IMG/VR virus record: IMGVR_UViG_3300011115_000470
Coordinates: 1-41,032 of that record
Direction: 5' to 3' (one strand)
Source: a virus
DNA length: 41,032 nt
This document shows, piece after piece, positions 1-41,032 of the stretch. The translations under genes were made by a program, and so were the position numbers. Position 1 is the stretch's first letter, and the number at the start of each line of letters is the position of its first letter. Below the pieces are notes generated by a model. The model saw only the letters and a list, made by a program, of their open reading frames with translations. It had not been told where the DNA came from and did not search any database.

Positions 1-372
1 GAGTACACTGATACTACAGGCCGTCGTCTGGTCAGCAATCAGTGGGTGGCCAACACCGCCTACCAAACTGGCTCTCAAGTGACCTACTCCTACTCTGACC
101 CGAATATCGTGTACGACATTCAGGCCAACGGTAGCTTGGCGCAAACCTCAATCGGCGATCAAGCCAACTTTGCAAGCATTACTGCTGGTTCCACGACCAC
201 AGGCTTGTCACAGTGCATGATCTCTACGAGTCTTGCGGGTTCTGGTAATGTGGGCGATATGCGCATTATCGGTCTTTCTAACGGCGTTGATAACGCTTGG
301 GGCGATGCTTACACAGTAGTGCAAGTACAAGTCTCTCGCAGTCAATTCGTTGCAACCATTAACGCCATCTAA
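1..372 (+). CDS. Virion structural protein, C-terminal part (5' end outside window)
   Basis: The frame is open from base 1 (E-Y-T-D-T-T-G-R-R-L) to the stop at 370-372, so the true start lies upstream; the GTG at 46 is internal. About 123 residues are visible, rich in G, T, S and Q with no charged clusters, as in small beta-rich capsid or decoration proteins. It resembles a family often found just upstream of the major capsid gene in uncultured aquatic phages. It sits 11 bp before the capsid gene, with AAGGAG at 371-376 serving the next start. The role in the head is inferred from position and style; no catalytic motif is visible. Confidence 0.75.
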   Translation, partial: EYTDTTGRRLVSNQWVANTAYQTGSQVTYSYSDPNIVYDIQANGSLAQTSIGDQANFASITAGSTTTGLSQCMISTSLAGSGNVGDMRIIGLSNGVDNAWGDAYTVVQVQVSRSQFVATINAI

Positions 373-383
373 GGAGTCCAATC

Positions 384-1298
384 ATGGCAGCACCAATGCG
401 CAGTACGGACTTTAGAAGCATCGTTGAACCAATCATGAACGAGTGCTTCGATGGAGTCTATGATCAACGTACCGACGAATGGTCACGGGTTTTCCGTGAG
501 CAGGACGGTATCCCCCGCAACTACCACGAAGAACCAGTCCTTTATGGATTTGGAGCCGCACCTCAACTGCCTGACGGAACTCCTGTTTCGTACCAGCAGG
601 GTGGTGTTCTCTTCTTGCAGCGCTATGTGTACAACGTGTATGGCTTGGCCTTTGCGTTGACCAAAGTGTTGGTTGAAGACGGCGACCACATCCGTGTCGG
701 TCAGGTCTACGCTCGCCACTTGGCTCAGTCTCTCATCGAGACAAAAGAGACCTTGTGCGCAAACGTCTTGAACCGTGGCTTCAACTCCAGCTACCCCGGT
801 GGCGACGGCGTGTCTCTGATTAACACGGCTCACCCCATTGTTAACGGCACGTTCAGCAACCAGTTGACCACTGCGGCCAACCTGTCCCAGACTTCTCTGG
901 AACAGATGTTGATCCAGATCCGTCAAGCTGTGGACAACAACGGCAAGAAGATCCGCCTTGTGCCCCGCCAATTGGTGGTGGCCCCCGGCAACGTCTTCCA
1001 AGCCGAAGTTCTGTTGAAGAGCGTCTTGCGTTCTGGTACAGCAAACAACGACCTGAACCCTGTCAAGTCTATCGGCTTGCTGGACGAAGGCGCTGCTGTT
1101 ATCAGCCGCTTGACCAGCCCTACGGCGTTTTTTGTTCAGACCGACGCCCCAGAAGGCATGAAGCTCATGATGCGTCGCAAGCTCGAGAAAACCATGGAAG
1201 GTGATTTCGAGACTGACTCTATGCGCTACAAGGCCACCGAGCGTTACATCCCCGGGTTCACCGACCCGCGTGCAATGTACGGCACGCCCGGCATGTAA
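384..1298 (+). CDS. Major capsid protein
   Basis: 304 residues, ATG preceded by an AAGGAG site. The protein would form the icosahedral shell. It resembles Mu gpT/HK97-fold-like capsid subunits: an acidic N-terminal arm, a central region with the NTAHPIVNGTFSNQ motif (about residues 150-163) typical of gpT-like heads, then KIRLVPRQLVVAP and a C-terminal domain ending P-G-F-T-D-P-R. It lies between a small head protein and a strong terminator, as expected for a highly expressed capsid gene. No scaffold or protease is visible in the window; these may lie upstream. The family call is from motif recognition, so the exact fold subfamily is less sure than the role. Confidence 0.85.
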   Translation: MAAPMRSTDFRSIVEPIMNECFDGVYDQRTDEWSRVFREQDGIPRNYHEEPVLYGFGAAPQLPDGTPVSYQQGGVLFLQRYVYNVYGLAFALTKVLVEDGDHIRVGQVYARHLAQSLIETKETLCANVLNRGFNSSYPGGDGVSLINTAHPIVNGTFSNQLTTAANLSQTSLEQMLIQIRQAVDNNGKKIRLVPRQLVVAPGNVFQAEVLLKSVLRSGTANNDLNPVKSIGLLDEGAAVISRLTSPTAFFVQTDAPEGMKLMMRRKLEKTMEGDFETDSMRYKATERYIPGFTDPRAMYGTPGM

Positions 1299-1306
1299 AG
1301 CCAAGT

Positions 1307-1338
1307 GGGGCGGGAGTAAAAAACCCGCCCCTTTTTTT
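1307..1338 (+). terminator. Rho-independent terminator after capsid gene
   Basis: GGGGCGGG (1307-1314) pairs perfectly with CCCGCCCC (1324-1331) around a nine-base loop and is followed by seven T (1332-1338). It would trim capsid transcripts from the downstream virion genes, leaving partial read-through. Confidence 0.9.
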
Positions 1339-1370
1339 AATGTTTGGTCAAACTTTTCAAGGAGCAGACC

Positions 1371-2348
1371 ATGCCTCAATTTTCAGATGATCTCTTTCTG
1401 GGTTCCGCCCTTACCGTTCAAGGTATGGACCAGTACCCTGCTGTTTCAACTTTCACTGGCTCAATTGCTACCACCACATTGACCGTCACCGCCTTGCTTT
1501 CTGGTGACCCAATTGCCGTGGGTATGTTTATTGACAGCTCAACGTCCCTTACCAATGGAACTTACATTACCGCTTTTGGTACGGGTTCTGGCGGCACAGG
1601 TACTTACACCGTAAGCGCCTCGCAAACCGTAGCAAGCGCCACCATCGTTGGCTCTGGTAATGCTTTGTTGGAAAACCCATCCCCAATGAGCGTAGGTGTT
1701 GGCCCTCTGGGTCGCATTTATGTTTGGGACGCCGTACCACAAGCCAAGCTGACGACCAACATTGTTGCCGCTGTCATCACAACTGCTACCACGCTCACGC
1801 TGGCCGCAGGTGCTGGTGTTACATCCGCCACGATTCAAGGCGGCGCAACAGGCTTGCAGCTTGACTGCCCTCGTGCAGTTTCCACAACCACAGGCGCTGG
1901 CTCCCCAACTTCTGTCAACATTACTGTCTCTGGCTACGACTACTACGGTCAGGCCATGAGCGAGGTGATTGCAACAGGAACAGTGGCATCAACGACTGTC
2001 AGTGGCAAAAAAGCCTTCTACCAAATTGCCAGCGTTACTTCTTCTGGCGCAAGCGTGGTGACCGTCGCGGTGGGTACAACCGACATCTTGGGTGCGCCAC
2101 TGCGCATCACTGATGCTGGGTACGTTACTCGCGCAGGCTGGAACAACACCCTAGCCGAAGATGCGGGCACTTTTGCCGCCGCCGCTACCTTGACGGCCAC
2201 TACCACAACTGGTGATGTGCGGGGCACTTATCTGCCCTCCTCGGCCTGTGACGGTATCAAACGTCTCGTGATGGGAATCGCCCTGCCTGCAATTGCAGTA
2301 GGCCCAAATGCAACCCGTGTTGGCGCTCTCGGCGTCACACAAGCATAA
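1371..2348 (+). CDS. Virion structural protein with inserted GTGTYTVS cassette
   Basis: 325 residues from ATG 1371, which has a good AAGGAG site at 1360-1364; a TTG at 1344 in the same frame is too far upstream. The protein is almost all beta-type sequence rich in T, A, G and V. Residues about 27-94 form a self-contained cassette ([16 protein letters not shown] ... [16 protein letters not shown]) of a type seen in many phage virion proteins; the flanking part ([20 protein letters not shown] ...) looks like the ancestral protein. It follows the capsid gene, so a head-decoration or outer head role is likely, but this is inference. No signal peptide or membrane segment. Confidence 0.75.
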
Positions 2349-2358
2349 GGAGAACGAC

Positions 2359-3408
2359 ATGGGTCAATTTAAACCAATGGTCAAAATGGAGACCACTGAG
2401 CCTTCAGTTGAACTGAAGCTCAAAAAAGGCGGCAAGGTGGCCAAGAAGGCTGATGGTGGCATGATGGGTTCGCCCATGAGCGCCGCTGGCCCTATGCCCC
2501 CTGCAATGCCTGCCAGTGGCGGTATGCCAATGGGTCGCTCGCCAATGAAGCCCTCGCTGGCCATGCGCCGTCGCGCCATGAAGGGCTTGCCCGCTGGTGC
2601 TGGCCCTGCTGGTCCAATTGGCGGTGCAGCTTCAATGCAGCCCTCAATGCCAGCCCCTATGGCCCCTCCTATGGCTCCTCCTGCCATGAAAAAAGGTGGC
2701 AAGGCCGACATGCCGCAAGACAAAGCCATGATCAAAAAGGCTTTTAAGCAGCACGACATGCAAGAGCATAAAGGCGGCAAGGGCACTTCACTCAAGCTCA
2801 AGCACGGTGGCAAGATGGCCACTGGCGGCGTGGTGAATGGCCAAGGCGGCTTTGCTACTGGCGGTGTCGTTAAGGGCCAAGGCGGCTACGCTACTGGCGG
2901 CGTTGCCAAATCAAACGGCGGCGGCTACAAAGCAGGCGGCAAGGCCATGATGGGTGGCGGCATGGCTGGTGACGGCATGATGGATGATGGAATGATGGGT
3001 GGTGCCGCTTACAAAAAAGGTGGTGCCCCAAAAAAAGCCTACGCGGCGGGCGGGACTGTTAACTCAGGCCGTCCCGTCGCGATGCCCCAAGGCAACAAAA
3101 AGCCATCACAGCCCGTGAGTACCAATCTTGTTGCAGGCACCTTTAAAAAGGGCGGCACGGTCAAGATGAATCATGGCGGCGATTCCGCTGACAAGGGGGA
3201 AGATATGTCCAAAGGTGCTTATGACAAAGCGCCAAAGTACAGTCGTGACCTTGAGGATGCATTAAACCCTCTTGACATGGTGAAGGAACTGGCCGGTAAA
3301 GCTAGGGACTACTTCATGCCCAAGAAGACTGCTGACAGTGTGACCAAGACCAAAGAGTCTGTAACGGTTACGCCAGCAGGCAAAAGGCGCGGTGGCGTTG
3401 CTTGTTGA
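2359..3408 (+). CDS. Lys/Gly/Met-rich repeat protein of virion cluster
   Basis: 349 residues starting at ATG 2359, with AAGGAG at 2347-2352. It is strikingly low in complexity: a Pro/Met-rich segment (PMPPAMPASGGMPMG), then about ten KKGGK/ATGGVV/AAGGTV units roughly 10-20 residues apart, and a more ordinary charged C-terminus (residues about 295-349). The protein is very basic. Such proteins recur next to capsid genes in uncultured phages without an assigned function. Possibilities are DNA binding inside the head or a flexible surface protein; neither is shown. Similar AGGG/KAGG motifs appear at the C-terminus of the 1860-residue protein at 18395-23977. Confidence 0.75.
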   Translation: MGQFKPMVKMETTEPSVELKLKKGGKVAKKADGGMMGSPMSAAGPMPPAMPASGGMPMGRSPMKPSLAMRRRAMKGLPAGAGPAGPIGGAASMQPSMPAPMAPPMAPPAMKKGGKADMPQDKAMIKKAFKQHDMQEHKGGKGTSLKLKHGGKMATGGVVNGQGGFATGGVVKGQGGYATGGVAKSNGGGYKAGGKAMMGGGMAGDGMMDDGMMGGAAYKKGGAPKKAYAAGGTVNSGRPVAMPQGNKKPSQPVSTNLVAGTFKKGGTVKMNHGGDSADKGEDMSKGAYDKAPKYSRDLEDALNPLDMVKELAGKARDYFMPKKTADSVTKTKESVTVTPAGKRRGGVAC

Positions 3409-3413
3409 AAACG

Positions 3414-3435
3414 AGTGGGGGCTTCGGCCCCCGCT
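3414..3435 (+). terminator. UUCG-loop hairpin, possible weak terminator
   Basis: AGTGGGGGC and GCCCCCGCT form a nine-pair stem (one G-T pair) around a TTCG tetraloop just after the stop of the repeat protein. Only TTCT follows, so it may stabilise or cut mRNA ends rather than terminate fully. Confidence 0.5.
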
Positions 3436-3454
3436 TCTAATTGGAGAGAACTGA

Positions 3455-3874
3455 ATGACTATTACGGCTACATCCCAAACATTGTTTGATGGCGAAAGAG
3501 TCGCCATTATGAAGTTTTACGCAACCATGAGCACGACGGAAAATGAGTCTGCCGTTGCAAAAGTTACCCCATCGGCGCTTACCGCTTCAGCGGCAGGCGG
3601 TGCTTGTGATGCCGTGACTATTTTGAAATGCACGGCAATGACGCATGGCTTGGAAGTCCAAATGAATTGGAAGGCAAGCACACCAGTAGTCATTGAAATA
3701 ATCCCACCCAATACAAATTACACGCAAGATTACTCAAGTTTTGGTGGTTTGTGGAACAACGCCGGGACTGGCAAAGACGGTGTGATTACTTTTACGACTC
3801 TTGATGGCTCTGCTGGTGATGCCTACACGGTCATTCTTGAAATGCAAAAGCACTACGTTAATCCATTGGGTTAA
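3455..3874 (+). CDS. Small virion-cluster protein
   Basis: 139 residues, ATG preceded by GGAGAGAACTGA. Sequence is mostly beta-type, with T-rich N-terminus, a middle A-A-G-G-A-C segment, and a C-terminal D-G-S-A-G-D-A-Y-T-V-I-L motif. No catalytic signature, membrane segment or signal peptide is seen. It lies between the Lys/Gly-rich protein and two small basic proteins in the head-to-tail region and probably is a virion component. I do not recognise a characterised family. Confidence 0.65.
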   Translation: MTITATSQTLFDGERVAIMKFYATMSTTENESAVAKVTPSALTASAAGGACDAVTILKCTAMTHGLEVQMNWKASTPVVIEIIPPNTNYTQDYSSFGGLWNNAGTGKDGVITFTTLDGSAGDAYTVILEMQKHYVNPLG

Positions 3875-3876
3875 TC

Positions 3877-4155
3877 ATGCCAAGCAAATCACCTGCTCAA
3901 CACAATTTGATGGAGGCGGTAGCGCACAACCCTGCGTTCGCTAAGAAGACTGGCATCCCAACAAAAGTCGGCAAAGAATTTGCCAAGGCTGATGAAGGGA
4001 AGAAATTTAAAGGAGGCGGACTCTATGACAACATTAATGCAAAACGTCAAAGAATCTCTGAAGGCTCTGGCGAAAAGATGCGGCGAGTGGGCAGCAAAAG
4101 TGCGCCAACGGCTGGTGACTTTAAGCAGTCAGCAAAAACCGCCAAAGTAAAATGA
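3877..4155 (+). CDS. Small basic phage protein (SPAQHNLM family)
   Basis: 92 residues, starting two bases after the previous stop. The N-terminus M-P-S-K-S-P-A-Q-H-N-L-M resembles short DUF3008-like phage proteins, and the C-terminal half (NINAKRQRISEGSGEKMRR ... PTAGDFKQSAKTAK) is very basic and recurs in aquatic phages. It overlaps the next gene by an ATGA, so the two are translationally coupled. Its function is unknown; a nucleic-acid-binding or packaged protein would fit the charge and place, but nothing proves it. Confidence 0.7.
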   Translation: MPSKSPAQHNLMEAVAHNPAFAKKTGIPTKVGKEFAKADEGKKFKGGGLYDNINAKRQRISEGSGEKMRRVGSKSAPTAGDFKQSAKTAKVK

Positions 4156-4406
4156 CCAAAAAAAAAGTCAATCTTGCGGTCGGTCGCGGTGAAAAATTGT
4201 CCGTTGCCAGAGGCGCTGGGCTTACCCAAAAGGGTCGCGACAAGTACAATCGAGAGACTGGTTCACACCTAAAAGCGCCCCAGCCCAAAGGAGGTCCACG
4301 CAAGGACTCTTTCTGCGCTCGGATGTCTGGTGTGGTTGAGCACTCAAAAGGTGACGCACCACGCGCAAAAGCATCGCTAAAGCGGTGGGACTGTCCCGGC
4401 TGGTAA
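4152..4406 (+). CDS. DUF6321 domain protein
   Basis: 84 residues, coupled to the upstream gene by ATGA. It shows the DUF6321 pattern known from phages: GLTQKGRDKYNRETGSHLKA, then an RKDSFCARMSG core with a single Cys, and a C-terminal L-K-R-W-D-C. The protein is strongly basic. No biochemical role is established for the family. The pairing with the preceding small basic protein is common in such phages and suggests that the two act together. Confidence 0.8.
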   Translation: MTKKKVNLAVGRGEKLSVARGAGLTQKGRDKYNRETGSHLKAPQPKGGPRKDSFCARMSGVVEHSKGDAPRAKASLKRWDCPGW

Positions 4407-4419
4407 GAGGAAAACAACG

Positions 4420-5481
4420 ATGGCATATTCTGGCACTACAGGTACGACCGTTGTAACGGTCCAGACGCTGATTGACCACGGTGCTCGTCGCTGTGGCAAG
4501 CTGGCCGAAGAGCTGACCTCCGAGCAGGTTTTGAGCGCCCGCGAGTCGCTTTTCTTCCTGCTGTCCAACTTGATCAACATCGGCATCCAGTATTGGGCGA
4601 TCAGCAAGAAGGTCTACGGCTTCACGCCTGACAAAGCAACGTACCTGCTCCCTTTGGGCGGCAATGACGTGCTGAACGCCCTGTACCGCTACATGAACCG
4701 TCCTGACGGCTCCTACACGTCCTCTGCTGGTGGAACGGTTGGAAACGTCTATGACGGCGACGTGGACACAGTCTGCACCCAGACCTCGGCCAACGGCAAC
4801 ATCGCTGTCAACTTTGGCCCGTCCAACCCTATTTTTATCGGCTCCATTGGGTTCTTGCCTGCCTCCAGTGGCACTAAATCGTTCATCCTTGAATACTCGC
4901 TTGACAACGTAACTTGGGCAACCTTGGTTGATCTTGGGGCTATCACGGTGGTTGATAACGAGTGGATCTGGACCGACATAGCCAACGGCCAAACCGTGTC
5001 GTACTACCGCATCCGGGCCTACAGTGGAACCACCCTGAGCCTGCGCGAGTTGTATTTTGGTAACAACAGCACAGAGATCACCATGTCGCGCCTGAACCGG
5101 GACGACTACACCAACCTGCCCAACAAGAACTTCACCGCCAACCAGCCCTTTCAGTTTTGGTTCAATCGGACCATTCCTCAGAGTGAGATCGTGCTTTGGC
5201 CAACACCTCAGAATGCTTTCTATCAGATGACCATCTGGTACTCGCGCCAGATCATGGACGTGGGCGACCTGTACGGCGAGCTGGAGGTGCCACAGCGCTG
5301 GTACGAGGCCGTGGTGATGATGCTAGCTCACCGGATGAGCCTTGAGCTGCCCGGCGTGGACATGGCCCGCGTGCAGTACCTTGAGGGTCAGGCCGAAAAG
5401 TACCTTGGCATTGCCGAGGAAGAAGAACGCGACAAGTCGCCAATCTACTTCGCTCCAAATATTTCGTGCTACACAAGGTGA
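4420..5481 (+). CDS. Head-tail adaptor-like protein with inserted F5/8C (discoidin-like) domain
   Basis: 353 residues, ATG after AAGAGGAAAACAACG. Residues 12-90 are helical (LIDHGARRCGKLAEEL, ESLFFLLSNL) and residues 217-353 carry the strand-rich and helical C-terminal part (QPFQFWFNRTIPQSEIVLWP; PQRWYEAVVMMLAHRM) seen in phage adaptor/tail-completion proteins. Between them, residues about 92-216 look like a galactose-binding-like F5/8 type C domain (VYDGDVDTVC, FILEYSLDNVTWATL, YYRIRAYSGTTLSLRELYF). The adaptor would join the portal to the tail; the inserted domain could face outward and bind glycans. The adaptor role is inferred, the domain insertion is seen in the sequence. A second adaptor-type gene lies at 12624. 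Confidence 0.75.
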   Translation: MAYSGTTGTTVVTVQTLIDHGARRCGKLAEELTSEQVLSARESLFFLLSNLINIGIQYWAISKKVYGFTPDKATYLLPLGGNDVLNALYRYMNRPDGSYTSSAGGTVGNVYDGDVDTVCTQTSANGNIAVNFGPSNPIFIGSIGFLPASSGTKSFILEYSLDNVTWATLVDLGAITVVDNEWIWTDIANGQTVSYYRIRAYSGTTLSLRELYFGNNSTEITMSRLNRDDYTNLPNKNFTANQPFQFWFNRTIPQSEIVLWPTPQNAFYQMTIWYSRQIMDVGDLYGELEVPQRWYEAVVMMLAHRMSLELPGVDMARVQYLEGQAEKYLGIAEEEERDKSPIYFAPNISCYTR

Positions 5482-5484
5482 CCG

Positions 5485-5847
5485 ATGGCCATCTTTCTGG
5501 ACACCCTCGGATACTCTGACATTGCAATTGCAATATGCGACCGCTGCAAGATGAAGCGCCCGCACGCCGTGATGCGCAACGACCCCAACTTCCCGGGTCT
5601 CAGGGTATGCAATGAGGGCTGCGCAGATCAGCTTGACCCCTACCGCCTGCCGGCTCGCAAAACCGAAAGAATAACAATTCGGTTCCCGCGCCCTGACCTC
5701 CCATTGAACGCGGGCGACAACTATTTGGTCACGGGCGGCGAGACCAGCGTGTTCCAAATCTCCACTGAGGGTAATACCCAGACTCCAACATCTACCGGGA
5801 ACAGGGACACTATTGCACCAAACCCGCCAGACAACACGAGCACATAA
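5485..5847 (+). CDS. Small zinc-ribbon-like virion-cluster protein
   Basis: 120 residues, ATG three bases after the previous stop. An N-terminal C-D-R-C-K (Cys at about 19 and 22) and V-C-N-E-G-C (about 43 and 47) make a possible four-cysteine zinc site. They are followed by a D-P-Y-R-L-P-A-R-K motif, conserved in related phage proteins, and a Pro/Thr-rich tail. It overlaps the fibre gene by one base (TAATG). It lies directly between an adaptor and a tail fibre, so a structural or assembly role is likely; no enzyme motif is seen. Confidence 0.7.
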   Translation: MAIFLDTLGYSDIAIAICDRCKMKRPHAVMRNDPNFPGLRVCNEGCADQLDPYRLPARKTERITIRFPRPDLPLNAGDNYLVTGGETSVFQISTEGNTQTPTSTGNRDTIAPNPPDNTST

Positions 5848-7796
5848 TGTCCGCACAAGTCACCATCCTCCAGCTTCCATCGGCCGGGGCCATTACGGGC
5901 ACCGAAGCGGTCCCAATCGTCCAAAATGGCGTGACGGTGCAAACGACCACCGCTGCGATCTCCGCCTCGCCGTCGCAGACCTACAGCTACCTGACCGTCA
6001 GCCAGACGCCCCAGTTGGCCAACAGTCGCTACGTTGGCGCTACCAACGGCCTGTCGATTACCGACGGCGGTGCGCAGGGCCTGTTCAATATAACGACCAC
6101 AGGCGCTCTTTTGTCGCTGGTGAACTCCAGCACTGGGTTTCAGGTAAAAACGTCCTCTACGGTCCTTACAAGCCGTTCTATTGCTGTTTCCGGGGCTGGC
6201 CTGTCCATCGCCGACGGGAGCGGCGTGTCTGGAGACCCCACCGTCTCTTTGAGCGGTCAGGTGCTAAATTTTGCCAACGCCAGTTTCAACGGTCTTGTGG
6301 TTCTTTCAACCGGCGGAGCAATAACTTCGGCCACGATTACGGGCACCGCAAACCAGATAGACGTGGCTAACGGCACCGGGGTAAGTGGCAACCCCACGGT
6401 GTCAATTTCAAACAACCCGGTAGTTCCCGGCACGGGCGGCATGATTCTGCCGGTCGGAACAACAGGTCAGCGCGGAACATCAAGCAACGGCAATCTGCGG
6501 TACAACACCACAACGGCTACGTTTGAAGGTTACGCCAACGGCGCATGGGGTTCAATTGTCAGCGGAGCAGGCGTCAGTTCCATCTCTTTTGGTTCAACTG
6601 GACTTACGCCGGCCACGTCAACCACCGGCATTGTTACCGTGGCAGGAACCTTGGCGGTAACCAGCGGAGGCACTGGGGTTGTAACAAGCACGGGAACGAC
6701 AAATGTCGTGCTGTCCAACAGCCCAACGCTGGTAACGCCAAATCTCGGAACTCCAAGTTTCTTGCTTGGAACAAACATCACGGGAACTGCCACAGCTTTT
6801 ACCGCAAGCAACGTCACAACCAATGCCAATCTGACGGGCGATGTCACATCGGTAGGAAATGCAACCACGCTTGCCACAGTCGCCTCGGCAGGTTCTACAG
6901 GCTCAAGTACGGCAATTCCTGTCATCACCATCAACGCCAAGGGCTTGACGACCAGCATCACCACGGCGGCAGTCATTGCGCCCGCAGGAACCCTGTCTGG
7001 TAGCACGCTGGCCTCTGGGGTTACAGCCTCATCGCTGACCAGCCTTGGCACGATTGCAAGCCTTGTGGTGACCGCAGGAACAATCTCAACAACCCCGTCA
7101 GCGGCCACAGACATTGCAAACAAGACCTATGTCGATACTGTTGCGCAGGGCTTGGATACCAAAGCTTCGGTGGTGGCTGGAACAACGGCAAACATTTCAT
7201 TAACCGGTGCCCAAACGATTGATGGCATCTCAATCGTTGCAACTGACCGGGTGCTGGTAAAAGATCAAACAGCGCCAGCAGAAAACGGGATTTATATTGC
7301 GTCTGCAACAGCATGGGCAAGAGCCGCAGACATGAACACTTGGGCGCAAGTCCCCGGCGCTTACGTCTTTATTGAAACAGGAACCACGCTTGCCGATACG
7401 GGTTGGGTCTGCACAAGCAACGCAGGTGGCACGCTAGGCACCACGGCCATCACTTGGGCACAATTCAGCGGCGCTGGCTCTGGCGTGAGTTCAATCACAT
7501 TTGGCAGTACAGGACTGACACCAGCAACCACGACGACTGGCGCGGTGACTGTTGCTGGAACTCTAGCCATCGCCAACGGCGGGACAGGGGCAGTAAACGT
7601 CACTGATGCAAGGACAAACCTAGTTGCTGCAAAGTCAGGCACTAACAGTGACATCACAGAGCTGTACGCGCTGAACGGAACGTCTGGTGGTGTGGCTTAT
7701 CAAAACGTATCTAATCAATTGATAATGGGATCAGCGCTGACATTTGACGGCACGATGCTTTACGTCCCGGGTGGGATATCTGGCGGGACTTTCTAA
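5847..7796 (+). CDS. Tail fibre / appendage protein
   Basis: 649 residues, start overlapping the preceding stop as TAATG. It is a long beta-rich protein of short repeats (GLSIADGSGVSGDPTVSLSG; SITFGSTGLTPATTTTGAVT twice; GNGTGVSGNPTVSI-like units), typical of phage fibre shafts. Residues about 445-545 contain a distinct module (TDRVLVKDQTAPAENGIYIA) found in many tail fibres. The C-terminus ends G-G-I-S-G-G-T-F, like the protein at 13259-14755. It probably forms or attaches the receptor-binding apparatus. No chaperone or peptidase domain is visible. The receptor is unknown. Confidence 0.8.
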   Translation: MSAQVTILQLPSAGAITGTEAVPIVQNGVTVQTTTAAISASPSQTYSYLTVSQTPQLANSRYVGATNGLSITDGGAQGLFNITTTGALLSLVNSSTGFQVKTSSTVLTSRSIAVSGAGLSIADGSGVSGDPTVSLSGQVLNFANASFNGLVVLSTGGAITSATITGTANQIDVANGTGVSGNPTVSISNNPVVPGTGGMILPVGTTGQRGTSSNGNLRYNTTTATFEGYANGAWGSIVSGAGVSSISFGSTGLTPATSTTGIVTVAGTLAVTSGGTGVVTSTGTTNVVLSNSPTLVTPNLGTPSFLLGTNITGTATAFTASNVTTNANLTGDVTSVGNATTLATVASAGSTGSSTAIPVITINAKGLTTSITTAAVIAPAGTLSGSTLASGVTASSLTSLGTIASLVVTAGTISTTPSAATDIANKTYVDTVAQGLDTKASVVAGTTANISLTGAQTIDGISIVATDRVLVKDQTAPAENGIYIASATAWARAADMNTWAQVPGAYVFIETGTTLADTGWVCTSNAGGTLGTTAITWAQFSGAGSGVSSITFGSTGLTPATTTTGAVTVAGTLAIANGGTGAVNVTDARTNLVAAKSGTNSDITELYALNGTSGGVAYQNVSNQLIMGSALTFDGTMLYVPGGISGGTF

Positions 7797-7805
7797 GGAA
7801 AAATT

Positions 7806-10124
7806 ATGGCTGCAACGAACTTCACACCAATTCAACTCTACTTCTCAACGACCGCCTCGGCCGCGCCAACAGCGGCAAATCTTGCGCAAGGTGAATTGGC
7901 AATCAACATCACCGACGGCAAGCTGTATTACGAGGACAACGCAGGCGCTGTTCAGGTAATTGCAACCAAGGGTGCCGGCACGATCGGCGGCTCAACTACG
8001 CAGATCCAGTACAACAACGCAGGCGCGTTGGCTGGTAATGCTGCAATGGTATTTAACAACTCAACGAACGTCACCACGCTGACTACGCTGAACCTCACCA
8101 ATGCCCTTGGAGCCATCTACGGCGGCACGGCGCAGTCTGCCTATACCCAAGGTGACTTCGTGTACGCCTCGGCCACCAATACGCTGTCCAAGCTTGGCAT
8201 TGGCGCAAACACCTACATCCTAACGTCAACCGGGTCTGTTCCGCAGTGGGTTGCGCCTTCCAGTATTGCAGTTCTGACGGCCACCAACCTTGCCGGCGGC
8301 CTTGCGGGATCAGTCCCTTACCAGTCCGCCTTGGACACGACCACCTTCTTGGCCATTGGAGCCGCGAACCGCGTCATGACATCGTCTGGCACTGCACCTC
8401 AGTGGGTGACCGCACTGACGGGCCTCACAGGCGTTTCCAGCTCGTCGATCACCAACACCAGCCTGACCTCTGGTCGACTGGTTTACAGCTCGACTGCGGG
8501 CCTTGAGACTGACTCTGCCAACCTGACATTTAACGGCACTACGTTGACCGCTAACACTATTGGAGCATTTACGCTGGGCGGCACAGTCTCAGGCGGCGGC
8601 AATCAGATAAACAACGTAGTGATTGGCACAACGACTCCGCTGGCTGGTGCGTTTACTACGCTGACAGCATCTAGCACTTTAAGCGTTACTGGTGCGGGTT
8701 CTATTGAAGGTCTGACTGTTGGTCGTGGTGCGGGTGGTGTTGCTAGTAATACTGCATTTGGCTTAGACCCATTGTTTTCTAACACTACTGGTGGTTTTAA
8801 TGCGGCTGTTGGTCGATATGCTTTATATGGAAACACTACTGGCGCTAATAATACTGCCTTTGGAAGGTCGTTAGTTAGTAATACAACTGGAAACCATAAT
8901 GTCGCTGTTGGTCTTGCTCTTTACTCAAACACCACAGCATCAGACAACACAGCGGTGGGTTATGAATCTCTTTACTCCAACACCACAGCATCTAACAACA
9001 CTGCTGTAGGTTATCAGGCGGCTTACTCAGGGGTTACGGCAACTGAAGTGGTTGCAATTGGTAAAGGTGCTTTATACGCAAACACCGTCAATTATGGAAC
9101 GGCTGTTGGATTTCACGCTTTGAACGCCAACACAACTGGTGCGGCTAATGCGGCATTTGGTGCTTATGCCCTATCAACAAATACTACTGGCGCTGGAAAT
9201 AGTGCTTTTGGTGCGCTCGGTTTTGGTTTATCAGACAGTGCGTTACAAGCCAATACTACGGGCAGTTACAACTCGGCTTTTGGTTTGGGCGCACTCGCTT
9301 CCAACACCACAGCCTCCAACAACACTGCTGTGGGTTATCAGGCGGGGTACAGCACCGCCACAGGCGATGATAATACCTTTTTAGGCTATCAGGCTGGATA
9401 CAATACAACAGGTGCTGGTGCAAGTGTTTATGTAGGAGAAAAAGCAGGATATTCAGTAACTACAGGCGGCGCAGGTTTTGGTAATCAAACTTTTGTTGGC
9501 TATTATGCCGGTTTATCTGTAACTGGATATTACAATACTTTTATTGGTGCGTCTGCTGGACGATTTGTAACAACAGGCAATAGAAACACCATACTTGGCG
9601 GTTACGATGGAAACACAGGCGGCTTAGACATTCGCACAGCAAGCAACTACATCGTGCTGTCTGATGGTGATGGAAATCCACTTATCTCTACAGCCAATGC
9701 TCAAACTGTTGCGCTTCAAGGTGCAGTCCCTAACTCAGGCACAGGCATCACATTCCCCGCAACTCAATCAGCATCATCAAACGCTAATACTTTGGATGAC
9801 TATGAGGAGGGGACTTGGACACCAGTTGCAAATAATTTAACTGTTGTTGGTACTGTTAGTTATGTTGCAACATACACAAAAATTGGTCGTGTTGTTTATA
9901 TTAACTTACGAGTTAATGCGACAACATCGTCAACATCAACTTCAAACTCTACTTATTTTGATGGTTTGCCATTTGATCCAGCTATAAATTCCACTGTAAC
10001 TGCAGTAAATGAAGGAAATGTTGCTTCTTTAGGTGTAGGTTTGTTTGCAAATGGCGCAAGACTGTTTGCACCATCATGGACTGCGGTTCAAAATGCGACT
10101 TTAAGTGGCTTTTATTACGTTTAA
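7806..10124 (+). CDS. Tail fibre with YadA-like NTT repeats
   Basis: 772 residues, ATG after TAAGGAAAAATT. Residues 1-55 match the common phage fibre attachment start (LAQGELAINITDGKLYYEDN). The middle is beta-rich. Residues about 313-620 hold roughly a dozen NTTGxxNTAFG / NTTASNNTAVGYQA units like the left-handed beta-roll heads of trimeric autotransporter adhesins (YadA type). The C-terminal part begins TLDDYEEGTWTP and has YTKIGRVVYIN, a widespread fibre tip domain. Codon and base use changes to AT-richer near 8640, which suggests that the distal half was exchanged. It is the best candidate for host-receptor binding. Confidence 0.85.
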   Translation: MAATNFTPIQLYFSTTASAAPTAANLAQGELAINITDGKLYYEDNAGAVQVIATKGAGTIGGSTTQIQYNNAGALAGNAAMVFNNSTNVTTLTTLNLTNALGAIYGGTAQSAYTQGDFVYASATNTLSKLGIGANTYILTSTGSVPQWVAPSSIAVLTATNLAGGLAGSVPYQSALDTTTFLAIGAANRVMTSSGTAPQWVTALTGLTGVSSSSITNTSLTSGRLVYSSTAGLETDSANLTFNGTTLTANTIGAFTLGGTVSGGGNQINNVVIGTTTPLAGAFTTLTASSTLSVTGAGSIEGLTVGRGAGGVASNTAFGLDPLFSNTTGGFNAAVGRYALYGNTTGANNTAFGRSLVSNTTGNHNVAVGLALYSNTTASDNTAVGYESLYSNTTASNNTAVGYQAAYSGVTATEVVAIGKGALYANTVNYGTAVGFHALNANTTGAANAAFGAYALSTNTTGAGNSAFGALGFGLSDSALQANTTGSYNSAFGLGALASNTTASNNTAVGYQAGYSTATGDDNTFLGYQAGYNTTGAGASVYVGEKAGYSVTTGGAGFGNQTFVGYYAGLSVTGYYNTFIGASAGRFVTTGNRNTILGGYDGNTGGLDIRTASNYIVLSDGDGNPLISTANAQTVALQGAVPNSGTGITFPATQSASSNANTLDDYEEGTWTPVANNLTVVGTVSYVATYTKIGRVVYINLRVNATTSSTSTSNSTYFDGLPFDPAINSTVTAVNEGNVASLGVGLFANGARLFAPSWTAVQNATLSGFYYV
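8740..9680 (+). repeat. Degenerate tandem repeats in fibre gene
   Basis: Imperfect repeats of about 42-66 bp encode NTTA/G-x-N-N-T-A-V/F-G-Y units. Near-identical stretches around AACACCACAGC occur near 8929, 8980 and 9302. Such repeats can expand or contract by recombination and alter fibre length. Confidence 0.8.
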
Positions 10125-10138
10125 CAAAGGAATAAATT

Positions 10139-10423
10139 ATGTCTATTACCAAAACAACAACTGTTGACCAAATCACAGTAACAGAGAACGGCTTGGTTTT
10201 TTTTCGTGAAGCAACTCGAATCATGGAAGACGGAAACGAACTAAGTAAAGCCTACCATCGTTCAAGCCTCACACCCGCACAAGACCTGACAGGCGTTCCC
10301 GCTAATGTTGTTGCAATCTGCAATGCTGCATGGACAGCGGATGTGGTTGCGGCATATCAAGCGGTACAGGCGGCTGCGGCTGCTGAACGTCAAGCACAAC
10401 AACCAGCGGAGCAATCAGCATGA
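10139..10423 (+). CDS. Small protein following tail fibre
   Basis: 94 residues, ATG after AAAGGAATAAATT. Begins with T-T-V-D-Q-I-T-V-T-E-N-G-L-V-F-F-R-E-A-T and R-I-M-E-D-G, then an Ala/Gln-rich helix (VVAAYQAVQAAAAAERQAQQ). Similar small proteins commonly follow fibre genes in phages; the role could be fibre assembly or tip attachment, but this is only from position. It overlaps the next small gene by an ATGA. Confidence 0.7.
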   Translation: MSITKTTTVDQITVTENGLVFFREATRIMEDGNELSKAYHRSSLTPAQDLTGVPANVVAICNAAWTADVVAAYQAVQAAAAAERQAQQPAEQSA

Positions 10424-10569
10424 CCCTCGACCTCGACGTTAACGAAATCAACTTCATCCTGCAAACGCTTGGGGCATTGCCATCGTCCAGCGGCGTGTGG
10501 CCTCTGATTGTCAAAGTCAAAGAGCAAGCTGAAGCGCAAGTACCGAAAGCCAATGAAGCCAGCACCTAA
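10420..10569 (+). CDS. 49-residue phage protein, paralogue of the one at 12451
   Basis: ATG overlaps the previous stop (ATGA). The sequence M-T-L-D-L-D-V-N-E-I-N-F-I-L-Q-T-L-G then K-V-K-E-Q-A-E-A-Q-V is a predicted helix pair. It aligns along its length with the 47-residue product at 12451-12594 (shared N-x-I-L-Q-x-L-G and E-x-A-x-x-Q-V-P). Function unknown. The two copies flank the lysis cassette. The gene overlaps the next one by 17 bases. Confidence 0.65.
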   Translation: MTLDLDVNEINFILQTLGALPSSSGVWPLIVKVKEQAEAQVPKANEAST

Positions 10570-10813
10570 ACCGATATTGTGGTTCCTGCAAGCCAGCAAT
10601 GCGTTGGCAATCACGATGCCGTGGAAGACTGTCTATTGCCGACCCGGTGAGCAGGGCAACCTACCGCTGGCAGCGCATGAGGCTGTGCATTGTGAGCAGA
10701 TTGAGCGTGACGGGGCTATTAAATGGACAATCAAAATACTGTACTACCTAGTGCGTTATGGCTACCTAAAAAGCCCATACGAAATTGAAGCACGAACGAA
10801 AGCTGGATATTGA
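10553..10813 (+). CDS. Mini zincin-like protein (HExxHxxQ)
   Basis: 86 residues from ATG 10553; an in-frame TTG at 10508 would give a longer basic N-terminus but lies deep in the previous gene. Residues 42-49 read H-E-A-V-H-C-E-Q, the HExxHxxQ signature of zinc metallopeptidases including the DUF4157 type. The later P-Y-E-I-E-A-R (75-81) gives a possible third Glu ligand. Small proteins of this pattern occur near phage lysis genes. It could cut a protein at lysis or during assembly, or be inactive; the motif alone does not prove activity. It is the first gene of the lysis cluster. Confidence 0.65.
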   Translation: MKPAPKPILWFLQASNALAITMPWKTVYCRPGEQGNLPLAAHEAVHCEQIERDGAIKWTIKILYYLVRYGYLKSPYEIEARTKAGY

Positions 10814-10814
10814 C

Positions 10815-10982
10815 ATGAACCTTGAAGCACAATTCACCAGCCACGAAGCCGTCTGTGCTGAACGATACGCGCAGATTAACGCACGATTAAAACGCTTAGA
10901 GGGCGTCATTATGAAGACCGCCGGGGTGCTTATTTTTAGTATGTCTGCAATCGTTTATGCAAGTCTCACGCTGCATCGTTGA
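10815..10982 (+). CDS. Small membrane protein of lysis cluster
   Basis: 55 residues, ATG one base after the previous stop. Residues 1-30 form an amphipathic or coiled-coil helix (AERYAQINARLKRLEGVIM), followed by one hydrophobic segment (about 34-50, TAGVLIFSMSAIVYASL). Single-pass proteins of this type beside endolysin genes can be accessory holins, antiholins or spanin-like parts. There is no lipobox, so an outer-membrane spanin is not supported. Confidence 0.6.
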   Translation: MNLEAQFTSHEAVCAERYAQINARLKRLEGVIMKTAGVLIFSMSAIVYASLTLHR

Positions 10983-10984
10983 TT

Positions 10985-11137
10985 ATGGAATTTCTAGAAG
11001 CACTGGCGAAGGGTTGGCCGATGCTTTTGGCGCTGATAACGCTCATCATTGTGTTGGCTAAAATGGATATCAAGATTGCCGTTTTAGAGGAAAAAGTTAA
11101 ATCGTTGTTTGAGATATTTAATAGGAAAGACAAATGA
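10985..11137 (+). CDS. Small membrane protein of lysis cluster
   Basis: 50 residues. ATG at 10985 lies just past the previous stop. One hydrophobic helix (about residues 11-26, W-P-M-L-L-A-L-I-T-L-I-I-V-L) is followed by a charged helix with heptad spacing (KIAVLEEKVKSLFEIFNRK). Topology N-in or N-out is not clear. Overlaps the next gene by ATGA. Probable lysis accessory by context only. Confidence 0.6.
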   Translation: MEFLEALAKGWPMLLALITLIIVLAKMDIKIAVLEEKVKSLFEIFNRKDK

Positions 11138-11436
11138 ATGACGATAAAGGCGCACTGATTGAGAAAGCTACTTTTGCAATACTGCCGTTGCTGTTCTCAT
11201 GCGTTGTCTATCTGATGAGCGCCTTGTCCAATTTGTCTCACGAGGTTACTATCCTCAACAGCAAGATCAGCCTTGTGGTCACATCCGACAACAAGCAAGC
11301 CAGCAACAGCGGCGCTGAGTTGGCAAGGGAAAAGCTAAGACAGGACTTGGAAAAAGAAATCCAAAAGAACCGCGACGACATCATGCACAACAAGCAAGAA
11401 ATTGCCGTCATCAACACTCGGATGGAGAAGAAATAA
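11134..11436 (+). CDS. Membrane-anchored coiled-coil protein, lysis accessory candidate
   Basis: 100 residues, ATGA-coupled. One membrane segment (about 14-32, FAILPLLFSCVVYLMSALS), then a long charged coiled coil (EKLRQDLEKEIQKNRDDI). This architecture, a short N-terminus, one TM and a periplasmic coiled coil, is that expected of an inner-membrane spanin (i-spanin), but no partner lipoprotein is seen nearby. The stop overlaps the holin start by one base. Confidence 0.6.
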   Translation: MNDDKGALIEKATFAILPLLFSCVVYLMSALSNLSHEVTILNSKISLVVTSDNKQASNSGAELAREKLRQDLEKEIQKNRDDIMHNKQEIAVINTRMEKK

Positions 11437-11927
11437 TGCTAACCCTACTCTCCACCCTCATCAGCTTCCTCGCTGGTGGCTTGCCCAAACTACTGGGTTT
11501 TTTCCAAGACCGTGCAGACAAGAAGCATGAGATGGCAATGGCCCAGTTGCAGATTGAGCGCGAACTGGAGCTACGCAAGGCTGGGTTTGAGGCTCAGCAA
11601 CGAGTAGAAGAGATAAAAGTCGAAGGTCAGGCTATCGAAGCCGAGGCATCAGAACGCGCAGCCCTGTACGCCCACGACATAGCCATAGGCCAAGGCGCTA
11701 GTCAGTGGATGATCAACTTGCGCTCTGGTGTGCGCCCGATACTGACCTATGGTTTCTTCGCCCTGTTTGCCTTCGTGGAAATCGGCGGCTTTGTCTACGC
11801 ATGGCATCGGGACATTGCATTTGATGTGCTGATCGCCAAACTGTGGGATGCCGACACCCAGATTATCTTTGCCAGCATCATCAGCTTCCACTTTGGGGGC
11901 CGTGCGTTCAAGGGTGGAAAAGATTGA
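11436..11927 (+). CDS. Holin, 3-TM (GTA-type holin family)
   Basis: 163 residues. An N-terminal hydrophobic segment (MLTLLSTLISFLAGG), a long helix rich in E, A and Q (about 27-85), and C-terminal membrane segments (RPILTYGFFALFAFVEIGGF; IIFASIISFHFGG) match the Holin_3TM family first noted in gene-transfer-agent release (PF11351). It would make the membrane lesion that lets the endolysin reach peptidoglycan. The endolysin overlaps its stop codon (TTGA), an arrangement that fixes their relative expression. Confidence 0.8.
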   Translation: MLTLLSTLISFLAGGLPKLLGFFQDRADKKHEMAMAQLQIERELELRKAGFEAQQRVEEIKVEGQAIEAEASERAALYAHDIAIGQGASQWMINLRSGVRPILTYGFFALFAFVEIGGFVYAWHRDIAFDVLIAKLWDADTQIIFASIISFHFGGRAFKGGKD

Positions 11928-12400
11928 AAGTCTCCGACCGCTGCAAAGAGATGATCAAACACCATGAAGGCGTGCGGTATCGGCCATATATTTGCCCGGC
12001 GCGTCTTCACACTGTAGGAGTAGGCCATGTTTTATACCCCGCTCAAGGTCGTTTACCTCTGGATCAGAGGGACGCTTACCCGTTGGAGCAAAATGACAAC
12101 CGTGCTTTTTCAAAAGACGAAGTAGATGGAATCCTTAGTACTGATCTCATCCGATTTGAGGTTGGGGTCGCCCGACTTTTTCCTCTGGTGCTTACCCAAG
12201 GTCAAAATGATGCTCTCGTCAGCTTTGCTTTTAATCTGGGTCTGGGGGGAGTACAGCGATCAACCCTCCGTCAGAAGGTTCTTCGCAAAGAAATGGAATC
12301 GGCTGCTGACGAGTTCTTGAAGTTTACGAGGGGCGGGGGTAAAATCCTGCCGGGGTTGGTCAAGCGCAGAAGCGATGAACGTGCCCTGTTCCTGTCTTAA
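11924..12400 (+). CDS. Endolysin, T4-type lysozyme (GH24)
   Basis: 158 residues if translation starts at TTG 11924, which overlaps the holin stop; ATG 11951 is a shorter alternative that would leave only six residues before the catalytic Glu. The N-terminus K-H-H-E-G-V-R and the V-G-V-G-H motif are typical of GH24 muramidases. The triad reads E15, C24, T30: the spacing E-8-C-5-T equals that of T4 lysozyme E11/D20/T26, with Cys replacing Asp, as in some phage enzymes. There is no signal peptide or SAR segment, so export depends on the holin. It cuts the glycan strand of peptidoglycan. Confidence 0.9.
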   Translation: MKVSDRCKEMIKHHEGVRYRPYICPARLHTVGVGHVLYPAQGRLPLDQRDAYPLEQNDNRAFSKDEVDGILSTDLIRFEVGVARLFPLVLTQGQNDALVSFAFNLGLGGVQRSTLRQKVLRKEMESAADEFLKFTRGGGKILPGLVKRRSDERALFLS

Positions 12401-12450
12401 AAAAGGCAAACCGTTAGCCTCAATAGCGGCAATTAAACTAGGAGTTTGGA

Positions 12451-12594
12451 ATGGAAAAAATCACTTTATCGGCGCAACTGGTAAACGCAATTTTGCAATA
12501 TTTGGGCAATCAGCCTTTTGCCCATGTAGCAAATTTGATCAACGGCGTACAGGAAGAGGCAAAAAATCAAGTTCCGATTGAAAAAACGGAATAA
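12451..12594 (+). CDS. 47-residue phage protein, paralogue of the one at 10420
   Basis: ATG at 12451 with GGAG at 12441. The product (ITLSAQLVNAILQYLG ... VQEEAKNQVPIEKTE) is one or two short helices without membrane segment. It matches the 49-residue product at 10420 in the N-x-I-L-Q-x-L-G and E-x-A-x-x-Q-V-P positions. Function unknown. It stands alone between the endolysin (50 bp gap) and the adaptor gene (29 bp gap). Confidence 0.6.
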   Translation: MEKITLSAQLVNAILQYLGNQPFAHVANLINGVQEEAKNQVPIEKTE

Positions 12595-12623
12595 ATCTGC
12601 GCACCAAATAAACGGGGAACAGC

Positions 12624-13259
12624 ATGACAGTAGCCGCCGTAATGACGTACGACAGTCTGGTCAACGACATCCAGACCTATCTGGAGCGTACCGATGACCA
12701 GACGTTGGAAAAAATTCCGCAGTTCATCATGCTGGCAGAACAGATCATCGCGGCTGAGATCAAATTTCTTGGCAATCTGACTGTGGTCACAAGCACCATG
12801 GTGGCCTCTGCCAATGTCATTCCCAAGCCCGCACGCTGGCGTAAGACGGTGTCTATGAACGTAACCGTGGCAAGTAAGCGCCAGCCTGTGCTGCTGCGCA
12901 CCTACGAGTACATCCGAGAGTATTGGCCAAACCCAACATCAACGGACGTGCCGCTGTTCTTCTGCGACTACGATTATCAGCACTGGCTGATTGGTCCGAC
13001 GCCTGACGTCGACTATTCCTACGAGGTGCTGTATTACGAGCGCGTGCAGCCCTTGGACTCATCGAACCAATCCAACTGGTTCACCCAGTACGCCCCGCAG
13101 GCGCTGCTGTACGGCACTTTGCTGCAAGCCATGCCGTTCCTCAAGAACGACGAGCGCATGCCTATGTGGCAAAGCAACTACGACAGAATCATTGAAGTCC
13201 TGAAGACGGAGAACGTCACCCGTGGTGCTGATCGTCAGGCGATTGCGAGGGATTCATAA
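12624..13259 (+). CDS. Head-tail adaptor protein (SU10/P22 gp4-like)
   Basis: 211 residues, ATG after ACGGGGAACAGC. It begins with a helical region (YDSLVNDIQTYLERTDDQTL, IPQFIMLAEQIIAAEI), followed by strands around P-K-P-A-R-W-R-K-T and Y-P-F-F-C-D-Y-D-Y, and a final helical part (YAPQALLYGTLLQAMPFL). This order matches the phage adaptor family that makes a dodecameric ring below the portal and links to the tail nozzle. It is followed within one base by a fibre-like gene and then the nozzle gene, as in short-tailed phages. Confidence 0.85.
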   Translation: MTVAAVMTYDSLVNDIQTYLERTDDQTLEKIPQFIMLAEQIIAAEIKFLGNLTVVTSTMVASANVIPKPARWRKTVSMNVTVASKRQPVLLRTYEYIREYWPNPTSTDVPLFFCDYDYQHWLIGPTPDVDYSYEVLYYERVQPLDSSNQSNWFTQYAPQALLYGTLLQAMPFLKNDERMPMWQSNYDRIIEVLKTENVTRGADRQAIARDS

Positions 13260-14755
13260 TGAGTTTTACTTCGCCCTTCACGGGAACCGTCATCCAGCCG
13301 ACCGACGTTTCATACCGCAGTATCACGCTTTCTGCGGATGCAACCCTTTCTTGGCCAATCAATGGCAGCGATACCGACAACGCAGCCGCCCGGGTCATGG
13401 ACGTCACGTCGCTGTCAAGCGGCTTGGTGCTTGCGGGCGTTACCGTCACAGGCACAAACGGGCAGTGCTCTTGCACCACAACCCCCAGTCTGTTTGTTGG
13501 CCAAGCCGTTGTTGTCACTGGAGTTTCCACGGGCACTTCAGGCGGCATTACCACTGGCAACACCTACTACATCATCGCCACCAACGGAACGACGACCTTC
13601 ACGGTGTCGGCCACCTTGAGCGGCACTGCGGTGGCCACCACGGCTGGCACGACCACTGGCTTGACGTTTACGCTGGATGCGTTTACGCTGGACATGCCGC
13701 CTGCCAATCAGGCGTCTGTCGGCATTGATGCGCTGTTTCGCAACGTTGGGTCCTACACCTTTACCGTCAGGGACTACGCTGGCGGCACGATTGTTACGAT
13801 TGCCGCAGGTGAGGCCAAGTACATCTATCTCACCACCAACGCCACCACGGCGGGCACATGGGGCCTCATAGCCTTTGGCGTAGGCACATCCAACGTCGAC
13901 GCCGCCACCCTTGCTGGATTTGGCCTCAAGGCTATCTCCAACACGCTGAACTCGGCAAACGAGGTCAACACCTTTGCGTCAAGCTACACCGCGCTGACCA
14001 CCGACCGAGCGTCAACCTACGTCTGGTCTGGTGGCTCCGGAACGCTGACGCTCACCTCTGCTGTCACACTGGGTAATGACTGGTACATGATGGTCCGCAA
14101 CGGCGGCACTGGTACTTTGACCATCGCCCCTGCTGGTGGCATTTTGATCAACGGCGCATCGACAATTTCCTTGCAGCCTGCTGACTCCTGCGTGATCTGC
14201 TGCTCGGGCGCTGCCTTCTTTACCGTCGGCTTGGGCCGTAGCACTGAGTTCAATTTCACCCAGCTCACCAAGGCTGTGGTGACGGGCAGCTACACCCTGA
14301 CCGCCTCAGAGGCGGCCAACACAATTCAGAAGTACACCGGGACCCTGACTGGCAACGTCACCATAGTGCTGCCACAAACAATTCAGGTGTACTACATCAC
14401 CAATCAGACCAACGGCGGCGGACCCGGCTACCAGATCACCTTCACGACAAGCGGCGGAGGAGCTACAGCAACGGTCCCCGCCGGTCAGCAGGTGATCTTG
14501 CTGTGCGACTCGGTCAACTTGCTGAACGCCTCGACGATCGCCGCTGGTGCGGTGAACGTGTCGCTGGTGGACGGCACGGTGGGCGCTCCATCGCTGAACT
14601 TTGCGACCGAGACGTCAACAGGCATCTACCGCCCCGGCTCTGGCGAGTTTGGTATTGCCATCTTGGGCGTCAAGCTTTTTGGGCTGACCGCGACAGGGCT
14701 AAACATCCCGGGCACGGGGAACTTTACTGGGGGTGTTCAGGGCGGGACCTTCTAA
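13259..14755 (+). CDS. Fibre-like virion protein with inserted YYIIATNGTTTFTVS cassette
   Basis: 498 residues, overlapping the adaptor stop (TAATG). A conserved phage module is recognisable: residues about 40-57 (AARVMDVTSLSSG) and 140-200 (LDMPPANQASVG, NVGSYTFTVRDYAGGTI, GEAKYIYL). An extra cassette of about 80 residues (58-137) is inserted between them, with GGITTGNTYYIIATNG and TFTVSATLSG. The C-terminal part (STGIYRPGSGEFGIAILG ... GGVQGGTF) has the same ending as the fibre at 5847. Its place between adaptor and nozzle suggests a tail-attached appendage. Confidence 0.75.
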   Translation: MSFTSPFTGTVIQPTDVSYRSITLSADATLSWPINGSDTDNAAARVMDVTSLSSGLVLAGVTVTGTNGQCSCTTTPSLFVGQAVVVTGVSTGTSGGITTGNTYYIIATNGTTTFTVSATLSGTAVATTAGTTTGLTFTLDAFTLDMPPANQASVGIDALFRNVGSYTFTVRDYAGGTIVTIAAGEAKYIYLTTNATTAGTWGLIAFGVGTSNVDAATLAGFGLKAISNTLNSANEVNTFASSYTALTTDRASTYVWSGGSGTLTLTSAVTLGNDWYMMVRNGGTGTLTIAPAGGILINGASTISLQPADSCVICCSGAAFFTVGLGRSTEFNFTQLTKAVVTGSYTLTASEAANTIQKYTGTLTGNVTIVLPQTIQVYYITNQTNGGGPGYQITFTTSGGGATATVPAGQQVILLCDSVNLLNASTIAAGAVNVSLVDGTVGAPSLNFATETSTGIYRPGSGEFGIAILGVKLFGLTATGLNIPGTGNFTGGVQGGTF

Positions 14756-16968
14756 TGGCCGCCAAGGTTTTCTCCCTCGACACGCAGCCGGGTATCCAGC
14801 GCGACGGCACGGTCTTCGACAAGCAGTTCTACAACGACGGCGAGTGGGTCCGCTTTCAGCGTGGACGTCCTCGCAAGATCGGTGGCTACCGTGTAATTTC
14901 TGACCAGCTCACAGGCCCCTCTCGCGGGATCTGGGTCAACGCTCAGAACGCCTTCACGTCAATTTTTAGTGGTTACAACAACGGCCTTCAGGTCCTGACC
15001 ATTGACAACAATGGCGTTGGCGCTGGTGTGGGTAACTTTACCTTGGCCAACTTCACCCAGTCCAATCTGAACCTGTGGCAGATGGACGGCTTCTATGACG
15101 TAGCGGGGACGGGCTTGCAGTCTTTGGTCGCGCACCCGGGTCAAAACCTTTCCTCTATCGGAAACGACAACAATACCCCAGTGCTGATTGGTGACATCAC
15201 CGCTTTGACCATGAGTCAAATTGGTGTGTTTACCGCCTCTGGCACAACAACAAATTTAAGCGCCACGGTGACCTTGGCGGCGTCCAACACCTTGATCGGC
15301 GCTGGCCAAACGGTGACTGGCACGGGCATACCCGCCAACACCACGGTGGTTTCCATCGTCACGACCACGCTGGTGCTCTCCAACACAGCCACGGCCTCTG
15401 GCACTGTGACGCTGACCTTCAACAACAACATCTCGGTGTCTGGCGGGGTTGTGTCGCTGCACCCCTACCTGTTCGTTTATGGCAACAACGGTCTGATCCA
15501 AAACTGCTCGGCTGGCAACACCAACGACTGGGTCTCTGCGGACGCCAACGCGACCAACGTGGCCTCTGGCAAGATCGTCCAAGGGCTACCCGTCAGGGGC
15601 GGCTCAAACGCGCCTTCTGGGCTGTTCTGGAGCCTTGATAGCCTTGTTCGCGTGTCATTCATCGGCGGCACGGGAACACCTGCCCAATACTGGCGCTACG
15701 ACATCATCAGCAGCCAGTCATCAATTCTGTCTTCGCAGTCGGCCATTGAGTACGACGGGGTCTATTACTGGTGCGGCGTTGATCGGTTCCTGCTGTACAA
15801 CGGTGTGGTCAAAGAGATCCCCAACACCATGAACCAGAACTACTTCTTTGACAACCTGAACTATGACCAACGTCAGAAGGTTTGGGCGACAAAGGTTCCG
15901 CGTTTTGGTGAGATCTGGTGGTTCTACCCCCGGGGTGATGCAACCGAATGCACCGACGCAATCATCTACAACGTGCGAGAGAACACTTGGTACGACGCGG
16001 GCGAGGCCAGTGGTGCGCAGCGATCGGCTGGGTACTTCTCCCAAGTGTTTGCTTTTCCCGTAGCCGCAGACTGGCACGCCAGCACCGCCGAGACCGTGTT
16101 CACCGACACCTTCAATGAGGTGTCTGGCAGCGTTTTCCTGTTCAGCGACACCTACAACACTCAGGTGGCCTTGAATCAGGTCATATCTGGCTCCAACATC
16201 CCTACAAGCACGACTGTTGTGGCCATCACCTCCAGCAACATCAAGACGCTGGGAGCGATCACAGGAGGCGCTGGTTACGTCGACGGCTCCTATGCCAACG
16301 TGACCCTCACAGGAGGGGCTGGATTGGGCGCTAAGGCCACGATCGGAGTTTCTGGTACTGCCGTGACCACCGTGACCATCACGGCCCGTGGAGCTGCCTA
16401 TTTGGTTGGCGACGTCCTAAGCGCCACGGCGGCCAGTTTGGGTGGTACGGGAGCGGGGTTCTCAATTCCTGTGTCGGCAATTTATGCTCAAGCAATCCAA
16501 ATGTCGGCGGCTGCCACAGGAACGGGCGCAGTTTCGTTGACCTTTTCAATCCCCCCTGACCTCATTGAGATGTATCAGCACGAGATCGGGACTGATCAGA
16601 TCAATGGTCAGAATGTGCAAGCAATCCTCAGCTCTTTTGAGACCAACGACCTGAGCTGGCTTGGTGGTGGTCCTTCTCAGCCTCAGCCCGAAGGCCTCAA
16701 CCGTTGGGTTCGCGTGGAGCGCATCGAGCCTGACTTTGTGCAGGAGGGCGAGATGTCCGTGGTTGTGACTGGCCGCCCGTTTGCTCAAGGCGAAGACAAA
16801 GAGTCCGATCCTTACATTTTTGGACCCACTACAGGCAAGATCGACATGCGTGAGCAGCGCCGTGAATTGCGACTGAGGTTTACCTCTGACGTGGCTGGTG
16901 GAAACTACCAGCTTGGCAAATTGGTTCTCAGCACCGAGATCGGCGACGTGAGGCCTTATGGCCCTTAA
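14755..16968 (+). CDS. Tail nozzle / P22 gp10-like tail stabilisation protein
   Basis: 737 residues from ATG 14755, which overlaps the previous stop; an upstream in-frame start inside the preceding gene is not likely. N-terminal VFSLDTQPGIQRDGT ... YNDGEWVRFQRGRPRKIGGY and propeller-like repeats (PSGLFWSLDSLVRVSF; YDGVYYWCGVDRFLLYNGVV; GEIWWFYPRG) match P22 gp10-like nozzle proteins. The conserved C-terminus (MYQHEIGTDQINGQNVQAIL ... GKLVLSTEIGDVRPYGP) also fits. Two extra beta cassettes are inserted (about 158-222 and 458-598), and a third sequence (about 498-575) sits inside the second. It would close the tail tube and trigger DNA release. Confidence 0.85.
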   Translation: MAAKVFSLDTQPGIQRDGTVFDKQFYNDGEWVRFQRGRPRKIGGYRVISDQLTGPSRGIWVNAQNAFTSIFSGYNNGLQVLTIDNNGVGAGVGNFTLANFTQSNLNLWQMDGFYDVAGTGLQSLVAHPGQNLSSIGNDNNTPVLIGDITALTMSQIGVFTASGTTTNLSATVTLAASNTLIGAGQTVTGTGIPANTTVVSIVTTTLVLSNTATASGTVTLTFNNNISVSGGVVSLHPYLFVYGNNGLIQNCSAGNTNDWVSADANATNVASGKIVQGLPVRGGSNAPSGLFWSLDSLVRVSFIGGTGTPAQYWRYDIISSQSSILSSQSAIEYDGVYYWCGVDRFLLYNGVVKEIPNTMNQNYFFDNLNYDQRQKVWATKVPRFGEIWWFYPRGDATECTDAIIYNVRENTWYDAGEASGAQRSAGYFSQVFAFPVAADWHASTAETVFTDTFNEVSGSVFLFSDTYNTQVALNQVISGSNIPTSTTVVAITSSNIKTLGAITGGAGYVDGSYANVTLTGGAGLGAKATIGVSGTAVTTVTITARGAAYLVGDVLSATAASLGGTGAGFSIPVSAIYAQAIQMSAAATGTGAVSLTFSIPPDLIEMYQHEIGTDQINGQNVQAILSSFETNDLSWLGGGPSQPQPEGLNRWVRVERIEPDFVQEGEMSVVVTGRPFAQGEDKESDPYIFGPTTGKIDMREQRRELRLRFTSDVAGGNYQLGKLVLSTEIGDVRPYGP

Positions 16969-17218
16969 TCCTGCTCAGATATACGACCCCCGCTATCACA
17001 CGTTTGAGTCGTGGGCGTCGCTCATGTGCGAGCTTTATGGTGCTCAGAACCTTGAAATCCCAAACACCCTGACGGACTGGAAAAAATGGGGTAATGGCCT
17101 GAATGCCATTGACGTTTTTGCAAACGAGGCCACGCCCCGCACGGATCAGTACGACAATTGGTTTGATTGGGCCGAGGCCATGGTGGCGGCGGTCAACCCG
17201 GCGACACAAACAACATGA
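16958..17218 (+). CDS. Small tail-cluster protein
   Basis: 86 residues. ATG 16958 lies 11 bases inside the nozzle gene. The sequence starts M-A-L-N-P-A-Q-I-Y-D-P-R-Y and has several Trp residues (FESWASLMCELYG, DWKKWGNGL, NWFDWAEAM), typical of a small family next to podovirus nozzle genes. Probably helical and soluble. The role may be tail assembly; no motif gives a function. Its stop overlaps the next start as ATGA. Confidence 0.7.
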   Translation: MALNPAQIYDPRYHTFESWASLMCELYGAQNLEIPNTLTDWKKWGNGLNAIDVFANEATPRTDQYDNWFDWAEAMVAAVNPATQTT

Positions 17219-17913
17219 AATATTGGTGTGACGACTCTCCAGTTTGGAGCCATTACGGCAACGCCTCTAGCGTCCTTTTCCCAGCGTGGGAACGGGCGTT
17301 TGCTGCCGTGGTCGGGCACTACCTGCCAGTTGTTCAGGACCAAGACCTAAAAACCCGCATGGTCCAATTCATAAATGAAGAGCTGGCTCACGCATCAGGC
17401 CACGAGGCGTTTAACAAGCGTCAAGGGCTTGAAGATCTGGAGGCGGCAGAATTTAAACGTGCTCGACTTGTGCTGCGCAAGCCCGGCCTGCCGTACTGGC
17501 TGGGGTCCATGGTGTCCATCGAGCACTTGGCGGCCTGCATGTCCCGCTCAGTCATTGGCCGTTGGGGCGGCTGCGAAGGGCGCGATTACAAACTATTTTT
17601 GTGGCACGCCAAGGAGGAGCTGGGGCACAAAGCCTTAGCCATCGACCTGTGGCGCTACCTTGGGCATTCTGACGCAGACCTCCGCAAAATTGCACGAAAC
17701 AACCAAGCTTATGTGATGGGCGGCATGATCAAGCACACCCTCAAGGAAACGGCAAAAGATGGCCAGCTCCGCAACTGGCGCACATGGCGAGATTTGATGT
17801 CGTGGTCGTTCTTCGTGACCACTAAGGTTTTGGTTCCAATGCTGACCATTTACTTGCCGAGCTTTCACCCCAACAAAGTAGACGACACCAAGTACATGGG
17901 GGTGCCCACATGA
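17215..17913 (+). CDS. Ferritin-like metal-dependent hydrolase (PF10118 family)
   Basis: 232 residues from ATG 17215, coupled to the gene before it. Metal ligands are in the expected order for a diiron, ferritin-like four-helix protein: E26 in F-P-A-W-E-R, E55/E56-x-x-H59 with H63 (FINEELAHASGHEAF), E103-H104 (S-I-E-H-L), and H131-x-x-E134-E135-x-x-H138 (WHAKEELGHKA). This pattern fits COG3687/PF10118, called predicted metal-dependent hydrolase; substrates are not known. The C-terminus (SWSFFVTTKVLVPMLTIYLP) has a hydrophobic stretch. It is embedded among virion genes, so it could be packaged or modify tail, DNA or host lipids. That part is speculative. Confidence 0.8.
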   Translation: MKYWCDDSPVWSHYGNASSVLFPAWERAFAAVVGHYLPVVQDQDLKTRMVQFINEELAHASGHEAFNKRQGLEDLEAAEFKRARLVLRKPGLPYWLGSMVSIEHLAACMSRSVIGRWGGCEGRDYKLFLWHAKEELGHKALAIDLWRYLGHSDADLRKIARNNQAYVMGGMIKHTLKETAKDGQLRNWRTWRDLMSWSFFVTTKVLVPMLTIYLPSFHPNKVDDTKYMGVPT

Positions 17914-18395
17914 CCGTCTCAGGCCTGCACCCAGTCAGCTCCAAAGAGCACATGCTGATTCCCACCGACATCTTTGCGGTGGCTGCGCATGAAGACAAAG
18001 AACGCTTGGAGGGCGTCAAACAGGCCGCCAAGAAGGTCGGCGTGTCGCCTGAACGCTTTGCCTACAGCATGATGATCCAAGAGTACAGCGACCCCAAGTT
18101 GATCCGCATTCGGGCAGGTAACACCTTGTTCACCATCGCGGCTTTTCCTAAAAGGGTTGGGTTTGTCCGAGGCTACAACGCAGACGTTGCCAAAATCTAC
18201 ATTGAAAACATGAAAGAGCTGTTTGAAGCCGCAAGAAAAATGGGATTTGATTACCTCGTTGCTCACACCAGCAATGCGGTAGTGCAGGCCCTAAAAGTGG
18301 CAATCAAAAACGCCAAACAGGATGACTTTATTCCGCACTTTGATTCACGCACAAAAATGTTCATGATCAAGACCGGAAAGCCGAGGGCAGAGTAA
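17910..18395 (+). CDS. Virion-cluster protein of unknown function
   Basis: 161 residues, ATGA-coupled to the hydrolase and overlapping the next start by one base. A mixed alpha/beta protein: I-P-T-D-I-F-A-V-A-A-H, helical KQAAKKVGVSPERFAYSMM, strands around L-I-R-I-R-A-G-N-T-L-F-T-I-A-A-F, and a G-F-D-Y-L-V-A-H-T segment before a helix. This alternation is reminiscent of acetyltransferase-like folds of some internal virion proteins, but I see no clear acetyl-CoA motif. It precedes the very large ejection protein, which suggests a partner. Confidence 0.6.
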   Translation: MTVSGLHPVSSKEHMLIPTDIFAVAAHEDKERLEGVKQAAKKVGVSPERFAYSMMIQEYSDPKLIRIRAGNTLFTIAAFPKRVGFVRGYNADVAKIYIENMKELFEAARKMGFDYLVAHTSNAVVQALKVAIKNAKQDDFIPHFDSRTKMFMIKTGKPRAE

Positions 18396-21300
18396 TGGGC
18401 TACGTCAAAGAAAAAACTGGCTTTGATATTGCCAACCCGTTTGGGTCAATAGCAACAGTCGTTGAAAAAGCCGCTCGAACAATACTTGATACAGTTAATG
18501 CCATTGTAAATGACCCGCTGCCAACTATTCTGCAAGTAGCTGGTTCTTATTTTGGCATACCGCCATATGTAACATCCGCCGCGATTACTGCAATAAAAGG
18601 CGGCAGTATTGAGGACATAGCTAAGTCTGCGGCCGTCTCGTATGTTTCCGCAAAGCTTGCAACTTCAGACATTGGAAAAGGTGTTGCTGATTTTACAAAA
18701 ACAGCAGGGCAAGACTTTACAGCCGGCATGATGAAGACATTTGACTTGCCTGCTGACATGGCCGTGTCTGTGGCCAAGGCAGCAACCGCCGGGTTAAATT
18801 CAAGCATTATTGGCGGCGTCACTGCGGCCGTTACTGGGAAAAACATTGGCGAGGCCATGACGTCTGGATTCACGTCCGGCGCAGTTTATTCTGGCACAGA
18901 CAGCTACTTCAACAGCCTCAAGCTTGATCCAAGCTGGGGCGTAGGGCCCAAAGCACTTGACTTGATGAAGGGAAGCGCCAGCACGGCGCTGAACACCCTG
19001 ATAAGCGGCAAGGGTGATCCTGCTCAGGCCATTGGCAACTACATAGCGTATGCCACCCTTGAAATGGGCAAGTCTGAAGTTACCAAGCAATTCAAAGCAA
19101 AATTTGACACTTACTCCACAGCAGAGAAGGACGCCATCAAACAACAAGACGCCAGAAAAGTAGTGGCGGATTTATACAATGATGGTTTGAAAGACGCAGA
19201 AAAAATTCGTGTTGACGCAACCAAGTTAATGCAAGATTACGATAATGGAATAAAAACAATTTATGAGCCTTACGTTGAAAAAGTAAATAAACTAAACACA
19301 GACATAGCAGATTACAACAAAGAATATGATTCTTATGTAAAAGAAGTAGAGAAAGCTAACAATTATGTTCAAGAAGAAGGATATTACGTTCATGGGCAAG
19401 ATGGAGAAGGCCGTGATATATCCAGTTGGACTAAATTTGGAGATACTAAAGCACAAGTTGTTGCTAAAGTAAAGGCGCTTGAGCCCGGCCTGCAAACCAA
19501 AGGCGATGCGATAAACACCGCATATGCCGCCGTTACCAAAGACTCCGCAGCAGTTGATGGTTTAAAAACATTAAAGACGTCAATAGAAACAAAAACTGCT
19601 GAGTACGACACAGCACGAAAAGATTTAGAAGCACCTGCTGGTGATAACCTAGCCGCTCGTTTGCTAGCGCAAGACAAAGAGCTGGAAAAAGCATATGAAG
19701 TTTTAAGCACCGCCAAAACAGGCGCGGATACTGCCTCGGAGAATTTCAACAAGGCTGTAGCAGACGTGGCAACCAGAAACGCCACGATTGATGCGGTAAA
19801 TGCTGGCACCATCACGGTAACAGGTGTAGAGGCTGATGGCTCGTATAAGTTGTCGAACAATACTTTTCTGAAGGACGGCAAGTTTTACCAAGATGGTCAG
19901 CAGTTGTTCACCAACGCTGGAGGCACCAAGCAGAACGATCTGTCCTTCACAGACGACACGGGCAACAGGGTGGTGTACGACTCCAGTGCCGGCCGCACCA
20001 TGTCAACCAGCGACGTTAAACAGGCCTTTGCGCGTGACTTTGGGTTTGACGTTGATGACGCAACAGCGGCGGCCTTTGTTGGCAAGCAATACAACGCCGT
20101 AGATCACAAATTGTATGAAGATGTTGTTGACAACAAAATAACAACAGCGCATACCGCCTTGACTGGCAATACGTTAAGCCCTGAAGATTTGTCGTTGATT
20201 AAAAACTCAACCGGATCGGCCATCAAAAATGAAGATGGCGCGGCAGTTAAATTAACAGACAAACAGGTAAACGATTTATTAGCCAAGCAATTTATATTTG
20301 AAGGCGGTGATTTTAATACTAAACAAGATGCGGCAAGAGCTGCCAGATTGGCGGGATATACGCAGTTTGAGTATGACAACAGCATCTACACAATGACCAG
20401 TGCTGGGCCAACTGAAAAAGATGTGTTCCAAGCGGTTATTAACGATGCTCCAAATAAAAAAGAAGCGTTCAGGCTTGCACGCAGTTTAATGGGCGCTGAC
20501 AAAGTTTTTGATTACAAAGGTGATTCTCTCACTACCTCGTATTGGAAACCAACGGCGCAACCAGATCAGCAAGTGCTTGGTGATGGAACTGCCAATACCA
20601 GCAGGGCGGGTACAAGAGTTGGATTACCAGTGACGACAACAGAAGGATTGTCTTATTTAACAGACCAAGAAAAATCTGTTAATCAAAGGATTAAAGAGGC
20701 GTATGAAGGCTCAACGCTTTCTAAAATTATAGGTACGCCTGATGACGCTTTGCGTACTTTGATAAAAATGAAAGATGTGGCTCTAAGTCCGGGGCAAGGT
20801 GTAGTGCAGGGCGTTAAAGGCATATCTGATTTTTACGGAATAATTACTGGTGATATCAATAATTCTGTATCACAATCAATGCAAGGATTATTAAATAATT
20901 TTAATGAACTTACTTCTGATGATACAAAAAATACATTAGCAACAATTCAAAAAACCATCAATGAGGCGGCAAAAGACGGGCAAGGATCGGCGGCATGGGA
21001 AACAGCTAAACAAGCATTTTTGCATCCAGAAACAGCTTTAATAACAGTAGGTAATTCTCTAGGTACATTTTTTCCTGCCTTGGCTGCTGCCGCGCCATTG
21101 GTGGCTGCTGGTGTGCCGGCAGGTATTGCAACAGGGGTATTTGTAGCTTTAAATGCCGCACAACAAGGAGGCTCTTCCGGACAAGAGGCTCTTGAATATG
21201 TTGCAAATCAGTTGATGAATGACCCAACTGTTTCAATAGATCAAGCTCTTGCCGCAACAATTATGGCCGGGCGAGAAGCCGGCATACCGGCTGCGGTAAT

Positions 21301-23977
21301 CAGCGGCGTAATCAACTCTATGCCCATGGGCCGAGCGCTTGAAGGCGCAATGTTGAAAGTTTCTAAAAGCTCACTGGGCAGGGGTGTAGGGTCAGAAATA
21401 TTGACTGAAATACCAGATGAGTCAATTTCCAAAATTTTAAGCAATTGGGCATCTGGACAAGATTTGTCAACCGGCTTGGGCCAAACTGTTGTAAATGCAA
21501 CTATTGGCGCTGCGGGAAGTGCAGGCGTTGTTCATGTCAACCCGAGCGATGTAAACGCGCCAGCCGGTACTACGCAAACGGGCAGCAACGCAGCAGCAGA
21601 CTCCACCACCGCGCCCGTTGCCAAAACTGATGGGAACGCCACAACAGCGCCAGCCAGCACCAGCGGCGGAGTAACGACGGATGCAGGTGTGGCGGCCAAC
21701 ACCACCACAGGGGGTGGCGCAACCGACGGCACATCTGTCGTCAGGGTGGAGCCGACCATCAACTTAGATCAGCTAATCGGACTAGATCAGAATGGCAATC
21801 CTGTTTCTTTTGGCACCCAAGAAATAGGCACCAGCGGCTCAGGCAGCAACGCAGCCGTGGCCACCCTGCTTGGGGGCACGGGCGTCCGTACTGACGTGGC
21901 GGGCACCAACTCAGCGCTTACTGGCGGGGCCGCCACTGGCTTGACTGAGGCCGGCGCTGGCCAGACTACCGCAACCCCAGCAGGATTGACCACAGACGCT
22001 TCTACTGCCCCGGCAGGCGGGGTAACAACGGGCGACACGGCTGCGGCAACGGGCGACACAACAGCAGCCGGGTCTGCTGCCAACACGATCTCCGCGACTG
22101 TGTTGTCAACCGACAGCGCGAGCGGCACGGCGATTGTTGCGTCTGATAGCGGCGCTACTGCGGCCGTAGACAACTCAAATGGGGCATTAAAAACCGGTGA
22201 TGTTGTGGCTGTCAATGTCAATACTGGCGCAATAACAGGAACAGCCAGTACAACAAATGATGCGGCCAGCACCGGCGCAGCAACTGGTATTGCGAACAAC
22301 GCAGATATAGTAAGCAACGCACTCAATAATTTAAATGCAAGCAACACGGCCGGTGCCGGCACTGCTGCAAATACTGCGTCTACTACCGCAGCAACCGCCG
22401 GCGCTACTACCGGGGCTGCCACTGGGGCTGCTACCGGAGCGGCCACCAATGGCGCAGCCACAACTGGAGCCGGTACTGCGGTTGGAGCGAACACCGGGAC
22501 CGCTGCGGATGGCTCAACCACGGGCGACACAACAGCAGCCGGGTCTACTGCCGGAGGTGCTACTACCACGGGAGGAGCGGCGACTGGCGCAGCTACTACG
22601 GGTGGGACAGCGACAGGCGGCACAAATACTGGAGGCACCACCACAGGTGGGACAGCCGACGGAACAACGACGGGTGGAACTACAGCGGGAACCACCACTG
22701 GTGGGGCCGCGACGGGAACCACAACAGGCGGGACAGTCGCTGGTACAACTACTGGTGGAGCCACCACTGCAACAACAACTGGCGGCACAGCAGCGGGGAC
22801 CACGGCAGGTAGCACTACGGGCGGCACAACTGATGCTACGGGCGCAGCCACAACTACCGCAGGAGCCACGGGCACGGCGGGAACTACGGGCACAACTGCG
22901 GCCACTGGAACCACTGGAACGACTGCCGCAACCGGAACGACTGGGACCGCAAGCACGACAGGGACGACAGGGACTACAGGGACTACAGGGACTACAGGGA
23001 CTACTGGAACGACCGGAACTGCTGTGACAGTAACTCCTGCATTAACAGAAGCACAAATCAGCAAAATAGTTCTTGACGCACTCCTTGCCAATCCAAGCAT
23101 TACGCCGGGACAAGTTCAAACAATTGTTACTGATGCAATGGCTGCCAATCCAAGCATCACACCAGCTCAAGTTCAAACCATTGTTGATTCTGCTCTTGAA
23201 AAAGAACAAAAAGCACAAAAGGAAAAAACTGAAGCCGCTGCCAAGTTAAGTCGCGCTGCTACGGCGCAGGCCGGGATCGCGCAAAACCTCAAGAGGGCTG
23301 CGGAGGGAGCAACGTACACCGGGCCGGTTGACACGTCTACGCCCGGTTTTGCTAACGTTGGCTTTAAGACGTCAGGAGATGCCGCAAAATTTGAAGGTCC
23401 GCTTGAGCAATACTTGAAAATGGTTGCTGGCAACACTTATGTAACAAAACCGCAAGAAATCCAACAAAATCAACAGGTGGCCCCAGTGCAAGATGAACTT
23501 TCCGCTCCACAGCAGCAGCCCGGCTCTGATTACTTTGCCTATGGCCAGCAGACCGACATAAACCTGCCACAGGCCCCCGGCACGCAGATGCTGTACTCAA
23601 AGGCCGGAGGGCTCGCCACGCCGTTATTTGCTGGCGGTGGTACTACCCGGCATGGCAGGTACGCTGGTGGCGGCCTAGGGGTCATAGAGCACTCCGGCAA
23701 GGCCAGATTGGATTTCCGCACCGGTAATGCGGTGACCGGGCCCGGCGATGGCCAGTCCGACGACATCCCGGCCATGCTGGCTGACGGGGAGTTTGTGTTC
23801 CCGGCGGACGTGGTGGCGGCCCTCGGAAATGGCTCAACCAAGGCCGGGTCAGATAAACTCTACGACATGATGCACTCCATCCGGTCGTATCACCGGTCGG
23901 CCAAACCCAAAGACTTGCCGCCCCCGGCGAAAAAGTCCCCGTTGGATTACCTCAAAAAACGTGAAGTTAGGAGATAA
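18395..23977 (+). CDS. Giant internal virion / DNA-ejection protein with TTG-rich linker
   Basis: 1860 residues. Regions in order: N-terminal Ala/Gly-rich helices (1-200); a charged coiled-coil region (about 245-470); a middle mixed domain; a hydrophobic stretch (about 885-930, FFPALAAAAPLVAAGVPAGI) followed by Ala/Gly-rich helices to about 1055; a Thr/Gly/Ala low-complexity linker (about 1330-1545); two tandem A-N-P-S-I-T-P-x-Q-V-Q-T-I-V units; and a conserved C-terminal domain (VTGPGDGQSDDIPAMLADG) found in many phages. Size, membrane-active helices and place before other ejection proteins suggest injection into the cell envelope at infection. AT-richer patches near 19150-19480 and 20650-21060 hint at mosaic origin. 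No enzyme motif is seen. Confidence 0.75.
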   Translation: MGYVKEKTGFDIANPFGSIATVVEKAARTILDTVNAIVNDPLPTILQVAGSYFGIPPYVTSAAITAIKGGSIEDIAKSAAVSYVSAKLATSDIGKGVADFTKTAGQDFTAGMMKTFDLPADMAVSVAKAATAGLNSSIIGGVTAAVTGKNIGEAMTSGFTSGAVYSGTDSYFNSLKLDPSWGVGPKALDLMKGSASTALNTLISGKGDPAQAIGNYIAYATLEMGKSEVTKQFKAKFDTYSTAEKDAIKQQDARKVVADLYNDGLKDAEKIRVDATKLMQDYDNGIKTIYEPYVEKVNKLNTDIADYNKEYDSYVKEVEKANNYVQEEGYYVHGQDGEGRDISSWTKFGDTKAQVVAKVKALEPGLQTKGDAINTAYAAVTKDSAAVDGLKTLKTSIETKTAEYDTARKDLEAPAGDNLAARLLAQDKELEKAYEVLSTAKTGADTASENFNKAVADVATRNATIDAVNAGTITVTGVEADGSYKLSNNTFLKDGKFYQDGQQLFTNAGGTKQNDLSFTDDTGNRVVYDSSAGRTMSTSDVKQAFARDFGFDVDDATAAAFVGKQYNAVDHKLYEDVVDNKITTAHTALTGNTLSPEDLSLIKNSTGSAIKNEDGAAVKLTDKQVNDLLAKQFIFEGGDFNTKQDAARAARLAGYTQFEYDNSIYTMTSAGPTEKDVFQAVINDAPNKKEAFRLARSLMGADKVFDYKGDSLTTSYWKPTAQPDQQVLGDGTANTSRAGTRVGLPVTTTEGLSYLTDQEKSVNQRIKEAYEGSTLSKIIGTPDDALRTLIKMKDVALSPGQGVVQGVKGISDFYGIITGDINNSVSQSMQGLLNNFNELTSDDTKNTLATIQKTINEAAKDGQGSAAWETAKQAFLHPETALITVGNSLGTFFPALAAAAPLVAAGVPAGIATGVFVALNAAQQGGSSGQEALEYVANQLMNDPTVSIDQALAATIMAGREAGIPAAVISGVINSMPMGRALEGAMLKVSKSSLGRGVGSEILTEIPDESISKILSNWASGQDLSTGLGQTVVNATIGAAGSAGVVHVNPSDVNAPAGTTQTGSNAAADSTTAPVAKTDGNATTAPASTSGGVTTDAGVAANTTTGGGATDGTSVVRVEPTINLDQLIGLDQNGNPVSFGTQEIGTSGSGSNAAVATLLGGTGVRTDVAGTNSALTGGAATGLTEAGAGQTTATPAGLTTDASTAPAGGVTTGDTAAATGDTTAAGSAANTISATVLSTDSASGTAIVASDSGATAAVDNSNGALKTGDVVAVNVNTGAITGTASTTNDAASTGAATGIANNADIVSNALNNLNASNTAGAGTAANTASTTAATAGATTGAATGAATGAATNGAATTGAGTAVGANTGTAADGSTTGDTTAAGSTAGGATTTGGAATGAATTGGTATGGTNTGGTTTGGTADGTTTGGTTAGTTTGGAATGTTTGGTVAGTTTGGATTATTTGGTAAGTTAGSTTGGTTDATGAATTTAGATGTAGTTGTTAATGTTGTTAATGTTGTASTTGTTGTTGTTGTTGTTGTTGTAVTVTPALTEAQISKIVLDALLANPSITPGQVQTIVTDAMAANPSITPAQVQTIVDSALEKEQKAQKEKTEAAAKLSRAATAQAGIAQNLKRAAEGATYTGPVDTSTPGFANVGFKTSGDAAKFEGPLEQYLKMVAGNTYVTKPQEIQQNQQVAPVQDELSAPQQQPGSDYFAYGQQTDINLPQAPGTQMLYSKAGGLATPLFAGGGTTRHGRYAGGGLGVIEHSGKARLDFRTGNAVTGPGDGQSDDIPAMLADGEFVFPADVVAALGNGSTKAGSDKLYDMMHSIRSYHRSAKPKDLPPPAKKSPLDYLKKREVRR
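22380..23030 (+). repeat. Thr/Gly-coding low-complexity repeats with 9-bp tandem units
   Basis: Repeated ACN-GGN triplets encode T-T-G/T-G-G runs. At 22961-23005 five near-identical 9-mers (GGGACTACA type) stand in tandem. The array is in frame, so length change by slippage would keep the protein intact. Confidence 0.85.
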
Positions 23978-23979
23978 AC

Positions 23980-25020
23980 ATGGCATTCCTCCAAGGTGCT
24001 CCGCTGCCGGACATCAAGACGACAGAGACCAAGACCGACACAGCCCCGTCGTACTACACCAACTACCTGACTGGGCTGTCCACGGCCGGCCAAACTGCTA
24101 TGGGCAAGTCCCCGACGCAGTCTGTGGCTGGTTATGACCCATTGCAGGTCATGGGGTACAGCAACTTGCCGGGGGCCACAACCTCCTACCAGCCCAACCT
24201 CCAAGCCGCTCAAGACACCGCAGCTCAGGCAGCCCAAGGCATCTCGCCTGAGCGCATTCAGTCCTTGATGAACCCCTACACCAGCAACGTGGTGGACGAG
24301 ATGGCCAGACTGTCGCAGCAGAACGTGCAGCGCAACCTGCTGCCCACCATGAAGGCTGGTTTTGTTGGCACTGGCGGTCTGGGCAGCCAACGCTACGCTG
24401 GCGCTCTTGGACAAGGCATGGCGGACATTCAAGCAGGCCTGACAGGCCAGCAGTACGGCGCACTGTCAAAAGGCTACAGCGAGGCTTTAAAGGGTGCTCT
24501 TGACGAGGCCCAGTTGCAAAACTTGGCGGCCGGCACGCAAGGCAAGCTGGCCCAGCAGGAGCTTGAGATGGGACTGACCGGCGCTGGCGCGTTGACCAAG
24601 GCCGGCGCGGAGCGGCAGGCGTACCAGCAGAGCCTGCTTGACCAGCCACTCAAGACGGCTACATCGGCGGCCGGCCTGATGCGGGGCTACACCGTACCCG
24701 GCAGCCAAACATCGACGTTCACGGGTCCAAAGGCGGGCGCGTACCAGACGTCGGATCTCAGCCAAATCTTAAACGCCATGTCAGCAGTCGGAAGCGTTGC
24801 CGGAGGTACGGGCTTGAAGACTATCACTGGATTAGGTGGAGACCTTTTAAATTATTTAAAGGGGGTTTCTACCGGGAACAAAACCCTCGGGGGGTCATAC
24901 ACTATTGACCCTGGTGAATATGCCGGCGTAAATGCAGGCGGGGTTGGCGTTTATTACGACACTGCAACCATGAAATATTACAACTCTGCCGGCGACGTAG
25001 TGGAAGTGACGGGGAATTGA
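23980..25020 (+). CDS. Ejection / internal virion protein
   Basis: 346 residues, ATG after AGGAGATAAAC. An Ala/Gln/Gly-rich helical protein with the conserved stretch M-N-P-Y-T-S-N-V-V-D-E-M-A-R-L-S-Q and a Gly-rich turn G-T-G-G-L-G-S-Q-R, then long helices (LAQQELEMGLTGAGAL). The C-terminal part after about residue 255 is Gly-rich. This composition fits P22-like pilot (ejection) proteins. It is placed between two other large ejection candidates and probably leaves the capsid with DNA. Confidence 0.7.
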   Translation: MAFLQGAPLPDIKTTETKTDTAPSYYTNYLTGLSTAGQTAMGKSPTQSVAGYDPLQVMGYSNLPGATTSYQPNLQAAQDTAAQAAQGISPERIQSLMNPYTSNVVDEMARLSQQNVQRNLLPTMKAGFVGTGGLGSQRYAGALGQGMADIQAGLTGQQYGALSKGYSEALKGALDEAQLQNLAAGTQGKLAQQELEMGLTGAGALTKAGAERQAYQQSLLDQPLKTATSAAGLMRGYTVPGSQTSTFTGPKAGAYQTSDLSQILNAMSAVGSVAGGTGLKTITGLGGDLLNYLKGVSTGNKTLGGSYTIDPGEYAGVNAGGVGVYYDTATMKYYNSAGDVVEVTGN

Positions 25021-25021
25021 C

Positions 25022-26974
25022 ATGGGCACTTCACCACCAAAAACCACTGGTTACATTGCTGGAGAAGATCCAGCTACGATTGAAGCAAACCGTGTCTATC
25101 AAGACGCACTAGCTCGACTGTCGCAGTCCCTTGACACGCGCAAGAACAGGTTCTTTGACCCGGTGTGGCTTGCCGCCGCCCAAGGTTTTGGAGCCCCGAC
25201 TCAAACCGGCAGTTTTGGTGAGTCGCTGGGCAATGTTGCAAAAAACGTCAGCGCTGCTCAGGCAGAGGACATTAAAGAGGAACAGGCAATCAATGAACAG
25301 CGTGTGGCCGCCGCCGGCAAGGGCGTTGAGCTGCAACGCATGAGGGCTAGAGATGCGGAAATTTCTAGCTGGCTCCAAGGCAATGACCCAGCAGGAACTC
25401 CACCAAAAAGCCCCTTGTCAGCGGCTCCTGTCGCCGGACCGGGTGCTGGTGCTATAGCCGGTCCAAGGGCTGTGAAAATGCCTAAAGTTGGCGAGCCATA
25501 CCAAAGATTAAGTCTTGATCAAAATCCAGAACGCAGAGAAAACTTGCCGGCGTTTAATACATACGAAACACGATACGTTACGCAGGCTGAGTTAGACAAA
25601 ATAAAAAACTCCGCTTCTGCTGGTCCACTCACCTCACTTGATAAAGTATTTGAGCCGTCAACACCAACCGTTCGTGAAGTGCCTGCGGCGGCTCAACGCT
25701 TGGATGCTGGCCAGCCCGGTCCGTTGCCTGCACCAGCTCTTGCAAATCAAACGGCTCAAGGCGTTTTAACGGTCATGGAGTCAAACAAGCCACCCGGCTA
25801 TGAGGGTGTTGAGGGTGTGCAAATTTCTCCACCGAATCGCAATTTTGTAACGGGCCGAGATTATGTTCGATTAAACCGTGGCGATACTACCAAATCATTT
25901 GGCGACATAATCAAAGAAGCGCAAGAGATTGAGCAAAAACGGTACCGTGACAAAGACAACGGCGTTCTTGATTTGGCTACAGGGTTGTACTATCAGTACC
26001 CCACAGGCAAGACCGAAGAGATTACGATTTCCGGCTATCCCGGAACATACAAAGTTGATGCGCGTGTTGCGGCCAAGCTTAGTAGCTTGGCTTTTAACAA
26101 TGACCCTGCGTATCACGAGTATGCCAAGCGAGTTATTGAAGGACCGCCTAAGAAAAATGACGCCAAGACTGGTGATGGCGAACCAAGTGGCGGTCTGAAG
26201 TCGGTGCAGCAGTTGGCTATTGAGGCTGAAGAAGCCAAAACACGCGCTGGCAAACTTGGTGAAGCAGGCGCTGCAAAAGAAGCCGGCGCTGAAGAAACAG
26301 ACGCTACAGCACGCCGAATTTTTGGGAGCGTCACTCGTGTTGCGGATTTTCTCAAACAAAGTCCAAATTATTTTGGTATTTTTGCCCGCCCCGGTATTAC
26401 CGCCGCGATTGGCAACTTGATTAAAGAAGGCATTCAAACCCCTAGCGGCACGTTGAACCTTGCTGGCTTTGAGGACAGCATGCGCAAGTTGATGCCGGGC
26501 GTCACGCAGAAAGATCTTGACAATGTCACTAAGGCTGCCACTGAGCTTGTTGAGATTGAACTGGCCTTCACTCGTTTGTACTTGGCCAAGCAGGGTGCTG
26601 TAACAGAGGGTGAGCGCAAGATCGTTCGCGCCATTCCCGGGACTACCAGCAGCAGCCCAGAGGTGCTTAAAACTCGCATGGAGCTGCTCAAGGCGCGGTC
26701 GCAGTACGACATTGATGTGGTTGACGCATTTAGGACATGGCAAGATAAAAGTCCCGGTCGCTCGTACCTCGAATTTGAGCGCAAATCAGACCTGTACAAG
26801 GACATCAAAAAAGGCTTCGAGGCCGAGACCGAGAAGATCTTTGGCGGCATCAAGGCCGTGCCTACAAGCCAGCGGAAGCAAGATGCTGCCGCTGCCCCAG
26901 CCGCTGTTCAGCCAAGCCCGGGCTTCATTCGAGGTCCAGATGGCGTAATCCGTCGCAAGAAAGCAGGCGAATAA
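25022..26974 (+). CDS. Ejection / internal virion protein
   Basis: 650 residues, one base after the preceding stop. N-terminal helical region (ANRVYQDALARLSQSLDTRK; AEDIKEEQAINEQRVAAAGK), a Pro/Ala-rich middle with little order (about 120-280), and a conserved helical C-terminal region (residues about 430-610, ending G-R-S-Y-L-E-F-E). It closes with a Pro-rich tail and R-R-K-K-A-G-E. No signal peptide or enzyme motif. Size and position between two ejection-type genes suggest it is part of the internal core. Confidence 0.7.
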   Translation: MGTSPPKTTGYIAGEDPATIEANRVYQDALARLSQSLDTRKNRFFDPVWLAAAQGFGAPTQTGSFGESLGNVAKNVSAAQAEDIKEEQAINEQRVAAAGKGVELQRMRARDAEISSWLQGNDPAGTPPKSPLSAAPVAGPGAGAIAGPRAVKMPKVGEPYQRLSLDQNPERRENLPAFNTYETRYVTQAELDKIKNSASAGPLTSLDKVFEPSTPTVREVPAAAQRLDAGQPGPLPAPALANQTAQGVLTVMESNKPPGYEGVEGVQISPPNRNFVTGRDYVRLNRGDTTKSFGDIIKEAQEIEQKRYRDKDNGVLDLATGLYYQYPTGKTEEITISGYPGTYKVDARVAAKLSSLAFNNDPAYHEYAKRVIEGPPKKNDAKTGDGEPSGGLKSVQQLAIEAEEAKTRAGKLGEAGAAKEAGAEETDATARRIFGSVTRVADFLKQSPNYFGIFARPGITAAIGNLIKEGIQTPSGTLNLAGFEDSMRKLMPGVTQKDLDNVTKAATELVEIELAFTRLYLAKQGAVTEGERKIVRAIPGTTSSSPEVLKTRMELLKARSQYDIDVVDAFRTWQDKSPGRSYLEFERKSDLYKDIKKGFEAETEKIFGGIKAVPTSQRKQDAAAAPAAVQPSPGFIRGPDGVIRRKKAGE

Positions 26975-26975
26975 C

Positions 26976-28316
26976 ATGGCCAACAAAAACATTGAGCAGT
27001 TTGTTGAAACCTACGGGCCGGTTGCCGTTCAGGTTAGCAAGGAAATCAACGTTGATCCCAATTTGTTGCTTGGCCAATGGGGCTCTGAAAGCCGTTGGGG
27101 TCAAACTGATATGGCCAAGAAGCACCATAATTTGGGCGGCATCAAAGACTTTAGTGGAAGTGGTTTTGAGGCAAAAGACAACAAGACTGGATCAATTGAC
27201 AAGTACGTCAAGTTTGAAGACCCAGAGGTCTTTGGCATGTACTATGCTGACCAGATCAAGCGCAACTTCCCGGGGGCTGTCAACACAGGTCCGGACGTTG
27301 GTGCTTTCACTCGCGGCTTGGCCACTGGAAAAAACGGTTCTTATTTTCAAGTATCGCCAGAGGAGTACCAAATTTCTTTGACCAGCGCTCAGTCTGCAAT
27401 CCCGCAAGAAAAACAGTTGCCCTTCAAGCCAATTGCCGCCCCTGAACAAGCTGCGCTCCCAACCGAAACTGACGAGCAAAGGGACGCTCGAATTCGGGCC
27501 GATATCCAGTCCGCCATGGACGAACAAGAGAAGCGCCAAGCCCAATTGATTGGCGGTGGTGTTGGACTCGGTATATCAGGGACCAAGGCCGTCGGGACTG
27601 GCGCAGGGGCTGCCTTGGAGGCGGGCGCAAACCGTTTAGGACAGGGTTTTAGTGCAGGCATGCAGACCAATGCCCCACCAGTGCCCCCCCTCGGTCAACC
27701 GCCCACTGGGCCAACTTCTGGCGAAAAATGGGCAGCCAAAACTGGTTATGGTAAAGGCGCTGGAACAGTTCAAGACGTCAGCTCTCGGTTCCAAAGGTCA
27801 ATAGGCCAAGGACCAGTTTCTGGTCGAATGGACAAATTATGGGGCCCTGCACTAGCGGGAGAAAATCCACAATTAACGCAACGATTGATTGACCGGGCTA
27901 AAGCTATCGAGGCGGCAAAAATCCCACCAAAAGTGTCTGGTCTTGATTGGATTACGGGCAAGTTTGCGGACATGTTTCGACCTGTATCAAGCGCTGTCTC
28001 TACTGTTGCAAAGTACGGCTTGCCGCCTCTGGCTTTGGCCAGCATTGGAGGTGAGGGCGTCAACCTTGCGCAGCAGATGCGCAAGCCAGAAGATCAGCGC
28101 GATCCTACAAGCATGTTTTTGAGCGGCGCAAATATTTTGGGATCTGGCATGTCGTTGTTCCCGGGCACTGCGCCCGTTGGCGTGCCTTTGGCGATTGGAA
28201 CTGGCGCTGCGCAGGCGTACCGTAACAATCCGGACGCTCAAGCTTACGTCAGGAAAAAAATGCAGGGGTTGGCCAACGCACCGTTGCTCGACGAAATGAC
28301 GGGACCCCTACCCTAA
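26976..28316 (+). CDS. Virion muramidase (glucosaminidase-like) with hydrophobic C-terminus
   Basis: 446 residues, ATG one base after the preceding stop. Residues 6-145 resemble the FlgJ/AcmA glucosaminidase family (PF01832): VDPNLLLGQWGSESRWG with likely catalytic E38, K-K-H-H-N-L-G-G-I-K, and Y-V-K-F-E-D-P-E then a second Y-Y-A-D region. The middle is disordered and charged, and the C-terminal half has hydrophobic helices (YGLPPLALASIGGEG; SLFPGTAPVGVPLAIGTG). It would cut peptidoglycan locally during entry. It is the last gene before the strong terminator. Confidence 0.8.
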   Translation: MANKNIEQFVETYGPVAVQVSKEINVDPNLLLGQWGSESRWGQTDMAKKHHNLGGIKDFSGSGFEAKDNKTGSIDKYVKFEDPEVFGMYYADQIKRNFPGAVNTGPDVGAFTRGLATGKNGSYFQVSPEEYQISLTSAQSAIPQEKQLPFKPIAAPEQAALPTETDEQRDARIRADIQSAMDEQEKRQAQLIGGGVGLGISGTKAVGTGAGAALEAGANRLGQGFSAGMQTNAPPVPPLGQPPTGPTSGEKWAAKTGYGKGAGTVQDVSSRFQRSIGQGPVSGRMDKLWGPALAGENPQLTQRLIDRAKAIEAAKIPPKVSGLDWITGKFADMFRPVSSAVSTVAKYGLPPLALASIGGEGVNLAQQMRKPEDQRDPTSMFLSGANILGSGMSLFPGTAPVGVPLAIGTGAAQAYRNNPDAQAYVRKKMQGLANAPLLDEMTGPLP

Positions 28317-28378
28317 TTCAAGTGGTCCTCCCTGCTTGAATTGCCGTGGCTTTGCAGAATGCCGGCGGTATTTTTGAT

Positions 28379-28409
28379 GCCCCCTCCTACCGTTGGAGGG
28401 GGCCTTTTT
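28379..28409 (+). terminator. Rho-independent terminator closing late operon
   Basis: GCCCCCTCC (28379-28387) pairs perfectly with GGAGGGGGC (28395-28403) around a 7-base loop, followed by CTTTTT. It ends rightward late transcription and also encodes the last residues of the leftward gene at 28387. Confidence 0.9.
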
Positions 28410-28635
28410 GCGGTTGCCGTTTAGACAATTTCCAAGCGCATTCTGGATTCATCTGCTCCACAAGTTTGACGCAGCGCTCGTGCTCCTCGGTTGCAATCAA
28501 GGGGCGCAGTACGGCCTCCAGCTTCTCGGCAAACTGCACGATGTCTACCTCGTCGGCGATCAGCGGATCCTTGCGCTTCTCGTCGGAGTAGAAGAAGATT
28601 TGCTTGATCAGCTCTTCACTTAGATAAGACTTCAT
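28387..28635 (-). CDS. Small leftward protein, unknown function
   Basis: 82 residues from the ATG at 28635, chosen because GGAAG lies 7 bases upstream; the longer frame has no good site. Mostly helical and charged (LSEELIKQIFFYSDEKRK; EVDIVQFAEKLEAVLRPL; EHERCVKLVEQMNPECAW). The last codons fall in the terminator stem, giving a K-G-P-L-Q-R end. It overlaps the upstream gene by 20 bases. It is the last gene of the leftward recombination operon. Confidence 0.65.
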   Translation of the reverse strand: MKSYLSEELIKQIFFYSDEKRKDPLIADEVDIVQFAEKLEAVLRPLIATEEHERCVKLVEQMNPECAWKLSKRQPQKGPLQR

Positions 28636-28837
28636 TTTTGGACTTCCATAATTCCCAGTTGATGACGGTGCTGCGGGCCATTGAGCGGTGAGCATGGCCT
28701 TGGTAGGGGTTGAGGCTGCTATCTAAGAATTCATCAACGACGTTTTCTTTTGACAGCATCATGTCATGTTTTTCGGCAGCTTCTGCAATTGAAAACAGCG
28801 TGCCGTCCGAGGCTTGAAATGCAGTGATTGGTTTCAT
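28616..28837 (-). CDS. Small leftward protein, unknown function
   Basis: 73 residues. Start ATG 28837 overlaps the stop of the exonuclease gene (ATGA). It has M-K-P-I-T-A-F-Q-A-S-D-G-T-L-F, then a helical part (IAEAAEKHDMMLSKENVVDE) and a basic C-terminus (YQGHAHRSMARSTVINW). No family recognised; similar short proteins are often encoded beside phage recombination genes. Confidence 0.65.
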   Translation of the reverse strand: MKPITAFQASDGTLFSIAEAAEKHDMMLSKENVVDEFLDSSLNPYQGHAHRSMARSTVINWELWKSKNEVLSK

Positions 28838-29604
28838 GTGTGTTGATTTTTTAATTGCCAAAAAGTCAAAAGCGAGCAGAACATCTGCCAACCGCGCTGT
28901 AGATCTGTCTCGTCCCACTGCTTGATGACCACGAGACCCGGCACACTGCGCGAGACAAACACGTTGGCGCACCGTGCCTTGGGGATACCCAGACCGACGC
29001 GGTAGGCCGCCAGTTGCATCAAATGGTCGTCGTAGGTGTCAATCTTGTCCCCATCCACGAACTCCTTGGTCTTGACGTCGGCCACGATCCCGTCCCCTTC
29101 GGTGCTGTGCAGGTCGCACTTTCCCCCGAAGCCGTGACTGTGACCAAAGGCCCGCTCGGCAATCCACCCCTGATGGCCGTAGAGGGCGTCTAGAGCGGCC
29201 ACAGTGCCCTTGACGTGCGCCTCGTGACGGGTAAGTACCTTGCCCTCATAAAAGCCCTGTATCGAGGCGTGGATGTCCGTCCCGGCGTCCGCAGCCGCCC
29301 GGCCCTGCTCCTTGCTGTCGGACATGATCCGGTCGATGTATTCCTCCTCCGGTTCTCCGGGGATGCGGGGCAGGGTCAGTGCGGCCATCAGCACCTGCTT
29401 TTGCAGCCACTGGATGAGGGCAGGCTTGGCCATCACGTTTAGGACCGTGGTGACGCTAGGCACAAGGCTCTCGGTGCGAGCATCGCGGAGCGTGGTGTTG
29501 CGCTCCTTGCCGTTCTTGCCCATGACTGTGTACCGGGGCAGCCCGTCGCGGGTGTACCAGTGATTGCTCTCGCTGGCGCGAGGTTCTTTTGCTGTGATGG
29601 TCAT
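28834..29604 (-). CDS. PD-(D/E)XK exonuclease (RecB/Cas4-like)
   Basis: 256 residues. The nuclease core reads G-T-D-I-H (H112), E150, G-G-K-C-D164, then V-A-D176-V-K178 and Q197-L-A-A-Y201, the usual H-E-D-DxK-QxxxY pattern of RecB-family phage exonucleases. It probably resects double-stranded DNA ends for recombination or replication. It is in one operon with the SSB-like protein. No helicase domain is attached. Start ATG has AGAGG at about -10 and lies one base past the preceding stop. Confidence 0.85.
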   Translation of the reverse strand: MTITAKEPRASESNHWYTRDGLPRYTVMGKNGKERNTTLRDARTESLVPSVTTVLNVMAKPALIQWLQKQVLMAALTLPRIPGEPEEEYIDRIMSDSKEQGRAAADAGTDIHASIQGFYEGKVLTRHEAHVKGTVAALDALYGHQGWIAERAFGHSHGFGGKCDLHSTEGDGIVADVKTKEFVDGDKIDTYDDHLMQLAAYRVGLGIPKARCANVFVSRSVPGLVVIKQWDETDLQRGWQMFCSLLTFWQLKNQHT

Positions 29605-29605
29605 G

Positions 29606-29779
29606 TCAATCCTCTGTGCTTTGCGGTGAAAGCATCCCGTCGTACATTTCCTGTATCTCGCAAAGAAGATCTTTCAAAACATCGGCCCTAACAGTCCAAT
29701 CAGAAGACAAAAATTCATCATTGAATTTGAGTTTTGTGATGTCACGTTCTGCGTCCCAGCTAACAGATAAAACTCTCAT
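29606..29779 (-). CDS. Small leftward protein, unknown function
   Basis: 57 residues from the ATG at 29779, which overlaps the upstream stop (ATGA) and has GGAGAG upstream; an ATG four codons earlier (29791) is the alternative. The product starts M-R-V-L-S-V-S-W-D-A-E-R-D-I and is acidic with helices (VLKDLLCEIQEMYDGM). No motif recognised. Sits between the winged-helix-like protein and the exonuclease. Confidence 0.6.
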   Translation of the reverse strand: MRVLSVSWDAERDITKLKFNDEFLSSDWTVRADVLKDLLCEIQEMYDGMLSPQSTED

Positions 29780-30060
29780 ATTGCTCTCCATACTCGTTGA
29801 TAACGGCCGGTCTGGCCAACGGTTTCTTGTTCAGTTGGCTCCGCTAAACCTGCTTTTTGCAGGTCAGGGAGACGTCGCCAGATCTGGTCCGGACGAAGCC
29901 TCAGACGGGCAGCAAGCTCCTCAAAGGTGCCCTCGCCCCTCTTGAGCTCGCGGTAGATCTTGGCGCACAGGTTGTCAGCGAATTCGTCAACTCGAAGTGC
30001 AGCCTTTTTTGAGGTGCTTGGGTCTTCAAGACGTGCCAGCTTTCTTGGTTCTGTGTACAT
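29776..30060 (-). CDS. Winged-helix-like protein
   Basis: 94 residues from the ATG at 30060 (AAAGG upstream); the longer frame starts inside the SSB gene. The C-terminal two-thirds resembles a winged helix-turn-helix: DEFADNLCAKIYRELKRGEG, T-F-E-E-L-A-A-R-L-R-L-R-P-D-Q-I-W-R-R-L-P-D-L-Q-K-A-G-L. The last part (TEQETVGQTGRYQRVW) would be the wing. It may regulate or assist the recombination genes; no DNA target is known. Confidence 0.7.
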   Translation of the reverse strand: MYTEPRKLARLEDPSTSKKAALRVDEFADNLCAKIYRELKRGEGTFEELAARLRLRPDQIWRRLPDLQKAGLAEPTEQETVGQTGRYQRVWRAI

Positions 30061-30076
30061 GCTAGTTGCCTTTAGG

Positions 30077-30724
30077 TCAGAAGGGCACGTCATCGTCCAT
30101 GTCGTCAAATCCCGAGCCCGTAGAGCCGGGAGAAGGCTGCTGGGCAGGACTTCGAGCACGCCACTCAGGGGATGACGTGATCTTCTCCTTCAGGCCGTTG
30201 CCAAAGGTCTCAAACAGCTCCATGTCAGGGTTTGAGATAACGAACATGGACAGCTTGTTGAAGCCCTCTGGCATACCGGCCTTCTTGATCGCTGCAGGCA
30301 CTGGGTTGATTGAGACGATGTTGGTGTACTCTTTGCCGTTGTTGCCCACCGCCTTGGACGCGGTAATCATGGCCCACGCACCCAGCACGTTTTTCAACTC
30401 AAAGCCACGCAGCTCGTCGGGCGTGAAGTCGCGGCCACGCCAAGCTTGCAAATCCTTGCGCAGCGTTGCCTTCTCCGCCAGTGAAAGCGTGAAGTTTTTG
30501 CTGATTGACATTGGCTCGCCCTTGGCCGTCACTAGCTCTTTGCCGTTGTCGTCTTCGCCGTGGACCTCAAACTGGATCATCACTTTTTGAAGGTGCTTGA
30601 CCTGCCCTTGGTACTCGGACTTCTGCGTGCCCATGTCCACAATGCGGTAGCACCGGGCAAGGTGCATTCCGGGGGCCACTGGGGTAAAGCTTCCGCCGCC
30701 GCTGTCTTTCGCTGTCAAACTCAT
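30077..30724 (-). CDS. Phage ssDNA-binding protein (SSB-like)
   Basis: 215 residues, with strong AGGAG seven bases before the ATG. The N-terminal part is beta-rich and could be an OB fold (GMHLARCYRIVDMGTQKSEY; VMIQFEVHGEDDNGKELV). A flexible C-terminal end follows (SPAQQPSPGSTGSGF) with an acidic hydrophobic tip D-D-M-D-D-D-V-P-F, the hallmark of SSB tails that recruit partner proteins. It is in the same operon as the exonuclease, so it most likely coats single strands during recombination or replication. The upstream 55-residue gene overlaps its start by ATGA. Confidence 0.8.
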   Translation of the reverse strand: MSLTAKDSGGGSFTPVAPGMHLARCYRIVDMGTQKSEYQGQVKHLQKVMIQFEVHGEDDNGKELVTAKGEPMSISKNFTLSLAEKATLRKDLQAWRGRDFTPDELRGFELKNVLGAWAMITASKAVGNNGKEYTNIVSINPVPAAIKKAGMPEGFNKLSMFVISNPDMELFETFGNGLKEKITSSPEWRARSPAQQPSPGSTGSGFDDMDDDVPF

Positions 30725-30888
30725 TTTTCGCTCCTATCAGGTTTAAAAATAGACGCCGTGGGCACGCCGCACTCTACGCAGATCGTCTCCCAGTCGTCTC
30801 GGGTAGCAACGCCTGCGGTGGCCCTGCAAAGGGCCTCCTCAAGCATTTGCATTCGCTCCAGCATAAGCTGGTGAAACTCCTCGCCCAT
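30721..30888 (-). CDS. Small protein before SSB gene
   Basis: 55 residues from ATG 30888. Helical N-terminus (EEFHQLMLERMQMLEEALC), then a V-E-C-G-V-P segment. Overlaps the SSB start by ATGA; one base after the stop of the membrane protein before it. Too short for domain recognition; coupling suggests an SSB-linked role. Confidence 0.6.
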   Translation of the reverse strand: MGEEFHQLMLERMQMLEEALCRATAGVATRDDWETICVECGVPTASIFKPDRSEK

Positions 30889-30889
30889 G

Positions 30890-30994
30890 TCAGTCCTTGA
30901 CCAAGTAGTAGGCCAAGCCGACCAAAACAAACAGCATGATGCCGCTGCCGGGGCCAAGAAAAAAACGCACAACCGCTGTAAAAAAGTCCCGCAT
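30890..30994 (-). CDS. 34-residue membrane peptide, first gene of leftward operon
   Basis: ATG 30994 reads M-R-D-F-F-T-A-V-V-R-F-F then a Gly-rich turn and one membrane helix (GIMLFVLVGLAYYLV) before K-D-stop. It lies just 28 bases from the leftward -10 box, with GAAAGCGAATT upstream. Too short for a family match; it could be a regulatory or membrane-stress peptide. Real translation is plausible but not certain. Confidence 0.5.
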   Translation of the reverse strand: MRDFFTAVVRFFLGPGSGIMLFVLVGLAYYLVKD

Positions 30995-31021
30995 AATTCG
31001 CTTTCGAGTTAAAGTTTTACA

Positions 31022-31050
31022 ACTGTACCAAATTTAACTTGAGGATACAA
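31022..31050 (-). promoter_or_regulatory. Leftward promoter of recombination operon
   Basis: Read on the minus strand: TTGTAT (31050-31045), 17 bp, TACAGT (31027-31022). The spacer contains AAATTTGGT, like the early rightward promoters. Confidence 0.7.
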
Positions 31051-31055
31051 CCCCC

Positions 31056-31083
31056 TTGCGCAAATATTTTTTTGGTGTATGAT
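31056..31083 (+). promoter_or_regulatory. Rightward early promoter
   Basis: TTGCGC (31056-31061), 16 bp, TATGAT (31078-31083), about 30 bp before the regulator start. The -35 box is five bases from the -35 of the opposite promoter. TTTGGTGTAT overlaps the -10 region. Confidence 0.75.
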
Positions 31084-31113
31084 GCGCTTAAACCAACCAC
31101 AAAGGATGACCGC

Positions 31114-31323
31114 ATGACACTGAATGAATTTTTTGAAACCAAGCCGCGAGGAGCGAAGCTGGCCATGGCCACCAAGCTTGGCGTGAGCAAGACGTGGATG
31201 AGCCTCGTCATCTCCGGGCGGGCGCTGGCCAGTCCTGAGCTGAGTGGGGCCATCGAGCGCTACACCAAAAGGCAGGTGAAGCGCACAACTTTACGGCCCG
31301 ACATCTTCGGAGACCTAAAGTGA
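31114..31323 (+). CDS. YdaS/Cro-like DNA-binding regulator
   Basis: 69 residues. ATG 31114 with AAAGGATGACC upstream. The protein has an N-terminal helix (LNEFFETKPRGAKLAMATKL) and the helix-turn-helix segment G-V-S-K-T-W-M-S-L-V-I-S-G-R-A, followed by S-P-E-L-S-G-A-I-E-R-Y-T-K, a pattern of YdaS/Cro-like antirepressors. It is the first gene of the early operon and directly adjoins the two divergent promoters, so it probably controls them. The product ends in D-I-F-G-D-L-K. No cI-type repressor is seen in the window. Confidence 0.8.
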   Translation: MTLNEFFETKPRGAKLAMATKLGVSKTWMSLVISGRALASPELSGAIERYTKRQVKRTTLRPDIFGDLK

Positions 31324-31985
31324 TCTGGTACAAATTCCACCTTGGTGACTACATCACCCACACCACGCATCTTAGCGATGCAGAAGACTTGGCCTACCGC
31401 CGTCTGTTGGATTTGTACTACGTGAGCGAGAAGCAAATCCCACTCAATACCGAATCGGTTTCGAGAAAAATACGCATTGATTTGGACATAACCGAATCGG
31501 TTTTGGGGGAGTTTTTTGAAAAGACAGAAAACGGCTATTTCAACCATCGTTGTCATGTCGAAGTGGCTAAATATCAAGCACAAGTAGCGAACAATCAACG
31601 ACTCGGAAAACTAGGCGGTCGCCCGAAGAAAACCGAATCGGTTAGCGAATTGGAACCGAATGGTAACCCTAAGAAGATAAAGAATAAGATAAATACCATT
31701 ACGTCGGTTGCACCGACAACATCACGATTTGACGACTTTTGGTCAGCTTGGCCATCATCAAAACGAAAAGTCGCTAGATCGGCCTGTGAGACGAAATGGA
31801 CGCGTCAAGCACTAGACCCCTTGGCAGACAAAATTATCGCCTGCGTGACCCGTTTGCGGGCCTCTGAGCAGTGGGTTTCGGGGTTTGAGCCTGCTCCACT
31901 TACGTTCATCAACCAAAAGCGCTGGGAAGATGAGTCAGGAACCGATTCGGTTAACGGTTCGGTTTTTTCTCGGAGGGTGATATGA
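31320..31985 (+). CDS. DUF1376 replication protein (YdaU-like)
   Basis: 221 residues from GTG 31320, overlapping the regulator stop (GTGA). Residues 1-90 match DUF1376: W-Y-K-F-H-L-G-D-Y, then DLAYRRLLDLYYVSEKQIPL, an N-terminal winged-helix often in phage replication initiators. After a Lys-rich linker comes a C-terminal domain (DDFWSAWPSSKRKVARSACE; APLTFINQKRWEDES) common in helicase-loader/primosomal phage proteins. The gene carries repeated ACCGAATCGGTT sites and an AT-rich stretch, so it may both encode the initiator and contain its origin. CHC2 primase and helicase genes lie downstream. Confidence 0.8.
   Translation: MIWYKFHLGDYITHTTHLSDAEDLAYRRLLDLYYVSEKQIPLNTESVSRKIRIDLDITESVLGEFFEKTENGYFNHRCHVEVAKYQAQVANNQRLGKLGGRPKKTESVSELEPNGNPKKIKNKINTITSVAPTTSRFDDFWSAWPSSKRKVARSACETKWTRQALDPLADKIIACVTRLRASEQWVSGFEPAPLTFINQKRWEDESGTDSVNGSVFSRRVI
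31449..31964 (+). other. Candidate replication origin: iteron-like repeats in initiator gene
   Basis: The 12-mer ACCGAATCGGTT lies at 31449-31460, 31491-31502 and 31632-31643; a T variant, ACCGATTCGGTT, lies at 31941-31952. Weaker copies are at 31654-31664 and 31953-31964. A reversed arm pair, TCGGT then ACCGA, is at 31704-31716. Between them 31671-31699 is AT-rich (AAGAAGATAAAGAATAAG). Arms are inverted repeats around one base. Lambda has iterons inside its O gene, so this arrangement has precedent. No origin activity has been shown here. Confidence 0.6.
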
Positions 31986-32239
31986 CACGCGACAACATCA
32001 TCCGCATGGCAATAGAGGCGGGCTGGGATGCCCATTATGCTGAGTTTGATGCACGCATTCAAACCTTGGCCACCCTTGTGATTGCAAACCACCCACCGCA
32101 GTCGTTCATGACATGGCAAGTGGGTTACGAGGCTGGTAAGCAGGCCGAACGTGAGGCTTGCGCGAAGCTGTGCGAAGCGCAGGGGGAGTACGGCTGGCAG
32201 CAATACGCCGAGGCCATCAGAGCAAGGGGAACACCATGA
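31982..32239 (+). CDS. Small phage protein (REACAK family)
   Basis: 85 residues, coupled to the replication gene by ATGA. It starts M-T-R-D-N-I-I-R-M-A-I-E-A-G-W-D, has a middle A-Y-E-A-G-K-Q-A-E-R-E-A-C-A-K-L-C-E helix and ends A-I-R-A-R-G. It is related to the protein at 40652-40882. Similar proteins are common in phages of Burkholderiales; function unknown. Confidence 0.65.
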   Translation: MTRDNIIRMAIEAGWDAHYAEFDARIQTLATLVIANHPPQSFMTWQVGYEAGKQAEREACAKLCEAQGEYGWQQYAEAIRARGTP

Positions 32240-32670
32240 CCCCAGTCGAAAACTTGATCTCGCGTTTGGACAAGGTCAAAGGCCGTAACGGTTCATGGAC
32301 CGCCCGCTGCCCAGCACACGCCGACAAGGGGCCTTCCTTGGCCGTTCGTGAGGGTGAGGATGGCCGAGTGCTGCTGCACTGCTTTGCAGGCTGTGAGACC
32401 GCCAACGTGCTTGGCGCGATAGGCATGGACATGACCGACCTGTTCCCGCCTGACAGCAAGCGCCGCGAGTACCCGGTCGAAGGCAAGCCCAGCATGAAGC
32501 CCGCGTTCTTTGCCAGTGACTTGATGCGCATCATTCACTTTGAGGCGTTGGTGGTGCAGATTGTGGCTTTTGACATTGCCAACAGCAAGCCAGTGAACGA
32601 AGAGACCCGCGAGCGCATGCTCACGGCATACCAGCGAATTGATGAAGCAGTGAGGTACGCAAATGTCTAA
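32236..32670 (+). CDS. CHC2-type zinc-finger primase fragment
   Basis: 144 residues from ATG 32236 (ATGA overlap). The zinc site is C25-P-A-H28 with C49-F-A-G-C53 (ARCPAHADKGPSLAVREG; LLHCFAGCE), as at the start of DnaG-like and phage primases. The polymerase and TOPRIM domains are missing; the remainder is a helical tail (about 85-144). It may guide or regulate primer synthesis with the helicase that follows and overlaps, or it may be a degraded primase. Host DnaG could do the catalysis. Confidence 0.75.
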   Translation: MTPVENLISRLDKVKGRNGSWTARCPAHADKGPSLAVREGEDGRVLLHCFAGCETANVLGAIGMDMTDLFPPDSKRREYPVEGKPSMKPAFFASDLMRIIHFEALVVQIVAFDIANSKPVNEETRERMLTAYQRIDEAVRYANV

Positions 32671-33673
32671 CGTGGCAGCAATTGAGCAAAGGGCACGCGC
32701 CCTCGATCAGGCCCGCAAGGTGCGGTTGGTGAAGTCGCAAGACATTGACACCGAAAAATATTTGAAGGCTCACGACGTGACCCACAAGGTCCACGAGGCG
32801 TCGGTTTGGTTGGAAGAGTTGCAGCAGGAGCTGGTCAACCCACTTGAGCGGGACGTGAGCACCACCATGCCGTGGGCGAAGACGCATGCGACGTTCAGGT
32901 TCCGCCCCGGCGAGGTGACCCTGTACGCAGGCAGCAACGGCGGCGGCAAGTCCTTGGTGACGGGTCAAGTGGCCATGGGCTTGATCAAGCAAAAGCAGCG
33001 CGTGTGCATTGCCAGCTTTGAGATGAAGCCCAAGCGCACGCTGTACCGCATGCTGCGCCAGTTCGCTGGTGAGAACATTGACTTCCCGCGTTACACCGAC
33101 AAGGCCACCTACATTGGCCGCCTGCTTGGCCGTTTCATCGACTACTCAGAGCAGGGCCTGTGGCTGTACGACCAGCAGGGGACCACCTCGAGCCAGCAAG
33201 TGATTGCCATGGCTCGGTACTGCGCAGTTGAGCTTGGCGTGCAGCATGTGTTCATCGATAGCCTGATGAAGTGCGTGACGGGCGAGGACGACTACAACGC
33301 GCAAAAGAATTTTGTCGACGAGTTGACGGCGCTGGCGCGTGACCACAACATCCACATCCATTTGGTTCATCACATCCGCAAGTTGGGCAGCGAAGAGATG
33401 CAACCAAGCAAGACAGACATCAAAGGCTCGGGTGCGATCGCTGACCAAGTCGATAACGTGCTGCTCATGTGGCGCAACAAAAAGAAAGAGCACGACATTC
33501 AGAATGGCCAGATCCCTGATTTAAAAAAGCCTGACGCCTTGCTCATGTGCGAGAAGCAGCGCAACGGTGAAGCCGAGGAGTGGTACAGCCTTTGGTTCAA
33601 CCGCGACAGCCAGCAGTTTGTGGATGAGAGCGGCGGGCTGCCAATGTCGTTTGACAATCGAGGTGCATTTTGA
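32663..33673 (+). CDS. Replicative DNA helicase (DnaB/RecA-fold)
   Basis: 336 residues, overlapping the primase fragment by 8 bases. The RecA-like core starts about residue 78 with Walker A G90-S-N-G-G-G-K96-S97. Walker B is VFIDSL (D199), followed by H-L-V-H-H-I-R-K and K-G-S-G-A-I-A-D-Q-V-D-N-V-L-L-M-W-R, which matches the DnaB/T7-gp4 helicase motifs and the arginine-finger region. The N-terminal 75 residues are helical. It probably unwinds DNA at the phage fork and pairs with the replication protein upstream. No primase catalytic domain is fused. Confidence 0.85.
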   Translation: MSNVAAIEQRARALDQARKVRLVKSQDIDTEKYLKAHDVTHKVHEASVWLEELQQELVNPLERDVSTTMPWAKTHATFRFRPGEVTLYAGSNGGGKSLVTGQVAMGLIKQKQRVCIASFEMKPKRTLYRMLRQFAGENIDFPRYTDKATYIGRLLGRFIDYSEQGLWLYDQQGTTSSQQVIAMARYCAVELGVQHVFIDSLMKCVTGEDDYNAQKNFVDELTALARDHNIHIHLVHHIRKLGSEEMQPSKTDIKGSGAIADQVDNVLLMWRNKKKEHDIQNGQIPDLKKPDALLMCEKQRNGEAEEWYSLWFNRDSQQFVDESGGLPMSFDNRGAF

Positions 33674-33916
33674 ATGGAGAAGGACAAGGCTCAGACGAGC
33701 ATCGTCACTGTTGTCTCGTTCGATGGGTCATCCAGCGACGCATACAGGATCGCGATGCAGCACACCGATGGCTCAACGGTCACACTGACCACACTGGCCG
33801 TCGTCACAAGGGCTGGAATGAATTACATGAAGGCTCTCGACTTGAACAAGATGTTCGGGATCAATGGATTAAAGGCAACAGAGGTAACACAGGAGAATGG
33901 AAATGAGCATTTTTGA
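33674..33916 (+). CDS. Small early protein, unknown function
   Basis: 80 residues, ATG directly after the helicase stop. Beta-rich first half (TSIVTVVSFDGSSSDAYRIA; GSTVTLTTLAVVTRAG), then a helix. It overlaps the next gene by 14 bases. No family recognised. Its place after the helicase suggests a replication accessory, which is inference only. Confidence 0.6.
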   Translation: MEKDKAQTSIVTVVSFDGSSSDAYRIAMQHTDGSTVTLTTLAVVTRAGMNYMKALDLNKMFGINGLKATEVTQENGNEHF

Positions 33917-34112
33917 GCAAGGCAAAACCGTTTACACGCAAAACGAATTCAATGCTGCCTTGGCTAAAGAAAAAGCGGAAATCATGGCGACTGCAATCGC
34001 GGCTACTAAATATGCGCTTGAAATTGAGCGCCATGCCTACGCTGACATTGCACTGGCTTTTGGCCAAAATGAATTGGCTGAAGCTATCCGCAATCACAAC
34101 AGTACAAAATGA
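33903..34112 (+). CDS. Small helical early protein
   Basis: 69 residues. ATG 33903 is preferred over ATG 33897 because AGGAG (33891-33895) is then seven bases upstream. The sequence M-S-I-F-E-Q-G-K-T-V-Y-T is followed by an Ala/Glu/Lys-rich helix (AALAKEKAEIMATAIAATKY) and A-F-G-Q-N-E-L-A-E. Overlaps the RusA gene start by ATGA. Unknown function. Confidence 0.6.
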   Translation: MSIFEQGKTVYTQNEFNAALAKEKAEIMATAIAATKYALEIERHAYADIALAFGQNELAEAIRNHNSTK

Positions 34113-34453
34113 TTGAACTGACGCTACCTTGGCCACCGTCGGTCAATAAATACTGGCGCACGTTCCAAGGACGCATGATCATCAGCGCAGAGGGCAGGTC
34201 CTACCGCAGGGCAGTGGCTGACCAAGTGCTGATTCAGCGCGGGGCAAAGCACTACACAGGCAAGCTGTGCGTGGTGATTGAAGCGTTCAGGCCTGACAAC
34301 CGACGCCGAGATCTTGACAACTTGCTGAAGGCGGTCCTTGACGGCTGCACTCATGCTGGTGTTTGGGAGGACGACAGCAACATTGTCGACCTGAGAATTT
34401 ATTGGGCCGACACCATCGGCGGAATGTTAAAAGTGAAAGTGAGCGAGCTATGA
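34109..34453 (+). CDS. rusA: RusA-family Holliday junction resolvase
   Basis: 114 residues, ATGA-coupled. The signature R-R-R-D68-L-D70-N-L-L-K-A-V-L-D, followed by the distal E-D-D-S, matches RusA catalytic aspartates. The N-terminal T-L-P-W-P-P-S-V-N-K-Y-W is also typical. It cuts four-way junctions and resolves branched DNA made during recombination or before packaging. With the exonuclease and SSB genes on the other strand it completes a recombination set. Length is close to the usual RusA size. Confidence 0.9.
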   Translation: MIELTLPWPPSVNKYWRTFQGRMIISAEGRSYRRAVADQVLIQRGAKHYTGKLCVVIEAFRPDNRRRDLDNLLKAVLDGCTHAGVWEDDSNIVDLRIYWADTIGGMLKVKVSEL

Positions 34454-34656
34454 GCACAGCGTTGAAAGTGAAGTGGTACACAGGCAGCAAGGGCAAGGTT
34501 GGCATTGCAAAAGTGCAAACAGAGGACGGCGATATTGAGTACCGCATCAGCTCAGTTGATGGGTTTCTTGAGCACATGGACGTGCAGCAGATCGTGGCGT
34601 GGGGCGCATGGTTTCCGATTGAGGCTGGTGATGCATTATTTGTGGAGGAAGCATGA
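34450..34656 (+). CDS. Small early protein, unknown function
   Basis: 68 residues from ATG 34450, overlapping the RusA stop (ATGA). A compact beta-rich product (LKVKWYTGSKGKVGIAKVQ; DGDIEYRISSVDGF) ending in an acidic, hydrophobic tail (WFPIEAGDALFVEEA). Not recognised. Coupled at both ends by ATGA. Confidence 0.6.
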   Translation: MSTALKVKWYTGSKGKVGIAKVQTEDGDIEYRISSVDGFLEHMDVQQIVAWGAWFPIEAGDALFVEEA

Positions 34657-34826
34657 ACCAAGAACCAGAACTGATTGATATTTTTGCAATGTTTATTGTG
34701 CAGGGCCTGCTGACAGCCGAAGAGGTTGGCGAGTACAGCAACGAGCATGTGGCCGATATTTCCTATCGCGTGGCCAACGCAATGATGATTGAACGCAAAA
34801 ACTGGATTGGAAAGCACAATGACTGA
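34653..34826 (+). CDS. 57-residue early protein
   Basis: ATG overlaps the previous stop. The sequence M-N-Q-E-P-E-L-I-D-I-F-A-M-F-I-V-Q-G-L-L-T-A-E-E-V is acidic and helical; the last half contains R-V-A-N-A-M-M-I-E-R-K-N-W. It overlaps the next gene by 8 bases. No family known to me. Confidence 0.6.
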   Translation: MNQEPELIDIFAMFIVQGLLTAEEVGEYSNEHVADISYRVANAMMIERKNWIGKHND

Positions 34827-35163
34827 AAAGCTGATAGATCCACAGGCTGCTGTAGATTTCATGATTGCAAAGTCCAAGGCGTATGCTCAGTCGGAGGCCA
34901 ACAAGGTGTACATGGAAGAGCTTCGTAAGACGATCAAGGCCGAGCAGATGATCGAGGCCGAAGAGATGGGCCACAAGACGGCTGCAATGCAAGAGCGCGA
35001 GGCGTATGCGTCAACCAGATACCGTGAGCATTTGCTGGCGCTCAGGCAAGCTGTGGAGGCTCGCGAAGAGCTGCGCTGGATGCTGATCGCGGCACAGGCC
35101 CGCATTGAGGTGTGGCGGTCGCAAGAAGCAAGTAACCGAGCAGAAGGGAAGGCGACGATATGA
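34819..35163 (+). CDS. Coiled-coil early protein
   Basis: 114 residues from ATG 34819, the start that follows GGAAAGCAC and agrees with the short overlap. Almost wholly helical, rich in A, E and R (SEANKVYMEELRKTIKAEQM; EEMGHKTAAMQEREAYASTR), similar in style to phage proteins of unknown function found beside recombination genes. The stop overlaps the next start as ATGA. Confidence 0.65.
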   Translation: MTEKLIDPQAAVDFMIAKSKAYAQSEANKVYMEELRKTIKAEQMIEAEEMGHKTAAMQEREAYASTRYREHLLALRQAVEAREELRWMLIAAQARIEVWRSQEASNRAEGKATI

Positions 35164-35342
35164 GTGATTTAACAGAGGCCAGCCTAGAGGCCATGCTTAT
35201 AAAAATCCGCAAACACTTGGATGAAACTGGCGACAGGATCACCTTGATACCAACCCATTTTATTTTCCGACCATCAGATTTGAAAAATCTTGGACTCACC
35301 GTGGATAAAGTTACAAAGATGATCAAGGAGCAAAACTCATGA
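35160..35342 (+). CDS. 60-residue early protein
   Basis: ATGA-coupled on both sides. Reads SLEAMLIKIRKHLDETGDRI then T-H-F-I-F-R-P-S-D-L-K-N-L-G-L-T-V-D-K. A small alpha/beta protein with no known motif. The T-H-F-I-F-R-P-S stretch echoes capsid-like or structural fold strands, but no assignment is possible. Confidence 0.55.
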   Translation: MSDLTEASLEAMLIKIRKHLDETGDRITLIPTHFIFRPSDLKNLGLTVDKVTKMIKEQNS

Positions 35343-35542
35343 GATTTTTTACACAAGGCCTTATTGATGGGCTTGATAAAACAACAGAGGCGGGTTTTGC
35401 TGAAGCCTTGTTGATTGCCATGTCCAATTTAAAGGACGAACAAGGTTTGTTGTTGAATGTCAAACTGAGTGATGATTTTAATCAGCAGATTGACTTTGCA
35501 AAACAAATTGCGCGAATGATGGTTAAGGAGAAAAACACATGA
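35339..35542 (+). CDS. 67-residue early protein
   Basis: ATGA-coupled. Sequence begins M-R-F-F-T-Q-G-L-I-D-G-L-D-K, then a helical segment (AGFAEALLIAMSNLKDEQG) and a Lys-rich end. No family recognised; probably a cytosolic early accessory protein. Confidence 0.55.
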   Translation: MRFFTQGLIDGLDKTTEAGFAEALLIAMSNLKDEQGLLLNVKLSDDFNQQIDFAKQIARMMVKEKNT

Positions 35543-36108
35543 CTGGGTTCGTAAGCAAGCGCCAAGCGGCGCAAGCCAAGCTGGATGATGACACGCAGGT
35601 GTACGCAGGCAGGAAGCGCGGCAGCATAGCCTTGGCACGCAGCCTTTGCTATCAGATAAATGGTGCGGCTGACGACAGCGATGACATGGACGGCGGCGGG
35701 TACGGCAGCGTAGACATTGCCGAGATTCTTTCTGCGGAAGTTTTGCGGTTGCAAAAAGCCTTGGCACAGCCAGAGGGATGCCAATGCCCAGAGTGCCAGA
35801 TAAAGCCACATACAAGCGATTGCGCTGTTCACAATGAGCCAGCGTATCCAAAGGGCCGATGCGACTGCGGGGCACAGCCAGAGCAAGAGCCTGTGGGAAG
35901 ATTTGCCAAATTTACCGACAACATTTGGCGTGAAGTAACTGACGGGTCTGCGGGTGTTCCCCTCTACACCGTCCCACCACAGCGCCAATGGGTAGGGCTG
36001 ACCGAGTGGGAGCGCGAAGCAATTGCCCATGCCTGCGGGGCCATGTCTGCTGAATGGCTGGTGTTTGTCGAGGCCGTGGAAAAAGCATTGAAGGAGAAAA
36101 ATAGATGA
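35539..36108 (+). CDS. Cys-rich early protein with zinc-like cluster
   Basis: 189 residues, ATGA-coupled. N-terminus MTGFVSKRQAAQAKLDDD is shared with the 55-residue product at 40488. Residues 81-110 hold C81-x-C83-x-x-C86, C95, and C108-D-C110, a likely zinc-binding knot. The C-terminal P-L-Y-T-V-P-P-Q-R-Q-W-V-G-L-T motif is a known marker of phage early proteins (DUF551-like). Its function is unknown. The rest contains helical segments (WEREAIAHACGAMSAEWLVF). Confidence 0.65.
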   Translation: MTGFVSKRQAAQAKLDDDTQVYAGRKRGSIALARSLCYQINGAADDSDDMDGGGYGSVDIAEILSAEVLRLQKALAQPEGCQCPECQIKPHTSDCAVHNEPAYPKGRCDCGAQPEQEPVGRFAKFTDNIWREVTDGSAGVPLYTVPPQRQWVGLTEWEREAIAHACGAMSAEWLVFVEAVEKALKEKNR

Positions 36109-36263
36109 AAACCGAAGAGGACGAAGAGTTTGAGCGCATCTTGCGAGAGCAGGGGTACAGGGTCGCTGGGCGCTATCGCGAGCCTGAAGCTGAGGAGGAA
36201 AAAGAAAAACGCTGCCCGACCTGTCACCGCTTGCTGAAGGAAAACCGTGAACCCAACGACTGA
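36105..36263 (+). CDS. 52-residue CPTCH zinc-like protein
   Basis: ATG overlaps the preceding stop (ATGA). Acidic and charged (KTEEDEEFERILREQGYRV) with one C-P-T-C-H at residues 37-41. One pair of Cys plus His could bind a metal with partner residues. Overlaps the next GTG-started gene by 17 bases. Function unknown. Confidence 0.55.
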   Translation: MKTEEDEEFERILREQGYRVAGRYREPEAEEEKEKRCPTCHRLLKENREPND

Positions 36264-36405
36264 CCCGACAAAAAAGACGTGCCAAGTGTGCCGCCTACAG
36301 CCCGCCGAAAAGCTAGGGAAGTCAAGCAATGGGACTCCGCAGTGGCGATGCCAGACATGCCATGACCTCAAAAACCGAGTTGGATTTACGAAAGAATGGA
36401 AATGA
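36247..36405 (+). CDS. 52-residue zinc-ribbon protein (GTG start)
   Basis: The frame starts at GTG 36247 with GAAGGAAAACC upstream. C12-Q-V-C15 and C35-Q-T-C38-H make a four-cysteine ribbon separated by 19 residues (RLQPAEKLGKSSNGTPQW). Similar mini ribbons occur in phage early regions and could bind nucleic acid or host proteins. It is short and has a weak start, but the Cys pattern supports it. The stop overlaps the next ATG. Confidence 0.6.
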   Translation: MNPTTDPTKKTCQVCRLQPAEKLGKSSNGTPQWRCQTCHDLKNRVGFTKEWK

Positions 36406-36755
36406 CATTTAAGTGCCCAGACAAGTACCGCGTGGTGGTTGGCAACATGCCGCCGGGTGACGACCAAAACGGATGGTTTGAAGTGCCCCTCAAGCATGGC
36501 CAGAAGGTGCGCGTGATCGCATCTAACGGCATGGGCTGGGAGCACGTCAGCGTCTCGCGCAAGGATCGCCCACCGCTGTGGGCTGAGATGTGCCAGATCA
36601 AGGACATGTTCTGGGGGCCAGAGGACTGCGTGGTGCAGTTTCACCCGCCCGAAGCCGACTACGTCAACAACCACCCCAACTGCCTGCACCTGTGGCGCTC
36701 CATTGACGTCGAGATGCCACGGCCTGAAAGCATCCTCGTGGGGCTTGTTGAATGA
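36402..36755 (+). CDS. DUF7694-like early protein
   Basis: 117 residues from ATG 36402 (ATGA overlap); ATG 36396 is an alternative. Contains VSVSRKDRPPLWAEMCQIKD, F-W-G-P-E-D-C-V-V-Q-F-H-P-P-E and N-H-P-N-C-L-H-L-W-R. This pattern is conserved in a phage family (I believe DUF7694). The His, Cys and acidic positions suggest a metal-binding or catalytic pocket, but none is established. It is a widespread early accessory gene. Confidence 0.7.
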   Translation: MTFKCPDKYRVVVGNMPPGDDQNGWFEVPLKHGQKVRVIASNGMGWEHVSVSRKDRPPLWAEMCQIKDMFWGPEDCVVQFHPPEADYVNNHPNCLHLWRSIDVEMPRPESILVGLVE

Positions 36756-36928
36756 CCAGCTCTCGCAAACGGCGCAAGGCGGTGCAGGCAGCCGTCAGGC
36801 GCAACAACTCTTGGAGCTGGTCGTTTGACAAGTTCGTGCGTGCTGTCGTTACGGCCACAAACAAGATGTCAAAGGCGATGGAAGAGGCTTACGCAAAATC
36901 AAGGGCAGAGCATGACCACGTTGGCTGA
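36752..36928 (+). CDS. 58-residue basic early protein
   Basis: ATG overlaps the previous stop (ATGA). The N-terminus is very basic (S-R-K-R-R-K-A-V-Q-A-A-V-R-R-N-N), followed by W-S-W-S-F-D-K-F and a helix. It may bind nucleic acid. Overlaps the start of the Ref-like nuclease gene by 17 bases. Not recognised. Confidence 0.55.
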   Translation: MTSSRKRRKAVQAAVRRNNSWSWSFDKFVRAVVTATNKMSKAMEEAYAKSRAEHDHVG

Positions 36929-37214
36929 GAAAAAGCACATGAGCCGGGTGGCCGAGCTGGGCTGCGTGGTCTGTCGGAGGCTGTACGGGCCGCACGACCC
37001 CGGCCCCGTGGAGTTGCATCACCCCAGACGCGGCACAGGCATGGGGCAGCGTGCCAACCATTCCGACGTGCTGCCACTGTGCGTGCCTCACCACAGGGGC
37101 AAGGAGGGCCTCCATGGCCTTGGCACGAAGGGGTTCCCCAAGCACTACGGCTTCAACGAGCAGGACCTGCTGGGGGACGTCCGGGGCCTATTAGGGTTTA
37201 TCCCTACAAAATAA
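36912..37214 (+). CDS. Ref-family HNH nuclease
   Basis: 100 residues from ATG 36912. It contains G-C18-V-V-C21, P-V-E-L-H-H-P-R-R, a conserved GTGMGQRANHSDVLPLC and H60-H61-R-G-K-E-G-L-H, a zinc-supported HNH arrangement like the RecA-dependent nuclease Ref of phage P1. The C-terminal part (NEQDLLGDVRGLLGF) fits the family. In P1 it cuts at RecA-made joints; here it is probably a recombination-enhancing nuclease. The final stop is just before an intergenic promoter. Confidence 0.8.
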   Translation: MTTLAEKKHMSRVAELGCVVCRRLYGPHDPGPVELHHPRRGTGMGQRANHSDVLPLCVPHHRGKEGLHGLGTKGFPKHYGFNEQDLLGDVRGLLGFIPTK

Positions 37215-37227
37215 TTTAAAAAAGCTG

Positions 37228-37254
37228 TTGACTCGTTTAATTTGGTGTTACACT
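37228..37254 (+). promoter_or_regulatory. Promoter cassette A (GTTTAAT-N6-TTACACT)
   Basis: TTGACT (37228-37233) and TACACT (37249-37254) preceded by TGT as an extended -10; spacer 15. GTTTAAT (37235-37241) and TTACACT (37248-37254) match cassettes B and C. Leader ends CACAGAAAGACAGCGAA before the ATG at 37308. Confidence 0.75.
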
Positions 37255-37307
37255 ACATGCACTGACCAAGCAATACCGCACAGTCAGAACCACAGAAAGA
37301 CAGCGAA

Positions 37308-37601
37308 ATGACTACTACCACCACCATCACCCACGACGTCGACACCCTCGGCGCTCTTCTCGCCCAAATTGCAACCCTGACCAAGCAGGCTGACCTGATC
37401 AAGGACGGCATCAAGAACGACGCCAGCCTGACAGGCGACAAGTCCTTCGAGGGCGAGCTGTTCAAGGCCACCTACATCGAGACCAACCGCTCTGTGGTTG
37501 ACAGCAAGGCCCTCTTCGCCGAGCTGGGCGCAACACCTGAGCAGATCGCTCGTCACACCAAAGTGACCGCAGTGTTCAGCGTCAAAGTCACCAGCCGTTA
37601 A
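37308..37601 (+). CDS. Early protein of second early operon
   Basis: 97 residues, ATG after AAAGACAGCGAA. Starts M-T-T-T-T-T-I-T-H-D-V, has helix DTLGALLAQIATLTKQADLIKDG, then an F-E-G-E-L-F-K-A-T-Y and S-K-A-L-F-A-E-L-G-A-T-P-E-Q-I-A-R-H-T region. The style resembles small phage proteins sometimes compared with Gp157-like recombination proteins, but the match is not firm. It is the first gene after promoter cassette A. Confidence 0.6.
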   Translation: MTTTTTITHDVDTLGALLAQIATLTKQADLIKDGIKNDASLTGDKSFEGELFKATYIETNRSVVDSKALFAELGATPEQIARHTKVTAVFSVKVTSR

Positions 37602-37613
37602 TCGGAGCACACC

Positions 37614-37769
37614 ATGAACGAAGAGACCAAAACTCCCGTAGTCGTGGTGGCCCTCCCCGAGGAGGCACTCGAGTGGCTTGAGAGAGCGCTCCAGTGGCCC
37701 GAGGATTTGGCTGCATACGACAGGCTCAACACGCCGATCAACGGCGCTGAATTAGGTTTACCACTCTGA
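37614..37769 (+). CDS. 51-residue early protein
   Basis: ATG 37614 with CGGAG upstream. Acidic and helical: EETKTPVVVVALPEEALEWL, then N-T-P-I-N-G-A-E-L-G-L-P-L. No family recognised. Its codon usage and the upstream GGAG support translation. Confidence 0.55.
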   Translation: MNEETKTPVVVVALPEEALEWLERALQWPEDLAAYDRLNTPINGAELGLPL

Positions 37770-37787
37770 AAGCGAAAGGAAAGCGAA

Positions 37788-37961
37788 ATGGATTCATTCA
37801 CAGCAACAGGCATCGCAGAGGGCTTCATTGAGGCCGACAGCGAAGAGCAAGTCATCGAGGCATGGCAGACCCTTGTGGACACTGGCCTCGCATGGCAACT
37901 TCAAGGCTGGTTCGGTCGCACGGCCCAGCAACTCATCAACCAAGGTCTCATCACAGCGTAA
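37788..37961 (+). CDS. 57-residue DUF7417-like early protein
   Basis: ATG after GGAAAGCGAA, a leader resembling that of the cassettes. The sequence [31 protein letters not shown] matches a small phage protein family (I believe DUF7417), with L-Q-G-W-F-G-R-T-A near the end. Function unknown; it is common in phages of this type. Confidence 0.65.
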
Positions 37962-37971
37962 GGAGCGAATC

Positions 37972-38253
37972 ATGAAAATCAAAGTCACAGCACACATTTA
38001 TCACAGCAAATATTCATGGGAAGAGAAGGGCGAGTTCTTGCTTTTCTACGCAAAGGTGGACGACACCGAGACCATGATTCACGTCGGTGAGCAAGAGGTC
38101 GAGGTCGAGGTCCCCGACAATTTTGACCCGCGCTTACAGCAGATCGCCGCGCTGGAAAAGCAAAAGCAAAAGGTCATGGCCGACTACCAAAAGATGGTCA
38201 ACGAAATCAACGAGCGCATCAGCAACTTGCAAGCACTGGAGTACACGGCATGA
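37972..38253 (+). CDS. Small early protein with C-terminal coiled coil
   Basis: 93 residues from ATG 37972 (AAGGAGCGAATC upstream). First half is beta-rich (KIKVTAHIYHSKYSWEEKGE) and acidic, the second a charged coiled coil (LQQIAALEKQKQKVMADYQK). No motif recognised. The stop overlaps the next ATG by 4 bases. Confidence 0.6.
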   Translation: MKIKVTAHIYHSKYSWEEKGEFLLFYAKVDDTETMIHVGEQEVEVEVPDNFDPRLQQIAALEKQKQKVMADYQKMVNEINERISNLQALEYTA

Positions 38254-38441
38254 AACACGCAGAAGTCCAATACATCAGCCTCGGGTTCAAATACGAGCGG
38301 GCGCAGTCCCTAGAGGCTGGCACTGCCGTCGCGCAGGCCATCAGAGGCCTGCTGGAGAGCGAAACGATCGAGGACAGGACCGAGGCCCGCTACTTAATCG
38401 ATCGTGGCCGCCAAGAGGCGCGTCAAGGAGTAGCAGCATGA
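38250..38441 (+). CDS. 63-residue early protein
   Basis: ATGA-coupled. Product M-K-H-A-E-V-Q-Y-I-S-L-G-F-K-Y then helices (AVAQAIRGLLESETIEDRTE; LIDRGRQEARQ). No family recognised; immediately precedes and overlaps the alpha-CTD gene, so may be co-expressed. Confidence 0.55.
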   Translation: MKHAEVQYISLGFKYERAQSLEAGTAVAQAIRGLLESETIEDRTEARYLIDRGRQEARQGVAA

Positions 38442-38824
38442 CTGACGTGACCAAAGAAGAGCTGCTTGATTGTTTTGCAACCGAGGCAATGAAGTTGCTA
38501 GTCCAGCAAGCTGGTTCAACATTAAACCCGTACCGGGTTGCTGAAACAGCCTACACCGTTGCGGAGCGGATGCTTGAACGGCGCGAGAAAATTTTTCTCC
38601 AATGGAAGCATGACGAGGACGTCGTGCAGCATGGTATTGCAAAGCTACACCTTACGGTCAGAACAGAGCGGTGCTTGCAAGCCGAGGGCATTCTTACGAT
38701 ACAGCAATTGCAAGGCTGCACTAAGCGCGACCTGATGAAAACTCCAAACCTTGGCCTTAAAAGCATCAACGAAATTATTGAGCAAATGGCCGCACTTGGC
38801 TACAGCTTGAGGGACTACACATGA
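38438..38824 (+). CDS. RNA polymerase alpha C-terminal domain (alpha-CTD) homologue
   Basis: 128 residues, ATGA-coupled. Residues about 66-125 align with the C-terminal domain of the bacterial RNA polymerase alpha subunit: I-A-K-L-H-L-T-V-R75, R78-C79-L-Q-A-E-G-I, and K-T-P-N104-L-G106-L-K108-S109-I-N-E112. Those are the positions of E. coli R265, N268 (here Arg), C269, N294, G296, K298, S299 and E302, the UP-element and activator-binding surface. Residues 1-65 form an N-terminal helical domain not found in RpoA. It could imitate or compete with host alpha-CTD at promoters or bind activators. Confidence 0.85.
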   Translation: MTDVTKEELLDCFATEAMKLLVQQAGSTLNPYRVAETAYTVAERMLERREKIFLQWKHDEDVVQHGIAKLHLTVRTERCLQAEGILTIQQLQGCTKRDLMKTPNLGLKSINEIIEQMAALGYSLRDYT

Positions 38825-39018
38825 CCGACCCAGAGGCCAACATGAGCGAGTACATCGCCGGCTTTGACGCCGGCTATGACTGCGTCCTGCGCGAGATCGA
38901 GCGGTACATCAAGCGGCATGACTACGAGCCACGGGCTACATGGCCGCTTGATCGACTGTTGGCCCACCTCAAGTACCACCTCAAGACAAAAGACGAGCCA
39001 GATAGGGTAAACACCTAG
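38821..39018 (+). CDS. 65-residue early protein
   Basis: ATGA-coupled to the alpha-CTD gene. Acidic/basic mixed protein (EANMSEYIAGFDAGYDCVLR; YIKRHDYEPRATWPLDRLLA). Fits small phage proteins with one central helix. No function known; shared transcription with the alpha-CTD homologue. Confidence 0.55.
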   Translation: MTDPEANMSEYIAGFDAGYDCVLREIERYIKRHDYEPRATWPLDRLLAHLKYHLKTKDEPDRVNT

Positions 39019-39028
39019 AAGAAAAGTG

Positions 39029-39055
39029 TGGCACCGTTTAATTCGGTGTTACACT
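39029..39055 (+). promoter_or_regulatory. Promoter cassette B (GTTTAAT-N6-TTACACT)
   Basis: TGGCAC (39029-39034) is a weak -35 and TACACT (39050-39055) the -10, with TGT before it and a spacer of 15. GTTTAAT is at 39036-39042. The following leader has ACCACAGAAAAGAAAGCGAATC before ATG 39100. Confidence 0.7.
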
Positions 39056-39099
39056 ACAAACACTGCACCACCGCAGCACCACAGAAAAGAAAGCGAATC

Positions 39100-39912
39100 A
39101 TGACTCACCCCTTCCAAAAAGCCGGCCTCGGAACAGCTCCCTTCTCATGCACGCACGTCACCGAGAACGTGTTTGCCCTGCCAGACGGCACCAGCAAGGC
39201 CGGCGGCTGCTGCGATTTTTGTGGCACCGGCATCCGCTGGGAGTTCTGGATCAAGGGCAGCATTGCTGGTGCCAAGCAATTTAAGGTTGGCTGCGACTGC
39301 GTGGCCAAGACTGGTTGGGGCATTGAGGGCTTCGAGAAGGTCCGGGCCGATCACACCCGCGCCCGCCGGCAGGCCGGTGTCCAGTCCCGCCGCGCCGCAC
39401 GTCAGGCCCAACTGGCCGCAGAGCGCGCCCAGAAGGCCGCAGACCGCATTGAGGCTACCCAAGCATGGCGCGACGCCAACAGCGCCGTGGTGGCCCGCCT
39501 GACGGCCTACGAGGGCACAAACAGCTTCCTGCGCGACATGATGAGCAACCTGAGCCATTGGGGCAACCTGTCCGCCCGCCAGCTTGAGGCAGTCGAGTCC
39601 TGCTTTGTGACGATTGACCGCCTTGAGGCCGCCCGCGCCAACAGCCAGCACGTCGGTGCAGTGGGCGACAAGATCACCCTGACCATCACGGTCGAGCGCA
39701 TCATCGTGCTTGAGTCCCCGTTTGGCACCACCTTCATCACCCTCGCCCGTGACGAGCAGGGCAACGCCATTTTCTACAAAGGCCGTACCAACATTGGCAG
39801 CAAAGGCGACACCAGCACCATCAAAGCTGCCGTCAAGGAGCACACTGAGTACAGCGGCGTCAAACAGACCGTCATCCAGCGCCCCAAGCTCGTTGAGGTG
39901 GCATTAGGGTAA
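39100..39912 (+). CDS. Cys-rich early protein with possible OB-like C-terminal part
   Basis: 270 residues from ATG 39100, after GAAAAGAAAGCGAATC. N-terminal cysteines C36-C37-D-F-C40 and C63-D-C65 suggest a zinc site. A basic Ala/Arg-rich helix follows (TRARRQAGVQSRRAARQAQL), then helical LRDMMSNLSHWGNLSARQLE. The C-terminal part reads VGDKITLTITVERIIVLESP and is beta-rich. This is a known phage family with uncertain role, possibly ssDNA or RNA binding. It has its own promoter cassette. Confidence 0.7.
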   Translation: MTHPFQKAGLGTAPFSCTHVTENVFALPDGTSKAGGCCDFCGTGIRWEFWIKGSIAGAKQFKVGCDCVAKTGWGIEGFEKVRADHTRARRQAGVQSRRAARQAQLAAERAQKAADRIEATQAWRDANSAVVARLTAYEGTNSFLRDMMSNLSHWGNLSARQLEAVESCFVTIDRLEAARANSQHVGAVGDKITLTITVERIIVLESPFGTTFITLARDEQGNAIFYKGRTNIGSKGDTSTIKAAVKEHTEYSGVKQTVIQRPKLVEVALG

Positions 39913-39942
39913 GTCCCAATAAAAATAAATTTACAAAGGGGC

Positions 39943-39976
39943 TTGACAACCTCTTTGTTTAATGTAGAATTACACT
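39943..39976 (+). promoter_or_regulatory. Promoter cassette C (GTTTAAT-N6-TTACACT)
   Basis: TTGACA (39943-39948), 16 bp, TAGAAT (39965-39970). GTTTAAT (39957-39963) and TTACACT (39970-39976) repeat the cassette spacing, here overlapping the -10. The leader is followed by GAAGGACAGCGAA before ATG 40021. Confidence 0.75.
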
Positions 39977-39978
39977 CA

Positions 39979-39999
39979 GACACCAAACATCTTGGTGTC
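39979..39999 (+). promoter_or_regulatory. Inverted repeat, candidate operator or leader hairpin
   Basis: GACACCAA (39979-39986) and TTGGTGTC (39992-39999) are perfect inverted arms around ACATC. TTGGTGT also occurs in promoter cassette A and, as TTTGGTGT, in the early rightward promoter. It could bind a repressor or fold in the leader RNA. Confidence 0.6.
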
Positions 40000-40020
40000 G
40001 TAACAGAGAAGGACAGCGAA

Positions 40021-40323
40021 ATGAGAGCAATAGTAAAAGCAGCACTGAACATCCCAGAGATGATTTTTGCGTTTGAGACCATCTGTGAAGATGACAAAAA
40101 ACAGCCGGAGGACTACTCCGACGAGGAAATTGTGAGCGAGGCAGAGTACCGCCTGTCTACCTACTTTGAGTCGGGCCATATCAACGACGATATGCGCATG
40201 GACGATGAAGGCGTAGGCCAAAAGGTCGCGCTGAAGGACATCAGAATGCTTAAGGCTTTTATCAAGAAGTACAAGACCGTTGATGGCCATTGGAGCAAGT
40301 ACACCAACCACCTCATCAAGTAA
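40021..40323 (+). CDS. Acidic early protein
   Basis: 100 residues from ATG 40021, after AGGACAGCGAA. Begins R-A-I-V-K-A-A-L-N-I-P-E-M-I-F-A-F, then a very acidic section (EDDKKQPEDYSDEEIVSEAE) and a basic helical end (DIRMLKAFIKKYKTVDG). Highly acidic phage proteins of this size can mimic DNA, but no such role is shown. It is the first gene after cassette C. Confidence 0.6.
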   Translation: MRAIVKAALNIPEMIFAFETICEDDKKQPEDYSDEEIVSEAEYRLSTYFESGHINDDMRMDDEGVGQKVALKDIRMLKAFIKKYKTVDGHWSKYTNHLIK

Positions 40324-40330
40324 ACCTAAC

Positions 40331-40344
40331 GGGGCTTCGGCCCC
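40331..40344 (+). terminator. UUCG-loop hairpin without T-run
   Basis: GGGGC-TTCG-GCCCC just after the stop, followed by TATCAGGAG, the site of the next gene. Similar to the hairpin at 3414. Probably an mRNA-processing or attenuating element rather than a full terminator. Confidence 0.45.
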
Positions 40345-40359
40345 TATCAGGAGAACACT

Positions 40360-40491
40360 ATGACACAGCAAGAATTCAACCGATTGGTCACACTGGACAT
40401 CCAGCGCTTGGTGGCCAAGGCGCAGGCCGAGTACGAGGCCCAAGTGGCCGCCGAGGAAGCAGCAGCACAGGACAGCGAGGCAGCAGCATGA
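40360..40491 (+). CDS. 43-residue early protein
   Basis: ATG 40360 with CAGGAG at -8. Ala/Glu/Gln-rich helix (QQEFNRLVTLDIQRLVAKAQ; YEAQVAAEEAAAQDSEAAA). It overlaps the next ATG by 4 bases. Function unknown; low complexity, but RBS and coupling support it. Confidence 0.55.
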   Translation: MTQQEFNRLVTLDIQRLVAKAQAEYEAQVAAEEAAAQDSEAAA

Positions 40492-40655
40492 CTGGCTTTG
40501 AAACAAAGCGCAAAGCGGCGCAGGACAAGCAAGTGGACGACGGCGATTACGGGGGCATAGACGATTTTATGCACTGGGTGACCATCATCATGCTTTTCTT
40601 GATGACTATTGTTTTTTTAAGCGCGGTGGCTGGGTTTATCTGGGGGATGCTATGA
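40488..40655 (+). CDS. 55-residue membrane protein
   Basis: ATGA-coupled. The first 13 residues MTGFETKRKAAQD match the start of the protein at 35539. The second half is one membrane helix (WVTIIMLFLMTIVFLSAVAG). Possible membrane-targeted early protein; no other motif. Stop overlaps the next start. Confidence 0.6.
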   Translation: MTGFETKRKAAQDKQVDDGDYGGIDDFMHWVTIIMLFLMTIVFLSAVAGFIWGML

Positions 40656-40882
40656 ACGCTGAGGACGTTATCCGCATGGCGCGGGAAGCTGGGATTAAAA
40701 ACGATTGCGATAGTATTTGGTGCAATGCTGACCAACTCCAGCGCTTTGCCGACCTTGTTGCCGATGCTGAGAGGGAGGCTTGCGCGAAGGTAGTAGATCA
40801 CATGGCATCACGCTGTAACGACATACGGGCCGCTGCGCTGGAATCGGCAGCGGAGAACATCCGAGCAAAGGGAAACACATGA
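40652..40882 (+). CDS. Small phage protein (REACAK family)
   Basis: 76 residues, ATGA-coupled. It shares I-R-M-A-x-E-A-G near the N-terminus, E-R-E-A-C-A-K and a C-terminal I-R-A-K-G with the product at 31982. C-terminal A-A-L-E-S-A-A-E-N is helical. Unknown function; common in phages of related hosts. Confidence 0.65.
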   Translation: MNAEDVIRMAREAGIKNDCDSIWCNADQLQRFADLVADAEREACAKVVDHMASRCNDIRAAALESAAENIRAKGNT

Positions 40883-41032
40883 AAGAAGAATGGCTATTTC
40901 AAGGAGCCATAGTCCCGATAGATGCAGCAACTACCACTGCACTTGTTGCTGAAATCAAACGGCTGATTGACGTTGTTGGCGGCATGGCCTTGGAAATTTT
41001 TAATCAAGGCGAAATGCTGGAGCGCCAAACAG
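40879..41032 (+). CDS. Early protein, N-terminal part (3' end outside window)
   Basis: ATG 40879 overlaps the previous stop (ATGA). 51 residues are visible: M-K-E-E-W-L-F-Q-G-A-I-V-P-I-D-A-A-T-T and the helix ALVAEIKRLIDVVGGMALEI. The frame is open at the window edge. No family can be assigned from this part. Confidence 0.6.
   Translation, partial: MKEEWLFQGAIVPIDAATTTALVAEIKRLIDVVGGMALEIFNQGEMLERQT

Follow-up and report, generated by a model that had tools for sequence, protein, structure and literature searches.

A probable replication origin embedded in the linker of a phage DUF1376 gene

The DUF1376 gene of the virus fragment analyzed here contains a cis-acting element that is probably the phage replication origin, lying within the gene that encodes its putative initiator in the manner of lambda O and SPP1 gp38. 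The fragment, hereafter the window, is the IMG/VR record IMGVR_UViG_3300011115_000470 in its whole length of 41032 bases. A first-pass annotation had proposed a candidate origin spread over 31449-31964 of this gene. That proposal is supported by frozen codons and by the layout of the region, from which we infer origin activity, and it is refined in extent: the core of the element is 31632-31717, in the linker between two protein domains (Table 1). Iterons, an AT/purine-rich tract and a hairpin follow one another within a gene of initiator type that precedes primase-like and DnaB-like genes; this layout, together with the replication-gene neighborhood, matches a gene-embedded origin.

Table 1. 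Features of the putative origin and the surrounding replication genes in the window
Feature	Position	Strand	Remarks
YdaS-like small DNA-binding protein gene	31114-31323	+	Upstream of DUF1376 gene; PF15943, 37.7 bits (cut-off 30)
DUF1376 gene	31320-31985	+	Proposed initiator of 221 aa with GTG start; disordered linker between N-domain and C-domain
Palindrome ACCGAATCGGTT	31449-31460		Apparent accessory site, partly conserved
Palindrome ACCGAATCGGTT	31491-31502		Codons almost invariant; synonymous identity 0.98
Iteron array	31632-31660	+	Half-sites ACCGAA at 31632, AGCGAA at 31644, ACCGAA at 31655
AACCCTAA	31665-31672	+	Kept in 49/49 representatives, in two reading frames
Purine/AT-rich tract	31673-31697	+	Candidate DNA unwinding element; codons frozen
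Hairpin GTCGGTTGCACCGAC	31703-31717		Many relatives have other self-complementary versions
Palindrome ACCGATTCGGTT	31941-31952		Near gene 3' end; degenerate copy at 31953-31964; conserved in some relatives
Primase-type zinc-finger gene	32236-32670	+	phrog_6088 DNA primase, 6e-16; PF01807 just under cut-off
DnaB-like replicative helicase gene	32663-33673	+	PF03796, 3.8e-18

Genes in this part of the window run in the order YdaS-like, DUF1376, zinc-finger primase-like and DnaB-like helicase. The DUF1376 gene product matches PF07120 with 69.3 bits (3.7e-19), above the gathering score of 30.1, and this is its sole Pfam match: a lambda O-type N-terminal DNA-binding domain is absent, in agreement with the earlier suggestion that the initiator belongs to a family other than lambda's O. 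Its PHROG matches bear the names primosomal and replication initiation protein; its viral matches are other DUF1376 proteins and some proteins named replisome organizer. The AlphaFold2 model comprises a confident N-domain, a linker predicted to be disordered (residues 100-132) and a C-domain. Modeled elements of the N-domain (helices at 8-15, 20-36, 44-51 and 55-65, a short beta pair, then a helix at 76-95) come in an order that fits a winged helix. Sequence and fold searches of the PDB returned nothing significant, although several of the non-significant fold matches of this domain were winged-helix regulators; since those matches were not significant, DNA binding by the N-domain is presumptive. 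The closest genome matches were to a Limnohabitans MAG contig (76% identity) and a betaproteobacterial MAG contig (56%), which makes a freshwater betaproteobacterium the probable host.

Farther along the window, three intergenic stretches (37215-37260, 39030-39062 and 39940-39980) carry similar promoter-like sequences (TTTAATTTGGTGTTACACTACA, TTTAATTCGGTGTTACACTACA and TTTAATGTAGAATTACACTCAG) and probably form a family of early promoters. AGCGAA also stands immediately 5' of several start codons (AAAGCGAAATG, ACAGCGAAATG; near 37303, 37780-37790, 39092 and 40014-40019); it is close to the iteron half-site variant AGCGAA and is possibly a component of a ribosome-binding leader.

Repeats in the DUF1376 gene are far above chance and restricted to that gene. 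The palindrome ACCGAATCGGTT was found, as first reported, in three exact copies (31449-31460, 31491-31502 and 31632-31643), along with the T-centered version ACCGATTCGGTT at 31941-31952 and the weaker copies AACCGAATGGT at 31654-31664 and AACGGTTCGGTT at 31953-31964. The three main copies do encode T-E-S-V with identical codons and a weaker copy does lie in a different frame, the half-site at 31655 being read out of the frame of the main copies. When at most one mismatch was allowed, the 12-mer ACCGANTCGGTT gave eight strand-wise matches, all inside the DUF1376 gene, versus 0.45 expected; none of 100 shuffles reached eight. The 13-mer AACCGAWTCGGTT occurs in the window only at 31490, 31631 and 31940. 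Three palindromes (31449, 31491 and 31941) appear to be accessory sites, the second of them 141 bp upstream of the half-site array.

Conservation within the linker applies to the half-site A[CG]CGAA, repeated every 11-12 bp (about one helical turn), and not to the full palindrome alone; the first half-site of the array sits within the full palindrome at 31632-31643. No other such array occurs in the window, and none was found in resampled sequence. The AT-rich stretch previously placed at 31671-31699 is present, with its limits now drawn slightly tighter (Table 1). Relatives substitute other hairpins for that of the window (e.g., GTCGCAAGCGAC, TCGTCGAAATTCGACGA and GTCGACTGCGTCGAC), and some are without one.

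Comparison among close relatives provides the main evidence that this DNA matters as DNA. An IMG/VR scan yielded 80 relatives, from which 49 genes of <95% nucleotide identity, the window's included, were taken as representatives. Their codons at 31491-31502 scarcely vary (ACC 48/48, GAA 48/49, TCG 46/46, GTT 48/49). Pairwise synonymous identity was 0.98 at this palindrome and 0.89 across codons 103-129 (31626-31706), compared with 0.58 in the remaining gene (linker versus remainder, Mann-Whitney p = 7e-11), and codons 103-129 are frozen though the residues vary. Across the 40 genomes with both genes, the best 27-codon window reached 0.88 in the DUF1376 linker versus 0.65 in the helicase gene, which has no block comparable to the frozen linker. 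In 47 of the 49 representatives AACCCTAA lies 32-33 bp downstream of the first A[CG]CGAA half-site; in the other two, the first half-site is altered or an extra half-site stands ahead of it. Half-sites are mostly spaced by 12 + 11 bp and sometimes by 11 + 11 bp.

The reading frame of the linker is shifted in six representatives, giving the peptide LTL in place of NPK, and the AACCCTAA DNA is unchanged. Retention of this word despite the change of frame argues for selection on DNA, and no other single argument for a DNA function is as strong. The first-pass annotation had claimed selection on DNA rather than on peptide and had suggested comparing conservation with synonymous drift: the TESV codons do not vary freely among relatives, the opposite of the pattern that would speak against the claim, and both the frozen codons and the survival of AACCCTAA bear it out. 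As judged from these alignments, the linker of the DUF1376 gene is shown to be under DNA-level selection and to have a DNA-level function.

Members of the Pfam family DUF1376, which has no assigned function, occur in phages of many hosts, and none of the papers searched linked the family with an origin of replication. Records from IMG/VR, phages and genomes supplied 68 diverse DUF1376 genes (<65% protein identity). In their linkers, AACC words at a 7-bp spacing number 195 versus 2.7 in codon shuffles, and AACC words are spread over the three reading frames (164/140/144); since 7 is not a multiple of three, the linker peptide (NHKPITN etc.) is a translated 7-bp DNA repeat. Class-specific palindromic repeats lie 5' of the AACC heptamers (ACC[CG]AnnCGGT, AACGnnCGTT, CACGAAWCGTG, GCGAACGC), and hairpins 3' of the tract exceed their frequency in codon shuffles (p = 1.6e-8), with p = 0.38 and 0.09 for control regions. 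The Methylophilaceae phage P19250A has three copies of the repeat CAACGGGCGTT in its DUF1376 gene and no further copy in the rest of the genome at ≤1 mismatch. The window's clade keeps AACCCTAA, and a purine-rich tract substitutes for the AACC heptamers. Relatives with the C-domain only had 3 AACC pairs at 7 bp versus 0.7 expected, far below the DUF1376 set; because these relatives lack the tract, it goes with the DUF1376 N-domain. Iteron class, assigned by regular expression, agrees with the nearest N-domain (0.79 vs. 0.35), a descriptive figure since the classes were defined after viewing the sequences, and one to be expected from linkage within one gene. Lag-11 autocorrelation was dropped as evidence for helical phasing in the diverse linkers: the helical N-domain behaves likewise (z 15 vs. 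26), and z is unreliable because amphipathic-helix periodicity and shared ancestry inflate it.

When whole records were searched, many relatives proved to have additional palindromes at two places downstream of the DUF1376 gene, roughly 8-9 and 11-12 kb away. The nearer of these two loci, locus B, is a leader, often 38-60 bp ahead of a small conserved gene (MAERIYIV...), and carries AGCGATCCGAA-AGCGAAGAGAA-ACCGAATCGGTTTCG, an 11-bp repeat of which some relatives have degenerate copies only; the genes for TerS and TerL come after it, placing it at the head of the packaging operon. When five near-complete relatives were searched for three or more half-sites in series at 11/12 bp, such arrays were found only in the DUF1376 linker and at locus B, about 9 kb downstream of the DUF1376 gene, apart from one extra array in one genome, versus 0 in resampled sequence. 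The window has no second array because the fragment ends before locus B. An AT-rich element was not evident at the second array when the leader sequences were read by eye.

An extra array outside both common loci was seen in one relative (L086:8050; G015:C1:41049), with three AGCGA half-sites at 11/12 bp. Several genomes also have a single palindrome in the N-terminal part of a long gene after TerL; in six relatives (L085:6978-10454, L086, L087, L088, L092 and L100) ACCGATTCGGTT lies near the start of such a gene and encodes ETDSV/GTDSV.

The sites could alternatively be operators, and not an origin, at which a regulator of the phage, whether the YdaS-like protein or a repressor, governs transcription of the replication and packaging operons, although we regard this as unlikely. 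A dimeric repressor would suit the palindromes, including those outside the core and in the post-terminase gene; the YdaS-like gene adjoins the DUF1376 gene, and the second array occupies a leader just 5' of the small gene and the terminase genes. However, the conserved block lies in the middle of the gene, the likely promoter upstream of 31114 has no site nearby, and operators have no need of AACCCTAA, the purine/AT-rich tract or the hairpin. Other DUF1376 phages, moreover, retain the layout with different iterons. Ranked lower still, as improbable, is a role of the arrays in partition (parS/parC-like) or as a DNA-packaging signal for another phage protein, e.g., the small terminase. The 11-bp direct repeats resemble parC-type arrays and the second array adjoins TerS, but no partition gene was found among the window proteins scanned (part of the ORFs), and a packaging signal would explain neither why the array in the replication gene is the most conserved nor why DUF1376 phages have this layout in common. 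That the repeats merely reflect a low-complexity coding linker (TES/NPK/NHKPITN) retained for the sake of the protein, its codon bias mimicking DNA repeats, is scarcely credible: the main copies are in frame, encoding TESV, and the linker is predicted to be disordered, but this explanation is already contradicted by codons frozen while residues vary, by DNA words that persist over frame changes, by 7-bp repeats in all three frames of diverse genes and by the half-site array in the non-coding leader.

GC skew, put forward earlier as a check on the origin, did not single out the expected position in the window, where the cumulative minimum lies near 16 kb, not 31.5 kb. In four of five near-complete relatives the minimum is no more than about 1 kb from the DUF1376 gene, which is weak support because genes switch strand here (those upstream in the window are on the other strand). 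We rejected skew as proof of an origin on account of this confounding and of its absence in the window fragment.

By analogy, the origin proposed for the window would work like those of lambda O and SPP1 gp38, though by its N-domain the initiator is not of the O family. In lambda, the origin lies in gene O, comprises iterons with inverted symmetry and an AT-rich region, and is placed between the DNA-binding and helicase-loader-binding domains of O (PMC6022878). Lambda O still complements after small in-frame deletions in the AT-rich region (PMC6022878), consistent with the linker mattering as DNA. The window element shares the location inside an initiator-type gene, the palindromic iterons, the adjoining AT-rich region and the interdomain position. 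It differs in the DUF1376 N-domain, in half-sites at 11-12 bp and a conserved AACCCTAA instead of lambda's four 18-bp iterons, and in that the window phage encodes its own helicase. In SPP1, oriL lies within gene 38, and some 13 kb separate it from oriR in the late region, both with direct repeats and AT-rich DNA bound by gp38, and fork stalling at gp38-bound oriR has been proposed (PMC6316719). The second array in near-complete relatives of the window virus, about 9 kb off at the packaging operon, is likened to SPP1 by layout; the host group and the iterons are different, and no AT-rich element is evident at the second array.

In the mechanism that we propose, the DUF1376 N-domain would bind the palindromes and half-sites as a dimer, and the bound protein would multimerize, straining the AT-rich tract open. 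The C-domain would then aid loading of the DnaB-like helicase, encoded 0.7 kb downstream, and the linker peptide between the two domains would be largely a by-product of translating the origin. We infer that the DUF1376 protein is the binder, both here and, in relatives, at the second array ahead of the terminase genes, and that this array may act as a late origin or a fork barrier, as proposed for SPP1 oriR.

YdaU of the Escherichia coli Rac prophage is also a DUF1376 protein, encoded in the gene order ydaS-ydaT-ydaU-ydaV. As in the window, a YdaS gene lies upstream of the DUF1376 gene and the linker contains repeats: four 14-mers at 33, 33 and 12 bp, plus inverted copies (L405:6972-7078; NC_000913.3 ~1421471-1421577). 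Unlike the window, ydaU has an iteron of the AGATGTTCAA type. AACC heptamers are absent from its linker. The C-domain of YdaU (residues 173-285; gene at L405:6620-7477) matches Gifsy-1/2 and SPN3UB homologues of replication protein O, whereas the N-domains differ; sequence comparison suggests that initiator domain and linker/origin may have been exchanged as one unit. Rac is stated to possess an active origin, oriJ (PMC3945230). We predict that oriJ lies inside ydaU, with the 14-mer linker as its candidate position.

A broader reading, which we hold tentatively and rate somewhat below even chances, is that DUF1376 proteins are widespread, unrecognized phage initiators that each carry their own origin in the linker (class-specific palindromic iterons, an AACC repeat or purine-rich tract, and a hairpin), the linker peptide being merely translated origin. 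In the window's clade the initiator would also bind the second array, coupling late replication to packaging, and in Rac oriJ would lie within ydaU. If this is true, the DUF1376 family would gain a function as origin-binding initiators, and phage origins would become locatable by sequence across many genomes. The odd low-complexity linker would be explained as origin DNA that is translated along with the gene, and a simple test in E. coli K-12 would be where the Rac origin lies.
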